Source: Roseospira visakhapatnamensis (GTDB lineage: Bacteria > Pseudomonadota > Alphaproteobacteria > Rhodospirillales > Rhodospirillaceae). Taken from it: a DNA stretch of 64,000 nucleotides. Under the pieces are notes generated by a model. That model ran no database searches. It saw nothing but the letters and a program-made list of their open reading frames with translations, and was not told the origin of the DNA. Made by a program: the position numbers and the translations under genes. Numbering within the stretch: the first letter of the stretch is position 1; each line of letters starts with the position of its first letter. Where the stretch lies: positions 1-64,000 of the forward strand of contig NZ_JACIGK010000024.1 in NCBI RefSeq assembly GCF_014197915.1, given 5' to 3'. Positions 1 through 64,000 of the stretch are shown one piece after another.

Positions 1-196
1 CGCCGCGATTTGCTCTTCAAGCCACCTCACCCAGAGGGTGAATCACATCCCGTGTCCCGTGTCCAAGCCTTTCAGCTCAAAATGAGAACTGCTGGACAAA
101 CGCCAAGCGTCGACCGCGACGGGACGATCGGCGAGGACATGCCGGCCGAGAGGGAAGGGCCCCCGGTGACGATCCGTCGAAACAGACGATTCCTTG
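1..196. other. non-coding stretch downstream of dnaE
   Basis: This left edge lies beyond the dnaE stop codon. The short frames that cross it have no recognisable product and I see no clear hairpin with a T-tract. It may contain the end of a transcription unit whose other gene lies outside the window. Confidence 0.4.
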
Positions 197-3100
197 CTAG
201 ACCTCCCGCACGTCGAGCACCCCCGGCACCGTGCGCAGGGCCATGAGGGTCTCCGCCGACAGGCGATGACGGGTGTCCAGTTCCACCTCCACCTCGCGCG
301 CCGGGGTGCGCGGCACCACGAAGACCGACTTCTGTCCGCGCGGGTCGCGGTCCAGGATCGCCCGCACCTCGGGCAAGGGGTCCGCGGTGCCGACATAGAT
401 CTTGATCTGCTCCACCGTGCGGGCGACCGCCACGTCCAGGCTCTCCACGGTCTGGACGTTCAGGCGCACCTCGTCCTCGCCCTCCAGGCGGGCATCGACG
501 CTGACAAGGAGCGGCTGGGTCGCCTCCAGCTTGTCCCGGGCGGCGGCGAGAACCTCGGAGAAGCACACCGCCTCCAGGGTCGCGCTGGCGTCCGACAGCT
601 CCACGAAGGCGAAGCGGTTGCCGGACTTGCTGTTGCGCTCCTTCTTGGCGCCGGGGATCACGGCCACCTTCACCGGCGTCTTGCCGCCGCGTTTCAGGTA
701 GGCGGGAAGGTCTCCCAGGGCCACAGTGCCCAGCCGCTCCAGGCCCTTGCCGTAACTGTCCAGCGGATGGGCGGACAGATAGAAGCCCAGCGCCTCGCGT
801 TCCTTCTGAAGGCGCTCCATGGCGCTCCACTCGGGACGGGTCGGCAGGGTCAGGGCCGGCGTTTCGTGGGCGGTGCCGCCGAACAGGCTGACCTGGTTGG
901 AGGCGCGATCCTCGGCGGCGCTCTGGGCCAGCCGCAGGATGCTCTCGACCGCCTCGAACACCTGGGCGCGGGTGTCGTTCAGGCTGTCGAACGCCCCCGC
1001 CTTGGCCAGGTTCTCCAGCAGCCGGCGGTTGACGACGCGAGCGTCCAGGCGGGTGGCGAAGTCCCCCAGGTCCCGGAACGGTCCGTTCTCGGCGCGCTCG
1101 GCCACCAGGGCCGCCATGGCCGCCTCGCCCACGGTCTTGACGGCGGCCAGGGCGTAGCGCACGGCGCCGTCCTCCACCGAGAAGGCGACCTCGGACCGGT
1201 TGATGTCCGGTCCCAGCAGGGGCACGCCCAGACGGGACAACTCGGTCTTGAAGGCCCCCAGCTTGTCGGTGTTGTGCATGTCGTAGGTCATGGTCGCGGC
1301 CATGAACTCGACGGGGTAGTTGGCCTTCATATAGGCGGTCTGATAGGCCACCAGGGCATAGGCGGCGGCGTGCGACTTGTTGAAGCCGTAGCCGGCGAAC
1401 TTGGCGATCTGGTCGAAGATCTCCGACGCCTTGGCGGCGGGGATGCCGCGGGCCTCGGCGCCCTGGCAGAACAGCGCGCGCTGGGTGTCCATCTCCGCCT
1501 GGATCTTCTTGCCCATGGCCCGCCGCAGCAGGTCGGCGCCGCCCAGGGTGTAGCCGGCCAGGGCCTGGGCGGCCTGCATCACCTGCTCCTGGTAGATCAT
1601 GATGCCGTAGGTCTCGCGAAGGATGGGCTCCAGCTGCTCGTGCATGTAGTGCACCGGCTCCAGGCCCTGCTTGCGCTTGATGTAGCTGGGGATGTTGTCC
1701 ATGGGGCCGGGCCGGTAGAGGGCCACGACGGCGATGATGTCCTCCAGGGTATCGGGCTTCAGGTTGCGCAGCACGTCCCGCATGCCGACGCTTTCCAGCT
1801 GGAACACGCCGGCGGTCTCGCCCCGCCCCAGCATGTGGTAGGAGCGGCGGTCATCCAGCGGCAACGCCGACAGGTCCAGGGTGATCCCGCGCGGGCGCAG
1901 CAGGGCCACCGCGCGGTCGAGCACCGTCAGCGTCTTCAGGCCCAGGAAGTCGAACTTCACCAGTCCGGCCTGTTCCACCCACTTCATGTTGTACTGGGTA
2001 ACGGGCATGTCGGCGTGGGGATCGCGGTACAGCGCCACCAGGTCGGCCAGCGGCCGGTCGCCGATCACCACGCCGGCGGCGTGGGTCGAGGCGTGGCTGA
2101 AAAGGCCCTCCAGCTTGACGCCGATGTCCAGCATGCGGGCCACCTGCTCGTTCTCGCGGCGCAGGTCCTGGAGGCGGGGTTCCCCCTCGATGGCCTGGGG
2201 CAGGGTCACCGGCTTGGCCGGGTTGTTGGGCACCATCTTGCAGATCTTGTCCACGAACCCGAGCGGCATTTGCAGCACCCGCCCCACCGAGCGCAGCACG
2301 GCGCGGGCCTGCAACTTCCCGAAGGTGATGATCTGCGCCACCTTGTCGGTGCCGTAGGCACCCTGGACGTAGTGGATGACCTCGCCGCGCCGGTCCTGGC
2401 AGAAGTCGATGTCGAAGTCCGGCATGGACACGCGCTCGGGGTTCAGGAAGCGCTCGAACAGCAGGTTGAAGCGGATCGGATCCAGGTCGGTGATGGTCAG
2501 CGCCCAGGCCACCACGGAGCCGGCGCCGGAGCCGCGCCCCGGCCCCACCGGAATGTGCTGCTGCTTGGTCCACTGGATGAAGTCGGCGACGATCAGGAAG
2601 TAGCCGGGAAAGCCCATGGAGTCGATGACGCCCAGTTCGTAGTCCAGGCGCTCGTGGTAGGGGCGGGCGGCGGCCGCGCGGTCCTCGTCGCTCATGCCCT
2701 CCTGGAAGACATGCTTCCACAGGCGCTTGGTCAGCCCCTCGACCGCCAGGTCGCGCAGCGCGTCGGCCTCGGAGCGGTCGGCGGCGCGGCGCGCGTGCGG
2801 CAGGATGGGTTTGCGCCGCTCGGCCATCACCGCGCAGCGCCGGGCGATCACCAGGGTGTTGTCGCAGGCTTCCGGCAGGTCGTCGAACAGCGCGCGCATC
2901 TCGGCGGCGCTCTTGAAATGGTGCTCGGGGGTCAGGCGGCGGCGGTCGGGTTCGTCCACGAAGGTCTTCTCGGCCATGCAGATGAGCACGTCATGGGCCT
3001 GGAACATCTCCCGGCCGGGAAAGAACGGCTCGTTGGTGGCCACCAGCGGCAGGTCCTGGGCATAGGCCAGGTCTATAAAGGCGGGCTCCAGGCGGTCCTC

Positions 3101-3667
3101 GGCGGCCATGCCGTGGCGCTGGATCTCCACGTAGGTCCGCCCCCGAAAGGCCGCCGCCAACCGCGCCAGCAGCGCCGCCGCGTCCTCGGTCCGGTCCTCG
3201 CTCAGCAGCCGGCCCACCGGCCCCTCGACGCCGCCGGTCAGCAGGATCAGGCCCTCGGCGCGGGCCTCCAGGTCCTCCAGCGTCACCTGGGGTTTCTCGC
3301 CCGAGGGGGTGTCCAGGAACGCCCGGCTCAGCAGGTGCTGAAGGTTGGTCAGGCCCGCCGCCGACTGGGCCAGCAGCACCAGGGGATCCGGATCGGGCTT
3401 GCGCAGGTCGCGGGGGCCGGCGCCCCGGCGGCGCGGCTCGTCCGTGTTGCGCACCGCCACCTGCGCGCCGACGATCGGCTGCACCCCCGCGTCCGCGCAG
3501 GCCACGGAAAACTCCAGCGCCCCGAACACGTTGCCCGTGTCGGTGATGGCCACCGCCGGCATCGCCTGGCGCGTGCACAGGCCGACCAGGTCCTTGACCT
3601 TGATGGCGCCCTCCGACATGGAATAGGCGGTGTGGACACGCAGGTGAACAAAGTCGGCATGGGCCAT
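197..3667 (-). CDS. dnaE: DNA polymerase III subunit alpha
   Basis: This gene encodes the replicative polymerase catalytic subunit, which extends DNA 5'->3' within the Pol III holoenzyme. The 1156-residue product matches the usual DnaE length of about 1160. It opens with a PHP domain (HLRVHTAYSMSEGA from residue 8). The palm carries PDFDIDF at residues 416-422, so D419 and D421 are the expected catalytic aspartates. The C-terminal part contains the helix-hairpin-helix and OB-fold region found in DnaE. The open frame runs further upstream through low-complexity sequence, but MAHADFVHLRVHT is the normal N-terminus of the family, so I chose the ATG at 3667. The gene is divergent from the binding-protein gene to its right, and a 15-bp tandem repeat lies about 75 bp upstream of this start. 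It is complete, and there are no signs of transfer. Confidence 0.97.
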   Translation of the reverse strand: MAHADFVHLRVHTAYSMSEGAIKVKDLVGLCTRQAMPAVAITDTGNVFGALEFSVACADAGVQPIVGAQVAVRNTDEPRRRGAGPRDLRKPDPDPLVLLAQSAAGLTNLQHLLSRAFLDTPSGEKPQVTLEDLEARAEGLILLTGGVEGPVGRLLSEDRTEDAAALLARLAAAFRGRTYVEIQRHGMAAEDRLEPAFIDLAYAQDLPLVATNEPFFPGREMFQAHDVLICMAEKTFVDEPDRRRLTPEHHFKSAAEMRALFDDLPEACDNTLVIARRCAVMAERRKPILPHARRAADRSEADALRDLAVEGLTKRLWKHVFQEGMSDEDRAAAARPYHERLDYELGVIDSMGFPGYFLIVADFIQWTKQQHIPVGPGRGSGAGSVVAWALTITDLDPIRFNLLFERFLNPERVSMPDFDIDFCQDRRGEVIHYVQGAYGTDKVAQIITFGKLQARAVLRSVGRVLQMPLGFVDKICKMVPNNPAKPVTLPQAIEGEPRLQDLRRENEQVARMLDIGVKLEGLFSHASTHAAGVVIGDRPLADLVALYRDPHADMPVTQYNMKWVEQAGLVKFDFLGLKTLTVLDRAVALLRPRGITLDLSALPLDDRRSYHMLGRGETAGVFQLESVGMRDVLRNLKPDTLEDIIAVVALYRPGPMDNIPSYIKRKQGLEPVHYMHEQLEPILRETYGIMIYQEQVMQAAQALAGYTLGGADLLRRAMGKKIQAEMDTQRALFCQGAEARGIPAAKASEIFDQIAKFAGYGFNKSHAAAYALVAYQTAYMKANYPVEFMAATMTYDMHNTDKLGAFKTELSRLGVPLLGPDINRSEVAFSVEDGAVRYALAAVKTVGEAAMAALVAERAENGPFRDLGDFATRLDARVVNRRLLENLAKAGAFDSLNDTRAQVFEAVESILRLAQSAAEDRASNQVSLFGGTAHETPALTLPTRPEWSAMERLQKEREALGFYLSAHPLDSYGKGLERLGTVALGDLPAYLKRGGKTPVKVAVIPGAKKERNSKSGNRFAFVELSDASATLEAVCFSEVLAAARDKLEATQPLLVSVDARLEGEDEVRLNVQTVESLDVAVARTVEQIKIYVGTADPLPEVRAILDRDPRGQKSVFVVPRTPAREVEVELDTRHRLSAETLMALRTVPGVLDVREV

Positions 3668-3739
3668 GAGGGGGGACTCTCCGGATGCGTCAGGCGGGGT
3701 CGGGTCGAGGGGGATGGACGAGGGTAGCGGACGCCGCCG

Positions 3740-3799
3740 GGCTTGTCGTGACCAGGCTTGCCGCGACCAGGCTTGTCGTGACCAGGCTTGTCGTGACCG
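3740..3799. repeat. four tandem 15-bp units upstream of dnaE
   Basis: Four head-to-tail copies of GGCTTGTCGTGACCA are visible. Units 1 and 3 are identical, unit 2 differs at two positions and unit 4 at one. The block sits in the dnaE 5' region and overlaps the possible N-terminus of the divergent gene, where it would encode a repeating LVVTR pentapeptide. Because the unit is a multiple of three, copy-number change would not shift that frame. Function is unknown; a role as protein-binding iterons is possible but not shown. Confidence 0.85.
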
Positions 3800-5061
3800 G
3801 GGGTCCAAGGGGGAGGCTTGTGGGTGCCGGCCTGCTGGCGACGGGGCTTGTGGTCTCGTCCGCCCTGGCGGAGACCCCGGACGCGGCGCCCGAGGGCACG
3901 GAGGCGGCCGCCCGGCCGCTGGTCCTGTGCACGGCGCCCTGGCCGCCCTTCGTGGAGACCGTTCCGCCGCCGTTGCCGCCCTCGGCGCGGCCGGACCCAA
4001 GGGCCCTGGGCTTCACGCGCCCGACGGTCGACGAGGTGCCGGACGCGGCGGAGGGGTCCGGCGACGACGACACCGGCCCCCCCTCCCGCTCCGAGACGCC
4101 CGACGCCGGGATCGTCGCCGCCGGTGCGGAGTCGGTGGACGAGCCCGCGTCGAGCACGCCCCTGACCGGCGCCGACGTGGCGCCGCCGGTGCCGCCGGTG
4201 ACCAAGAGCCTGGGCCGTGTGCTGGCGGCGCGTGATCAGCCGGATCCGGCGGCGCCCGAGACCCGCCTGTCCGTGGTCCGCGTGCCCGAGGTCGAGTCTC
4301 CCGCCGCCGAGCCCCCCGCCACCGAGTCCCCGACTATCCCCCTGGCCGCCCCCCTGGCGGCGCCACCCCGCCCCGGGGTCCTGCTGGACCGCCTGAGCAT
4401 GCCCACGGCGCGGGCGTTGCTGCCCCACGGGCGGCCGGGCGGCCCGGTGACCGAGGCCGTGGTCGCCGCCTGCCGGGAAGCGGGGCTTCCCTGTCGCATC
4501 AGCCTGTTGCCGTGGTTGCGGCCCGCCGAACTGCTGGCGTCGGGGCGCTGCGACGGGGTCTTTCCCGTGCCATCCCCAGATCAGACCGACCGGACGATGC
4601 GGATCTCGCGGTCGCTGGTGGAAAGCCGCCTGGCGTTCTTCACCCTAGATACCCACCTGACCGAGGCCGCCCAGTTCACCGACTTCATCGTACTGGCGCG
4701 CGGGCCGTCCAGTGAGGCCCGCCACGCGCACCGGGCGGTGGAGGGGCTCGATCAGACCCGGCTGGTGTTCGGCCCCGACCTGCCCCGGCTGATCGCCCGC
4801 CTGGGGACGCTGCGTCCCGACGACCGGGTGGCGCTGTTCGGCAACTACCATGTGATCACCCGCGCCATGGCGGAGGTGGATGGCTCGGTCCCGGCCCTGT
4901 CCGTGGTGCCGGCCGGAGTCCAGCGGCTGCACGTGGGGTTCGCGCGCGATCGCGTGCCCGCGCCGGTGGTCCGGGCCTTCGACCAGGGCCTGCGGCGGAT
5001 CACGGAAACCCGGGAGCTTCAGGAGATCATGGACCTGGGCGATCTGGAGAGCGGACGGTGA
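3793..5061 (+). CDS. periplasmic solute-binding protein (family 3-like) with a long disordered insert
   Basis: The C-terminal 220 residues resemble bacterial extracellular solute-binding proteins of family 3: a PVTEAVVAACREAGLPCRI helix-strand, a LLPWLRPAELLASGRCDGVF segment and a terminal GLRRITET helix. The first strand of that fold, VLCTAPWPPFVE, lies far upstream. About 145 Pro/Ala/Glu-rich residues separate the two parts, an unusual insertion near the start of lobe I. With the GTG at 3793 the product begins MTGGPRGRLVGAGLLATG and ends a good signal peptide at SSALA, so export to the periplasm is likely. The open frame extends to an ATG at 3685, but that adds the repeat-encoded LVVTR residues. 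A GTG at 3820 with GGGGGAGG just upstream is another option. There is no adjacent permease or ATPase, so it may be an orphan sensor or amino-acid binding protein. The ligand is unknown. Confidence 0.75.
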   Translation: MTGGPRGRLVGAGLLATGLVVSSALAETPDAAPEGTEAAARPLVLCTAPWPPFVETVPPPLPPSARPDPRALGFTRPTVDEVPDAAEGSGDDDTGPPSRSETPDAGIVAAGAESVDEPASSTPLTGADVAPPVPPVTKSLGRVLAARDQPDPAAPETRLSVVRVPEVESPAAEPPATESPTIPLAAPLAAPPRPGVLLDRLSMPTARALLPHGRPGGPVTEAVVAACREAGLPCRISLLPWLRPAELLASGRCDGVFPVPSPDQTDRTMRISRSLVESRLAFFTLDTHLTEAAQFTDFIVLARGPSSEARHAHRAVEGLDQTRLVFGPDLPRLIARLGTLRPDDRVALFGNYHVITRAMAEVDGSVPALSVVPAGVQRLHVGFARDRVPAPVVRAFDQGLRRITETRELQEIMDLGDLESGR

Positions 5062-5149
5062 GTTCCCGTGGTGACTGAAGGGTTATGCTTCAGGGGGTTG
5101 GGTGTCATTGTTGCGACGAGGTCTGATCTTCGATACTGTCTGTGAAGGC

Positions 5150-5175
5150 GCGGACGCCCCGGCCGGGGCGTCCGC
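5150..5175. terminator. perfect 26-bp GC palindrome between two genes
   Basis: The arms GCGGACGCCCCGG and CCGGGGCGTCCGC are exact reverse complements. The palindrome lies 89 bp after the binding-protein stop codon and 106 bp before the deacetylase start. It would form a very stable hairpin but has no T-tract, so it may be a Rho-independent-like pause or an RNA-stabilising stem rather than a strong terminator. Confidence 0.4.
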
Positions 5176-5280
5176 CCGCGCGATCGTGAGGGGACGCCCC
5201 GACCGGCCCATGGGCGGCGCCCGGGACGCGCGATCAGGAAACGCGATCAGAAAACACGACCGGGGAAACAGTGGGAGCCG

Positions 5281-6816
5281 ATGACCATGGCCTCGGGAGG
5301 CAGGACCGGCAAGCGCGGAGGCAGCCCCGCGAGCGGGACCGGCAAGGCCGGCGCCCGACCGTCCCGGTCGTCCGCCGCGCGCCCCGGCGGCTCAAAGACG
5401 GGTGGGTCCAAGACTCGCGCGGCCGGCGCGCGCGCGCCCGCCAAGACGGCCACCACCGCCGGCAAGGGAACTCGGACCGACCGCGCCCGGCCAGCCTGGA
5501 CGAAGTCGCGCCCCAAGGGCGGGCGCCGGGCGCCTGGCGGCCGGGGCGCGGGGACGCCCCCCCCGATCAGCCGCCGCGCCATCCTGGGCGGGACCGCGTT
5601 GTTCGCCGTCGGCGCCGCCCTCGGACTGCACCTGCGGCGCTGGGAGACGCAAGGCCGGGAGACCGGCCTAATCTCATCGGCGGCGTCCGGCGACCATGCC
5701 ATCGACGCACCGTCGCCCCGGCCGCCCGGCACCGTCACCATGGCCGACATGCCGGATGCGGCCAGCGTGACCATCGACCTTCCCATGGCCGAGGGGGCCT
5801 CGCCCGAGGTTCTGGCCGCGCCGCTGCGCCCGGCGCGCGTGATGCGGCCCGACCAGACCGTGCTGGCCGGCCACCCGGCGGCCGACTCGGCGGCGGCCCT
5901 GCCCCGGGTGCCGGCGTGGCTGTCCTCCCTGGGGCCGGCGCCGCCCACGCCGGCGCCGCCGGGCGCGCCTCCCCGGCCCGGACACAAGCCGGCCGAGGGA
6001 CACGTCGTGCGCGCGCCCGGGTCCGCGTCCACGGCGGTGGCCACCGTGCCCTCATCCCACGGAGCGCGCCGTCCGGTCCCCGCCACGCCGCGCGGGCCGC
6101 TCTGGCTGGCCAATGCCCTCGCCATTGCCGATCCGGGCGCCCGCCCCATGGTGACCGTGGTCATCGACGACCTGGGCCTGGACCATCGCCGCACCGCCCG
6201 CGTGGCCGCCCTGCCGGGCCCCCTGACGCTGTCGTTCATGTCCTATGCGGGGGAGCTGCCGGCGCAGACCGCCGCCGGGCGCCGCGCCGGGCACGAACTG
6301 ATGCTGCACATGCCCATGCAGCCCAGCAGCGCGCGCGTGAACCCGGGTCCCGGGGCGCTGATGGTGGGGCAATCGGCCGACGAGATCCGCCGCCGGCTGG
6401 ACGGCGCCCTGAGGGGCTTCGCCGGCTATGTGGGACTGAACAATCACATGGGGTCGCGGTTCACCGCCAACCCCGCCGGCATGGGCGTGGTCATGGACGA
6501 GGTCCGCCGCCGGCAACTGCTGTTCCTGGACAGCCGCACCACCGGGGGCTCGGTGGCGCCCGGACTGGCGGCCCGGGCCGGCGTGCCGTTCATCGAACGC
6601 TCCATTTTCCTCGACCACGACCCCGGCCGCGCCACGGTGGACCGCCAGTTAGCGCAACTGGAACGGGTGGCCGCGCGACATGGCCACGCCATCGCCATCG
6701 GCCACCCCCGCGACGCCACCATCGCCGGGCTGTCCGCCTGGCTGGGACCCGCGCAGGCGCGCGGCCTGGCCCTGGTGCCGGCCAGCGCCATTCCGCGCTT
6801 CGCGCGACTGACCTAG
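5281..6816 (+). CDS. divergent polysaccharide deacetylase family protein (DUF610/YibQ-like)
   Basis: Residues from about 295 to the end match the divergent polysaccharide deacetylase family. The motif MVTVVIDDLGLDHR marks the first strand with its acidic pair. It is followed by LTLSFMSYAGELP, HELMLHMPMQP, GLNNHMGSRFTAN and AIAIGHPRDATI. The metal-ligand pattern is the altered one of this family rather than that of classical NodB enzymes. The N-terminal 280 residues are Ala/Pro/Arg-rich and of low complexity. They contain one hydrophobic stretch (RAILGGTALFAVGAALGLHL, about residues 99-118) that could be a membrane anchor or an uncleaved signal. A periplasmic location is therefore likely. In other bacteria the family often accompanies murein hydrolase activators, but no envC/ctpA neighbour is present here. 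The TAG stop lies in the CTAG that begins the palindromic element immediately downstream. Confidence 0.85.
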   Translation: MTMASGGRTGKRGGSPASGTGKAGARPSRSSAARPGGSKTGGSKTRAAGARAPAKTATTAGKGTRTDRARPAWTKSRPKGGRRAPGGRGAGTPPPISRRAILGGTALFAVGAALGLHLRRWETQGRETGLISSAASGDHAIDAPSPRPPGTVTMADMPDAASVTIDLPMAEGASPEVLAAPLRPARVMRPDQTVLAGHPAADSAAALPRVPAWLSSLGPAPPTPAPPGAPPRPGHKPAEGHVVRAPGSASTAVATVPSSHGARRPVPATPRGPLWLANALAIADPGARPMVTVVIDDLGLDHRRTARVAALPGPLTLSFMSYAGELPAQTAAGRRAGHELMLHMPMQPSSARVNPGPGALMVGQSADEIRRRLDGALRGFAGYVGLNNHMGSRFTANPAGMGVVMDEVRRRQLLFLDSRTTGGSVAPGLAARAGVPFIERSIFLDHDPGRATVDRQLAQLERVAARHGHAIAIGHPRDATIAGLSAWLGPAQARGLALVPASAIPRFARLT

Positions 6817-6943
6817 GGCACTGATCCAGACAAAAGATGCAGTCCGCATTCTTTTGTCTGGATCGAAAGTGCACGAGAAACAATATCTTGTGCAGCGACG
6901 TTTGCATTCAAGGGTGACTCCCTTGAATGCGTCGCTGCACTAG
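6813..6943. repeat. dispersed palindromic element, copy 1 (full length)
   Basis: This is a 131-bp CTAG-to-CTAG unit made of three hairpins. The first has arms GATCCAGACAAAAGA and TCTTTTGTCTGGATC around an ATGC-AGTCC-GCAT core. The second is short (GCACGAGA/TCTTGTGC). The third pairs GTGCAGCGACG with CGTCGCTGCAC and CATTCAAGGG with CCCTTGAATG. Related copies lie at 28490-28618 and 54703-54767. No protein is convincingly encoded. The flanking CTAGs supply the TAG stop of the deacetylase on the left and the TAG that ends a transposase remnant frame on the right. It behaves like a REP/MITE-type non-autonomous element and could also terminate transcription. Confidence 0.85.
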
Positions 6944-7193
6944 CAGTTTGCCTGGTTTTGGGTCATCTGGTTGTTGTGAGAGTCGGTGATGGCCGCGCCG
7001 TTCTCCCGCCGGAAGGTCGCGATGGTGTCGTGGTCCGGGTGCGTATCCGCCGCCACGAACCGAACGCCGACGGCCCGACCCGCTCCACCGCCTCGATGAT
7101 GAAGTGCGCCACGCCGTCATCCGGCCCCCACTCCCGCAGGTCCGGCGGCAACAGAAGCGCTTGCGTGCGATCGTCCGAGATGACGTTCGCCAT
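6940..7193 (-). pseudogene. IS1182-type transposase remnant
   Basis: Starting at the ATG at 7193 the frame reads MANVISDDRTQALLLPPDLREW, then GPDDGVAHFIIEAVERV. That is the typical N-terminus of IS1182/IS5-group transposases (LLPPxLREW...FxxExVExx). A jump to another frame then gives RAVGVRFVAADTHPDHDTI and ATFRRENGAAI. These match a later conserved block of the same family, so about 50 residues between the two blocks have been lost by deletion. The second frame ends at a TAG formed by the CTAG border of the adjacent palindromic element, so everything downstream (the catalytic DDE part) is absent. The gene cannot be functional. No inverted terminal repeats were recognised. Confidence 0.75.
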
Positions 7194-7261
7194 CACCCGA
7201 TCCCGATGACACCGGATGCCGTCCGAAGCCCGGACCTTAATGGTGCGGGCCTTCGTTCCCT

Positions 7262-7440
7262 GACGCAAACAGAGATGAACTTTGAGTAAAATTAATGGCA
7301 GCTTATCGCAACTAATAAGAAACAAACACCAAATCATGGACAGCAGCCCCCCGAGCCACCAAAGACGGCGGGCAAAAGGAAGCGCTTGACTAAGCTGCCA
7401 GAAAGAGTACCTATTAGATTACGAAACTGGCGGGATCAGT
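7262..7440. other. low-G+C stretch without a recognised gene
   Basis: Roughly 180 bp with clearly lower G+C than the neighbours, rich in AATTAAT/ACTAATAAG-like runs. One plus-strand frame without a start codon ends in a basic tail (KRKRLTKLPERVPIRLRNW) before a TAA at 7441-7443, next to the repressor stop. It could be the decayed end of a mobile-element gene, but I cannot identify it. Confidence 0.35.
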
Positions 7441-7441
7441 C

Positions 7442-8017
7442 TTAAGCCAAGTGTTTGCTTTGATTCTCTTCAACCGTCGCGTGCAGTTCACGGCGTAACT
7501 GGTAGAGCCCCATGCGCAGGGCCACCCGCGCGGCCTTGAGATCCGTGTCGCCCTCGGTGGCGGCGATGACGTCGGCATACAGACGGCCGGCCAGTTCACC
7601 AGCGGAGCGATCGTCGATGCGCGCATTGGCATCACGGTATGTGGCCCTGATCCCCTCGAAGCACAGGCCCAGCAGACGACCATCCAGGGCGGGGACGGAC
7701 GCCACCCCCCTGACCGCCATGGACGGCGATGGGACCGCGGCCGCCCCGCGCGCGAGGCCGTCGCGATACATCGGCCCCTCGCCGGTGGCGAGCCAGTCCA
7801 CCGACACGTCCGCCGCCCTGGCGATGGGCACCAGGCTGTCGAGCGTGGGGCTGGTTCCCTTCAGAATGCTTCTCAGTGTGCTGTCGCTGATACCCGCGCG
7901 CATGGCGAAAGATCGCGCACTCTCCTCCCCGATCGCCGTCCGGATACGGTGTGCCAGCCCTTCTCCCTTCCCCTCTCCTACCATGGCCTTAGCCTTGTGT
8001 CCGGGCATATCCGCCAT
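7442..8017 (-). CDS. XRE-family (phage repressor-like) transcriptional regulator
   Basis: The N-terminal part (about residues 20-80 from the ATG at 8017) is a helix-turn-helix of the phage CI/Mu c type: LAHRIRTAIGEESARSFAMR, then AGISDSTLRSILKGTSPTLD, then ADVSVDWLATGEGP. The C-terminal 110 residues are not a LexA-type peptidase: there is no Ser-Lys pair in context. They look like a helical oligomerisation region. An AGGAG sequence lies 3 bases before the ATG at 8017 and 12 bases before a second ATG at 8008, so either may be used; a longer TTG start at 8044 is less likely. The gene is divergent from a Ner-like gene, the arrangement of the c/ner control region in Mu-like phages, and the shared 113-bp spacer contains palindromes. 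It is probably autoregulated. No phage structural genes are nearby. Confidence 0.75.
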   Translation of the reverse strand: MADMPGHKAKAMVGEGKGEGLAHRIRTAIGEESARSFAMRAGISDSTLRSILKGTSPTLDSLVPIARAADVSVDWLATGEGPMYRDGLARGAAAVPSPSMAVRGVASVPALDGRLLGLCFEGIRATYRDANARIDDRSAGELAGRLYADVIAATEGDTDLKAARVALRMGLYQLRRELHATVEENQSKHLA

Positions 8018-8081
8018 GGCTCCTGTCGACCGGTGATCGACCAAACGCCTCGGTCGAGATACGCGGGAAAATGTGAACGTC

Positions 8082-8103
8082 AGCGATTATTCGCTTGCCG
8101 AAT
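8082..8103. promoter_or_regulatory. candidate operator between the repressor and the Ner-like gene
   Basis: Two overlapping inverted repeats occur here: AGCGA-TTAT-TCGCT (8082-8095) and ATTCG-CTTGC-CGAAT (8089-8103). A further half-site, TTTCGCTAG, lies at 8112-8120. The location between two divergent DNA-binding-protein genes suggests a shared operator; no binding data are available. Confidence 0.45.
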
Positions 8104-8130
8104 GAGTGGGATTTCGCTAGTCTTCTTGTC

Positions 8131-8457
8131 ATGGCAATTGCAGCTGCAACTTTGGACATCCCAAAAAACCCCGCCATCCGGCGGGAGTGGATCGGTTTTC
8201 AGTTGCGCATTCGCGGCTTGAGCAAACGCGCGCTCGCACGGCGCGAGGGTGTCTCGCACCAGGCGGTCAGCCAGGCGGCGCTGGGCGGCGGGTCGCAGTA
8301 CCTGCAGGAAGCCATTGCCGGAGCCCTCGATCTCCGCGCACAGGACCTGTTTCCCGAACTCTACGACGAGTGCGGCCGGCGCCTCGGGCAGACACGCGAC
8401 CGAAAGCGTAGCACCCGGCCGGACGGCAAGCATATCAAAACGGAGGACGCGGCGTGA
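8131..8457 (+). CDS. Ner/Nlp-like helix-turn-helix protein
   Basis: The 108-residue product from the ATG at 8131 contains NPAIRREWIGFQLRIRGLSK, ALARREGVSHQAVSQAALGG and AIAGALDLRAQDLFPELYDE. This is the winged helix-turn-helix of the Ner family (phage Mu Ner, bacterial Nlp/SfsB), in which IxFQLRxRGxSxxALAxxxGVSxQAVS is characteristic. In Mu, Ner represses both the early and the c promoters. A TTG start at 8095 would add 12 residues and overlap the palindromic spacer, so ATG 8131 is preferred. The basic tail after residue 85 (RRLGQTRDRKRSTRPDGKH) is atypical in length. With its divergent repressor it forms an orphan Mu-type switch. It could regulate chromosomal genes, or it could be a relic. 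Confidence 0.75.
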   Translation: MAIAAATLDIPKNPAIRREWIGFQLRIRGLSKRALARREGVSHQAVSQAALGGGSQYLQEAIAGALDLRAQDLFPELYDECGRRLGQTRDRKRSTRPDGKHIKTEDAA

Positions 8458-8611
8458 CCTGGGGGTCATCCCCCCAATCGCCCCCCGCGTTCGTGGACCG
8501 TCCGCCGTCCGACCCGCGGCTCTTGTGGTCACCTCGCTCATGGCCCCAGCAAAGGCCATGGAGACGGCGGATTCGTGGCATGCCTCCCGGCGCGGCACGC
8601 GGCGCCGACCC

Positions 8612-8638
8612 AGCCCCCCGCCTGGTCGCCGGGGGGCT
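8612..8638. terminator. hairpin in the 8458-8738 gap
   Basis: AGCCCCCC and GGGGGGCT form 8-bp arms around an 11-base loop, followed on the plus strand by CGGCATTTTG. The hairpin lies between the Ner-like gene and the stop of the convergent exporter gene and may end either transcript. The rest of the 280-bp gap shows nothing recognisable. Confidence 0.4.
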
Positions 8639-8738
8639 CGGCATTTTGTCCGGCCCCCGCGAGCCGAATCAGAACGGGAAAGCCGGCTCAGGCTCGACGC
8701 CGGTTCCGGCCGGGGGTTCGGGTTTCGCGCGACCGGCC

Positions 8739-9680
8739 CTAGCGCCGGCCCGACCGAATCACCAGCAGCACGCCCAACACGGCGACGCCCATGCCGGTCA
8801 ACGCCAGGGTGCCCAGGGTCTCGTTGAACAGCGCCCAGGCCACCAGGGCCGTGACCGGCGGCACCAGGTAGAACAGACTGGCCACCCGCGCGGCCTCGCC
8901 CATGCGGATCATCACCATCAGCAGCGTGACCGCGCCCACCGACAGCACCACCACCAGCCAGGCCAGCCCGAACAGGAATTCGGCCGTCCAGGCGATGGTT
9001 CCGTCCTCGCCGGTCAGCAGCGCCAGGGCGCCCATGGCCACGGTCGCGGCCGAAAACTGGATGACGGCGCCGGGGCGCGGATCCAGCCCCCCGCAGAACC
9101 GTTTCTGGTACAGCGTGCCGGCGGTGATCCCCAGCAGCGCCGCGCCGGTCGCCAGCACCGCGCCCAGGCCGAAGCCCTCGAACAGCAGGTCGGCGCTTGG
9201 CGCCAGCCTGTCGCCCAGCACCATGGCCACGCCCCCGAAGCCGAGCACCAGTCCCAGCCACTGCCGGGCACTCACCCGTTCACCCAGCAGCGGACCGACC
9301 GCCAGGGCCGTCACCAGCGGCTGCAAGCCCACGATCAGGGCCGCGATTCCGGCGGGCATGCCGGCTTCGATGGCCGAGAACACGCCCCCCAGATACACGC
9401 CGTGCAGCAGCAGCCCGCTCACCGCCGCATGCCCGGCCTGGGCCGGCGTGGACGGCCAGCGCGCGCGCGACCACCACACCAGCGGCAGGAAGATGACCGT
9501 GGTCAGGGCGAAGCGCAGCGCCAGGAAGGTCAACGGCTCGGAATACGGCAGGACCAGCCGGGCACCGATGAAGCCCGTGCTCCACAGCAGCACGAAGACG
9601 GCCGGCATGGCGCCAACCAGGGCCGCCCGCGCCGGATCGGACGGCGGCGAAGAGGAGGGTGGCTGCGGCGACTTCGACAC
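8739..9680 (-). CDS. EamA/DMT-family transporter
   Basis: A 313-residue integral membrane protein with about ten hydrophobic segments arranged as two EamA repeats. The first starts MPAVFVLLWSTGFIGARLVL and the second begins near AVLATGAALLGITAGTLYQK. The family (drug/metabolite transporter superfamily, RhaT/YedA type) exports small metabolites or amino acids across the inner membrane. The substrate cannot be predicted. The frame stays open much further upstream, but the GTG at 9680 has AAGGA about nine bases before it and gives a normal family length. It is convergent with the Ner-like gene. A second DMT gene at 24234-25259 is only distantly similar. Confidence 0.85.
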   Translation of the reverse strand: MSKSPQPPSSSPPSDPARAALVGAMPAVFVLLWSTGFIGARLVLPYSEPLTFLALRFALTTVIFLPLVWWSRARWPSTPAQAGHAAVSGLLLHGVYLGGVFSAIEAGMPAGIAALIVGLQPLVTALAVGPLLGERVSARQWLGLVLGFGGVAMVLGDRLAPSADLLFEGFGLGAVLATGAALLGITAGTLYQKRFCGGLDPRPGAVIQFSAATVAMGALALLTGEDGTIAWTAEFLFGLAWLVVVLSVGAVTLLMVMIRMGEAARVASLFYLVPPVTALVAWALFNETLGTLALTGMGVAVLGVLLVIRSGRR

Positions 9681-10266
9681 GACACGAGATCCTTGGCGGG
9701 ATTTTGGGTCCGGCGCGCGGATGGCCTGATCACCCGTCCGCCCGTCTCCGACCGACGACGCGGGGCACGCGCCCGCGCCACGACGCGGGGGATCACCAGA
9801 CGTTGGCGCGGGTCGGAACGAGGCCCCCGAGCGACCCCATGACTCCCCCGTCCCGGCCTTCGATCCCATGGACGGTCCAGGCCCGCCACGATGCCAATCG
9901 AGGGCACGATTGGCAATCGGGCCATCATCACGATCATCCGGGGTGTGGCCATCCTGCACCAAGCCGGGTGCCGGCCGAGCACACCCGCCCCTTGGCGACG
10001 GCACACCCAGACCTTCGGGCGGGTCCGAGCCACCCCAAGGAAACATCGACAATCAATATACGAGGCTCTAGCCTCATGGTCTCTCTGGTCCCCGGCCCCG
10101 CCGACGGCGAACCGGAGCGACGGCCTGGGCGACCGCCATTCCCCCGGCGTTGTCTTCCACGTCACCTCCCGCGTCGACAGACGAGAATTCAGGCGTGCCG
10201 TCTCGGGTTCGTCTGGACACGGTGGTCGCGCTCGGGGCACTGTCTTTTGAGGGAGGGGCTCCCCGG
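9681..10266. other. 586-bp non-coding region upstream of two divergent genes
   Basis: No convincing gene on either strand. It should hold the promoters of the exporter (minus) and of the REC-GGDEF-EAL gene (plus). A short A+T-rich patch with an interrupted palindrome (GAGGCT-CT-AGCCTC, 10062-10075) lies about 190 bp before the latter start and is the only visible structure. Confidence 0.4.
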
Positions 10267-13200
10267 ATGACCGGCACACCCTTCCATGGCCTACAGAACC
10301 GGGACCGCCGAGGGGGCGGTAGCAGGAATCGGTGTCCCGATGACGTGCACGGGATTCACGGGTTGAGGATTCTGCTTGTCGAAGACAACGCACCCTACGC
10401 TCGCCTGGTTCAGGTTCTCCTGAACGAGGGCGAGAAGGGCGGATTTGACGTGAAGTGGTCGGCCAGCCTGGCGGACGCGGAAGCGCGCCTCCATGACGAT
10501 GCCTTCGACGCCGTCATCCTGGACCTGAAGCTGCCCGATTCCGACGGCCTGCGGACCCTGGACGCCATCCTGGAAGCCGAGCCCGGCGTGCCGGTGGTGG
10601 TGCTGACCGGCACCGACGACGAGGACGTCGCCGCCGGCGCCGTGCGGCGCGGCGCCCAGGACTACCTGATCAAGGACAGCCTGTCGCCGGAAAGCCTGCG
10701 CCGGGCCGTCAGCTACGCCGTGATCCGCAAGGAAACCCTGAGCACCCTGGAAAACGGGGGCGCCTTCCTGGAAGGCCTGGTCGGCGCCGTGCGGGACGGC
10801 ATCGCGGCGCTGGAGGCGGTGCGCGACCTGGGCGGCACCATCCGGGACTTCCGCTGGCTGCTGGTCAACCCGGCCTTCACCACCTTGCTGGGCCGCAAGG
10901 GGGGCGAGATCACCAGCAACGGCCTGCGCGCGCTGGCGGCGGACGTCGGCTGGCCGGATCTGGTGTCGTCGCTGGCGCAGGTGGTCGAGGACCGCGCGCC
11001 GGTCAGCATCGAACATCCGGTAACGCGCCCCGACGGCCGCACCGTGTGGGTCCACATGGTGGCCAGTCGACTGGGCAACGGCGTCGCGCTCACCCTCTCC
11101 GACATGAGCGAGCGGCGCGCCCAACAACAGCGACTGGCCCAGGTGCTGGATCAGGCCGAGGCCGCGGACTCCGCCAAGTCCCAGTTGCTGCAAACCATCA
11201 GTCATGAACTGCGCACGCCGCTGAACAGCATCATCGGCTTCGCCGAGGTGATCCAGTCGGGCGTGTTCGGCGTGCTGGAGAGCACCCGATACCTCTCCTA
11301 TGTCGACGACATCGCCCGCTCCGGCCACCACATGCTGGAGATCATCAACGACCTGCTCGACCTGGGACGGCTGGAGGAAATCGCCCGCGCCGACAAGACC
11401 TACCGCCACCTGATCGATCTCGCCCCGGACCTGATCTGCGTGGTGCGCGACAATCTGGTGGAACTGATGAACGCCGCCGGAGCCTCCATGCTCGGCGTCT
11501 GGCCGGCGGACTCCATGATCGGGCGCGACATCCGCCACTATGTGGACGACGAAAGCCGTGGCCTGCTGGACGACGCGCACACCCTGCTGGTGGGCGAACA
11601 GCGGCGCCTTCCGGCGCGCATGCTGGACGTGCGCGGCCGCGTCATCGACGTGGAACTGGCCGCCCTGCCCTACGACCCGGACAGCGAGGGGCACAGCTAC
11701 ATGCTGGTGGCCCGCGACGTCAGCGAGCGCCAGCGCGCCACCGAGGAAATCGTCCAGCGCGAGGAACGCCTGTCCAAGATCATGGACACCATGGTGGACC
11801 CGCTGATCATCGTCGACACCGAGGGCGTCATCGAGACCTTCAACGCCGCCGCCGAAAAGGTGTTCGAGTACGAGGCGGCGGAGGTCCTCGGCCAGCCCGT
11901 CACCATCCTCATGCCCGAGGACATGGGCGAGCGCCACCAGGACTTCGTGCGCACCTACACGCAGACCGGCAAGAGCCGCGTCATGGGCACCGGCCGGGAG
12001 GTGGAGGCACGGCGCCGCGACGGCACCACCTTCCCCGCCGAGCTGTCGCTGTCGGAACTCAAGGTGGGCGGCCGGCACCTGTTCATCGGCATCATGCGCG
12101 ACATCACCGAACGCAAGATCGCCGAACAGCGCCTGTTGTTCCTGGCCACCCGCAACCCGCTCACCGGACTGCCCAACCGCGCCCTGTTCCGCGAACGCCT
12201 GGAGGCGGCCATCTCCCGCGCCGACGACAAGGGCACCCAGGTGGGCATCCTGTTCGTCGACCTGGACCACTTCAAGAACATCAACGACACGCTGGGCCAC
12301 CCGGCCGGCGACCGCGTGCTGCAGATGGCCGGCCGGCGCCTGCAGGTGCACGTGCGCCCGGGCGACACGGTCGCCCATCAAAGCGGCGACGAGTTCACCG
12401 TCATCCTGGAAAACATCAAGGGCGAGGACGAGGTCACCACCATCAGCCAGCGCATGCTGGAGGACCTGTCGCGCCCCTTCGAGGTGGACGGCCGCGAGAT
12501 CTACACCTCCGGCTCCATCGGCGTGGTGATTTATCCGCGCACCCGGGGGGGCATCTCCAACCTGCTGCGCAACGTCGACACGGCGGTGAACTTCGCCAAG
12601 AAGCAGGGCCGCAACAATTTCCAGTTCTATTCCGACCGGTTGTCCAACGACATGGTCCGCCGGTTGCAGATCGAAACCGGCCTGCGCCGCGCCCTGGAGC
12701 GCGATGAACTGTCCATGGTCTACCAGGTCAAGGTGGACCTGAACACCCGCGCGGTGGTGGGCGCGGAAGCGCTGTTGCGCTGGACCTCGGCCGAGCTGGG
12801 GCAGGTCTCGCCCGTCGAGTTCGTCCCCGTGGCCGAGGAGACCGGCCTGGTGGTGCCCATCGGCGAGTGGGTGTTGCGGGCGGTGTGCAAGCAGATCCGC
12901 CAGTGGCTGGACACGGGCCTGCCGCCCATGCGGGTGAGCGTGAACCTGTCGGCGCGCCAGTTCCGCGACCAGCAACTGGCCGACCTGATCAAGGGCATCC
13001 TGCGCGACACCGGGGTCAAGCCCGACCTGCTGGACCTGGAACTGACCGAGAGCATGCTGGTCGAGAACGCCGACGAGGCGATCGAGGCGCTGTGGTCGCT
13101 CAAGAACCTGGGGATCACGCTGTCCATCGACGACTTCGGCACAGGGTACTCGTCCCTGTCCTATCTGAAGCGGTTCCCCATCGACGCTCTGAAGATCGAC

Positions 13201-13464
13201 CGGTCGTTCGTGATGGACATCCCCACCAGCGAGGATGACATGGCCATCACCCAGGCCATCATCCGCATGGCCAGTTCCCTGGGCCTGGCCCTGGTGGCGG
13301 AGGGCGTGGAGACGGAAGCGCAGGTGGACTTCCTGCGGGCCAACGGCTGCCACCTGGGACAGGGCTACCTGTTCAGCCGACCGCTGGACGCCGGCGCCGT
13401 CGCCGCGCTGCTGACCGACCGCCCGCACACGCACCCGTCCCTGGATGCCGTTCAAGGATCCTGA
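10267..13464 (+). CDS. REC-HisKA-PAS-PAS-GGDEF-EAL composite signalling protein
   Basis: The 1065-residue product has these parts. Residues 33-150 are a response-regulator receiver, with E39/D40 and a phospho-acceptor D86 in VILDLKLP. A divergent PAS-like region follows at about 185-285. Residues 303-370 are a histidine-kinase dimerisation domain with H313 in SHELRTPLN, but no ATP-binding domain follows. Two PAS domains lie at about 378-490 and 500-615. The GGDEF domain (620-790) has the altered signature SGDEF (706-710) with an intact RPGD inhibitory site (697-700). The EAL domain runs from about 800 to the end. EAL appears catalytically complete: EALLRW, VSVNLSARQF, ELTES, DDFGTGYSSL, DALKIDRSF and VAEGVET are all present. 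It therefore probably degrades cyclic di-GMP, with the GGDEF part active or allosteric. No transmembrane segment was seen, so it is cytosolic. ATG 10267 was chosen; GTG 10345 is possible. It faces the cyclase gene tail to tail. Confidence 0.92.
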   Translation: MTGTPFHGLQNRDRRGGGSRNRCPDDVHGIHGLRILLVEDNAPYARLVQVLLNEGEKGGFDVKWSASLADAEARLHDDAFDAVILDLKLPDSDGLRTLDAILEAEPGVPVVVLTGTDDEDVAAGAVRRGAQDYLIKDSLSPESLRRAVSYAVIRKETLSTLENGGAFLEGLVGAVRDGIAALEAVRDLGGTIRDFRWLLVNPAFTTLLGRKGGEITSNGLRALAADVGWPDLVSSLAQVVEDRAPVSIEHPVTRPDGRTVWVHMVASRLGNGVALTLSDMSERRAQQQRLAQVLDQAEAADSAKSQLLQTISHELRTPLNSIIGFAEVIQSGVFGVLESTRYLSYVDDIARSGHHMLEIINDLLDLGRLEEIARADKTYRHLIDLAPDLICVVRDNLVELMNAAGASMLGVWPADSMIGRDIRHYVDDESRGLLDDAHTLLVGEQRRLPARMLDVRGRVIDVELAALPYDPDSEGHSYMLVARDVSERQRATEEIVQREERLSKIMDTMVDPLIIVDTEGVIETFNAAAEKVFEYEAAEVLGQPVTILMPEDMGERHQDFVRTYTQTGKSRVMGTGREVEARRRDGTTFPAELSLSELKVGGRHLFIGIMRDITERKIAEQRLLFLATRNPLTGLPNRALFRERLEAAISRADDKGTQVGILFVDLDHFKNINDTLGHPAGDRVLQMAGRRLQVHVRPGDTVAHQSGDEFTVILENIKGEDEVTTISQRMLEDLSRPFEVDGREIYTSGSIGVVIYPRTRGGISNLLRNVDTAVNFAKKQGRNNFQFYSDRLSNDMVRRLQIETGLRRALERDELSMVYQVKVDLNTRAVVGAEALLRWTSAELGQVSPVEFVPVAEETGLVVPIGEWVLRAVCKQIRQWLDTGLPPMRVSVNLSARQFRDQQLADLIKGILRDTGVKPDLLDLELTESMLVENADEAIEALWSLKNLGITLSIDDFGTGYSSLSYLKRFPIDALKIDRSFVMDIPTSEDDMAITQAIIRMASSLGLALVAEGVETEAQVDFLRANGCHLGQGYLFSRPLDAGAVAALLTDRPHTHPSLDAVQGS

Positions 13465-13476
13465 GGGGCGCCCCGC

Positions 13477-15798
13477 CTACTTCTCCCGCATCACGAACAC
13501 GCCGTCCCAGTCGTCACCCGGCGGCGCCGCGCGGAAGGCGGCCACGCGCGTCGCGTACAGATCGTGGAGGGACCGCAGGTCGACCGCGCGCGGGCCGGCC
13601 AGGCGCCGGCAGTCGGCCAGGGCGGCCTCGGCCGCGTCCCAGTCCCGACACCGGTAGGCGTTCAGCAGCGTCTCCTGCGCGCCGATCAGGGCCCGGACGT
13701 CCGGCGCGTCCGGCGCCGCCTCGTCGTCCAGGACCGTGAACACGCGCACCGGGCGGGTCTTGCCCTTGACCTGGATCTGGTCCAGTTCCAGAAGCGGCAT
13801 GCGCCCCGCCAGCGCGGCGGCGGTTCGTTCCCCCACCACCAGGGGCACACCGTAGGTCTTGCACTGCCCCTCCAGCCGGGAGGCCAGGTTGACGTCGTCG
13901 CCCAGCACCGAATAATCGAAGCGCTGCTCGGACCCCATGTTGCCGACACAGACCTCGCCCGTGTTGAGGCCGATGCCGATGCGAATGGGCAGGAAGGGGC
14001 GGTTTTCCTCGGCCGCCTCCCGCTCCAGGCGCCCGTTAAGGTCCTCCAGCGCCGCCAGCATGGCCAGCGCCGCCTGGGTGGCGTGCAGGGCATGGTCGGG
14101 ATCGTCCAGCGGCGCGTTCCAGAAGGCCATGATGCAGTCGCCCATGTATTTGTCGATGGTGCCCTGGTGGGACAGGATCACCTCGGTCATGGGTGTCAGG
14201 AAGCCGTTGATCAGGCGCGTCAGGCCCTCGGCGTCGAACTGCTCCGACAGCGTCGTGAATCCCCGGATGTCGCAGAACATCAGGGTCAGCTCACGCATCT
14301 CGCCCCCCAGGCGCAACCGCGACGGATCGGCCACCAGGCGCTCGACCATGGCCGGCGCCATGTAGTGACTGAAGGCCGCGCGCACGCGCCGCTTCTCGGC
14401 CTCCTCGCGGGCATGGTTGGCGTAGTTCAGGCCGATGTACATGACCAGCGCCACGAAGGACGGGAACACGGGATCGGTCAGCAGGCGATAGTCGGCGAAG
14501 GCCACCCAGGACCCGGCGAAGGCCCCGCCCATGCCGACCACCAGCAGCCCCAGGGTCCAGGTGGCCCCCAGCAGCGGCACCAGCACGATCATCACCAGGC
14601 CGAACCCGAAGGCCAGCGCCAGTTCGCCGGCGTCGGTCAGCCGGGGGCGGGTCAGCGTGGCGCCGTCCACCAGCGCCTCGATCACCTGAGCGTGCACCTC
14701 CACGCCCGGCAGGAAGGTATCGACGGGCGTGGTCTTGATGTCCAGCAGGCCCACGGCCGAGGTGCCCAGGATCACCAGACGGCCGGCGATGCGGTCCGGA
14801 TCGAACCGCCCCTCCAGCACGTCCACGGCGGACAGGTACTTGTCGGGGTCATGGTGGGAGAAATAGACCCACAGCCGCCCGAGTTCATCGGTGGGAATGA
14901 AATGGGGGCGCACGATCAGCCCCTCGATACCACGGCCAGCGGCCGCCGCGTCCCCGCTGGGCGCGCGCGCCCGGATGCCGATGGTGGTGTTGCCGGTGGC
15001 CACCCGCAGGATCTCGGTGGACAGCGACGGCCACAGGGTGCCGGCGGCATTGATGACCATGGGCACGCGGCGCACCATACCGTCGTCCTCGCCCTCGACC
15101 ACGAACACGCCCCGGCCGGCGGCGGCGGCGTCGATCTCCGGCACGTTGGCCAGCACGGGGCCGTAGTGGCGCATCCACGGGCGCGGGTCCTGGCCGATCA
15201 GGGCCACGGACGGGGTCGCCACCGGGCCACGGTAGTCTTCGTGATACGCCGGAATCACGCCCTGGCCGACCACCACCGGCCCCAGGGCCATGGCCTCGGC
15301 CAGCACCGCGCTGTTGGAGGGCAGCGCCCGCAGCCGCGCGCGGGTGTAGGGGTCCAGGTTGGGCGTCGCCTTGGCCACCCGCCCCGGCGAGGTGCGGTCG
15401 GGCTCGGCAAAGACGATGTCGAAGGCCACCAGGGTCGCGCCCTGCTCGAACACGGTGGTGATCAGTTCGGCGATCAGGGTGCGGGGCCAGGGCCACTGGC
15501 CCAGCGTCGCCAGGCTGCGTTCGTCGATGTCGACGATGGTCACCGGCCGCGAGACCACGGCACGCGGCTTGATCTGCTGGTAGATATCGAAGGTCCGGGT
15601 GCGCAGCACGCGCAGGGGCGCCGGATCGACGGCGCGCAGCACCACCAGCACCAGCAGGGCGACCAGGGCCAGCAGGCGCGGTCCCGCCCAGTGGCCCCGC
15701 CGACGCGCGGGGGCCGCTTCGCCGGGGCGCCGGTCCGCCGCCGTCCCGCCGGTCCGCGCCCCGTTCGCGGTGGGGCGTCGGCGCCATCGGAGTCCCAT
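13477..15798 (-). CDS. CHASE2-domain adenylate cyclase
   Basis: A class III nucleotide cyclase of 773 residues that makes cAMP from ATP at the inner face of the membrane. One N-terminal transmembrane helix (LLALVALLVLVVL) precedes a periplasmic CHASE2 sensor (about 60-380) that includes VTIVDIDERSLATLGQWPWP. Three membrane helices follow, and then the catalytic domain. Both metal-binding aspartates are in place (LMFCDIRGFTTL and YMGDCIMAFW). The lysine of TIDKYMGD and the aspartate of SVLGDDVNLASRLE predict adenine specificity, and the Asn/Arg pair of DDVNLASR is present. The ATG at 15798 has GGGAGG seven bases upstream; a GTG at 15813 is upstream of that ribosome-binding site and unlikely. 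Only 12 bp separate its stop from that of the convergent GGDEF-EAL gene, so the two second-messenger genes share a terminator region. Confidence 0.93.
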   Translation of the reverse strand: MGLRWRRRPTANGARTGGTAADRRPGEAAPARRRGHWAGPRLLALVALLVLVVLRAVDPAPLRVLRTRTFDIYQQIKPRAVVSRPVTIVDIDERSLATLGQWPWPRTLIAELITTVFEQGATLVAFDIVFAEPDRTSPGRVAKATPNLDPYTRARLRALPSNSAVLAEAMALGPVVVGQGVIPAYHEDYRGPVATPSVALIGQDPRPWMRHYGPVLANVPEIDAAAAGRGVFVVEGEDDGMVRRVPMVINAAGTLWPSLSTEILRVATGNTTIGIRARAPSGDAAAAGRGIEGLIVRPHFIPTDELGRLWVYFSHHDPDKYLSAVDVLEGRFDPDRIAGRLVILGTSAVGLLDIKTTPVDTFLPGVEVHAQVIEALVDGATLTRPRLTDAGELALAFGFGLVMIVLVPLLGATWTLGLLVVGMGGAFAGSWVAFADYRLLTDPVFPSFVALVMYIGLNYANHAREEAEKRRVRAAFSHYMAPAMVERLVADPSRLRLGGEMRELTLMFCDIRGFTTLSEQFDAEGLTRLINGFLTPMTEVILSHQGTIDKYMGDCIMAFWNAPLDDPDHALHATQAALAMLAALEDLNGRLEREAAEENRPFLPIRIGIGLNTGEVCVGNMGSEQRFDYSVLGDDVNLASRLEGQCKTYGVPLVVGERTAAALAGRMPLLELDQIQVKGKTRPVRVFTVLDDEAAPDAPDVRALIGAQETLLNAYRCRDWDAAEAALADCRRLAGPRAVDLRSLHDLYATRVAAFRAAPPGDDWDGVFVMREK

Positions 15799-15920
15799 CG
15801 CCCCGCCTCCCACCGTCGCGCGCAGCCCGGGTCACGAGTGTACGCGGGTCCGACCAACGGTGGAAGGTGGCGAGGCACGCGAGCGGGGTTGGCCGGCGAC
15901 GGCGAACCGGCCGGATGGGA

Positions 15921-17234
<1,314 letters not shown>

Positions 17235-17280
17235 TTAGCCTCCCGCCCGGCCGGCCGCAAGGCGAACCGGACGCACGCAG

Positions 17281-17313
17281 ATCATATATTGACATATAGC
17301 TATTTGACGATGA
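17281..17313 (+). promoter_or_regulatory. A+T-rich promoter/operator of the ArsR operon
   Basis: The sequence contains CATATATTGACATATAGC, with repeated CATATA around a TTGACA-like -35 and an ATAGCTAT palindrome directly before the regulator start. Such imperfect A+T-rich dyads are typical operators of ArsR-type autoregulators. The -10 is not clear. Confidence 0.4.
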
Positions 17314-17631
17314 ATGCTCGGCCGCATGGTTGACCGACTTGAGCAATCCAAGGCGCTGGCGAGCGATGTCCGCCTCACGATCCTGACGTGGCTGAAGACG
17401 CCGGCGCTCCATTTCCCGCACCAGGTCACCGGCGATCCGGCCGAGATCGGCGTGTGCGTCACCCTGCTGGCGGACACGCTGCGGATCAGCCAGCCGACCG
17501 TCAGCCGGCACCTGGAGGTGCTGCGCCGGGCCGGGTTCCTGCGGGTGCGCAGGATCGGGCGCTGGTCCTTCTTCGCCCGCGACGAGATCACCCTGTCCGA
17601 CTACGCGGAGTGGCTTCGTGACACCCTTTGA
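17314..17631 (+). CDS. ArsR-family transcriptional regulator
   Basis: A 105-residue winged helix-turn-helix protein. The ALASDVRLTILTWL segment is the first helix, and QPTVSRHLEVLRRAGFLRV with GRWSFFARDE is the recognition helix and beta wing of the ArsR/SmtB family. A single cysteine (C51, in GVCVTLLADTL) means the classical two-cysteine metal site is not obvious. Regulation by an organic ligand or oxidation is therefore as likely as metal sensing. The stop overlaps the GTG start of the truncated hydrolase frame (17618), so translation is coupled. The A+T-rich dyad just upstream suggests autoregulation. ATG 17326 is a possible alternative start. Confidence 0.85.
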   Translation: MLGRMVDRLEQSKALASDVRLTILTWLKTPALHFPHQVTGDPAEIGVCVTLLADTLRISQPTVSRHLEVLRRAGFLRVRRIGRWSFFARDEITLSDYAEWLRDTL

Positions 17632-17818
17632 GCGCCTGGACCACAGGCTTCTTCCCGGATTCGAACGACGGTTCATGACCGTGGACGGCCAGACGGTGCC
17701 GGCCGTGATCGGCGGACAGGGGCCGCCCCTTCTGATGCTGCACGGGGATCCCCAGACCCATCTGTGCCGGCACCGGCTCGCCCAGGTCCTGTCCGCCCCC
17801 ACGACGTCAGGACGATGA
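17618..17818 (+). pseudogene. truncated alpha/beta hydrolase (haloacetate dehalogenase-like)
   Basis: The 66-residue frame begins MTPFERLDHRLLPGFERR and continues to GGQGPPLLMLHGDPQTHLCR. This corresponds to the first 50 or so residues of haloacetate dehalogenase-type alpha/beta hydrolases, including the oxyanion-hole HGxPQTH motif. The nucleophile elbow, acid and catalytic histidine are all absent because the frame stops after about 16 unrelated residues, so the enzyme cannot be active. It overlaps the end of arsR by 14 bp and ends 4 bp into the following VOC gene, which suggests an internal deletion fused the operon. It was probably the ancestral second gene of an ArsR-controlled pathway. 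Confidence 0.65.
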
Positions 17819-18477
17819 CCATGCACGGCACCCCTCCGCCCCTTGCCCTCGATCACATCACGGTCGTCGCCACCACACTGGAGGCGGGGATCGCCCATGT
17901 CCGCGCGCACCTGGGCATCACCGCTCCCGCCGGCGGCGCGCATCCCAGGATGGGCACGCACAACCATCTTCTCCGGCTGGGAGACACCGAATTCCTGGAG
18001 ATCATCGCCATCGATCCGGCGGCCGCGCCGCCCGGCCGGCCGCGATGGTTCGACCTCGACACGCCAAAGGACCACGACGCCGCGCTGGCGACCTGGGTCC
18101 TGAGAACGCCGGATCTCGACGCCAGCCTCGGTCCCGCGGCGGCCACGGCGGGCCGGCCCACCGACATCACGCGCGGCGACCTGGCCTGGCGGATCGCGGT
18201 CGCCGACGATGGCCGGTTGCCGCTGGACGGGACCTTCCCGACCCTGATCGAGTGGCCCAGGGATCGCAGCGGCCCGGAGTCGCACCCCGCCGCGCGGATG
18301 GCCGACCTGGGGTGCCGGCTCGTGTCCCTGACGGTCCATCATCCAGAGGCACGGATCATCCGCGACTTTCTCGGTGATGCGTTCGCCGACGCGCGCGTCA
18401 CGGTGAGCGAGGCCGGGCGCGCCGCCCTTCGCGCGGAGATCGAAACGCCGGCCGGCCGTCGCGTGATCGGGTCATAG
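17815..18477 (+). CDS. VOC-family (glyoxalase-like) protein
   Basis: The 220-residue product begins with LALDHITVVATTLEAGIAHV and contains MGTHNHLLRLGDTEFLEIIA. These are the two beta-alpha-beta-beta signatures of a glyoxalase-like vicinal-oxygen-chelate domain of the PF13468 type. A second, weaker VOC-like half starts near DLGCRLVSLTVHHPEA. The metal ligands that can be read are H11 and E59 (approximate). The substrate is unknown. It starts at ATG 17815 with AGGA nearby; the frame is open upstream, but that part overlaps the hydrolase remnant. It is the last gene of the arsR operon and so probably under ArsR control. Confidence 0.8.
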   Translation: MTMHGTPPPLALDHITVVATTLEAGIAHVRAHLGITAPAGGAHPRMGTHNHLLRLGDTEFLEIIAIDPAAAPPGRPRWFDLDTPKDHDAALATWVLRTPDLDASLGPAAATAGRPTDITRGDLAWRIAVADDGRLPLDGTFPTLIEWPRDRSGPESHPAARMADLGCRLVSLTVHHPEARIIRDFLGDAFADARVTVSEAGRAALRAEIETPAGRRVIGS

Positions 18478-18531
18478 ACCAGGGCGCCCGCCCGGCCTCA
18501 ACGGTCATGACGACCGGCGACCGACATGAGA

Positions 18532-18562
18532 AAACGGCGATGAGTCGCGCTCATCGCCGTTT
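18532..18562 (-). terminator. intrinsic terminator of greA
   Basis: A perfect 13-bp stem (AAACGGCGATGAG/CTCATCGCCGTTT) with a 5-base loop lies 3 bases beyond the greA stop. It is followed on the minus strand by TTTTCTC. It may also serve the VOC gene from the other side. Confidence 0.85.
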
Positions 18563-18565
18563 GCC

Positions 18566-19039
18566 TCACACGAACGAAATGCCGGTGATTTCGTAGTACT
18601 TGCTGCCACCGGGGGCCTTGACCTCGACGCTGTCGCCCACGCTCTTGCCGATCAGGGCACGGGCGATGGGGGAGCCGATGGAGATGCGGCCGTTTTCCAG
18701 ATCGGCCTCGTGGACGCCGACGATCTTGTAGGACACCTCGTCGTTGGTGTCCTCATCGGCCAGACCGACGGTGGCCCCGAAGCGCACGGTGTCGCCCGAC
18801 AGCTTGGAGATGTCGATCACATCGGCGCGGCTGATGATGTCTTCCAGTTCCTTGATGCGGCCCTCGATGAAGCTCTGCCGCTCGCGCGCGGCATGATACT
18901 CGGCGTTCTCGGACAGGTCGCCGTGCTCACGCGCTTCCGAAATCGCGCGGATCACCGCCGGACGGTCATTGGACTTCAGGGTTTTCAACTCATCCTCCAG
19001 GCTCCTCAGCCCTTCGGGAGTCATCGGCACTTTCTCCAT
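18566..19039 (-). CDS. greA: transcription elongation factor GreA
   Basis: GreA enters the RNA polymerase secondary channel and stimulates cleavage of backtracked RNA. The 157-residue product is full length. The N-terminal coiled coil carries [17 protein letters not shown] and the acidic tip segment [20 protein letters not shown], including the catalytic Asp/Glu pair (DLSENAEY). The C-terminal FKBP-like domain begins near [13 protein letters not shown] and ends [10 protein letters not shown]. It lies downstream of carB on the same strand, the usual alphaproteobacterial order, separated by 320 bp, and ends in a strong terminator. Confidence 0.97.
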
Positions 19040-19359
19040 CTGCGGGAACCCTCGGTTGCTATCCTATCGATCCACATGAAGGACCGACGGTCAATCCGTG
19101 GCCGGCACGCCCCGCTCCTTCCGGGGTCCCACGACGGCATGCCGGGGAGACCGGAAGACGGGGCCGCGCCGGAGCGAGGCCAGCGATCGGAACTCGCCAG
19201 CCGTGGGGCGACAACCCAGGGCCTGCTCCGCGTCGCACGGACACGCATCCTGGATCGGCGGGGTCCGGACACCAAACGGACGGGTACGCTGAACGGCAAT
19301 AGGACCCGTGGCGCTCCAATCCATTGCTTGGATCGCCGCGGTGCCAGGGTCTTGGGGTG
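19040..19359. other. non-coding spacer between carB and greA
   Basis: 320 bp without a supportable gene. Short overlapping frames on both strands have no family resemblance. It must contain the carB transcript end or a read-through leader, and probably a greA promoter on the minus strand. No strong hairpin was recognised. Confidence 0.4.
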
Positions 19360-22614
<3,255 letters not shown>

Positions 22615-22826
22615 GGGTGCTCTTCTGATCGCGCAGGAAGGGAGCGGCGCCGAAAGGCGGGAGCCGGGCGCGCGGCGGCGACCCCGCGTCCGGGTCGGCG
22701 GCCGGGCGCGGGGGTCTTACCACAGGTGACCGGGTTTGGACATTCCCCTTGATGGCGGGCGGAGGCCCCTTTATGACCGAGTCCCTCTCCCCGCGTCGGG
22801 GGTCATCGCCAGTCAGGACACCCATC

Positions 22827-24191
22827 ATGAACACGCGAACGCTGTTCGGCACCGATGGGGTGCGCGGCACCGCCAACACCGAACCCATGACCGCCGACCT
22901 GGCGCTGCGCCTGGGCATGGCCGCCGGCGCCTACTTCACCCGGGGCGACCACCGTCACACCGTGGTCATCGGCAAGGACACGCGGCTGTCGGGCTACCTG
23001 CTGGAACCGGCGCTGACCGCCGGCTTCATCGCCGTGGGCATGGACGTGGTGCTGCTCGGGCCGCTGCCGACGCCGGCGGTGGCGATGCTCACCCGCTCGC
23101 TGCGCGCCGACCTGGGGGTGATGATCTCGGCCTCGCACAACGCGTATCAGGACAACGGGATCAAGCTGTTCGGGCCAAACGGCTTCAAGCTGTCCGATGC
23201 CGCCGAGGCGGAGATCGAGCACCTGCTGGACAACGGCCTGGAGGGCCGCCGGGTGTCCCCGGACGCGCTGGGACGGGCGCGCCGCCTGGATGACGCGGGC
23301 GGGCGCTATATCGAGGCCGTCAAGGCCACCTTCCCGCGCGGCCTGCGCCTGGACGGCCTGAAGATCGTGCTGGACTGCGCCCATGGCGCCGCCTACCGCG
23401 TGGCGCCGCGCGTGCTCTGGGAACTGGGCGCCGAGGTCATCCCGCTAGGGATCGAGCCCGACGGCTTCAACATCAACCGCGACCGGGGCTCGCTGGCCAC
23501 CGAGGCCATGCGCCATGCGGTGGTGGCGCACGGCGCCGACCTGGGCCTGGCGCTGGACGGCGACGCCGACCGGGTGGTGCTGGCCGACGAGAAGGGCGAC
23601 CTGGTGGACGGCGACCAGGTGCTGGCGGTGATCGCGCGGGCCTGGCGCGACGACGGCCGCCTGCGGGGCGGCGGCGTGGTGGCCACGGTCATGTCGAACC
23701 TCGGCCTGGAGCACCACTTGAAAGACCTGGGCCTGTCCCTGGCGCGCACCCCGGTGGGCGACCGCTACGTGGTGGAGCACATGCGCGCCCAGGGTTTCAA
23801 CCTGGGCGGCGAGCAATCCGGCCACATCGTCATGTCCGATGTGGGGACCACCGGCGACGGCCTGGCCGCCGGTCTTCAGGTGCTGGCGGCGCTGGTCCAG
23901 GGCGGCCGGCCGGCCAGCGCCGCCCTCACGGTGTTCGAGCCCCTGCCCCAGGTGCTGCGCAATGTGCGCGTGGCCGGTCCGCGCGCGCCCGCCGAGGTGC
24001 TGACCCTGACCCCGGTGACGGCGGCCATCGCCGAGGGCGAGGCGCGGCTGACCGATCGGGGCCGCATCCTCATCCGCAAGTCCGGCACCGAACCCTTGAT
24101 CCGCGTCATGGCCGAGGGGGAGGACGACGCCCTGGTCTCCGCCGTGGTCGACGACATCGTCACCGTCATCCAGGCCAGCGTGGCGCCGTGA
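22827..24191 (+). CDS. glmM: phosphoglucosamine mutase
   Basis: GlmM converts glucosamine-6-phosphate to glucosamine-1-phosphate for UDP-GlcNAc and hence peptidoglycan and LPS. The 454-residue protein starts with [17 protein letters not shown] and has the phospho-serine loop [17 protein letters not shown] (active serine about S103). The metal-binding loop [12 protein letters not shown], the sugar-binding GGEQSGHIV and the phosphate-binding [12 protein letters not shown] are also present. ATG 22827 matches the family start; the open frame upstream is not conserved. In many proteobacteria glmM follows folP. Here it is about 25 kb from folP and divergent from carB. Confidence 0.97.
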
Positions 24192-24233
24192 CGGCGTGAT
24201 GGGGCGGCCGGAGGCCGTCCCCTCGCGAGGCGG

Positions 24234-25259
24234 CTACCCCCGCGCCGTGCCGCCACGCCACGCCGCCAGCAGTGCGACCGCGCCCAGCAGCAGGGCGCCG
24301 CCGATCAGGCCGAGCGGCCCCAGGCGCTCGCCGAACAGCCCCCAGGCCAACACCGCCGCCGTCAAGGGCTCCAGCAGCACCACCACCGCCGACCCGGTGG
24401 CCGTGGCCCGGCGCATGCCCCACAGGAACAGGCCGTAGGCCAGCGCCGTGGGCACCAGGCCCATGTACAGCACCACCCCCCAGGCCACGGCGGAGTCGGG
24501 CCACAGCGGCGCGCCCCCGGTCAGCCGCGCCGCGCCGGCGAGGGCCGCCAGCACCACCGCCCCGACCCCGAAGCCGAGCGCGATGATGCGGAACGGATGG
24601 TGGCGACGCGCCAGGGCGCGACTGGTCAGGGTGAACACGGCATAGCTGACGGCCGCCGCCCCGGCCATCGCCACGCCAACGCCGACGGTGGCGGCCCCGG
24701 CGGACATCGGCCCCGGCACGCCCACCAGCAGCGCCACGCCCACCACCGACAGGGCCACCGCCACCAGGGTGCGCGCGCCCAGCGGTTCGCGCAGCACCAG
24801 ACGGGCCAGCAGCGCGACCAGCACCGGCGCCGCGCACAGCGCCAGCAGGGTGGCCAGCGTCACCCCCACCCGCGCCACGGCACCGAAGTAGAGCCCCTGG
24901 TAGGCGGCCTGGGAGAGACCCAGCAGCACCAGCGCGCCGATGTCGCGCCGGTCCAGCGGACCACCGGGCAGGCGCGCCGCCAGCACGGCCATCAGGGGCG
25001 CGGCCAGCACCAGGCGCCAGGCGCCCACCGTCAACGGGTCCAGGGTGGAGAGATCGAACAGAAACCGGGACGCGATGCCCACCGTGCCCCACAACAGCGC
25101 CGCCAGGGCGACCAGCGCCAGGCCGTTCGGCCGGCGGCCGCCGTCGCCCGGGCGCCGCGTGGCATCGGCCTTGGGATCATCGATGGAATGGTGGGTGTGG
25201 GGGTCGAGGTCAGGGAGTCGCGAGTCCCGCCCGTGCGGGGTGTGTCCGGCGGTCGTCAT
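24234..25259 (-). CDS. EamA/DMT-family transporter
   Basis: An inner-membrane exporter of 341 residues with ten hydrophobic segments in two EamA repeats (ALAALLWGTVGIASRFLFDL and AVSYAVFTLTSRALARRHHP begin the two halves). A hydrophilic 45-residue N-terminal extension (MTTAGHTPHGRDSRLPDLDP...) precedes the first helix. A later start would give a more usual 296-300 residues, but there is no obvious alternative with a better ribosome-binding site. WGMRRATATGSAVVVLLEPL is the typical YedA-type motif near the end. The substrate is unknown. It is convergent with glmM; downstream of its stop there is only 42 bp. Confidence 0.85.
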   Translation of the reverse strand: MTTAGHTPHGRDSRLPDLDPHTHHSIDDPKADATRRPGDGGRRPNGLALVALAALLWGTVGIASRFLFDLSTLDPLTVGAWRLVLAAPLMAVLAARLPGGPLDRRDIGALVLLGLSQAAYQGLYFGAVARVGVTLATLLALCAAPVLVALLARLVLREPLGARTLVAVALSVVGVALLVGVPGPMSAGAATVGVGVAMAGAAAVSYAVFTLTSRALARRHHPFRIIALGFGVGAVVLAALAGAARLTGGAPLWPDSAVAWGVVLYMGLVPTALAYGLFLWGMRRATATGSAVVVLLEPLTAAVLAWGLFGERLGPLGLIGGALLLGAVALLAAWRGGTARG

Positions 25260-25558
25260 GGCGCCGCTCCTTTCCGTCCATCGTGTACGCGCGATCGGTG
25301 GCGACCGATGCGCACGACGGACGGCCCCGCCCCCGCGCCCAACGAGGGCAAGGGATGGCGGAACCGCCGGACAGCGGCGCGGCCGGTCGCCTCAGGTCAG
25401 GGACCCGACGACCGGTGGCGGCAACACGGCAAGGGACAGATGGGCAAGGGTCGGCATGCAGGATGCTCCAACTGCGGATCGCGGCGGCCGGGGCACGCGG
25501 GCCGGGGCCAGTCACGGTCCCGGGACGACGACACCCCCCCGGATCCGTTCGCTCCGGA

Positions 25559-25903
25559 TCAATGAAGCGGAGTCCCGGCGATCTCGCCGTGAACCTGCTC
25601 TTCGGCCTCCTGGAGCAGCTTGGCCAGCCGCAGGTCCAGGCGGTGGCGGGAGATGGTGAGGCCCTTGGCCGTCATGTCCGCCTGAGCCTTGGCGAGGACG
25701 CTGTCCTCGGCGGGGTGCACCAGATCGTGATCAACCATCTCCTGGGCGTAGGCCTCGGCGGCCTTCCCGGACAGCCCGATCTGTCCCGCCACCCAGAGAC
25801 CCAACAGCTTGTTGCGGCGCGTCACCACACGAAACCGGATCGCCTCATCCTGTTCGTACTTCGCCTCGAAGCCCTTTCCGCGCTCGCGAAACGGATCGGT
25901 CAT
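25559..25903 (-). CDS. ATPase inhibitor subunit zeta (DUF1476 family)
   Basis: The 114-residue product matches the alphaproteobacterial DUF1476 family, whose Paracoccus denitrificans member is the zeta inhibitor of the F1-ATPase. Recognisable parts are the N-terminal amphipathic inhibitory segment (MTDPFRERGKGFEAKYEQDE) and the conserved ARRNKLLGLW-like motif, here TRRNKLLGLWVAGQIG. A four-helix-bundle remainder ends RLDLRLAKLLQEAEEQV. In Paracoccus zeta blocks ATP hydrolysis by the rotary enzyme when the proton gradient collapses. In other alphaproteobacteria it is weak or acts in regulation, so function here is inferred. The open frame extends upstream to 26005, but ATG 25903 with GGGGAGGACC just upstream is clearly the start. 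No atp genes are near. Confidence 0.85.
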   Translation of the reverse strand: MTDPFRERGKGFEAKYEQDEAIRFRVVTRRNKLLGLWVAGQIGLSGKAAEAYAQEMVDHDLVHPAEDSVLAKAQADMTAKGLTISRHRLDLRLAKLLQEAEEQVHGEIAGTPLH

Positions 25904-25926
25904 GGTCCTCCCCTCATTAGTCGGTT

Positions 25927-25956
25927 TTGTGTCACCACGACGGCCGACGTTATACA
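25927..25956 (+). promoter_or_regulatory. possible sigma-70 promoter for the NRDE gene
   Basis: TTGTGT at 25927-25932 and TATACA at 25951-25956 are 18 bp apart, about 80 bp before the NRDE-protein start, in the spacer between two divergent genes. Prediction from sequence only. Confidence 0.35.
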
Positions 25957-26037
25957 CTCTGGCGGGTGACGGGCGGTACCCCCATTTTTCCCGGGACTGT
26001 AACACCCCGTTCCACCGACCGAGGAGCCCCGCGTCCC

Positions 26038-26793
26038 ATGTGCACCGTCATCCTGTTGCGCCGGCCCGATCATGCCTGGCCCCTGGTGCTGGCCGCGAAC
26101 CGCGACGAGATGCGCGACCGGCCATGGACCGGCCCCGGGCGGCTGTGGCCCGACCGGCCGGAGGTGGTGGCCGGGCGCGACGACCTGGCCGGCGGCTCGT
26201 GGCTGGGCCTGAACGACCACGGCGTGGTGGCCGCGATCCTCAACCGCCACGGCACCCTGGGACCGGCCGACGGCAAGCGCAGCCGGGGCGAACTGGTGCT
26301 GGAGGCCCTGGACCACGCCGACGCCATCGAGGCGGCTCGCGCCCTGGCCGACCTGAACCCGGATGCCTATCGGCCGTTCAACATGGTCGTCGCCGACAGC
26401 CGCGACGCCCTGTGGCTGCGCCACGCGGGCCGGGGGCCGATCGAGGTCCGGCCCGTCGACGAGGGCCTTTGGATGCTGACCGCGCGCGACCTGAACGACA
26501 CCGCCGACCCGCGCATCGCCGCCAATCTGGCGCGCGTTCGGGCGCTCCCCGCCCCCGACCCGACCCGGCCGGACGGCTGGGACGCCTGGACGGCGGCGCA
26601 GGGCCGCGCGGCGGATCCGGCGGCACCCTCGGCCGCCGCCGGCCTGTGCTTCGCGCTGGACAGCGGCTTCGCCACCGTGTCGGCGGCGCAGATCGCCCTG
26701 CCGGCGCCCGCGCTGGACGGCCCGGCCCCGGTGTTCCGCTTCGCCCCGGGACCGCCCGACCGCACCCCGTTCGCCCCCCTGCCCCTCGACTGA
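26038..26793 (+). CDS. NRDE-motif protein (DUF833/TANGO2 family)
   Basis: The 251-residue protein carries the family signature at its N-terminus: MCTVILLRRPDHAWPLVLAA followed by NRDEMRDRPW. Cys2 becomes the N-terminal residue if the methionine is removed, as in Ntn-hydrolase-like proteins. GGSWLGLNDHGVVAAILNRH and SRGELVLEAL are further conserved blocks. The human homologue TANGO2 has been linked to haem and lipid metabolism, but the bacterial role is not settled, so I give no reaction. ATG 26038 is the family start; the longer open frame is spurious. It is transcribed away from the ATPase inhibitor gene. Confidence 0.88.
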   Translation: MCTVILLRRPDHAWPLVLAANRDEMRDRPWTGPGRLWPDRPEVVAGRDDLAGGSWLGLNDHGVVAAILNRHGTLGPADGKRSRGELVLEALDHADAIEAARALADLNPDAYRPFNMVVADSRDALWLRHAGRGPIEVRPVDEGLWMLTARDLNDTADPRIAANLARVRALPAPDPTRPDGWDAWTAAQGRAADPAAPSAAAGLCFALDSGFATVSAAQIALPAPALDGPAPVFRFAPGPPDRTPFAPLPLD

Positions 26794-26921
26794 GCAACCG
26801 CGCGCATGGCGCGATTTTCCCTTGCGATCCCGGCGGACGCGCGCTGTCATGGCGATGTCCCGTTGGGATGGGAACAGGCCGTCCCGGTTCAGCCGGCCAC
26901 GCCGCGAGGACACCGCCGCCC

Positions 26922-27338
26922 GTGACACCGAAAGCCTTCAAGCAGTGGCGCAAGGGCGTCATGCGCATGTCGCAGAAGGAAGCCGCCGAGGCCCTGGGCC
27001 TGAAGCGGCGGGTGGTGCAGTACTACGAAAAGGGGGAGCGTGACGGCGAGCCCCTGGAGATTCCAAAGGCGGTCCGCCTGGCCTGCTTCGCCCTCACCCA
27101 GGGGGTCACCGACTACCAGGGTCTGGACGTCCAGGACCCGGCCATCGGCGCCAAGACCACGACGCCGGACCCGGCGACCGAGACCACGCCCCCGGCGGGA
27201 TCCGGCGGCAAGGCCAAGTCCAAGAAGCGCCGCGCGCCGCGAAACCGCAAGCACGCGACCCCGGGCGCCGTCGCGACGGCCGACGCCGAGGACGGCGACC
27301 AGGACGCCGTGGGACAGATCGAGAAGGTCGGCGCCTGA
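26922..27338 (+). CDS. small XRE-type DNA-binding protein with a basic tail
   Basis: The 138-residue product (GTG at 26922, GAGGA 12 bases before) begins MTPKAFKQWRKGVMRMSQKE. A helix-turn-helix occupies residues 5-45 (SQKEAAEALGLKRRVVQYYE). After a second helical segment that reaches about residue 70, the rest is disordered. It is rich in Thr/Pro and then Lys/Arg (KAKSKKRRAPRNRKH) and ends acidic. The head resembles XRE/MerR-like regulators that are common next to housekeeping genes in Rhodospirillales; the tail could contact DNA non-specifically. ATG 26961 is a possible shorter start. Targets are unknown. It lies 213 bp before purC in the same direction. Confidence 0.7.
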   Translation: MTPKAFKQWRKGVMRMSQKEAAEALGLKRRVVQYYEKGERDGEPLEIPKAVRLACFALTQGVTDYQGLDVQDPAIGAKTTTPDPATETTPPAGSGGKAKSKKRRAPRNRKHATPGAVATADAEDGDQDAVGQIEKVGA

Positions 27339-27551
27339 CCGGCCGCACCTCCAGGCCCCCGGGACGCCACCATCTACAAACGCCTTCCCCCCCGTGCCGT
27401 GGCACGGTAATGTGCGCGGGCTCGTCCGTCGGCTGTCCCGACGGCGATCAACGGTGTTTTCCCAATCCGCCGGCGCCTCCCGCCGGCTCGCCCGTCAGGT
27501 GCCCCCTCTCGCGCCGACGCGTGCTCTCGCAACCCCTCATGACGACCAAAG

Positions 27552-28322
27552 ATGGCCCGACGCAGACAACTCTACGAAGGCAAGGCGAAGATCCTGTTCG
27601 AGGGGCCGGAGCCCGGCACCCTGGTACAGTACTTCAAGGACGACGCAACCGCCTTCAACAACCAGAAGAAGGGTACGATCACCGGCAAGGGGGTGCTCAA
27701 CAACCGCATCAGCGAGTACCTGATGCAGCGCCTGCAGGAGATCGGCATCCCCACCCATTTCGTGCGCCGACTCAATATGCGCGAGCAATTGGTGCGCGAG
27801 GTGGAGATCATCCCCATCGAGGTGGTGGTGCGCAACGTCGCCGCCGGCTCGCTGTCCAAGCGCTTCGGCATCCAGGACGGCACGGTGCTGCCGCGCTCCA
27901 TCGTCGAGTATTATTACAAGAGCGACGACCTGGGCGATCCGATGATCACCGAGGAGCACATCACCGCCTTCGGCTGGGCCGCGATCCAGGACCTGGACGA
28001 GATCATGAGCCTGTCGCTGCGGGTCAATGACTACCTGTCCGGCCTGTTCCTGGGCATCGGCCTGAAGCTGGTCGACTTCAAGCTGGAATTTGGCCGCCTC
28101 TACGACGACCAGACCGACGAGATGCACATCGTCCTGGCCGACGAGATCAGCCCCGACAACTGTCGCCTGTGGGACGTCCGGACCAACGAGCGGCTGGACA
28201 AGGACCGCTTCCGCCGCGACATGGGCGGCGTCGAGGAAGCCTACCAGGAGGTGGCCCGCCGCCTGGGAATCCTGCCGGAAGGCGGTCCCCGCGACATGCC
28301 CGGCCCGGCGACGATGCAGTAG
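27552..28322 (+). CDS. purC: SAICAR synthetase
   Basis: PurC condenses CAIR with aspartate, using ATP, to give SAICAR in de novo purine synthesis. The 256-residue product starts [20 protein letters not shown], the standard N-terminus, and carries [28 protein letters not shown] with [11 protein letters not shown], and FKLEFGR, all diagnostic. It is the first gene of the local pur cluster. The copy-2 palindromic element and 346 bp separate it from purS. Complete; ordinary composition. Confidence 0.97.
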
Positions 28323-28489
28323 TGTTCTGGTCGCCGCAACCCGGCGGCCGCCCGGGTTTGGTTGTCTTGATCGCCGCGTCGCGGCGCCGGCCCATTCGGG
28401 CATCGGTCCGGAGCGGTGAACGTCAAGGGTCTGAACGCCCGGACTCCTCCCTCATGAATGGGGAGGCTGGGAGGGGGTTTGACGACCCG

Positions 28490-28618
28490 AGTGCCCTGCT
28501 CCAGACGAAAGATGCCGTCCGCATTCTTTTGTCTGAATCGAAAGGGCACCAGAAACAATGTTTTGTGCAGCAACGTTTGCATTCAAGGGGGGCTCCCTTG
28601 ACTGCGTCGCCGCACTAG
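28490..28618. repeat. dispersed palindromic element, copy 2 (full length, diverged)
   Basis: This copy is colinear with copy 1 (6813-6943) over about 125 bp: first hairpin CAGACGAAAGATGC/GCATTCTTTTGTCTG, linker AGAAACAATGTTTTGTGC, last hairpin GTGCAGCAACG...CGTCGCCGCAC, and a final CTAG. Several arm changes leave G-T pairs on one strand or the other, so the stems are weaker than in copy 1. The left end lacks CTAG. It lies between purC and purS and may affect mRNA ends there. Confidence 0.85.
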
Positions 28619-28668
28619 CCCGCCGCGCCATGCGACCGGGCGCTGTAACGCTCTGGAGGATCCCGCCC

Positions 28669-28914
28669 GTGAAGGCCCGCATCCACGTTTCCCTCAAGCC
28701 CGGGGTGCTTGACCCCCAGGGCAAGGCCATCCTCGGCGCCCTGGAGTCCATGGGCTTCGACGGCGTCCAGGACGCCCGCCAGGGCAAGTTGATCGAACTG
28801 GACCTGGACGACGACACCGATGCCGACACCGCCCGCGCCCGCGTGGACGACATGTGCCGGCGGCTTCTCGCCAACACGGTGATCGAAAAGTACACCATCG
28901 ACCTGGAGGGGTGA
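28669..28914 (+). CDS. purS: phosphoribosylformylglycinamidine synthase subunit PurS
   Basis: PurS (81 residues) forms the structural bridge between PurQ and PurL in the three-part FGAM synthase of most bacteria outside the gammaproteobacteria. The sequence KARIHVSLKPGVLDPQGKAI followed by ALESMGFDGVQDARQGKLIE is typical, and the C-terminal CRRLLANTVIEKYTIDLEG completes the small alpha/beta fold. The GTG start at 28669 is decided by GGAGGA seven to eight bases upstream. The longer frame reaches into the repeat element and is rejected. Confidence 0.95.
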   Translation: MKARIHVSLKPGVLDPQGKAILGALESMGFDGVQDARQGKLIELDLDDDTDADTARARVDDMCRRLLANTVIEKYTIDLEG

Positions 28915-29006
28915 GTCCCCGCCATCCCGTCGGGACGCGCGACGGTGGCGTGGCCGCTCCGTCCGCGTCATCTCCTCTGATCCTCCGTCTCAAGGGATCC
29001 CCCCCC

Positions 29007-29695
29007 GTGAAAGCCGCCGTCATCGTCTTCCCCGGGTCCAACTGCGACCGCGACGTGGCCGTCACGCTGCGTGACGTCACCGGCCAGGACCCGCGCATGC
29101 ACTGGCATGCCGACCCCGACCTGCCCGAGGACCTGGACCTGATCGTCCTGCCGGGCGGGTTTTCCCACGGCGACTACCTGCGCTGCGGCGCCATGGCCGC
29201 CCAGGCGCCGGTGATCGCCGCCGTGCGGCGCCAGGCCCAGCGCGGCGTGGCCATGCTGGGCATCTGCAACGGCTTCCAGGTGCTGTGCGAGACGGGCCTC
29301 CTGCCCGGCGCGCTGATGCGCAACCGGGACCTGACGTACATCTGCAAGGACGTGCACCTGAAGGTGGTCACGACCGACACCATCTTCACCAGCCGCTACG
29401 ATCCCGCCCGGGTCGTCCGCATCCCCATCGCCCACCACGACGGCAACTATGTCGCCGACCTGCCCACGCAATGCATGCTGGAGGACGAGGATCGCGTCGC
29501 CGTCCGCTACTGCGACGCCGCCGGCCGGGTGGTGGACGAGGCCAATCCCAACGGCTCCACCGCCAACATCGCCGGCGTCCTGTCGGAGAACCACCGCATC
29601 CTGGGTCTGATGCCGCATCCGGAGCGGCTGGCCGATCCGCGCCTGGGCGGCACCGACGGCCGCGCCCTGTTTACCTCGCTGCTGGAGGCGCTGTC

Positions 29696-29699
<4 letters not shown>
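29007..29699 (+). CDS. purQ: phosphoribosylformylglycinamidine synthase subunit PurQ
   Basis: This glutaminase subunit releases ammonia from glutamine for FGAM synthesis. The 230-residue product has [20 protein letters not shown] at the start, the class I amidotransferase nucleophile in GICNGFQVL, and the His-Glu pair in GLMPHPERL. The GTG start at 29007 follows AAGGGA. Its stop overlaps the purL start by the sequence GTGA, so translation is coupled and the two subunits should be made in step. Confidence 0.96.
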
Positions 29700-31888
<2,189 letters not shown>

Positions 31889-32073
31889 GCCACCGCGCCA
31901 CCGTCATCAAACATCACCGGCTCGCGCGGACGAGCGCAAGGGGACGGCGTCTCATCCCGCCGCCGGTGTACACAACCGGATGGTGCCCCCGCGCCATCCG
32001 TCGGTGGTATACGCCCCGACATCGGGCACATACACAACTTTTTTATATAAAAATTCATTTATGCGTGCCCTGG

Positions 32074-32102
32074 TTTACAAAACGCGTTCGTTCCGCTAGC
32101 AT
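32074..32102 (+). promoter_or_regulatory. sigma-70-like promoter of the RiPP locus
   Basis: TTTACA (32074-32079) and TAGCAT (32097-32102) are separated by exactly 17 bp. Upstream lies an A+T-rich tract (about 32037-32060, TTTTTTATATAAAAATTC) that could act as an UP element. The precursor start codon is 132 bp further on. This is one of the few low-G+C stretches in the window. Confidence 0.55.
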
Positions 32103-32234
32103 AACATTGGACTCGGGGGGGGTCCGAAACCTCGACCACCCTTGAGCCGGAGAGGACCGGAGGTCCGGCCATCGTCGCGGCGCCGCCCTCTTCCATCGGC
32201 CCCTGGGCCATCGCCCCGCTCGAGGAGCATCACC

Positions 32235-32438
32235 ATGCCGAGCAGAGACATGCCTGATCTGTCACACCTGTCCGGTCGCGATATGGAAAAGGTCGCCGAA
32301 GCCATCGGCGCCGGCCCGATCCGCGCCCTGGTGCTCAACAAGGACGCCATCGCCGCCCTGGCCGTGGAGGACGTCAACAAGCTGGCCGAACTGGCCGCCG
32401 CGTCCCGGGCCCACTGCGGCGGCTTCGGCTGCGGCTGA
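32235..32438 (+). CDS. candidate RiPP precursor peptide (C-terminal CGGFGCG)
   Basis: A 67-residue peptide with a strong ribosome-binding site (GAGGAG, seven bases before ATG 32235). Residues 10-58 form an Ala/Leu-rich, probably helical leader (LSGRDMEKVAEAIGAGPIRA and VNKLAELAAAS are its parts). The end, SRAHCGGFGCG, has C61 and C66 in a Gly/Phe context: a short core with two cysteines. The next gene on the strand is a radical SAM/SPASM maturase, and a hairpin lies between the two. From these facts I infer a ribosomally made peptide modified at its C-terminus, perhaps by thioether or carbon-carbon cross-links. I recognise no named precursor family. No export or protease gene is adjacent. The frame is also open upstream to 32142, but that part is low complexity and lacks a ribosome-binding site. 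Confidence 0.7.
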   Translation: MPSRDMPDLSHLSGRDMEKVAEAIGAGPIRALVLNKDAIAALAVEDVNKLAELAAASRAHCGGFGCG

Positions 32439-32456
32439 GGTCGACCCGGTCCTTGC

Positions 32457-32490
32457 GGGAGGGCGTGATCCCGGGCTCACGCCCTCTCCC
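32457..32490 (+). terminator. attenuator-like hairpin between precursor and maturase
   Basis: GGGAGGGCGTGA pairs with TCACGCCCTCTCCC (one 2-base bulge) around an 8-base loop, starting 19 bp after the precursor stop. No T-tract follows, so partial termination or 3'-end protection of a short precursor mRNA is more likely than full termination. The remaining 240 bp before the maturase contain no further small gene that I can support. Confidence 0.5.
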
Positions 32491-32731
32491 GGTCCGTCCC
32501 CCTGCATGGCGGCGCCGGCGGTCTCGACAACCGTCTCCCCGGGCCCCTCGCGTCCTCCCGCCACGGCGCCCCCCGGGCGAAAATCCTTTTGACGGCTCCG
32601 CGCCGAAAGACCACCCTTGGATCAGATCACGATCCACGACATCCATCGCGTCACGGGCATCGCCGCATCGCGCCGCCGCCCACCGCCGTCGCGGTGCCGC
32701 TGGCCCGGTCGCCGTTCCAAGCGAGGTCATC

Positions 32732-34249
32732 ATGTCGGACTGGACCACGCATGCGGAGCACGCCCCCGCGTGCCTCCCCTCCTGCGGATCCGGGCGCTTC
32801 ACGGTGGTCACCGGAGAAACCCGGTCATACCTCTTCCTGCCGGAGCTCTATTCCCTCTGCCAGGCCCCGGACGCGGTGTTCGAGGCCCTATCGCCGTTCG
32901 AGTCGGGGCGCTTCGCCGCCAACCTCCCGGGACTCAAGCCCGGCGAGCTGGCGGCCCGCGCGACCATGCGCGACCTGATCGCCGAACGCCGCCACGACAC
33001 CCCGGACCTCGTGGACGGGGCGGCCACCGGCGCGTCCGCCGACCCCGGGACCACCGACGGCATCACCGATCTGGTCCTGAACGTCAGCCAGACCTGCAAC
33101 CTCGCCTGCGCCTACTGCTACGCCGACGCCCTGAACAAGACCAACACCCGCATGAGCCCGGAGACGGCCGAGGCGGCCATCGACCGCGCCCTGTCGCTGT
33201 CCCGCGCCGGCCTGCACAGCGTCAAGTTCCTGGGCGGCGAACCCACGCTGGCCTTCGACACCATCCGCCACGCCGTGGCCCACGTCGAACGGCGCGGCCG
33301 GGCCATGGGCCGCCCGGCGCCGGCCTTCGTGGTGGTCACCAACGGCACCAGGGTCACCGACGCCATGATCGCCTTCTTCCGCGCGCATGACGTCTATGTG
33401 CTGGTCAGCCTGGACGGCCCCGCCGGCATCCACGATACCCTGCGGCCCCGGGCCGGCGGTCAGGGATCCCACGACGCGGCCTCGCGCACCGTCACCCGCA
33501 TGGTCGCCGCCGGCGTCGATGTCGCCGTCGAGGGCGTCTACACCAAGGCCCACGCCGACCGGGGCCTGTCGGTCGCGGACATGGCCCGCCACTACCGGGA
33601 CCTGGGCATCACGGAGATGCAGATCTCGCTGGCCCTGGGCACCTGGCACGGCCAGCACTGCCCGGACGACCTGGCGGCGATCGCCGACGACTTCGCCCGC
33701 CTGGCCCGGGACAGCGTGCGGTCCCTGCGCACGACCCGGCCGTTCCTGCTGCGCGGCATCCACTTCGTGCTGGACGGCCTGGTGACGCGCGAGGTGCGCG
33801 CCCATGCCTGCGGCGCCGGCCGCACCTTCATGGCGGTCAACGCCGACGGCACCGCCTATCCCTGCTACCTGCTGGAGTCGGAGGAGACGCGCTACGGCCC
33901 GGTCGGCGACGACTGGGACGGCGCGCGCCACGCGCGGATCGCGGCGCGCTTCCAGGCCAACGGCAAGGCCCATCATCCGCAGTGCCAGCAGTGCTGGGCG
34001 CGCGAACTCTGCCACACCTGCCTGGGCGCGCGCTTCCTGTCGGACCCGCGCATCGACAAGCCGCCGGACTGGTTCTGCGCGGTCCAGAAGACGGCCATGT
34101 CGGCGGCGCTGGGGGCGTTCGCCGACGCCGTCGCCGACGACGCGACCCGGCCGCTGTTCCTGCGCAACCTGCGGCGCGTCATCGAACCCCGCCGGCCGAC
34201 CCGGATCTCCGGCCCGCCGACGCTGCCGGCGCCGGTGGCCGCCGAGTAG
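32732..34249 (+). CDS. radical SAM/SPASM peptide maturase
   Basis: A 505-residue radical SAM enzyme. The SAM-binding cluster motif CNLACAYCYAD gives C122, C126 and C129, and GGEPTLAF follows as the SAM-contact GGE. The C-terminal SPASM region has C360, C378, C418, C421, C427, C430 and C449, enough ligands for two auxiliary Fe-S clusters. This arrangement is found in enzymes that cross-link or otherwise modify ribosomal peptides (sactipeptide, ranthipeptide, PqqE and mycofactocin types) and in anaerobic sulfatase maturases. The first 110 residues (SCGSGRFTVVTGETRSYLFL, PELYSLCQAPDAVFEALSPF) resemble the N-terminal region of peptide maturases and may recognise the leader. Start ATG 32732 follows GCGAGG. 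It is the only gene after the putative precursor, so that peptide is the likely substrate. The chemistry is unknown. Confidence 0.85.
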   Translation: MSDWTTHAEHAPACLPSCGSGRFTVVTGETRSYLFLPELYSLCQAPDAVFEALSPFESGRFAANLPGLKPGELAARATMRDLIAERRHDTPDLVDGAATGASADPGTTDGITDLVLNVSQTCNLACAYCYADALNKTNTRMSPETAEAAIDRALSLSRAGLHSVKFLGGEPTLAFDTIRHAVAHVERRGRAMGRPAPAFVVVTNGTRVTDAMIAFFRAHDVYVLVSLDGPAGIHDTLRPRAGGQGSHDAASRTVTRMVAAGVDVAVEGVYTKAHADRGLSVADMARHYRDLGITEMQISLALGTWHGQHCPDDLAAIADDFARLARDSVRSLRTTRPFLLRGIHFVLDGLVTREVRAHACGAGRTFMAVNADGTAYPCYLLESEETRYGPVGDDWDGARHARIAARFQANGKAHHPQCQQCWARELCHTCLGARFLSDPRIDKPPDWFCAVQKTAMSAALGAFADAVADDATRPLFLRNLRRVIEPRRPTRISGPPTLPAPVAAE

Positions 34250-34331
34250 GCATCCGGCACCACGACCGGCCGGCGGTGCTCCTGGGTCTGCCGCGTCAGG
34301 TCCGGGACGGACCGTTGTGTACCGGCGGGCC

Positions 34332-35792
34332 CTACCGGTCCACGCCGCCCAGGCACAGGTACTTGATCTCCAGGAAGTCCTCCATGCCGTACTTGGAGCC
34401 CTCGCGGCCCAGGCCGGATTCCTTCACCCCGCCGAAGGGGGCGACCTCGGTGGAGATGATGCCCTCGTTGACGCCGACGATGCCGTACTCCAGGCCCTCG
34501 GACACCCGCCAGACCCGCCCCATGTCGCGGGCGTAGAAGTAGGCGGCCAGGCCGTATTCGGTGTCGTTGGCCATGTCCACGGCCTCGGCCTCGGTGGAAA
34601 AGCGGTAGAGCGGCGCCACGGGGCCGAAGATCTCCTCGCGGAACACCCGCATGCCGTCGGTGACCCCGGTCAGGATGGTGGGCTCGTAGAAGGTGCCTCC
34701 CAGGGCGTGGGGCTTGCCGCCCAGGGCCACCCGGGCGCCCTTGTCGACGGCGTCGCCAACCAGCGCCTCGACCTTCTCCAGGGCGGCGGCGTCGATCAGC
34801 GGGCCTTGCTGGGTCTCGCCGGCCAGGCCGTCGCCCACCGTCAGGCCCTTCACCGCCGCCGCCAGCTTCTCGGCGAAGGCGTCGTACACGCCGTCCTGCA
34901 CCAGCAGACGGTTGGCGCACACGCAGGTCTGGCCGGTGTTGCGGTACTTGGAGGCCATGGCCCCGGCCACGGCGGCGTCCAGGTCGGCGTCGTCGAACAC
35001 GATGAAGGGCGCGTTGCCGCCCAGTTCCAGCGACACCTTCTTCACGGTGCCGGCGCACTGTTCCATGAGGGTCTTGCCGATCTCCGTGGAGCCGGTGAAG
35101 GACAGCTTGCGCACCAGGGGGTTGGCCGTCATCTCGCCGCCCACCTGCGAGGACTTGGCGGTGGTCAGCACGTTGAGCACCCCGGGGGGGATGCCCGCCC
35201 GCTCGGCCAGGTCGGCCAGCGCCAGCGCCGACAGCGGCGTCAGCGCCGCCGGCTTGATGACCACCGGGCAGCCGGCGGCCAGGGCCGGCGCGCATTTGCG
35301 GGTGATCATGGCGTTGGGGAAGTTCCAGGGCGTGATGGCGGCCACCACGCCGATGGGCTGCTTGATGACCAGGATGCGCTTATCCGGGCCATGCGACGGG
35401 ATGACGTCGCCGTAGACGCGCTTACCCTCCTCGGCGAACCACTCGATGAAGCTGGCGCCGTAGGCGATCTCCCCCCGGGCCTCGGCGAGGGGCTTGCCCT
35501 GCTCGGCGGTCATCAGGATCGCCAGGTCGTCCTGGTGGGCCATGATCAGGGTGAACCAGTCGCGCAGGATGGTCGCGCGCTGCTTGGCGGTCAGCGCCCG
35601 CCAGGCGGGCCAGGCGGCATTGGCGGCCTCAATGGCGCGGCGGGTCTCGTCGACGCGCATGTCGGGCACGCGGGCCAGCTCGGCGCCGGTCGCGGGGTTG
35701 GTGACGGCGAAGGTGGCGCCGCTGTCGGCGCCGACCCACTGGCCGTTGACGTAGCACTGCTGGCGCAGAAGGCGGTTCTCGGTCAGCTTCAT
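34332..35792 (-). CDS. gabD: NAD(P)-dependent succinate-semialdehyde dehydrogenase
   Basis: The enzyme oxidises succinate semialdehyde to succinate, the last step of GABA breakdown. The 486-residue length, the N-terminus LLRQQCYVNGQWVGADSGAT and the blocks TPWNFPNAMITRKCAPALAA, FTGSTEIGK, LELGGNAPFIV and NTGQTCVCANR (with the catalytic cysteine) fit the GabD class of aldehyde dehydrogenases. PFGGVKESGLGREGSKYG closes the family pattern. Related semialdehyde dehydrogenases (for example glutarate semialdehyde) cannot be excluded. The frame is open for another 690 bp upstream, but MKLTENRLLR at 35792 is the natural start. No gabT or transporter is adjacent. It is convergent with the radical SAM gene. 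Confidence 0.9.
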   Translation of the reverse strand: MKLTENRLLRQQCYVNGQWVGADSGATFAVTNPATGAELARVPDMRVDETRRAIEAANAAWPAWRALTAKQRATILRDWFTLIMAHQDDLAILMTAEQGKPLAEARGEIAYGASFIEWFAEEGKRVYGDVIPSHGPDKRILVIKQPIGVVAAITPWNFPNAMITRKCAPALAAGCPVVIKPAALTPLSALALADLAERAGIPPGVLNVLTTAKSSQVGGEMTANPLVRKLSFTGSTEIGKTLMEQCAGTVKKVSLELGGNAPFIVFDDADLDAAVAGAMASKYRNTGQTCVCANRLLVQDGVYDAFAEKLAAAVKGLTVGDGLAGETQQGPLIDAAALEKVEALVGDAVDKGARVALGGKPHALGGTFYEPTILTGVTDGMRVFREEIFGPVAPLYRFSTEAEAVDMANDTEYGLAAYFYARDMGRVWRVSEGLEYGIVGVNEGIISTEVAPFGGVKESGLGREGSKYGMEDFLEIKYLCLGGVDR

Positions 35793-36454
35793 GGTCGGAT
35801 GTCCTCTGGACCGTGGGCGGTCGGATGGGGTGGGCGGCCGCGCCCAAACTTGCCGCGCTGGGGCGCACCGCGCTGGGGCGGAGTCTAGCACCGGGCGCCG
35901 GCCCGCCGCGAGCCCACCCCGGGGCGCGCGCCCCGGCATGACGAACAGTTCATGACCGGGAAAGCTGCCGGAAAGGGGACCTCCCTCAGTGTTTCGAGTG
36001 TTGAAAGCGTCCCCTTCACGATCTTTCAATCCCCCCGGTCGGCGCCGCGATCCCCCTCGCGGCGCCGATTGGCGTTGCCGCGCCGCCGGACCGGGGTCAG
36101 CCGCGCGCGCATCGCTTGACAAGCCCGGGTCACCCACGCACCTTGGACGGACGGGCCGGGGAACGAGACGTCGGCCGGACGGTACGCGCATACGTCGGGA
36201 CCACATCCAGATCGTGCGGTCCCGCGCGGCGCGTCGGGGACGACGCGGGTCGTTCATGCAAGGGCCGGCGGGCGCGTCCCGGCCGCCCGCGTGGAGCGGA
36301 CCCGGGGTGGCCCGGCACGGGTCCCCGGAGGCGGATCCCCGGACCTGGACGTCCAGACCTGGAGTCCCGGATCTGGAGACATGCTCCGTCCGACCGCCCG
36401 TTGGCATGACCTCGCATTGGGACCGCGGCCCGTCCGCGACATCGAGCCACCCGC
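35793..36454. other. 662-bp non-coding region between gabD and miaB
   Basis: No gene is supportable. Visible structure: an interrupted palindrome AAGGGGAC...GTCCCCTT (35973-36016) that encloses two copies of AGTGTT, about 180 bp upstream of gabD and possibly an operator; and a perfect CTGGACGTCCAG palindrome (36345-36356) about 100 bp before miaB. Promoters for both divergent genes should lie here. Confidence 0.45.
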
Positions 36455-37891
36455 GTGACCAGACCCGTGACCAAGACACCATCCAAGACTGTCTGCATCA
36501 AGACCTACGGCTGCCAGATGAACGTCTATGACGCCGCCCGCATGGCGGACGTCCTGGCGCCGCTTGGGTACCGGCCGGTGACGGAGCCGGCCGAGGCCGA
36601 CATGGTGCTGCTCAACACCTGTCACATCCGCGAGAAGGCGTCCGAGAAGGTGTTCTCGGAGCTGGGCCGGCTGCGCCAACTGCGCCAGGTGCGGATCGAC
36701 CGTGGCCTGGGGCGCATGGTGATCGGCGTGGCCGGCTGCGTCGCCCAGGCGGAGGGCGCCGAACTGCTGGCCCGCGCGCCCTGGGTGGACCTGGTGCTGG
36801 GGCCGCAGACCTACCACCGCCTGCCGGAAATGCTGGCCCGCCTGGCCCGCGAGGGCGGTGCCCAGTTGGACACCGACTTCCCGGCCGATCCCAAGTTCGA
36901 CCACCTGCCGGCGCCCGGGCCGCGCGGCCCGTCGGCGTTCCTGTCCATCCAGGAGGGTTGCGACCGCTTCTGCACCTTCTGCGTGGTGCCCTATACCCGG
37001 GGCGCCGAGGTCTCCCGCCCGGCGGCGGCGGTCCTGGACGAGGCCCGCGCCCTGGTGGATCAGGGCACGACCGAGATCACGCTCCTGGGCCAGAACGTCA
37101 ACGCCTATCACGGCGACGGGCCGGACGACGGCGCCGCCTGGAGCCTGGCCCGCCTGATCCGCGCCCTGGCCGAGATCCCCGGCCTGACGCGCCTGCGCTA
37201 CACCACCAGCCACCCGCGCGACCTGACCGACGACCTGATCGCCGCCCACGCCGAGGTGCCGGCGCTGATGCCCTTCCTGCATCTGCCCGTCCAGTCCGGA
37301 TCGGACCGCATCCTCAAGGCCATGAACCGGGGCCATACCGCCGAGGCGTACCGGCGCGTGGTGGACCGGCTCAGGGCGGCGCGCCCGGATCTGGCGCTGT
37401 CCTCCGACTTCATCGTCGGCTTCCCGGGCGAGACGGAGGCGGATTTTCAGGACACCCTGAGTCTGGTGCGCGCGGTCCACTTCGTGCAGGCGTACTCCTT
37501 CAAGTATAGCCCGCGCCCGGGCACCCCGGCGGCCGCCCGGCCCGGACAGGTCCCCGATCCAATCAAGGGCGAGCGCCTGGCGCGGCTCCAGGAGGTGCTG
37601 AACACCCAGCAGAGCCTGTTCAACCGTCAGTGCGTGGGCCAGGAAATGGACGTCCTTCTGGATCGCGTCGGACGGCGGCCGGGTCAGCTTCTGGGGCGCA
37701 GCCCGTGGATGCAGCCGGTGCACGTGTCGGCGCCGGCCGCCATCCTGGGACGGTCCTGCCGGGTGCTGATCGTCGACGGCCAGCCCAACAGCCTGGCCGG
37801 CCGCCTGGTGACGCCGGCGACCGAGCCGCCGTCGGCGGACGCGGACGCGGCCCCGGCCGCTGCTCCGACTCCCACGAGGATCCCCGCGTGA
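36455..37891 (+). CDS. miaB: tRNA-2-methylthio-N6-dimethylallyladenosine synthase
   Basis: MiaB adds the 2-methylthio group to i6A37 of tRNAs that read UNN codons, using two Fe-S clusters and SAM. The 478-residue product has the N-terminal UPF0004 cysteines ([41 protein letters not shown]) and the radical SAM motif [17 protein letters not shown]. The domain pattern ends in a TRAM domain (about 375-440) followed by a short Pro/Ala-rich tail. The start is GTG 36455; GTG 36467 is also possible. It heads an operon in which each of phoH and ybeY overlaps its predecessor by 4 bp. Confidence 0.96.
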
Positions 37892-38868
37892 CCGACCTCG
37901 CCACCCGGGTGACCCGCGTCTACGCCGACAATGGCGTGCTTCAGGTGCTGTTCGGCCCCGGCCACGAAAATCTGGCGTGCCTGGAAACCCGGCTGGGCAT
38001 CGCCTGCCATACCCGGGGCAACGAAGTGACCCTGAGCGGCGCGGGCGAACCGGTGGAGATCGCCGCCCGCGCCCTGGACGCCCTGTACGACCGCGCCCGC
38101 GCCGGCGAGGACGTGGCCACCGCCGACCTGGAGGCCGCCATTCGCCTGGGACAGGCGCCGGCGCCGGTCGTGGCCGGGCCCACGCCGGTGTTGCGCACCC
38201 GCAAGCGCACCTTCACCGCCCGCACGGCGGGGCAGGCGCGCTACCTTTCGGCCATGGCCTCCCACGATGTGGTGTTCGGCCTCGGGCCGGCGGGCACCGG
38301 CAAGACCTTCCTGGCGGTGGCCCAGGCGGTGGCGCTGAAGATGCAGGGCGCGGTCGAGCGCATCATCCTGTCGCGCCCGGCGGTCGAGGCCGGCGAGCGC
38401 CTCGGCTTCCTGCCCGGCGACCTGCGCGAGAAGGTGGATCCCTACCTGCGGCCCATCTATGACGCCCTGCACGCCATGCTGCCGGGTGACGAGGTCATGC
38501 GCCGCCTGGAGGCGGGCGAGATCGAGGTCGCGCCGCTGGCCTTCATGCGCGGACGCACCCTGTCCAACGCCTTCATCATCCTGGACGAAGCCCAGAACAC
38601 CACGCCGACACAGATGAAAATGGTCCTGACCCGCATGGGAGAAAACGCGCGCATGGTCGTCACCGGTGACATGAGCCAGGTCGACTTGCCCTCGGGCGCC
38701 CGCTCCGGCCTGGGGGACGCCCTGGAGACGTTGCAGGGGGTGGAGGGCATCGCCGTGGTGCACTTCGACCACCAGGACGTGGTGCGTCACGACATGGTGG
38801 CGCGCATCGTGCGGGCCTACGAGGCCCGTGACCGGGCCGCCACCCGCCCGGAGACTCCCCGGTCATGA
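37888..38868 (+). CDS. ybeZ: PhoH-family ATPase (YbeZ type)
   Basis: A 326-residue cytosolic P-loop protein with Walker [21 protein letters not shown] and Walker [21 protein letters not shown]. An N-terminal KH-like region of about 100 residues precedes it. In E. coli YbeZ binds YbeY and is linked to 16S rRNA processing. The GTG start at 37888 overlaps the miaB stop (GTGA), and its own stop overlaps the ybeY start (ATGA), so the proteins are probably made together. The role in ribosome maturation is inferred from family and context. Confidence 0.93.
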
Positions 38869-39482
38869 CGCCCGCCCCCACCACCGAGGCCCCCGACACC
38901 GCCGCCGTGACGCTGGAGATCGACGTGATGGTCGAGGCGCCGGCCTGGCGCGGCGCCGTGAAGGGAGTCGAGGGGCTCTGCCGGCGGGCCGCCGAGGCCG
39001 CCGTGCTGACCGCCCTGCCCGGCTCCCCGCTGGCCGACGCGCCCTGTCTCGGCGCGCCGGGACTGGGGCTGTGCGTGGTGCTGGAGGACGACGCGGCCGT
39101 CACCGCCCTCAACACGGCGTACCGGGGCCGGAACACGCCCACCAACGTGCTGGCCTTCGCCGCGCTGGAGGATGCCGACGGCACCGTCGTCCTGCCCGGT
39201 GCCGGCGAGAACGGCAGTGCGGACGACCACGGCGAGGAGGACGACCCGGCGCACCTGGGCGACGTGATCGTCGCCTTCGAGACCACGCGCGACGAGGCCG
39301 CCCGCGACGGCCGGACGCTGACCGATCATCTGGCCCATCTGGTGGTGCATGGGGTGCTGCACCTGCTGGGCCATGACCACCAGGACGACGCCGAGGCGGC
39401 GGACATGGAGTCCCTGGAAACCCGTATCCTGGCCACCCTGGGCATCGCCGACCCCTACGCCGGCGCGGACGCCACCCCCTGA
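38865..39482 (+). CDS. ybeY: endoribonuclease YbeY (rRNA maturation factor)
   Basis: YbeY is a zinc-dependent single-strand endoribonuclease needed for 16S rRNA 3'-end maturation and quality control. The zinc-binding motif HGVLHLLGHDHQDDAEA (three histidines) is intact, and ALNTAYRGRNTPTNVLAFA is the second conserved block. At 205 residues it is longer than the 155-170 usual in enterobacteria because of an acidic insert (GENGSADDHGEEDD) and an N-terminal extension. ATG 38865 overlaps the phoH stop. Confidence 0.95.
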   Translation: MTPAPTTEAPDTAAVTLEIDVMVEAPAWRGAVKGVEGLCRRAAEAAVLTALPGSPLADAPCLGAPGLGLCVVLEDDAAVTALNTAYRGRNTPTNVLAFAALEDADGTVVLPGAGENGSADDHGEEDDPAHLGDVIVAFETTRDEAARDGRTLTDHLAHLVVHGVLHLLGHDHQDDAEAADMESLETRILATLGIADPYAGADATP

Positions 39483-39549
39483 GTGCCCCGAGGCCGGGCA
39501 CGCCCGCCGCTTCGCCCCCCGGCGCCCGGTGGCCGGCGCCCCGGGGGCC

Positions 39550-40557
39550 ATGGAACTGGAGACAATGAACGACGACACGCCAAGGAGACCGCCGGGACGG
39601 TCGCCGCGAGCATCCGGTGCCGCAGCCGACGACGACCCGGCACCCCCCAGCCCGCCCCCGCCGGGTGGGGACCCCACGGCCGGTAGCGCCGATGCCGGCG
39701 ATCGCCCGGGGGGCTGGTTGCGGGGCCTGTTGCGGAGCCTGGGCAACGGCGACGCGTCGATCCGCGACACCCTGGAGGAACTCATCGAGGAGCGCCAGGA
39801 CGCCGAGCATCCCATCGACGGGCACGAACGCCTGCTGATCGCCAACATCCTGCACCAGCGCGACATGACCGCCGAGGACGTGATGGTCCCGCGCCCCGAC
39901 ATCGTCGCCCTGGAGGAAACCGCCAGCCTGGCCGACATCGCCCAACTTTTGGTGCGGGCCGGGCACTCGCGCATGCCCGTTTTCCGGGGCACGCTGGACA
40001 TGGTACTCGGCATGGTGCATATCAAGGACCTGATCCCCAACCTGCATGGCGGCCAACCACCGGATCTGAGCGCGCTCGCGCGGCCGGTGCTGTTCGTCTC
40101 GCCCAGCATGCGGGTGCTCGACCTGCTGCTGGAGATGCGCCTGAAGCGCACCCACATGGCGCTGGTGGTGGACGAGTACGGCGGCATCGACGGCCTGGTG
40201 ACCATCGAGGACCTGGTGGAACAGATCGTCGGCGAAATCGAGGACGAGCACGACGTGGTCGCCGACCCGGAGGTGGTGGCCCAGGACGACGGGTCGGTGA
40301 TCGCCGACGCGCGCCTGGACCTGGAGGCGTTCGAGGACCGCTTCGGCGCCTTCCTCAGCGACGAGGAGCGCGAGGAGACCGATACCCTCGGGGGCCTGGT
40401 CTTCCGCCTGGCCGGGCGGGTGCCCAGTCGCGGCGAGTTGATCGTCCACGAGAGCGGCATGGAGTTCGAGATCCTCGATGCCGACCCCCGGCGCGTGAAG
40501 CGCCTCCGGTTGCGGAACCTGCCGGACACCATCCGTCCCGGGGCCAACGGCGCATGA
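39550..40557 (+). CDS. corC: CorC/HlyC-family CBS-domain protein
   Basis: The 335-residue protein has a Pro-rich disordered head, then two CBS domains (MVPRPDIVALEETASLADIA and MRVLDLLLEMRLKRTHMALV mark them). A C-terminal CorC_HlyC transporter-associated domain (DGSVIADARLDLEAFEDRFG onward) follows. There are no transmembrane segments, so it is a soluble CorC-type protein rather than a CNNM channel. In enterobacteria CorC is associated with magnesium/cobalt efflux and the gene sits between ybeY and lnt as here. ATG 39550 was chosen; ATG 39565, with GGAG three bases upstream, is equally possible. Its stop overlaps the lnt start. Confidence 0.9.
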   Translation: MELETMNDDTPRRPPGRSPRASGAAADDDPAPPSPPPPGGDPTAGSADAGDRPGGWLRGLLRSLGNGDASIRDTLEELIEERQDAEHPIDGHERLLIANILHQRDMTAEDVMVPRPDIVALEETASLADIAQLLVRAGHSRMPVFRGTLDMVLGMVHIKDLIPNLHGGQPPDLSALARPVLFVSPSMRVLDLLLEMRLKRTHMALVVDEYGGIDGLVTIEDLVEQIVGEIEDEHDVVADPEVVAQDDGSVIADARLDLEAFEDRFGAFLSDEEREETDTLGGLVFRLAGRVPSRGELIVHESGMEFEILDADPRRVKRLRLRNLPDTIRPGANGA

Positions 40558-42155
40558 TGGCCCGCGTGGCGGCGGCCGTGCGCGACCTGCGAGGCTGGCG
40601 CCGCCACGGCACCGCCACCGCGCTCGGCGCCGCCGCCGCGCTGGCCCTGCCACCCTTCCACGTCGTGCCGGCCCTGCTGGTGGGCCTGACGGGCCTGGTC
40701 TGGCTGCTGGATGGCGCGCCCCGCCGGCGCGGCGCCTTCGCCGCCGGCTGGTGGTTCGGTCTGGGCTGGTTCGCCGTCGGCCTGCACTGGATCGCCCATG
40801 CGCTGCTGGTGGACGCCGCCCGCTTCGGCTGGCTGATCCCCCTGGCCATCGGCGGCCTGGCGGCGGTGCTGGCGCTGTTCACGGGTCTGGGGACGCTGCT
40901 GGCCGGCCTCTGGTGGCGCCCCGGACGGCCGTCGCGGGTGCTGGTGCTGGCCGGGGCCTGGACCCTGGCCGAGGCGCTGCGGGGCTGGGCCTTCACCGGC
41001 TTTCCCTGGAACCAGCCGGCCACCGTGTGGATGCCCTGGCCGGCCGCGCTGCAAACGGCGGCGCTGATCGGCGCCCTGGGCCTGAGCGCGCTGACCGTGC
41101 TGGCGCTGGCCGCGCCGGCGGTGCTGGCCGACGCCGGCGCCGCCCGCTGGCGGCGCGGCGGCGTGCTGGCGCTGGCCGGGGCGGCGCTGCTGGCGCCGAC
41201 GCTCTGGGGTCAGGTCCGGCTGACCCGGCCGCCCCCCGCCGATGTGGCGGGGGTGCGCCTGCGTCTGGTGCAGCCCAACTACACCCAGGCGGAGAAATGG
41301 GACCCGGCGCGGCGCGACCTGAACCTGCTCGATCAGGTGGAGATGAGCCGGGCGCCGGGGTTCGAGGCCGTCACCCATGTCATCTGGTCGGAGACCGCCT
41401 CGGTCTTCCCGCTGGCCACGGACACCGAGCGGCGGCGCCTGGTGGCCGCGGCCGCGCCCCCCGGCGGCCTGCTGCTGACCGGCGCGCCGCGCGTCTCGCC
41501 GCCGGGAACGACCCCGTTCCAGGTCTGGAACAGCCTGCTCGCGGTCACGCCGGCGGCGACGATCGCCGGCGCCTATGACAAGCATCACCTGGTGCCCTTT
41601 GGCGAGTACGTGCCGTTTCGGGATATCCTGCCCCTTGAGAAGATCACCCCCGGCGCCCTCGACTTCACCCCCGGCCCCGGGCCAACCACCCTCGACCTGC
41701 CCGGCACCCCGCCGGTGTCGCCGCTGATCTGCTACGAGGTGATCTTCCCCGGCCAGGTGGTGGACGCCGCCGCGCGGCCCACCTGGATGGTCAACGTCAC
41801 CAACGATGGCTGGTACGGAACGAGTCCCGGACCGTATCAGCATCTGGCCACCGCGCGGTTGCGCGCCGTGGAAGAAGGCGTACCCTTGGTCCGTGTGGCC
41901 AACACCGGCATCTCGGCGGTGGTCGATGCGATGGGACGCGTGACCGGGCGGCTGGATCTGGGCACGCGGGGCGTGCTGGATGCCGCCCTGCCCGGCGCCA
42001 TGCCGCCCACGCCCTTCGCCCGCCTGGGCATGCCGGTGCCCCTGGCCCTGGCGCTGGCCCTGTTGATGGCCGGCGCCGTCGGGGGGTGGGGATGGCGACA
42101 GGGAGGGCGCGCCCGGCGCGCGCCAGAGAGCGCACAGCGTAAAAACACAGCCTGA
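40554..42155 (+). CDS. lnt: apolipoprotein N-acyltransferase
   Basis: Lnt transfers the third acyl chain to the N-terminal cysteine of lipoproteins at the periplasmic face of the inner membrane, the last step of lipoprotein maturation. The 533-residue product has about seven membrane helices in its first 220 residues and one at the end. The nitrilase-like domain between carries the triad E280 (VIWSETASVF), K343 (YDKHHLVPFGEYVP) and C393 (LICYEVIFPG). It is translationally coupled to corC (ATGA overlap). Substrates in this window include Pal. Confidence 0.96.
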   Translation: MMARVAAAVRDLRGWRRHGTATALGAAAALALPPFHVVPALLVGLTGLVWLLDGAPRRRGAFAAGWWFGLGWFAVGLHWIAHALLVDAARFGWLIPLAIGGLAAVLALFTGLGTLLAGLWWRPGRPSRVLVLAGAWTLAEALRGWAFTGFPWNQPATVWMPWPAALQTAALIGALGLSALTVLALAAPAVLADAGAARWRRGGVLALAGAALLAPTLWGQVRLTRPPPADVAGVRLRLVQPNYTQAEKWDPARRDLNLLDQVEMSRAPGFEAVTHVIWSETASVFPLATDTERRRLVAAAAPPGGLLLTGAPRVSPPGTTPFQVWNSLLAVTPAATIAGAYDKHHLVPFGEYVPFRDILPLEKITPGALDFTPGPGPTTLDLPGTPPVSPLICYEVIFPGQVVDAAARPTWMVNVTNDGWYGTSPGPYQHLATARLRAVEEGVPLVRVANTGISAVVDAMGRVTGRLDLGTRGVLDAALPGAMPPTPFARLGMPVPLALALALLMAGAVGGWGWRQGGRARRAPESAQRKNTA

Positions 42156-42171
42156 CCATAGCTGTATATTT

Positions 42172-42223
42172 ACCTAGGGCTTGCGTGTTGACCGGCGTAT
42201 CTACCCTCGCCTATTGTCTAGGT
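42172..42223 (+). promoter_or_regulatory. promoter and inverted repeat upstream of the XRE gene
   Basis: TTGACC (42188-42193) and TATTGT (42212-42217) are 18 bp apart. They are flanked by the inverted pair ACCTAG (42172-42177) and CTAGGT (42218-42223). The XRE start codon is about 90 bp downstream. Autoregulation is plausible. The CTAG cores are notable because CTAG also bounds the dispersed element. Confidence 0.4.
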
Positions 42224-42312
42224 GTCGGGACCGTTGCTCGGCGCGTGAGTTCCTAAACCGTCGGACGACCAACCGCGCCGAAGACTCGGGCACCACCGGG
42301 GACTTGACGATC

Positions 42313-42837
42313 ATGGCCGAACACCAGGACCAGCCCATGCGGCTGTCGACCCGCGGACGCACACCGTCGGGCAAGCCCAATCCCGTGGACGTGCATGTGG
42401 GCGCGCGCATTCGCCTGCGCCGGACCTTGCTCGGCATGAGCCAGGAAAGCCTCGGAGAGGCCATTGGCCTGACCTTTCAGCAGGTGCAGAAGTACGAGCG
42501 CGGCGCCAATCGCGTCGGGGCCAGCCGGTTATGGGACTTGAGCCGGGTTCTCGACGTTGCTGTGTCGTACTTCTTCGAGGACATGGACGACGACGTGTCC
42601 AGCCTGAGCCCCCGGCACATTCGCGGCGCCATCGAGGAACCGCGGGAATCGCGGGACGCCGACCCCCTGACCCGGCGCGAAACCCTGGAACTGGTGCGGG
42701 CCTACTACCGCATTCCCAGCCCCCAGGTACGCCGGCGGGTGTTCGAGTTGACCAAGACCCTGGGCACCCCGGATGACCCGCCCGATGCCGCCTCCGTCGA
42801 GATCGAGGCCGACCGCGACGCGCCGCCGGCGGAGTGA
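42313..42837 (+). CDS. XRE-family regulator (conserved in alphaproteobacteria)
   Basis: A 174-residue helix-turn-helix protein. The DNA-binding domain spans about residues 28-85: [40 protein letters not shown] and [20 protein letters not shown]. This is the alphaproteobacterial XRE type often found after lnt and before metK (related proteins include the Sinorhizobium/Caulobacter-type regulators after lnt). The C-terminal part has a helical segment ([20 protein letters not shown]) conserved in that group. The start ATG 42313 follows a promoter with an inverted repeat. The target genes are unknown. In many relatives metK and trmB follow, but here hldE lies convergently instead. Confidence 0.85.
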
Positions 42838-42852
42838 TGGGGCTGCCGCCAG

Positions 42853-44379
42853 TCAGCGGCGTGCGTCGGTCTCCTCGGCGCCGGCCATGCGCGCCAGGGT
42901 GGCGGTGGTGGACTGACCGGCGACCAGATCGGCCAGCACCACCCGGCCGCCATAGCCCCGCACCACGTCCGCGCCCACCACCGTCTCCACGGTGTAGTCC
43001 GCCCCCTTGACCAGCACGTCGGGGCGCAGCGCCCCGATCAGGGCCAGCGGCGTGTCCTCGGCGAACAGCACCACCCGGTCCACGTCGGCCAGCGAGGCAA
43101 GCACCGTCGCCCGGGCCATCTCGCCCTGGACCGGACGGCGCGGCCCCTTCAGCCGGCGCACCGAGGCATCGGCGTTCAATCCCACCACCAGCCGGTCGCA
43201 GGCGGCCCGGGCCTGGGCGATCAGCGACACGTGCCCCGGGTGCAGCAGGTCGAAACAGCCGTTGGTGAAGCCTACCCTGAGGCCGCGCCGGCGCCAGCGC
43301 TCCGCCGTCTCCACAAGCGCGTCCAGGCGCACCACCTTGTCCTCGGCGCGGGCCAGGTCCTGATGATGCAGCGCCGAAACCAGGTCGTCGGCGCGCACGG
43401 CGGCGGTGCCCACCTTGCCGACCACCACCCCGGCGGCGGCGTTGGCCAGCCGCGCCCCGGCCGACGGCGAGGCCCCCACGGCCAGGGCGGCGGCCAGCGT
43501 GGCCACCACCGTGTCGCCGGCCCCGGAGACGTCGAACACCTCGCGGGCCTCGGCGGGCAGATGCTCCGCCCGGGCCCCGTCGGACACCAGGGTCATGCCG
43601 TCCTGGCTGCGGGTGGCCAGCACCGCCTCCACGCCACAGCGGGCGATCAGGGCACGGCAGGCGGCCTCCACGCTCGCGTCGTCGTGCGTCGGGTGACCGC
43701 CGGTGGCCTCCGACAGTTCCTTGCGGTTGGGCGTCACCACGCCAGCGCCGTCGTAGCGGGCATGGTCCGCGCCCTTGGGATCGACGATCACCGGCCGACC
43801 GGCGCCCCGCGCCAGGGCGATCAGGGCGCGGGTGACGGGTTCGGTCAGCACCCCCTTGCCATAGTCCGACAGCACCAGGGCGCCATGATCGGCGATCACG
43901 GCCCGCGCCTGAGCGAGCAGCGCCTCGCCGGTGGCCTCGGCCAGGGGCCGGATGCACTCGGAATCGGCGCGCAGCAACTGCTGGCCGCCGGCGACGAAGC
44001 GGGTCTTGCGGGTGGTCGGCCGGTCCGATTCGGTCAACAGGCTGGTCTCGACCCCGGGCAGGGCGGCCAGCAGGCCGGCGACGGCCGCGCCGTCGGCATC
44101 GTCGCCGATCACCGACAGGAAGCCCACGCGCGCCCCCAGGCCCACCAGATTGCGCGCCACGTTGCCGGCACCGCCGAGCATGGTGGTCTCGCGCGCGACC
44201 CGCAGCACGGGAATGGGGGCCTCGGGCGACACCCTGTCCACACTTCCCTGCACGAAGGTATCCAGCATCACGTCGCCCACGCACAACACCCGGGCATCCC
44301 CCAGGCGATCCACCAGGTCGACCAGGTCGACGGCACCCGGAGAAGCGGTGGTATGCGGGGGGTCGGCGGCGACGGTCAT
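42853..44379 (-). CDS. hldE: bifunctional heptose kinase/adenylyltransferase
   Basis: HldE phosphorylates D-glycero-beta-D-manno-heptose 7-phosphate and adenylates the 1-phosphate, on the path to ADP-heptose for LPS inner core. The 508-residue product has the ribokinase-like domain first (DARVLCVGDVMLDTFVQGSV, GGAGNVARNLVGLGARVGFL and the catalytic FDVSGAGDTVVATLAAAL). The nucleotidyltransferase domain follows from about residue 365 (VGFTNGCFDLLHPGHVSLI). ATG 44379 was chosen from family length; the frame is open upstream. A small membrane-protein gene lies 188 bp upstream on the same strand. The presence of hldE implies heptose-containing LPS. Confidence 0.94.
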   Translation of the reverse strand: MTVAADPPHTTASPGAVDLVDLVDRLGDARVLCVGDVMLDTFVQGSVDRVSPEAPIPVLRVARETTMLGGAGNVARNLVGLGARVGFLSVIGDDADGAAVAGLLAALPGVETSLLTESDRPTTRKTRFVAGGQQLLRADSECIRPLAEATGEALLAQARAVIADHGALVLSDYGKGVLTEPVTRALIALARGAGRPVIVDPKGADHARYDGAGVVTPNRKELSEATGGHPTHDDASVEAACRALIARCGVEAVLATRSQDGMTLVSDGARAEHLPAEAREVFDVSGAGDTVVATLAAALAVGASPSAGARLANAAAGVVVGKVGTAAVRADDLVSALHHQDLARAEDKVVRLDALVETAERWRRRGLRVGFTNGCFDLLHPGHVSLIAQARAACDRLVVGLNADASVRRLKGPRRPVQGEMARATVLASLADVDRVVLFAEDTPLALIGALRPDVLVKGADYTVETVVGADVVRGYGGRVVLADLVAGQSTTATLARMAGAEETDARR

Positions 44380-44567
44380 GGGACGGGGTCCATCCTGGAG
44401 CTTCGAGACAGGGCGCGGGACAGGCGGCATCGGCGGGCGGCAACGGCGGGCGGCCCATGGAGACGGGGCGATGGGCGGCTGCTTTAGCACGGCCGGCGCG
44501 CGGTGGGCCATTGGTCAAATGGTCCCGGGACGCGCGGCTCGGCAGCAAAGGCCGCGTGGCGAGCGTA

Positions 44568-44780
44568 TCAAAGGCCGCGTGGCGGCAGGGGGCGACCGCT
44601 CCACAGGCTGATCAGATGCGCCAGCAGCCCCAGGATCAGCACCAGGCAGACGGCGGCGACGGCGCCCCAGGGAATCCGCCATACCGGCCCGGGCCGCCAC
44701 GGCCGGCGCACCCGCCAGGCCGCCAGCCCCAGCAGCGGCAGAAGCCCGGCCAGCAGGCCAAGGGTGGTCTCCAGGGGCAT
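44568..44780 (-). CDS. small two-helix membrane protein, unknown function
   Basis: The 70-residue frame from ATG 44780 reads MPLETTLGLLAGLLPLLGLA, then AWRVRRPWRPGPVWRIPWGA, then VAAVCLVLILGLLAHLISLW. It therefore has two clear transmembrane helices joined by a basic loop, which puts the loop on the cytoplasmic side. A purine-rich AGAGAGGACG precedes the start. I do not recognise a named family. It is probably co-transcribed with hldE, which suggests an envelope role. Confidence 0.55.
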   Translation of the reverse strand: MPLETTLGLLAGLLPLLGLAAWRVRRPWRPGPVWRIPWGAVAAVCLVLILGLLAHLISLWSGRPLPPRGL

Positions 44781-45116
44781 GGCGGCGTCGTCCTCTCTCT
44801 CGGGTTGGGGGCCGGCGCATCCGCCGCGGCGGACGCGCCGGACCGATGGACCGGGGGCCGTGCCGCGCTCGGGGCTTGCTCGGGGCTTGGGGCCGAACCG
44901 CCAGGGTTGTACAACGGGGAAGACCGATGCCGACGTCCCGGGCTGACGATCGGGGCCGACTCGATCATGATGGCCGTCGTCGCCCCCGCGCGACAAGCGT
45001 GGGGCGGAGGCCGGCCCCCGCCCTCGACAATCGTCGTCGTGGGCCACGGGCCCGTGCCCAGGACCATGACCGCCACCGCCGCCTGGGCCGTGGCGGTCCG
45101 CGCAGCGGAGGGAACG
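44781..45116. other. divergent promoter region between the small membrane gene and DUF2937
   Basis: 336 bp without a supportable gene. A 10-bp perfect palindrome GTTGTACAAC at 44906-44915 stands out in otherwise G+C-rich sequence and could be an operator for either gene. Confidence 0.4.
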
Positions 45117-45692
45117 ATGCCCATGGGCTGGTTGGGGCGCAAGCTGGACTCGCTGACCGGCGCCACGGTCGGCGCGGCGGGCGCGATCGCCGCGTCTCAG
45201 TGGCGCGAGTATCTGCAACAGTACCGCCAGCGTCTGGGCGGGCACCTCGACGAGGCCAGCGGCCAGTTGCGGCACCTGACCGACGTGCACGCGGTGGCCG
45301 ACACCGCGCAGCGCCCGGTGGTGGCGGAGATGATGGCCGCCAGCGAAGCCCGGACCCAGAGCCTGGCCGAGGCCCTGCGGGCGCTGGCCGAAGCACCCAC
45401 GGCGTTGCAGCCCTGGGCCTTCGTGCGTCACCTGGACCCGGTGGCGGCGCGGGCCACGCTGGAGGCGTTCCAGCCGGCCCTGCCCCTGGATGCCGCCTCG
45501 CTCGCCTGGGCCGGCGTGGGGCTGGTGGCCGCGCTGGTGCTTTACGAGGCGCTCAAGGGGCTGCTGTGGACACCGGTGGCGCTGGCCAGGCGCGCCCGGC
45601 GGCCGCGCGCCATCCCCAAGCGCCGAGCCGCCGACCGGGACGACGGCCGCCCCGGCCCTCGGGAACGTCGCGAGCCCCGTCTGGAGTCGTGA
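45117..45692 (+). CDS. DUF2937 family protein
   Basis: The 191-residue protein starts MPMGWLGRKLDSLTGATVGA. It has SQWREYLQQYRQRLGGHLDE near residue 25, the conserved segment of the DUF2937 family, whose members carry a membrane helix at each end. Here the N-terminal hydrophobic part is weak (TVGAAGAIAA). A C-terminal helix (LAWAGVGLVAALVLYEAL, about 140-160) is followed by a long Arg-rich tail. A ribosome-binding site GGAGGGA lies just before ATG 45117. The function of the family is unknown. Confidence 0.7.
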   Translation: MPMGWLGRKLDSLTGATVGAAGAIAASQWREYLQQYRQRLGGHLDEASGQLRHLTDVHAVADTAQRPVVAEMMAASEARTQSLAEALRALAEAPTALQPWAFVRHLDPVAARATLEAFQPALPLDAASLAWAGVGLVAALVLYEALKGLLWTPVALARRARRPRAIPKRRAADRDDGRPGPRERREPRLES

Positions 45693-47143
45693 CCGGCGTG
45701 TCGCGGCCGCCGGGGCCGGGACTCGCCGCAGGCCGCCGGATCCGCCCGCGCATCGGGCTCCGCTCTGGTACCAGGGGCGGGGGCATGACAACCCCGGCAC
45801 GGCGCCACTGTCGTTATGCGCGAAAATGACCCGCGTTACATCATCTTGTCAGAACCGCGACACCGCCGGATCGCGACCGTCACGAGTCAAGATATTGCGG
45901 GCCGCGACCGACCATTTACAGCATCTCGCGTCAATCCCTAAAGTTTTGGCCATGTTCCTGTTTCGATCACGTTGCCTCACCTCAGAGGGGTGAGTAGTAT
46001 TCGGGACGGGTCAGGGGCTGCCGCACAGAAAAACAATGATTGATACCAAAGAAGGATTGAAATCCGAGCAATATGACTTGGCAGGCTGTGCTTTCGCGTC
46101 TTAGTTATTTCAGATTAGTGACATCTTTTTCAGTGTATTTTTCATTTTTACTCGTTTGTGACAATTGCATGTCGTGCGCCGTCACGACTCCGGTTCGAGA
46201 AGACAGGGGTATCCGGTCACATCGTGACATCGCGCCCCAACACGGCGATGCCGCGACGGTGGCGAGAGTGACTGCGACAGGATAGTCGCCCTCCGGTCGG
46301 GCCAGCGGCGTGATGTCTGCGTCGGAAGGCGGACGACGCCTCATCAGGTGTTCCGGTCCCGTGACGCGGGTTTGTCCTTGATGCAGGGTCAGGGCCTGCG
46401 ACACCCTGTGAGGACAGGGGGAGGACGGCACGGGGGACGGCCGTGACCGGCGGCATCCGGGCCCGGCGGGTCGGGGGCTCGCCAGGCGGCTCCGGCAAGC
46501 GGGGAGGAGGCACGCCGGAGGTGTGTGCCTGGATTGGTGCCGGGCGCCGGAACCTTCCGAGGCGTGCGCCGTTATCGGAGAGGCGACCGGGCGCAGGACC
46601 AAGCGGCAACACGCGGAGACGACAAGGGGGGCGGTCAGGGACGGACGGGCCAGGATCGGACATCGGTCAGCGAACCGGACACAGGGTCGTCTGATTTTTC
46701 ACCACAATGACCAGGCAGGATCGGTTCAGCCGGGAGTCGAGCAGAGACCCGGCACCGATAACGATGTTCCATGCGGGGGCCGCGCGGCGCTTGCCCGAAC
46801 CGTCAAGCGTGGGCCAGCCAGCGCGGATCAGGACGACCGTGGGGTCGTCTTGAGGCCTGCCGACGAAAGACGGGCCGACGAAAGACGGGCCGACGAAAGA
46901 CGGGCCGACGAAACGAGGGACCGACGAACGAGTGACCGACGAACGAGGGACCGACAAGCGACGGGCCATCCGTCGTCGGGCGGCTGGCACCGCGACGCGG
47001 TGCCGCGCCTTGGACCTGGCGAGCCAGGTTCAGGGCCAAGGATGACTGGGACGAGGGGGGTGACCGGACCCGATCGGTTTCAAACACCCGGTTTCACACA
47101 CCGGGCGGACGCCGTCGGCGGCACCGCGCAAGGCGAGTTTACG
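45693..47143. other. 1.45-kb non-coding region upstream of dnaA
   Basis: This is the longest gene-free stretch in the window. It contains an A+T-rich island (about 46025-46180) with runs such as TTTTTCAGTGTATTTTTCATT and several GTGACA words. A G+C-rich part follows, and then the 15-bp tandem repeats at 46861-46966. I did not find an exact TTATCCACA DnaA box by eye, so I do not call an origin. Promoters of dnaA and possibly regulatory RNA or an origin could be here. Confidence 0.45.
46861..46966. repeat. seven tandem 15-16-bp units upstream of dnaA
   Basis: Three identical CGACGAAAGACGGGC units are followed by four variants: a 16-bp CGACGAAACGAGGGAC, CGACGAACGAGTGAC, CGACGAACGAGGGAC and CGACAAGCGACGGGC. 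The block ends 177 bp before the dnaA start codon. The spacing of about 1.4 helical turns per unit differs from most iterons. The dnaA frame is open across it, so one strand would encode repeating (A)DERR, but there is no start or ribosome-binding site to support that. Confidence 0.85.
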
Positions 47144-48622
<1,479 letters not shown>

Positions 48623-48706
48623 CGGATCGCGGAACCCGTCGCTCCGACTCGCCGCGCGCCTCCCCGGGTCCGCCCGACGTCCCGCGCGCGGCACGGCCGG
48701 GCCGCA

Positions 48707-49843
48707 TCAGGCGCCGGGCGCGGTAGCGGTGGCCGTGGCCACCCGAAGGGCCTGAACCGTCTCGGCCACGTCGTGGACACGCAGGATCTGCACACCCTGG
48801 TCGACGGCCCCCAGGGCGGCCGCCAGTGACCCGGCCAGCCGCGCCTTGGGGGGCAGGTCCGCGCCAGCCAGATGGGCGATGAAGCTCTTGCGCGACGCCC
48901 CCAGCAGCACCGCGCAGCCCAGTCCGTGCAGCGCACCGATGTGGCCCAGCAGGTCCCGGTTGTGGTCGACGGTCTTGCCGAAGCCGATGCCCGGGTCCAC
49001 GCACAGGTGCTCCGGCGCCAGGCCGGCGGCGCGGCAGGCCGCCACCCGGGCGCCCAGCCAGGCGGTGACGTCGGCGACGGCCCGGTCATACCGGGGATCG
49101 GCCTGCATGGTGCGCGGCTCGCCCTGGATATGCATGAGGATCACCGGAACGCGGTGTCGCGCGGCCACCGCCAGGGCGTCCGAATCGCCGGTCAGGGCGG
49201 TGACGTCATTGAGGATGGACGCGCCGTGGGCCAGCGCCGCCTCCATCACCGCCGCGCGCCGGCTGTCGATGGACACGCGCGCGCCCCGGTCGGCCAGCGC
49301 CCGGACCACCGGCAGCACCCGGCGCATCTCCTCCGCGACGGAGACCGGCTCCGACCCCGGCCGGGTGCTCTCGCCCCCCACGTCCAGGATATCGGCGCCG
49401 GCGGCCATCATCGCCAGGCCGGCGGCGACGGCGGTCTCCGTGGTGTCATGGTCGCCGCCGTCGCTGAAGCTGTCCGGCGTGCAGTTGAGAATGCCCATGA
49501 CCCGGGGCCGGTCCAGGGACAGCCCGGCGAACGGCGGCCGGGGGGCCGACAGCCGCTCCAGGGTCTCGACCACCCGCGCGTCCCAGCCCTCCCCCCTGGC
49601 CCGCGCCCAGACGGTCAGGGTGTCCAGGGGAGCGGCCGCCTGCCGCCAGCCGTCGGCCAGGGCGCCGGCCGGGTCACGCCACCAGACGGTGACGGCCGAG
49701 AAGGCCAGCGGCCCGCCGGCCAGCGGCCGGGCGCGGCCGGTCCCCAGCGCCACCTCGGCGGCGGCGCCCCTCAAGAGGCCGGTGGGCGCCATCACCAGGG
49801 AAGAGGTCGTGTCGCGCGGGTGGCGCCAGTCGTGGTCGGTCAT
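48707..49843 (-). CDS. folP: dihydropteroate synthase
   Basis: FolP joins p-aminobenzoate to hydroxymethyl-dihydropterin diphosphate in folate synthesis and is the sulfonamide target. The DHPS core starts near residue 112 (RPRVMGILNCTPDSFSDGG) and contains DILDVGGESTRPGSEPVS, SIDSRRAAVMEAAL, ILNDVTALTGD, DPGIGFGKT and LLGASRKSFIA, all canonical. The preceding 110 residues are an extra domain of a kind seen in some Rhodospirillales enzymes; its role is unknown. It lies downstream of ftsH as in many proteobacteria, but a terminator separates them, and glmM, its usual follower, is elsewhere. Confidence 0.95.
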   Translation of the reverse strand: MTDHDWRHPRDTTSSLVMAPTGLLRGAAAEVALGTGRARPLAGGPLAFSAVTVWWRDPAGALADGWRQAAAPLDTLTVWARARGEGWDARVVETLERLSAPRPPFAGLSLDRPRVMGILNCTPDSFSDGGDHDTTETAVAAGLAMMAAGADILDVGGESTRPGSEPVSVAEEMRRVLPVVRALADRGARVSIDSRRAAVMEAALAHGASILNDVTALTGDSDALAVAARHRVPVILMHIQGEPRTMQADPRYDRAVADVTAWLGARVAACRAAGLAPEHLCVDPGIGFGKTVDHNRDLLGHIGALHGLGCAVLLGASRKSFIAHLAGADLPPKARLAGSLAAALGAVDQGVQILRVHDVAETVQALRVATATATAPGA

Positions 49844-49901
49844 GGCCGCTCCGGAACCCGTGGGAGAGAAGGCCCCCTGTTTACGGCGGCGGGCGCCCAG
49901 G

Positions 49902-49934
49902 AAAAAGGCCCCACCAGGGGGCGGGGCCTTTTTT
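49902..49934 (-). terminator. intrinsic terminator after ftsH
   Basis: AAAAAGGCCCC and GGGGCCTTTTT form a perfect 11-bp stem around a 10-base loop, with T-runs on both strands. It is 39 bp beyond the ftsH stop and 58 bp before the folP start, so it should limit read-through from ftsH into folP. Confidence 0.85.
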
Positions 49935-49972
49935 GGGGTCCGGCCGGATGATCCGGCGCCGGGTACGCGGCG

Positions 49973-51904
<1,932 letters not shown>

Positions 51905-52013
51905 GGCCTGACCCCTTTTTCCCACATGCGCCCAAACGCGTCCCGCACGAGTCGTGACCGGGCGCGGGCATGGTCCCCTGTCCGCCGGCGGCCGGTGGCG
52001 CGCGCCGTGGCTT

Positions 52014-53453
52014 CTACATGGGGTCGTCCCGCGCCGAGGCAAGGCGCGTCGGGGGCGCCGTCAACGGCAGGCGCGGCGCGAAGCGGACGTGCCAGCAGGG
52101 GGCGTCCTCCTCCGTGTCCACGTCGTCGGCCCGCCCTGGCGATGCCAACGAACCAGCATAGCGGACGGAGCCCGGGGCACAAGCATCCGCGAGCACCTCG
52201 CCACGATCGGACACGACCACGGGAAGCCCGGCCCGCGCGGCCGACGGCAGGACGTCCGGACCGGGAACCGTCAGGCCGGCCGCGCGACGGGCGGCGGCGA
52301 CGGCGGACCAGCCCACGGTGGCCAGCGGCACCACCCGGATGTCCGGCGCCGGCCGCGCGCCTCCGTCCAGGATGACGAAGCGCCCGTCCCACAGGGCTTC
52401 CGTGGCCCGAAGCGGCTGCGGCGGCGGCCAGTGGCGGGCCTCGCGCACCACCAACCAGCCCCGCCCGCGCGGATCGGGCAGCACCCGACAGCGTCCCAGG
52501 GTGAGGCCGGCGCCGCCGGCGTCACCCATCGCGCCCAAGGCCCCCCGCAGGCGCGCCAGGGCACGCGCGAGCGGCGCCTCGCGCGGCGGCCGCGCCGCTC
52601 CGCCGACGCAGGCCAGCAGGCGGCCCAGGGCGGCCCGGGCCTCGCTGTCGGGTGGCGCCAGCAGGTCCGCCAGATCGACGCGCGCATGGCCCGTGGGCGC
52701 CAGCACCAGCGCCCGGGCCAGCCGGGCATTGAGCCGCCGGGTCGCCTCGGCGCGGCGCTCGGCGGCGCGCGCGGCGGCGCGCACCAGGCCGGCGGCGCCC
52801 ACCCCCGCCTCGGCCAGCGCCGGCGCGACCCGGCGCAGGCGCACCCGCTGGAAAGTCCGGTCCCGATTGCTCGGATCCTCGATCCAGGGATGGCCGCGCG
52901 CCCGCAGGGTGGCCCGCGTGACCGCGCCGGGCAGGGTCAGCAGCGGCCGCAGCACGCGCACGGACGGCCGGTAGGTGACCGGCGCCATGGCCGCCAGGCC
53001 ATCGGGGCCGCTGCCCTGCCCCAGGCGCAGCAGAACCGTTTCCGCCTGATCATCGCGATGATGGGCCAGCAGCAGGTCGAGGACCCCATGGGCGCGGCAC
53101 CAGCCCTCCAGAAGCGCCAGGCGGGCGGCGCGGGCGGCCGCCTGGACGCCATGCGCGGGCTTCGGCCCGGTCCAGACCAGGGTGTGCTGGGGGATTCCGG
53201 CGGACGCCATCCAGGCCGCCACCCGGGCGGTCTCGGCGGCGGCCTCCGGACGCAGGCCATGATCGACGGTCAGGGCCGTGACCGACCCGCCCCGGGCGCG
53301 CGCCCAGTCGGCCGCCAGCAGCGCCAGGGCCAGGCTGTCGGCGCCGCCGGAGACGGCCACCGCCAGGCGCGGCGCGGGTTCGAACGGTCCCAGCGGCGCC
53401 ATCAGGGCGGCGAAGCCGGTCCCGTCCAGAGTCACGCCGCCGGCGGTGTCCAT
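52014..53453 (-). CDS. tilS: tRNA(Ile)-lysidine synthase
   Basis: TilS attaches lysine to C34 of tRNA-Ile(CAU) so that it reads AUA. The 479-residue product has the PP-loop SGGADS at residues 35-40, [15 protein letters not shown], and the [20 protein letters not shown] block with [10 protein letters not shown] further on. The C-terminal 240 residues are poorly conserved and Ala/Arg-rich, as in other alphaproteobacterial enzymes. It starts 15 bp after ybgF ends, so the two are probably co-transcribed, and ftsH follows 109 bp on. Confidence 0.94.
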
Positions 53454-53468
53454 GGGTGGGGCCTCAGG

Positions 53469-54374
53469 TCAGCACCCGTTGCGGCTCATCTGGTCGTCGA
53501 CCTGACGTCGCAGCGCGGCGGCCACGTCCGGATAGTCGGCGCGCAGCTTCTGGAAGGCCGCGCAGGCCTCGCGCTTCTTGCCCAGGGCGGACATGGACAT
53601 GCCCAGCTTGAACAGGTTGTCGGGGGCTTTGCTGCCGCTGGAGTAGTCCTTGAAACCCTTGGCGAAGGCCACGGCGGCATTCTCGTAATCACCACGCGCG
53701 TAATGCGTCTCTCCCAGCCAATACTGAGCGTTGCCGGCCAGGGAATGACTAGGGTTTACCTGGATGAACGCGGCGAAAGCCTGCTCGGCCCGGCCGTAGT
53801 CACCCTGGCGGAGCAGCAGGAACGCATGGCTATACTGCTCCTCGGGTGAGCCGGATGGCAGCACCACGCTGGTCGTCGGCGCGGCGCCCGACGGCGGGCG
53901 GGCCAGGCCACCGCCCAGGCCATCCTCCGCCTGGGGCGTCGGCAGATAGCCGAGAACACCGGCGCCCGGCGCCAGCGCCGGCGCGGCGGGCGGCGCGGTC
54001 GGGGCGGGCGCGGCGGCGGATCCGGGGGTGGGGGTGGGGGTGGCCGAGGCGTCGCCACCCGTGCCTTCCAGTTCCCGCAGGCGCAGGTCCATGTCGCGGC
54101 TGAGCAGGTCCAGGCGCTGTTCCAGTTGGCGCGTGCGGAACTCCGATTGCTCCAGTTGACCGGTCAGGCCGCGCACCATCTCTTCCATCTGGGTGATGCG
54201 CACCTGAAGGTCGGCGACCAACGGCCGCAGGTCCTGCTGGGCCAGGGCGGCGCGCGGCGGCAGCATCGCCGCGCCCAGACCGAGCGCAAGGGTCAAACCC
54301 AGGACCGGCAGCCGCCGCGATCCGGCGCCGGCGCGGCCGGGCAAGCCCGAGAGGATGTGCGTGATCGCGTGCAT
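53469..54374 (-). CDS. cpoB: cell division coordinator CpoB / Tol-Pal system protein YbgF
   Basis: A periplasmic protein of 301 residues that links the Tol-Pal machine to septal peptidoglycan synthesis. It has a signal peptide (PVLGLTLALGLGAAMLPPRA, cleavage near ALAQQ) and a coiled-coil trimerisation region (DLRPLVADLQVRITQMEEMV and EQSEFRTRQLEQRLDLLSRD). A long Ala/Pro/Gly linker and three TPR units (QYSHAFLLLRQGDYGRAEQA onward) ending in NGC complete the protein. It follows pal, but a terminator lies between them, so some expression must be separate. Complete. Confidence 0.93.
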   Translation of the reverse strand: MHAITHILSGLPGRAGAGSRRLPVLGLTLALGLGAAMLPPRAALAQQDLRPLVADLQVRITQMEEMVRGLTGQLEQSEFRTRQLEQRLDLLSRDMDLRLRELEGTGGDASATPTPTPGSAAAPAPTAPPAAPALAPGAGVLGYLPTPQAEDGLGGGLARPPSGAAPTTSVVLPSGSPEEQYSHAFLLLRQGDYGRAEQAFAAFIQVNPSHSLAGNAQYWLGETHYARGDYENAAVAFAKGFKDYSSGSKAPDNLFKLGMSMSALGKKREACAAFQKLRADYPDVAAALRRQVDDQMSRNGC

Positions 54375-54487
54375 GGCGGCCTGCCTCCTGTCCTGATCGG
54401 CCCCCGCCCCGGCGGCACGGCCGACCGCTGTTTCAAGGGTCCGATATCCCGGGTTCTGGGCGTCATCATGGCGACGACGCGAAAAAA

Positions 54488-54511
54488 GGTGCCTTCGGGG
54501 ACGAAGGCACC
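54488..54511 (-). terminator. intrinsic terminator downstream of pal
   Basis: GGTGCCTTCG and CGAAGGCACC form a perfect 10-bp stem with a 4-base loop, followed on the minus strand by a run of six Ts. It lies about 250 bp beyond the pal stop and 114 bp before the ybgF start. Confidence 0.85.
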
Positions 54512-54702
54512 CTTTCCTCTGGACCGTCCGGGCACATCACCGGGAAGATGAGGCGACTCGCCGTCCTCGTCCGGATCGAGGGCACGCGGACACCGCGCCG
54601 TTCGCATCTCCCGTCGACGGTCCTCGGCACGTGGAATGGCTACGGACGCCACCGGTCATGGTCAATGACCCTTGGCGTCAGTCGCCACGCACCCCTTCAA
54701 GT

Positions 54703-54767
54703 CTAGCGCACTGATCCAGACAAAAGATGCAGTCCGCATTCTTTTGTCTGGATCGAAAGCGCACTAG
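54703..54767. repeat. dispersed palindromic element, copy 3 (half length)
   Basis: Only the first hairpin of the element is present, 65 bp from CTAG to CTAG, and its central 45 bp are identical to copy 1 (GATCCAGACAAAAGATGC...TTCTTTTGTCTGGATC). The right CTAG supplies the TAG stop codon of pal on the minus strand. That a half unit also has CTAG at both ends suggests that a single hairpin is the mobile or amplifiable module. Confidence 0.85.
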
Positions 54768-55249
54768 CGCAGGACGGTCATACCACGCCGATTGCGGGAC
54801 CAGCAGCTCTCGCTGGGCTGGGAGCAGGTCGGACGCTCCTTGCCGTAGGACACGGAGCTGACGCGGGTCCCCGGGACACCCAGCGACTCCAGATAGGTCT
54901 CGACGGCGTTGGCGCGGCGCGCGCCCAGGGCGAGGTTGTACTCACGAGTCCCGCGCTCGTCCGCGTGACCTTCGATGGTCACCGAGTAGCGCGGATACTG
55001 CTGGAGCCACGCCGCCTGACGCCGCAGGGTCTGCTGCGCCTGCGAGTCCAGGGAGTACGAGTCGAACGCGAACAGGACGCGGTCGCCGACTTCCTGCATG
55101 AACTCCTGCTGGCTGCCCGCCGCAGGACCGGACGGCGCCGCCACCGGCGCGGCACCACCACCGGTCTGGCCGGAGCCGGTCTCTGGGGTCGTGGAGCAGG
55201 CGGCCAGGAACGCCAGCGCGGCCACGGCCGAAACGACTTTGAACTTCAT
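54764..55249 (-). CDS. pal: peptidoglycan-associated lipoprotein Pal
   Basis: Pal is an outer-membrane lipoprotein that binds peptidoglycan and TolB and helps outer-membrane constriction at division. The 161-residue product has a lipoprotein signal peptide with lipobox LAAC (C18 lipidated). A Gly/Pro/Ala-rich linker follows, and then an OmpA-like domain with VLFAFDSYSLDSQAQQTLRR, IEGHADERGTREYNLALGAR and RANAVETYLESLGV. The two C-terminal cysteines (ERPTCSQPSESCWSRNRR) are common in Pal. ATG 55249 was chosen because upstream residues lack a signal. Its last codon and stop lie within the right end of palindromic element copy 3. Confidence 0.95.
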   Translation of the reverse strand: MKFKVVSAVAALAFLAACSTTPETGSGQTGGGAAPVAAPSGPAAGSQQEFMQEVGDRVLFAFDSYSLDSQAQQTLRRQAAWLQQYPRYSVTIEGHADERGTREYNLALGARRANAVETYLESLGVPGTRVSSVSYGKERPTCSQPSESCWSRNRRGMTVLR

Positions 55250-55758
55250 CGGGAACTTCTCCAAGGCCGAAGGATTACCGCCCACGGGATCCCGCGCGGC
55301 AGGCAAAAGACACACGGTCGCGGATGACGACCGCATGTTTGGACTCGGGCACGGCCAACCTCATGATGGCGTCGGCGCCTGACGCACGAACCCCGCGCGC
55401 CATGCGTGACCGCCCCCCCCAACCCTGGACCATCACCCAGGACTTCGCCCACGACATCACGGGGGTAACCGTTCCCTCCCCAAGACGAGCGCGCGTTTCT
55501 AACCGAAAAGAAGACGTCGGACAATAGCCGGATTGAATTTAGGGCACGCGCGCCCATGGGGACGATGCCCCACGCGCCCCGGTCCGGACCGGAGGACCGG
55601 TCCTCTCGACCGCGAGCATGGCGGGACGGAAGGGATGAGGCGGGGCCGGGGTGGACACGTGCCCGCGCCGCCCACCCCCGAGACCGGGGCGGGGCGGGGG
55701 GCGGAGCGGCCTGGGGTCACACGGCCATCGACCCCACGCCACACCGTGACGGTCAAGC
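55250..55758. other. 509-bp non-coding region between tolB and pal
   Basis: Frames in this region show no family resemblance and have atypical codon use. The stretch contains a locally A+T-richer part near 55490-55550. It is an unusually long gap for genes that are adjacent and often co-transcribed in other bacteria. A pal promoter on the minus strand is expected here, but none is clear. Confidence 0.4.
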
Positions 55759-57168
55759 TTACGGCAGCAGCGGCGACCACGCCGGATCGGAGGCCTCCGT
55801 GGGAGTCGGGACCGGACGCTCGTTGGAGCCGGTCAGGTCGACGCTGTACAGGCGCGAGCCCCCGCCCGGCTGCTGCCGGAAGTACATGATGACGCGGCCG
55901 TTGGGCGCCCAGGTGGGACCCTCGACCAGGTAGCCCTGGGACAGGATGCGCTCCCCCGAGCCGTCGGGCTTCATGACGCCGATGTAGAAGCGCCCGCCCT
56001 TCATCTTGGTGAAGGCGATGAGATCGCCGCGCGGCGACCACACCGGGGTGGCATAGCGGCCGTCCCCGAAGCTGATACGCTCCGCGCCGCCCCCGCCGGT
56101 GCTCATGACGTAGATCTGCTGGCTGCCGCCCCGGTCGCTGTTGAAGGTGATGCGCGAGCCGTCGGGCGAGAACGACGGCGAGGTGTCGATCCCGGGGTTG
56201 CGGGTCAACTGCCGCGACTGGCGGGTGCGCAGGTCCATCACGTAGATGTCGGAGTTGCCCCCCTGGGCCATGCTCATGACCACGCGGTTGCCGTCGGGCG
56301 AGAAGCGCGGCGCGAAGGTCATGCCCGGGAAGTCACCCAGAAGCTCCCGGCGACCACTGTCGATGTTGAACAGATAGACCCGGGGCACGCCCTGGTAATA
56401 GGACATGTAGGTGATTTCCTGCGCCGTCGGCGAGAAGCGCGGCGTCAGAACCAGCGACTGGCCATCCGTCAGGGTGCGGTTGTTGGCGCCATCCTGGTCC
56501 ATGATCGCCAGCCGCTTGACGCGGTTGGTGGCCGGTCCGGTCTCGGCGATATAGACGATGCGGGTGTCGAAGTAGCCGTCCTCGCCGGTCAGCGCCTTGT
56601 AGATCTCGTCGGCGACCATATGCGCGGCGCGGCGCCAGTTGTCCGGCTCGGTGACGATTTGCGTGCCCACCAGCTGCTGGGCGGCGAACACGTCCCACAG
56701 GCGGAAGCCCACCTGGATGCGACCGTCGGGCTGGGTGATCACCTGGCCCTGGACCAGCGCCTGCGCGTTCAGCGTGCGCCAGTTCTCGAACTGGGGCCGC
56801 TGTTCCAGGCTGGCCAGCGTCTCGATGAAGGCGGCCGGGTCCAGCGGCCGGAACAACCCGGACCCCCGCAGGTCACTGGTGATGACCGTGGTGATCTCGC
56901 GGCCGCGCTGGGCGTCTCCGGCGGTCTCGCTGCCGGCGAAGTCGGGAAGGGCGATGGGCAGCGGATCCTGGCGGCCGCCGGTGATGTCGATCCGCACCTG
57001 GGCCATCGCAGGGCCGGCGACCAGCGTCATCATCCAGACGGCCGCCAGCAGCGCCAGACCACGGGCGTGTCCGATCACGGTCGGGGTCGGGGTCGGACCC
57101 CGTGGCGACGAACGCCGGGACATCGAGGACGCACGGGCGTCAAGAGCATGGGAGGAGGTCGTCTGCAT
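55759..57168 (-). CDS. tolB: Tol-Pal system protein TolB
   Basis: TolB is the periplasmic shuttle between TolA and Pal. The 469-residue product has a long N-terminal region with a signal peptide ([20 protein letters not shown], cleavage before QVRIDI). An N-terminal alpha/beta domain (about 60-190) and a beta-propeller of repeated SPDG-type blades follow ([74 protein letters not shown]). The 33-residue head before the signal is unusual, so a later methionine could be the true start. tolQ, tolR and tolA, normally upstream, are not in the window; rnr is there instead. Confidence 0.95.
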
Positions 57169-57400
57169 GGCGAGGCCTCTTCACGGCGGACAGGTCAAGG
57201 GGTCGGGGAGCGGGCGGTCTCCGAACGTTCGGAAACGGCCATCCTGGGGCGTTCTTGACGCGCAAATGGGGCATGATTGCGGCGGATCGGGACACATGGT
57301 TCGGTTTCGGTTGACCCGTGACCCCGCTCCAGAACGATGCCCCCCGGTCGCGGTTCAGAAGCGGCCGACCCGGCCGGCGGACACACGGCCTCGTCACATC

Positions 57401-59773
57401 CTATGATCGGCGCTTGTCGCGTCGGCGCGCGCGCTCCTTGCGAGTGGCGGGGCGACTGGCAGGGCGGGCGGCGGGACGGCGCCCATCGCGGCGATCCGTC
57501 TCTGGGCCGTCGGGCGCGGCCCCTGCCGGACCATCGGCGACCGCCAGGATCATCCCGCCGGAGACCGTGTCCACCTCCTCCAGGCGCACCACCAGCGGCT
57601 CGCCCAGACGATAGGTCTTGCCATGGGTGCGGCCCTGCAAGGTGTGCCCCGCCGCGTCGTGCCAGTAGAAATCGGCCGGGGGTAACGTGCTGATGGGAAT
57701 CAGGCCATCGGCGCCGCTGTCGTCCAGGGCGACGAACAGGCCGGCCCGCGTGACCCCGGTGACCCGGGCGGTGAAGGTGGCCCCCACGCGGCCGGCCATC
57801 CACGACACGGTGAAGCGGTTGACGGCATCGCGTTCGGCCATGGCGGCGCGGCGCTCGGTCTCCGAGATGTGGCCGCCGATGCGGGCGAACTGGTCGTCCT
57901 GGTCCGGCGGCAAGGCCCCCTCCCCCAGCGACAGGCCGCGAATCAGGGCCCGGTGCACCATCAGGTCGGCATAACGGCGGATGGGCGAGGTGAAATGCGC
58001 GTAGCGCCGAAGCCCCAGCCCGAAGTGGCCGATGTTGTCGGGGGTGTACTCGGCCTGGGCCTGGGAGCGGAGCACCACCTCGTTGACCATGTGCTCGTGC
58101 TCGGTGTCGCGGGCCTTGGCCAGGATCTGATTGAAGTGGTGCGGGCGCAGCACCTGACCCCGGGACAGGGCGATCTCCAGGGTTTTCAGGAAATCCCTTA
58201 GCGCGGTCAGCTTTTCCTGCGAGGGCTCGTCATGGACGCGGTACAGGCAGGGTTGCCCCAGGCGCTCCAACTCCTCGGCCGCGCAGACGTTGGCGGCCAC
58301 CATGAACTCCTCGATCAGGCGGTGGCTGTCGTAGCGCGCGCGCGGCTCCACGCGCGCGACCTGACCGTCATCGCCCACCACCACGCGGCGCTCGGGCAGG
58401 TCCAGGTCCAGGCTGCCGCGCCGCTGGCGGGCGGCGAACAGGGCGCCGAAGGCCCCATAGAGCGGCTTCAACAGGGGCTCGACCAATGGACCGGTGGTCT
58501 CATCGGGGGTGCCGTCGACGGCGGTCTGCACCTGGGCGTAGGTCAGCCGCGCGGCCGAGCGCATCAGCCCCCGCAGCACCCGATGGCGGCGCTTGGCGCC
58601 GTCCTTGTCGATCCACATCTCGATGGCCAGGCAGCCGCGATCCTCCCCCGGGCGCAGCGAGCACCAGCCGTTGGACAGCGCCTCGGGCAGCATGGGCACC
58701 ACCCGGTCGGGGAAGTAGACCGAGTTGCCGCGCCGCAAGGCCTCCTCGTCCAGCGGGTCACCCGGCCGCACGTACCAGGCCACGTCGGCGATGGCCACCA
58801 GCAGGTGCCAGCCGCCCGGGTTGGCGGGGTCGGGGTCGGGCTCCGCCCAGACCGCGTCGTCGAAGTCGCGGGCGTCCTCGCCGTCGATGGTCACCAGGGG
58901 AACGGACCGGATGTCCTCGCGCCCGCCCTCCAGGGCCACCGGGCCGGCGGCCCTGGCCCGGTCCTCCGCTTCCGGCGGCCAGTCGGTGGGAATGCCGTGG
59001 GTGTGGATGCAGATCAGCGAGACGGCGCGCGGGTTGGTCATGTCGCCCAGGCGCTCAAGCACGCGGGCCTGCCGCAGCCCGTGGGTGCGGCCGGGCACGC
59101 CTTCGGCCTCCACCAGGTCGCCGACGACCGCGCCGCCCTCGCTTCCCGGCCGAATCAGGTATTCGTTGCGGTCGCGCTTGCTGGTCGGGCGCAGGCGCAG
59201 GCCATCCGGCCCCTCGGCGAGCACCCCCAGCAGGCGGGGCGGCGCCGAGGCCAGTCGCGTGATGGGCCGGGCGGTATAGGCGGTGGCGCCGTCGCCGTCG
59301 CGCGTGATCCGCGCCAGCACCCGGTCGCCCACCCCCAGCGCCGGGCCGTCGCGGCCCTTGCTCGTGCGTTTCTGGGGCAGCACCAGCACGCGGGGCGGCG
59401 GCCCCAGCTCGGCCTCGTCCCAGGCATCCGGGCGCGCCAGCAGGTCCCCGTCCGCGTCGGTGGCGTGGATGGTGAGCACCGTCACCTCCGGCAGCGTCCC
59501 CGGGGGCGCGAAGCGCCGCTTGCGGCCCCGTTGCAGCAGGCCGTCGTCTTCCAGGTCCCTCAGAAGCTGACGCAGCAGCGGCCGTTGCTCGGCACTGAGC
59601 TGGAAGGCGCGCGCCAGGTCCCGCTTGCCCACGTGCTCCGGGGTGTCGCGAATGTAGTCCAGCACCTGCTGGCGCGTGGGGAAGGGCGCGTCCCCAGGGG
59701 ACCGCTTGGGCGGCGGGCGATGCGACACGGCGAGGCGGGTCCGATGCGGAAGGGAACGGGCGCGGTCGGTCAC
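57401..59773 (-). CDS. rnr: ribonuclease R
   Basis: RNase R is a processive 3'->5' exoribonuclease that degrades structured RNA. The 790-residue product contains an N-terminal helix-turn-helix (FPTRQQVLDYIRDTPEHVGK), cold-shock-like domains, the RNB catalytic domain with TIDGEDARDFDDAVWAEPDP (metal-binding aspartates) and GHFGLGLRRYAHFTSPIRRYADLMVHR, and an S1 domain near the end (FTARVTGVTRAGLFVALDDS). A basic tail (ARRRDKRRS) closes it, as in other RNase R proteins. The start taken is GTG 59773; the first 25 residues are not conserved. Confidence 0.95.
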   Translation of the reverse strand: MTDRARSLPHRTRLAVSHRPPPKRSPGDAPFPTRQQVLDYIRDTPEHVGKRDLARAFQLSAEQRPLLRQLLRDLEDDGLLQRGRKRRFAPPGTLPEVTVLTIHATDADGDLLARPDAWDEAELGPPPRVLVLPQKRTSKGRDGPALGVGDRVLARITRDGDGATAYTARPITRLASAPPRLLGVLAEGPDGLRLRPTSKRDRNEYLIRPGSEGGAVVGDLVEAEGVPGRTHGLRQARVLERLGDMTNPRAVSLICIHTHGIPTDWPPEAEDRARAAGPVALEGGREDIRSVPLVTIDGEDARDFDDAVWAEPDPDPANPGGWHLLVAIADVAWYVRPGDPLDEEALRRGNSVYFPDRVVPMLPEALSNGWCSLRPGEDRGCLAIEMWIDKDGAKRRHRVLRGLMRSAARLTYAQVQTAVDGTPDETTGPLVEPLLKPLYGAFGALFAARQRRGSLDLDLPERRVVVGDDGQVARVEPRARYDSHRLIEEFMVAANVCAAEELERLGQPCLYRVHDEPSQEKLTALRDFLKTLEIALSRGQVLRPHHFNQILAKARDTEHEHMVNEVVLRSQAQAEYTPDNIGHFGLGLRRYAHFTSPIRRYADLMVHRALIRGLSLGEGALPPDQDDQFARIGGHISETERRAAMAERDAVNRFTVSWMAGRVGATFTARVTGVTRAGLFVALDDSGADGLIPISTLPPADFYWHDAAGHTLQGRTHGKTYRLGEPLVVRLEEVDTVSGGMILAVADGPAGAAPDGPETDRRDGRRPAARPASRPATRKERARRRDKRRS

Positions 59774-59855
59774 CGGACGCCCTCGTCCCGAGGATGCGGC
59801 GCGGACCCCGCGCGGTCAAGCGGCGCGGGACCGGCGTTCCGGCACCCGCCGCCGC

Positions 59856-60635
59856 TCACGGCTCGGCCAGCAGCGCCTCGGCGGTGGCCGGATCGTAGCC
59901 CTGGGCGGCCCGCAGAAGCTGGCGGGTGTAGGGGTGGGCGGGCTCGCCCCGGGCGAGGCGGTCCACGGGCATCTCCTCCACCACCTGGCCGTGGCGCATC
60001 ACCGCCAGCCGGTCGGCCATGTGCCCGACCACGGTCAGGTCATGGCTGACCAGGATCATGGTCAGGTCGCGTTCGCTCCTGAGCCGCCGCAGCAGGTTGA
60101 GGATCTCCGCCTGCACCGAGACGTCGAGGGCGCTGGTGGGTTCGTCCAGCAGCAGCACGGCGGGCTCCAGGATCAGTGCCCGGGCGATCGCCACCCGCTG
60201 GCGCTGACCGCCCGAGAGCTGATGCGGATACCGAAAGCGGAACGAGCGGTCCAGCCCCACGTCGTCCAGCGCCCGCAGCACCCGCGCGTCCCGGTCCGCC
60301 GCGCGGCGATGGATGCGCAGGGGCTCGGACAGGGCGCGGTCCACCGTATGGCGCGGATGCAGGCTGCCGTAGGGGTCCTGGAACACCATCTGCACCCGCG
60401 CGTGAAACGCCCGGGTGCGGCGCCGTCCCAGGGGCTCGCCGGCGATGGCCAGCGTCCCGGACCAGTCCCGGGTCAGGCCCGCCAGCACCCGGAGCACCGT
60501 GGACTTGCCCGAGCCGCTCTCGCCCACCAGGCCGAAGACCTCCCCGGACGCGACGTCCAGCGAGACGCCACGCAGGGCCGGCACCAGACGGTTCCCGGCG
60601 CGGAACGTGACGGTCAGGTCGCGCACCGTGATCAT
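59856..60635 (-). CDS. peptide/nickel-type ABC transporter ATP-binding protein (DppF/OppF-like)
   Basis: A 259-residue ATPase of the dipeptide/oligopeptide/nickel import family. It has Walker A GLVGESGSGKST, the signature LSGGQRQRVAIARAL, Walker B VLLLDEPTSALD and the H-loop LVSHDL. The C-terminal oligopeptide/dipeptide domain is short (GEPAHPYTRQLLRAAQ), as in NikE/DppF. It is the last gene of the unit and its start overlaps the stop of the preceding ATPase (ATGA). Substrate depends on the binding protein, which is cut off by the window edge. Confidence 0.92.
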   Translation of the reverse strand: MITVRDLTVTFRAGNRLVPALRGVSLDVASGEVFGLVGESGSGKSTVLRVLAGLTRDWSGTLAIAGEPLGRRRTRAFHARVQMVFQDPYGSLHPRHTVDRALSEPLRIHRRAADRDARVLRALDDVGLDRSFRFRYPHQLSGGQRQRVAIARALILEPAVLLLDEPTSALDVSVQAEILNLLRRLRSERDLTMILVSHDLTVVGHMADRLAVMRHGQVVEEMPVDRLARGEPAHPYTRQLLRAAQGYDPATAEALLAEP

Positions 60636-61540
60636 GGTCCACCACCCTCCGACAGCCAGGCCGGATCCCGGTCCAGGACCGGCAGGTCGCCGCGAGGCCC
60701 GTCCACCGAGGGCAAGGCCGCCATCAGTCCCCGGGTGTAGGGATGGCGGGCCTTGGCCAGATCGGCGGCGGCCACGGTTTCCATCACCCGGCCGGCGTAC
60801 AGCACCGCCACCCGATCGCAGAACCCGGCCACCAGGGGCAGGTCGTGGGAAATCAGCAGCAGCCCCATGGTCCGCGCCCGCACCAACTCGTCGAGGATGG
60901 CCAGCACCTGAAGGCGCACGGTGACATCAAGGGCGCTGGTGGGTTCGTCGGCGATCAGCAGGTCCGGCCCGAGGGCGATCATCATGGCGATCATCACCCG
61001 CTGGCCCATGCCGCCGGACAACTCGTGCGGCCACGCCTCCAGCACCCGGTCCACGTCATGCAGGCGCACGGCGGCCAGCGCCTCGCGGGCGCGCGCCCGG
61101 GCGGCGCGGCGGGATAGCTCGGGCTCGGCGGCGCGGATGGCCTCGACCACCTGGGCGCCGACGCGCATCACCGGGTTCAGGCTGTAGCGCGGGTCCTGGA
61201 GGATCATGGCCATGCGGCGGCCGCGCAGGCGGCGGTGCTCCCGCTCCGACAGCCCGAGAAGGTCCTGGCCGTCGAAGGTCAGGCGCGCCGCCGACACCCG
61301 CGCCGGCGGACGCAGCAGGCCCAGCACCGACCGTCCGGTCTGGGTCTTGCCCGAGCCCGACTCTCCCACCAGCCCCACGCGCTCGCCCCGGCGCACGGTC
61401 AGGGAGACATCGCGCACGGCCCGGACCACCCCGGTCTCGGTCGGGAAATCCACGCGCAGGCGGTCGATCTCCAGCAGGGGAGGCGCGGACGAGGACGAGG
61501 ACGGGGAAGAGGATGAGGATGGCGATGGGGGCATGGTCAT
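60632..61540 (-). CDS. peptide/nickel-type ABC transporter ATP-binding protein (DppD/OppD-like)
   Basis: The 302-residue partner ATPase begins with a serine-rich segment. It then has RGERVGLVGESGSGKTQTGR (Walker A), HELSGGMGQRVMIAMMIALG (signature) and LLIADEPTSALDVTVRLQVL (Walker B), and ends with ARHPYTRGLMAALPSVDGPR, the C-terminal motif of OppD/DppD types. The start ATG 61540 is 7 bp from the stop of the permease gene. Together with the neighbouring ATPase it would form a heterodimer on the cytoplasmic face. Confidence 0.92.
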   Translation of the reverse strand: MTMPPSPSSSSSPSSSSSAPPLLEIDRLRVDFPTETGVVRAVRDVSLTVRRGERVGLVGESGSGKTQTGRSVLGLLRPPARVSAARLTFDGQDLLGLSEREHRRLRGRRMAMILQDPRYSLNPVMRVGAQVVEAIRAAEPELSRRAARARAREALAAVRLHDVDRVLEAWPHELSGGMGQRVMIAMMIALGPDLLIADEPTSALDVTVRLQVLAILDELVRARTMGLLLISHDLPLVAGFCDRVAVLYAGRVMETVAAADLAKARHPYTRGLMAALPSVDGPRGDLPVLDRDPAWLSEGGGP

Positions 61541-61547
61541 GGGCCGG

Positions 61548-62459
61548 TCACCCCTGTCCGGCGCGGGGATCGAGCACGTCGCGCAGCCCGTCCCCCAGCA
61601 GGTTGAAGCCCAGGGCCACCACGAAGATCGCCAGGCCCGGCATCGTCGCCACCCACCAGTGGTCCAGCAGGACCCCGTGGCCGCTGGCCACCATGGCGCC
61701 CCATTCGGGGCTGGGCGGCTGCGCCCCCAGGCCCAGGAAGCCGAGCCCGGCGGCGGTCAGGATGATCCCCGCCATGTCCAGGGTGACGCGCACGATCACC
61801 GAACTGGTGCACAGCGGCATGACATGGCCGACCACCAGGCGGATGGGCGACGCCCCTTGCAGGCGCGCGGCGGCGATGAAGTCGCTCCCGCGCACGGTCA
61901 GGGTCTCGGCGCGGGCGATGCGCGCATAGGGCGGCCAGGTGGTCAGGGCGATGGCGATCACCGCGTTCTCGATCCCCGGCCCCAGGGCGGCCACCAGCGC
62001 CAGCGCCAGGATCAGGCGCGGGAAGGCCAGGAAGATATCGGTCAGGCGCATCAGCACCGTGTCCAGCCAGCCGCCGGCATAGCCGGCCACCGTGCCCACC
62101 AGCAGGCCCAGGGGCGCCACCAGGACGGCCACCATGATGACGATGGTCAGGGTGATGCGCGCGCCGTACAGCAGCCGCGAGAGGATGTCGCGTCCCAGTT
62201 CGTCGGTGCCCAGCAGGTTCCCCGGGGTGCCCGGCGGCAGCAGGCGCCGGTCCAGGATCTGGGCCACCGGATCGTGGGGTGCCAGCCACGGCCCGATCAC
62301 CGCCAGCAGCAGCAGCGCCAGCACCACCGACAGCCCGGCCATGGCCAGGGGGTTGCGCCGGAACAGCCGCCAGGAGCGGTACGCCCGGCCCAGCCAGGCC
62401 TGATGGCGGGAGGCCGGCGCCTCGGCCAGCAACCAGGCGCGCGGGGAGGACTCGCTCAT
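61548..62459 (-). CDS. ABC transporter permease (DppC/OppC-like)
   Basis: A 303-residue membrane protein with an N-terminal OppC-type segment (RSWRLFRRNPLAMAGLSVVL) and about six helices. The permease EAA loop includes ARAETLTVRGSDFIAAARLQ and GASPIRLVVGHVMP. LLGTDELGRDILSRLLYGAR is the conserved OppC motif. ATG 62459 overlaps the stop of the DppB-like gene (ATGA). The frame is open further upstream within that gene and was disregarded. Confidence 0.92.
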   Translation of the reverse strand: MSESSPRAWLLAEAPASRHQAWLGRAYRSWRLFRRNPLAMAGLSVVLALLLLAVIGPWLAPHDPVAQILDRRLLPPGTPGNLLGTDELGRDILSRLLYGARITLTIVIMVAVLVAPLGLLVGTVAGYAGGWLDTVLMRLTDIFLAFPRLILALALVAALGPGIENAVIAIALTTWPPYARIARAETLTVRGSDFIAAARLQGASPIRLVVGHVMPLCTSSVIVRVTLDMAGIILTAAGLGFLGLGAQPPSPEWGAMVASGHGVLLDHWWVATMPGLAIFVVALGFNLLGDGLRDVLDPRAGQG

Positions 62460-63496
62460 GGCCGCGCCCTCGGGTCCAGCACCCGGTACAGCGCGTCGGA
62501 CAGCATATTGAGGCCGATGAACACCGCGCCCACCACCACGGTGCCCCCCAGCACGGCGGTCATGTCGGCGTTCAGCAGCGACGTGGTGATGTAGGAGCCC
62601 AGCCCGGGCCAGGAAAACACGATCTCGGTCAGCACCGAGCCCTCCAGCAGCGTCGCGTAGGACAGGGCAATCACCGTCACCAGCGGCACGGCGGCGTTGC
62701 CCAGGGCATGGCGCCAGACCACGGCCCGCTCCGAAAGCCCCTTGACCCGGGCGGTGACGATGTACTCCTGCCGCAACTGGTCGAGCATGAGGCTGCGGGT
62801 CATGCGGCTGATGTAGGCGAGGCTGTAGTAGCCCAGGATCGCCGCCGGCAGGATGATGTGGTCCAGGGCGTTGCGGAACACGGTCCCGTCGCCGGCCAAT
62901 GCCGCGTCCAGCAGGATCACGCCGGTCACCGGCGGCACCAGCCCCTCGTAGAAGATGTCGATGCGCCCGGGGCCGGCCACCCACTCCAGGCGGGCGTAGA
63001 ACACCAGCAGGCCCATCAGCCCCAGCCAGAACACCGGCACCGAGTAGCCCACCAGGCCGATCACGCGGATCACCTGGTCGATCCAGGTGCCTTGCCGGGC
63101 GGCGGCGACCACGCCGGCCGGCACGCCCAGGATCACGCCGAGCACCGTCGCCAGGGTCGCCAGTTCCAGGGTGGCCGGGAACACCCGGGCGACGTCCTCC
63201 AGCACCGGGCGCCCGGTCAGCACCGAGGTTCCGAAATCCCCCTGGAGCGCCCGCCCCAGGTAGGCCAGGAACTGTTGCCACAGCGGCTGGTCCAGGCCCA
63301 GTTGCGTCCGCGCGGCCTGATAGGCGGCCTCGGTGGCCCGGTCGCCCACCAGGTTCAGCGCCGGGTCCACCGGCACCACCCGGCCGATCAGGAAGGTGAC
63401 CACCAACAGCCCGAGAACCGTCACGGCCACCGTGATCAGCAGCCGCCCGGCACCCAGGGCCAGGCGGCGGACGCGCGGAACGGCGCCGTCGGTCAT
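62456..63496 (-). CDS. ABC transporter permease (DppB/OppB-like)
   Basis: The partner permease, 346 residues from ATG 63496, has the OppB N-terminus (LLITVAVTVLGLLVVTFLIG), the PVDPALNLVGDRATEAAYQA and LGLDQPLWQQFLAYLGRALQ segments, GDFGTSVLTGRPVLEDV and the EAA loop EYIVTARVKGLSERAVVWRH. A GTG at 63526 would add ten residues. It is directly downstream of the binding-protein gene, the normal dppABCDF order. Confidence 0.92.
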   Translation of the reverse strand: MTDGAVPRVRRLALGAGRLLITVAVTVLGLLVVTFLIGRVVPVDPALNLVGDRATEAAYQAARTQLGLDQPLWQQFLAYLGRALQGDFGTSVLTGRPVLEDVARVFPATLELATLATVLGVILGVPAGVVAAARQGTWIDQVIRVIGLVGYSVPVFWLGLMGLLVFYARLEWVAGPGRIDIFYEGLVPPVTGVILLDAALAGDGTVFRNALDHIILPAAILGYYSLAYISRMTRSLMLDQLRQEYIVTARVKGLSERAVVWRHALGNAAVPLVTVIALSYATLLEGSVLTEIVFSWPGLGSYITTSLLNADMTAVLGGTVVVGAVFIGLNMLSDALYRVLDPRARP

Positions 63497-63578
63497 CGTC
63501 CACCCATGGCGTGACGATCGCGACACCGGACCCCCGGCGATCGCCGCCGGGGTCCGGGGACCAGGGCGCGGACGGGCC

Positions 63579-64000
63579 TCACCGGTCCTCCCCGCCGTCC
63601 TTGACGATGTTGCGGTAGTAGACCACGTCGAAGTTGGGGCCGACCTCGAACCCCGTCACGCCGGCCCGCTCCGCCACCACGGCGATGTCCTGGAACATGA
63701 GGACGAAGGGCGACGTGGCCTGGTGATCGCGTTGCAGGGCCTCGTACATGGCGCCGCGGGTCTCTACGTCGGGTTCGGCCAGCGCGGCCTCGGTACGCGC
63801 CGTCATCTCCGGGATGTCCCAGGCGTTGCGCCAGGCGAGCAACCGGTGGGGGCTGTCCTCGCCATTGTCCGGGTTCCAGGCGAAGCCCGCCGCGTTGGCG
63901 TGCGGATCCAGGAAGTCGGGCGCCCAGCGACCGATGTAGATGTCATGCTGACGGGCGCGGTACTTGGTCAGGGTCTGCCTGTTGTCGCCGGGGATGATCT
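63579..64000 (-). CDS. ABC transporter substrate-binding protein (family 5), C-terminal part
   Basis: The frame is open to the right edge, so only the last 140 residues are present. Readable pieces are QHDIYIGRWAPDFLDPHANA and AGFAWNPDNGEDSPHRLL near the edge, then AWRNAWDIPEMTARTEAALA and RGAMYEALQRDHQATSPFVL, ending EVGPNFDVVYYRNIVKDGGE. This is typical of the C-terminal lobe of DppA/OppA-type periplasmic binding proteins (family 5). It is the first gene of the transporter unit; peptide, nickel or another substrate cannot be told apart from this part. Confidence 0.85.
   Translation of the reverse strand, partial: IIPGDNRQTLTKYRARQHDIYIGRWAPDFLDPHANAAGFAWNPDNGEDSPHRLLAWRNAWDIPEMTARTEAALAEPDVETRGAMYEALQRDHQATSPFVLMFQDIAVVAERAGVTGFEVGPNFDVVYYRNIVKDGGEDR

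Follow-up and report, generated by a model that had tools for sequence, protein, structure and literature searches.

A candidate two-gene radical SAM RiPP system with a Gly/Cys-tailed peptide in Roseospira visakhapatnamensis

A small peptide gene and an adjoining radical SAM/SPASM enzyme

We analyzed a 64,000-nucleotide stretch of the genome of Roseospira visakhapatnamensis (contig NZ_JACIGK010000024.1), referred to here as the window. On its forward strand, a gene for a small peptide (32235..32438) precedes a gene for a radical SAM/SPASM enzyme (32732..34249). By eye, both flanking genes are housekeeping genes: purL lies to the left and, in convergent orientation, an aldehyde dehydrogenase gene to the right. 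No transporter or protease gene was seen adjoining the pair. Several RiPPs are described as having their leader proteases encoded outside the cluster (PMC10885120), so a missing protease is no objection to a RiPP system at this locus.

The peptide frame starts with ATG at 32235, ends with TGA at 32436-32438 and encodes 67 amino acids with the C-terminal end HCGGFGCG. A ribosome-binding site, GAGGAG (32222..32227, forward strand), lies 7 nt 5' of the ATG. These features confirm an earlier note on this DNA, which had described a 67-residue peptide with a ribosome-binding site and the ending CGGFGCG. The GC content of the frame by codon position (0.72/0.49/0.87) is similar to that of the enzyme gene (0.70/0.54/0.95) and, like the relatives in other genomes described below, supports a real gene. 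The only cysteines, residues 61 and 66, fall in the inferred core (residues 54-67, AAASRAHCGGFGCG; 32394..32435), in which His, Phe and Cys are clustered; residues 1-53 (32235..32393) would be the leader. Two of the 325 ORFs of at least 60 amino acids in the window, the peptide included, have at least two Cys and at least three Gly in the last eight residues. There is no Asp, Glu or Thr within eight residues of the cysteines or in the last 12 residues; the nearest acidic residue is Glu52, nine before Cys61, and Arg and Gly stand three before the cysteines.

The peptide matched no Pfam or NCBIfam model above cut-off, a nif11 leader included, and nothing in PHROGs or PADLOC, in agreement with the earlier note, whose author could match its core to no familiar precursor.

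A sigma-70-like promoter sequence, TTTACA-17-TAGCAT (32074..32102, forward strand), was identified by consensus match only, with one found against 0.1 expected in shuffles. An A/T-rich stretch lies upstream of it (about 32040-32072). The first base of this promoter-like site, 32074, is also the start of the feature as first noted, and the peptide gene itself starts at 32235. The same scan found no such promoter at three related loci (G039, G812 and G713, introduced below). Between the two genes is a 12-bp hairpin without a T-run (32457..32488, forward strand; z -1.9, 9 of 200 shuffles equally stable), perhaps a partial terminator or mRNA stabilizer. The hairpin in the corresponding position of G812 is stronger (z -5.9, 0 of 200 shuffles). 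Folding of the whole intergenic region and of the 5' leader was no better than that of shuffles, and Rfam gave no match near gathering score.

The enzyme gene, with its ATG at 32732, encodes 505 amino acids. Pfam Radical_SAM matched above cut-off (59.7 bits) and SPASM barely so (22.1 bits, cut-off 21.5). The radical SAM cluster motif CX3CX2C is formed by C122, C126 and C129 (33095..33118), and the SPASM cysteines extend from C360 to C449 (33809..34078), with CX2CX5CX2C at residues 418-430. In an alignment of four enzymes from the family, C360, C378, C418, C421, C427, C430 and C449 are invariant. The Pfam matches and the alignment thus bear out the domain assignment made in the earlier note, a 505-residue enzyme with this CX3CX2C motif and seven SPASM cysteines. 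We considered CX2CX5CX2C as a unique signature of the enzyme's clade (defined below). A regular expression for it matched all five clade enzymes and none of the 46 other enzymes drawn from genomes and plasmids. It also matched 9 of 57 from viral contigs, however, and we rejected the idea. AhbD is described as carrying the same motif (PMC10452713).

An NCBIfam scan of the enzyme gave 78 models at E values up to 10, and among the best 25 of the 78 the enzyme missed every curated cut-off. The top four were maturases of the PapB (NF047865; 179.3 bits, cut-off 340), nif11-type (TIGR04064; 152.3 bits, cut-off 518.7), QhpD (TIGR03906; 150.4 bits, cut-off 453) and SCIFF (TIGR03974; 149.3 bits, cut-off 425) families. 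We rejected each as an assignment. The Cys-X3-Asp/Glu core that goes with PapB is found in none of the four peptides described below, the enzyme lies outside the QhpD-like clade, and the window peptide has two cysteines where SCIFF has six in 45 residues. A good match to sulfatase maturases, which the earlier note had named as evidence against a RiPP pair, was not found, since the anaerobic sulfatase maturase model (TIGR03942) scored 96.3 bits against a cut-off of 349.45. Cyclophane maturase models scored 61-71 bits. In PHROGs the enzyme matched only general radical SAM models, and in PADLOC it gave weak viperin-type matches. Its closest solved structure by sequence is 5wgg (E 7e-27; record title, Radical SAM domain protein), which we take to be CteB. 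An AlphaFold model built from 17 sequences (mean pLDDT 71.5, pTM 0.76) has a well-predicted radical SAM barrel, with residues 1-20 and 42-107 below 50.

Related enzymes and their neighboring small genes

Relatives of the enzyme were found in 30 of 73 genomes of the family at E 0.001, at least 22 of 317 genomes of the order at 1e-20, at least 7 of an evenly drawn sample of 385 from the class at 1e-25, and at least 11 of an evenly drawn sample of 398 from the phylum at 1e-25, the window's genome being counted each time. The last three numbers are lower bounds because at most three or four candidates per genome were scored. As judged by flanking genes (by eye) and tree position, the majority of these matches are QhpD-like enzymes, which share about 30% identity with the window enzyme over the radical SAM/SPASM part and form a separate clade (support 100/100) with other flanking genes.

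The window enzyme belongs to a clade of five, together with enzymes from G039, a genome of its own family, from G713 and G812, which belong to other classes of the phylum, and from plasmid pMpar-2 of Methylocystis parvus OBBP. Support for this clade was 100/99 in a tree of 62 rows, 100/97 after 14 long or duplicate rows were dropped (48 rows), and 100/98 in 28 chosen rows, where the freyrasin maturase of M. iwaonis fell outside. PapB was the best NCBIfam model for all five enzymes. The branches of the clade are long, and the tree program warned that the join between the window and G713 may be false. If this join is right, the sister of the window enzyme is that of G713, although G039 is the member from the same family, a pattern suggestive of horizontal transfer.

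Beside four of the five clade enzymes lies a small gene whose product is related and has a Gly/Cys tail; it is upstream in the window, G039 and G812 and downstream in G713. The G039 precursor is an 89- or 78-codon frame with the tail GGCGVLSGGCC just before the enzyme; a lone TGA separates the two, which share a reading frame. In G812 the precursor has 73 codons from its ATG and ends in GNCGNGCAG; its distance to the downstream enzyme is 64 to 88 nt, according to which start is taken. In G713 a 62-codon frame with the tail NFCCSGVG lies 69 nt downstream of the enzyme. The window and G039 peptides have PD(L/I)SHLS in common (PDLSHLS in the window), at residue 7 in both if the internal ATG of G039 is used, and the window and G812 peptides share EDVNK. 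Cysteines are confined to the last nine residues in all four peptides (G812 from its ATG). Their spacing differs (CX4C, CX3C, CX6CC, CC), so there is no shared core motif. An Asp or Asn stands three before a Cys in the G812, G039 and G713 tails, and those of G812 and G039 contain no aromatic residues.

The peptides had initially been chosen by eye on account of their tails, and we compared them statistically in several ways. In pairwise shuffles of the six peptide pairs, p ranged from 0.002 to 0.094 for whole peptides, reaching 0.09 for G039-G713, and from 0.002 to 0.35 for leaders alone. In a leave-one-out test, a profile made from three peptides was used to score the fourth against 1,000 shuffles and 4,664 background small frames, and each of the four peptides scored above all of them. 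When the last 12 residues were removed, the score was reached by 1 (window), 11 (G812), 1 (G039) and 72 (G713) of the 1,000 shuffles, and by 0, 4, 0 and 10, respectively, of the 4,664 frames. The G713 leader is weakly supported alone, so the identification of this peptide depends partly on its tail. When the window peptide was compared with 4,600 small frames from about 150 enzyme-retrieved loci, G039 ranked 1, G812 ranked 3 and G713 ranked 17.

The window peptide alone matched 87 of the 317 order genomes at E values up to 0.5; we took these matches as chance because none except the window exceeded 19.8 bits, and G039 was absent from them. A profile of the window and G039 peptides matched 7 of the 317 genomes at E 0.05, with only those two below 0.01. 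The four-row peptide profile had a single strong match in every one of the four genomes and none on the M. parvus plasmid. In G812 there was a second, weak match to this profile (E 0.0018) inside a 590-codon frame. Among the best 20 of 129 plasmid matches to the window peptide, E values were 0.9 and above, which we also took as chance. In viral contigs there was no relative of the window peptide, nor of the window enzyme queried alone. An alignment of four enzymes retrieved at least 78 viral loci with general radical SAM enzymes, and a regular expression for such a peptide matched in none of these. A scan of genome contigs with the enzyme gave two distant relatives only.

We used an adjacency rule to compare clade enzymes with others. 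The rule called for a same-strand small frame within 400 nt with all of its cysteines, at least two, in the last 14 residues, along with a minimum number of Gly there. It was made after the peptides had been seen, and was applied to 108 distinct enzymes readable in their loci (5 clade, 103 others). With at least three Gly, this post hoc rule was passed beside three of the five clade enzymes and two of the 103 others (Fisher p 0.0005), and with at least two Gly, likewise post hoc, beside all five and four of the 103 (Fisher p 1e-6). A stricter first version was passed by three of the 108 enzymes, of which two belong to the clade. The frame before the M. parvus enzyme (tail DGDCFYGSRESELC) passes the looser rule and has no recognizable leader; TniB/TniQ-type transposition genes lie just upstream of it, and the precursor may have been lost there. 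In the order of G713, 5 of 48 genomes matched a four-enzyme profile (G713, G735, G781, G857 and G850). The G735 and G781 enzymes fall in another clade of the 62-row tree, and a frame adjoining the G857 enzyme passes the looser tail rule only.

The earlier note had named homologues that never neighbor a similar small frame as evidence against its reading. This does not describe the close clade, in which four of five enzymes do and the peptides recognize each other in the leave-one-out test. The conservation of the peptide itself held in part: three further genomes, including two from other classes, have related frames, but the G713 leader is weak and the search with the window peptide missed G039.

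The pair has a patchy distribution, with scattered occurrences in a small number of bacteria that are only distantly related. Within the order, at least 2 of 317 genomes have it, and within the genus one of six, that of the window. The five congeners had no match to the window and G039 peptide profile and no clade enzyme in the family search, which did give weaker radical SAM matches in three of the five (best E 2.5e-17). A clade enzyme was found in one of four genomes of the G713 family and in one of 61 sampled genomes of the G812 family. In G032, G033, G035 and G036 the left and right window flank sequences are on different contigs, and in G034 (88% complete, 750 contigs) the left flank alone was found well. 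The patchy distribution argues mildly against a role as a core cofactor.

Proposed maturation of the peptide

The view taken in the earlier note, that a small peptide and a radical SAM/SPASM enzyme make up a RiPP pair, is supported by features established directly: the two genes, the domains of the enzyme and its clade, the recurrence of the pair and the relatedness of the peptides. It is very likely that the peptide is the precursor and the enzyme its maturase. We think that the two genes probably constitute a radical SAM RiPP system in which the maturase joins core Cys sulfur to a carbon of the Gly-rich tail, with the Gly/Phe backbone the most likely site.

By analogy with the enzyme family, the steps would be as follows. 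The upstream promoter would give one transcript encoding the precursor first and then the maturase, and the intergenic hairpin may lower expression of the latter. The maturase would bind the leader, SAM would be reductively cleaved at the CX3CX2C cluster (C122/C126/C129), and a hydrogen would be abstracted from a residue in the Gly-rich tail. A core cysteine sulfur would then be joined to the resulting carbon to form a thioether, with the SPASM clusters, ligated by C360-C449, carrying electrons. The acceptor would most likely be a Gly or Phe backbone carbon, as in sactionines, giving a small product with a cross-linked C terminus. Leader removal and export, if any, would depend on genes elsewhere.

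Recognition of the leader could involve the N-terminal 110 residues of the window enzyme (32732..33061), a candidate RRE. An RRE for leader binding is usual and not universal in radical SAM RiPP systems. A profile of the N-termini of 12 related, mostly QhpD-like, enzymes matched 5wgg (E 0.0033) and TbiB1 (E 0.0057), the latter presumably an RRE protein. The first 113 residues of the window enzyme aligned in register with that profile by hhalign, though not significantly, at a probability of 0.4%, and 72 of 1,000 shuffles scored as well; AlphaFold predicts a beta-hairpin followed by helices at low confidence. In three of the five clade members (G039, G812 and M. parvus) this N-terminal part is missing and the radical SAM domain comes first. 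CteB is described as having an N-terminal RRE and PqqE as relying on a separate one, PqqD, supplied in trans; the leader is said to be dispensable for many radical SAM RiPP enzymes (PMC8326336).

We lean toward a thioether as the modification. PapB, QhpD and SCIFF enzymes are described as forming thioethers (PMC8172795, PMC8326336). The identity of the acceptor is more tentative, and we put the alpha-carbon of Gly or Phe at somewhat under even likelihood. With no side-chain acceptor near the window cysteines, a Gly or Phe backbone carbon is the most likely site. Alpha-carbon thioethers are favored because Gly is an acceptor in streptosactin (Cys31-Gly34; PMC8172795) and Phe and Gly are among the acceptors listed for sactipeptides (PMC8326336).

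A product that differs in the acceptor carbon alone, a ranthipeptide with thioethers to beta or gamma carbons in the style of PapB, the SCIFF maturase or NxxcA, is unlikely. PapB is the top NCBIfam model for the whole clade and is reported to tolerate Cys-acceptor spacings of 0-6 (PMC9413430), and the Asp or Asn three before Cys in the G812, G039 and G713 tails recalls Cys23-Asn20 of NxxcA (PMC8326336). However, PapB is reported to require an Asp or Glu acceptor, a carboxylate (PMC8172795, PMC9413430), and the last 12 residues of the window peptide have no Asp, Glu or Thr, so Cys-X3-Asp chemistry of the PapB type does not fit; Arg and Gly occupy the positions three before its cysteines. Moreover, the PapB score (179) falls short of its cut-off (340) and the M. 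iwaonis freyrasin maturase is outside the clade.

Still less likely is a modification other than a thioether, such as a carbon-carbon link or cyclophane at His60 or Phe64, epimerization, or a redox-active residue, with the cysteines left free as metal ligands or for later steps. Modifications of this kind belong to the repertoire of radical SAM RiPP enzymes. Epimerization and carbon-carbon bond formation are among the described reactions (PMC8326336), and the window core groups His, Phe and Cys. Against this, aromatic residues are not conserved, being absent from the G812 and G039 tails, and the cyclophane models score far below the 149-179 bits of PapB, QhpD and SCIFF. It is very improbable that the substrate is a larger protein, as for QhpD or a sulfatase maturase, with the small gene an accessory or chance neighbor: despite the identity to QhpD-like enzymes, the enzyme's scores are 150 against 453 for QhpD and 96 against 349 for the sulfatase maturase, the pair is kept in G713 with its order flipped, the peptides are related, and there is no amine dehydrogenase subunit or sulfatase among the seven neighbors in G812, G713 and G039 (Pfam) or those in the window (by eye).

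A more specific form of the preferred reading, cysteine thioethers to backbone carbons, would make the pairs a distinct minimal two-gene family. The enzymes would form tiny rings on a nearly side-chain-free Gly/Cys tail, with Gly alpha-carbons as the main acceptors and leader recognition without an RRE in the enzyme, and the ring-closed tail might bind metal or be redox-active, as a cofactor-like product. We regard this as doubtful, though somewhat less so than the ranthipeptide.

Comparison with known systems

We found no paper describing such a pair by title or abstract start in the open-licence literature; subscription papers are mostly outside that scope. If the proposal is true, it would add a small, easily expressed RiPP family, with a window core devoid of the usual acceptor side chains. 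The system could reveal which carbons SPASM enzymes can attack, and the clade enzymes with and without the N-terminal extension would provide a direct handle on the need for an RRE.

Among known systems, the freyrasin type (PapA/PapB) is similar in having a small precursor adjoining a radical SAM/SPASM maturase, and in providing the best NCBIfam model for the clade. It differs in that Cys-X3-Asp is absent from all four clade precursors and the clade scores below the curated cut-off; the single freyrasin-type maturase tested, that of M. iwaonis, falls outside. Streptosactin (GggA/GggB) has sactionine rings, one of them Cys31-Gly34 (PMC8172795), and GggB is the third-best model for the enzymes of G812 (108 bits) and M. 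parvus (99 bits). With the GggB model the window enzyme scores 83.7 bits, where 650 are required, and the streptosactin cluster is described as having a protease (PMC8172795), whereas none was seen beside the window pair. The SCIFF systems (CteA/CteB, ScfA/ScfB) resemble the window pair through 5wgg, the closest solved structure; the window peptide has two cysteines, not six, with no Thr near them, and the enzyme scores 149 bits against 425. Finally, QhpD is related to the window enzyme at about the 30% identity given above. The QhpD-like enzymes, grouped apart in the tree, have CX3C at the fourth SPASM cysteine, where the window clade has CX2C.

Loci within the clade of the window enzyme

At L055:9716-9722 in the genome G039, the precursor and maturase share a single reading frame, separated solely by TGA CCG before a GTG start, and this maturase does not have the N-terminal extension. 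At the G812 locus (L128:244-1806), a gene for ShlB/FhaC-type outer-membrane secretion, identified by Pfam scan, is found downstream of the maturase on the same strand. The clade enzyme on plasmid pMpar-2 of Methylocystis parvus OBBP (L211:11283-15946) is flanked by TniQ/TniB transposition genes and IS66 genes and is without a convincing precursor. Methanobactin-related genes are located approximately 10 kb away from it.

Small frames beside other radical SAM/SPASM genes

Two related radical SAM/SPASM genes, in G735 (L119:264-2066) and G781 (L122:1070-2643), both encode a CMHWC motif and are followed downstream by a small gene; judged by eye, the two small products may be similar to each other. 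In G219 (L040:1081-2670), a 38-residue frame with the tail AGGCCTGPMCPTDCSH immediately precedes a radical SAM/SPASM gene, a candidate further RiPP pair, and in G015 (L016:949-2688) a 62-residue frame with the tail CCAPCPSYTTVPCSC precedes another such gene.

QhpD-like enzymes and a freyrasin-type pair

The QhpD-like enzymes of L094:159-5148, L095, L043, L053 and L038 form their own clade (support 100/99 in the 62-row tree and 85/84 in the 48-row tree). The L094 gene adjoins a gene annotated as tryptophan 7-halogenase and two genes without a known product, and the locus looks like a LodA/GoxA-type quinone protein cluster. On the Methylocystis iwaonis plasmid pSS37A-Re-2 (L217:3055-4450), a radical SAM gene is followed by a peptide annotated as a freyrasin family ranthipeptide, with Cys and Asp repeated in its tail (CDTCDLCDKCDTLDWC). 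This pair is an alphaproteobacterial relative of a Paenibacillus system.
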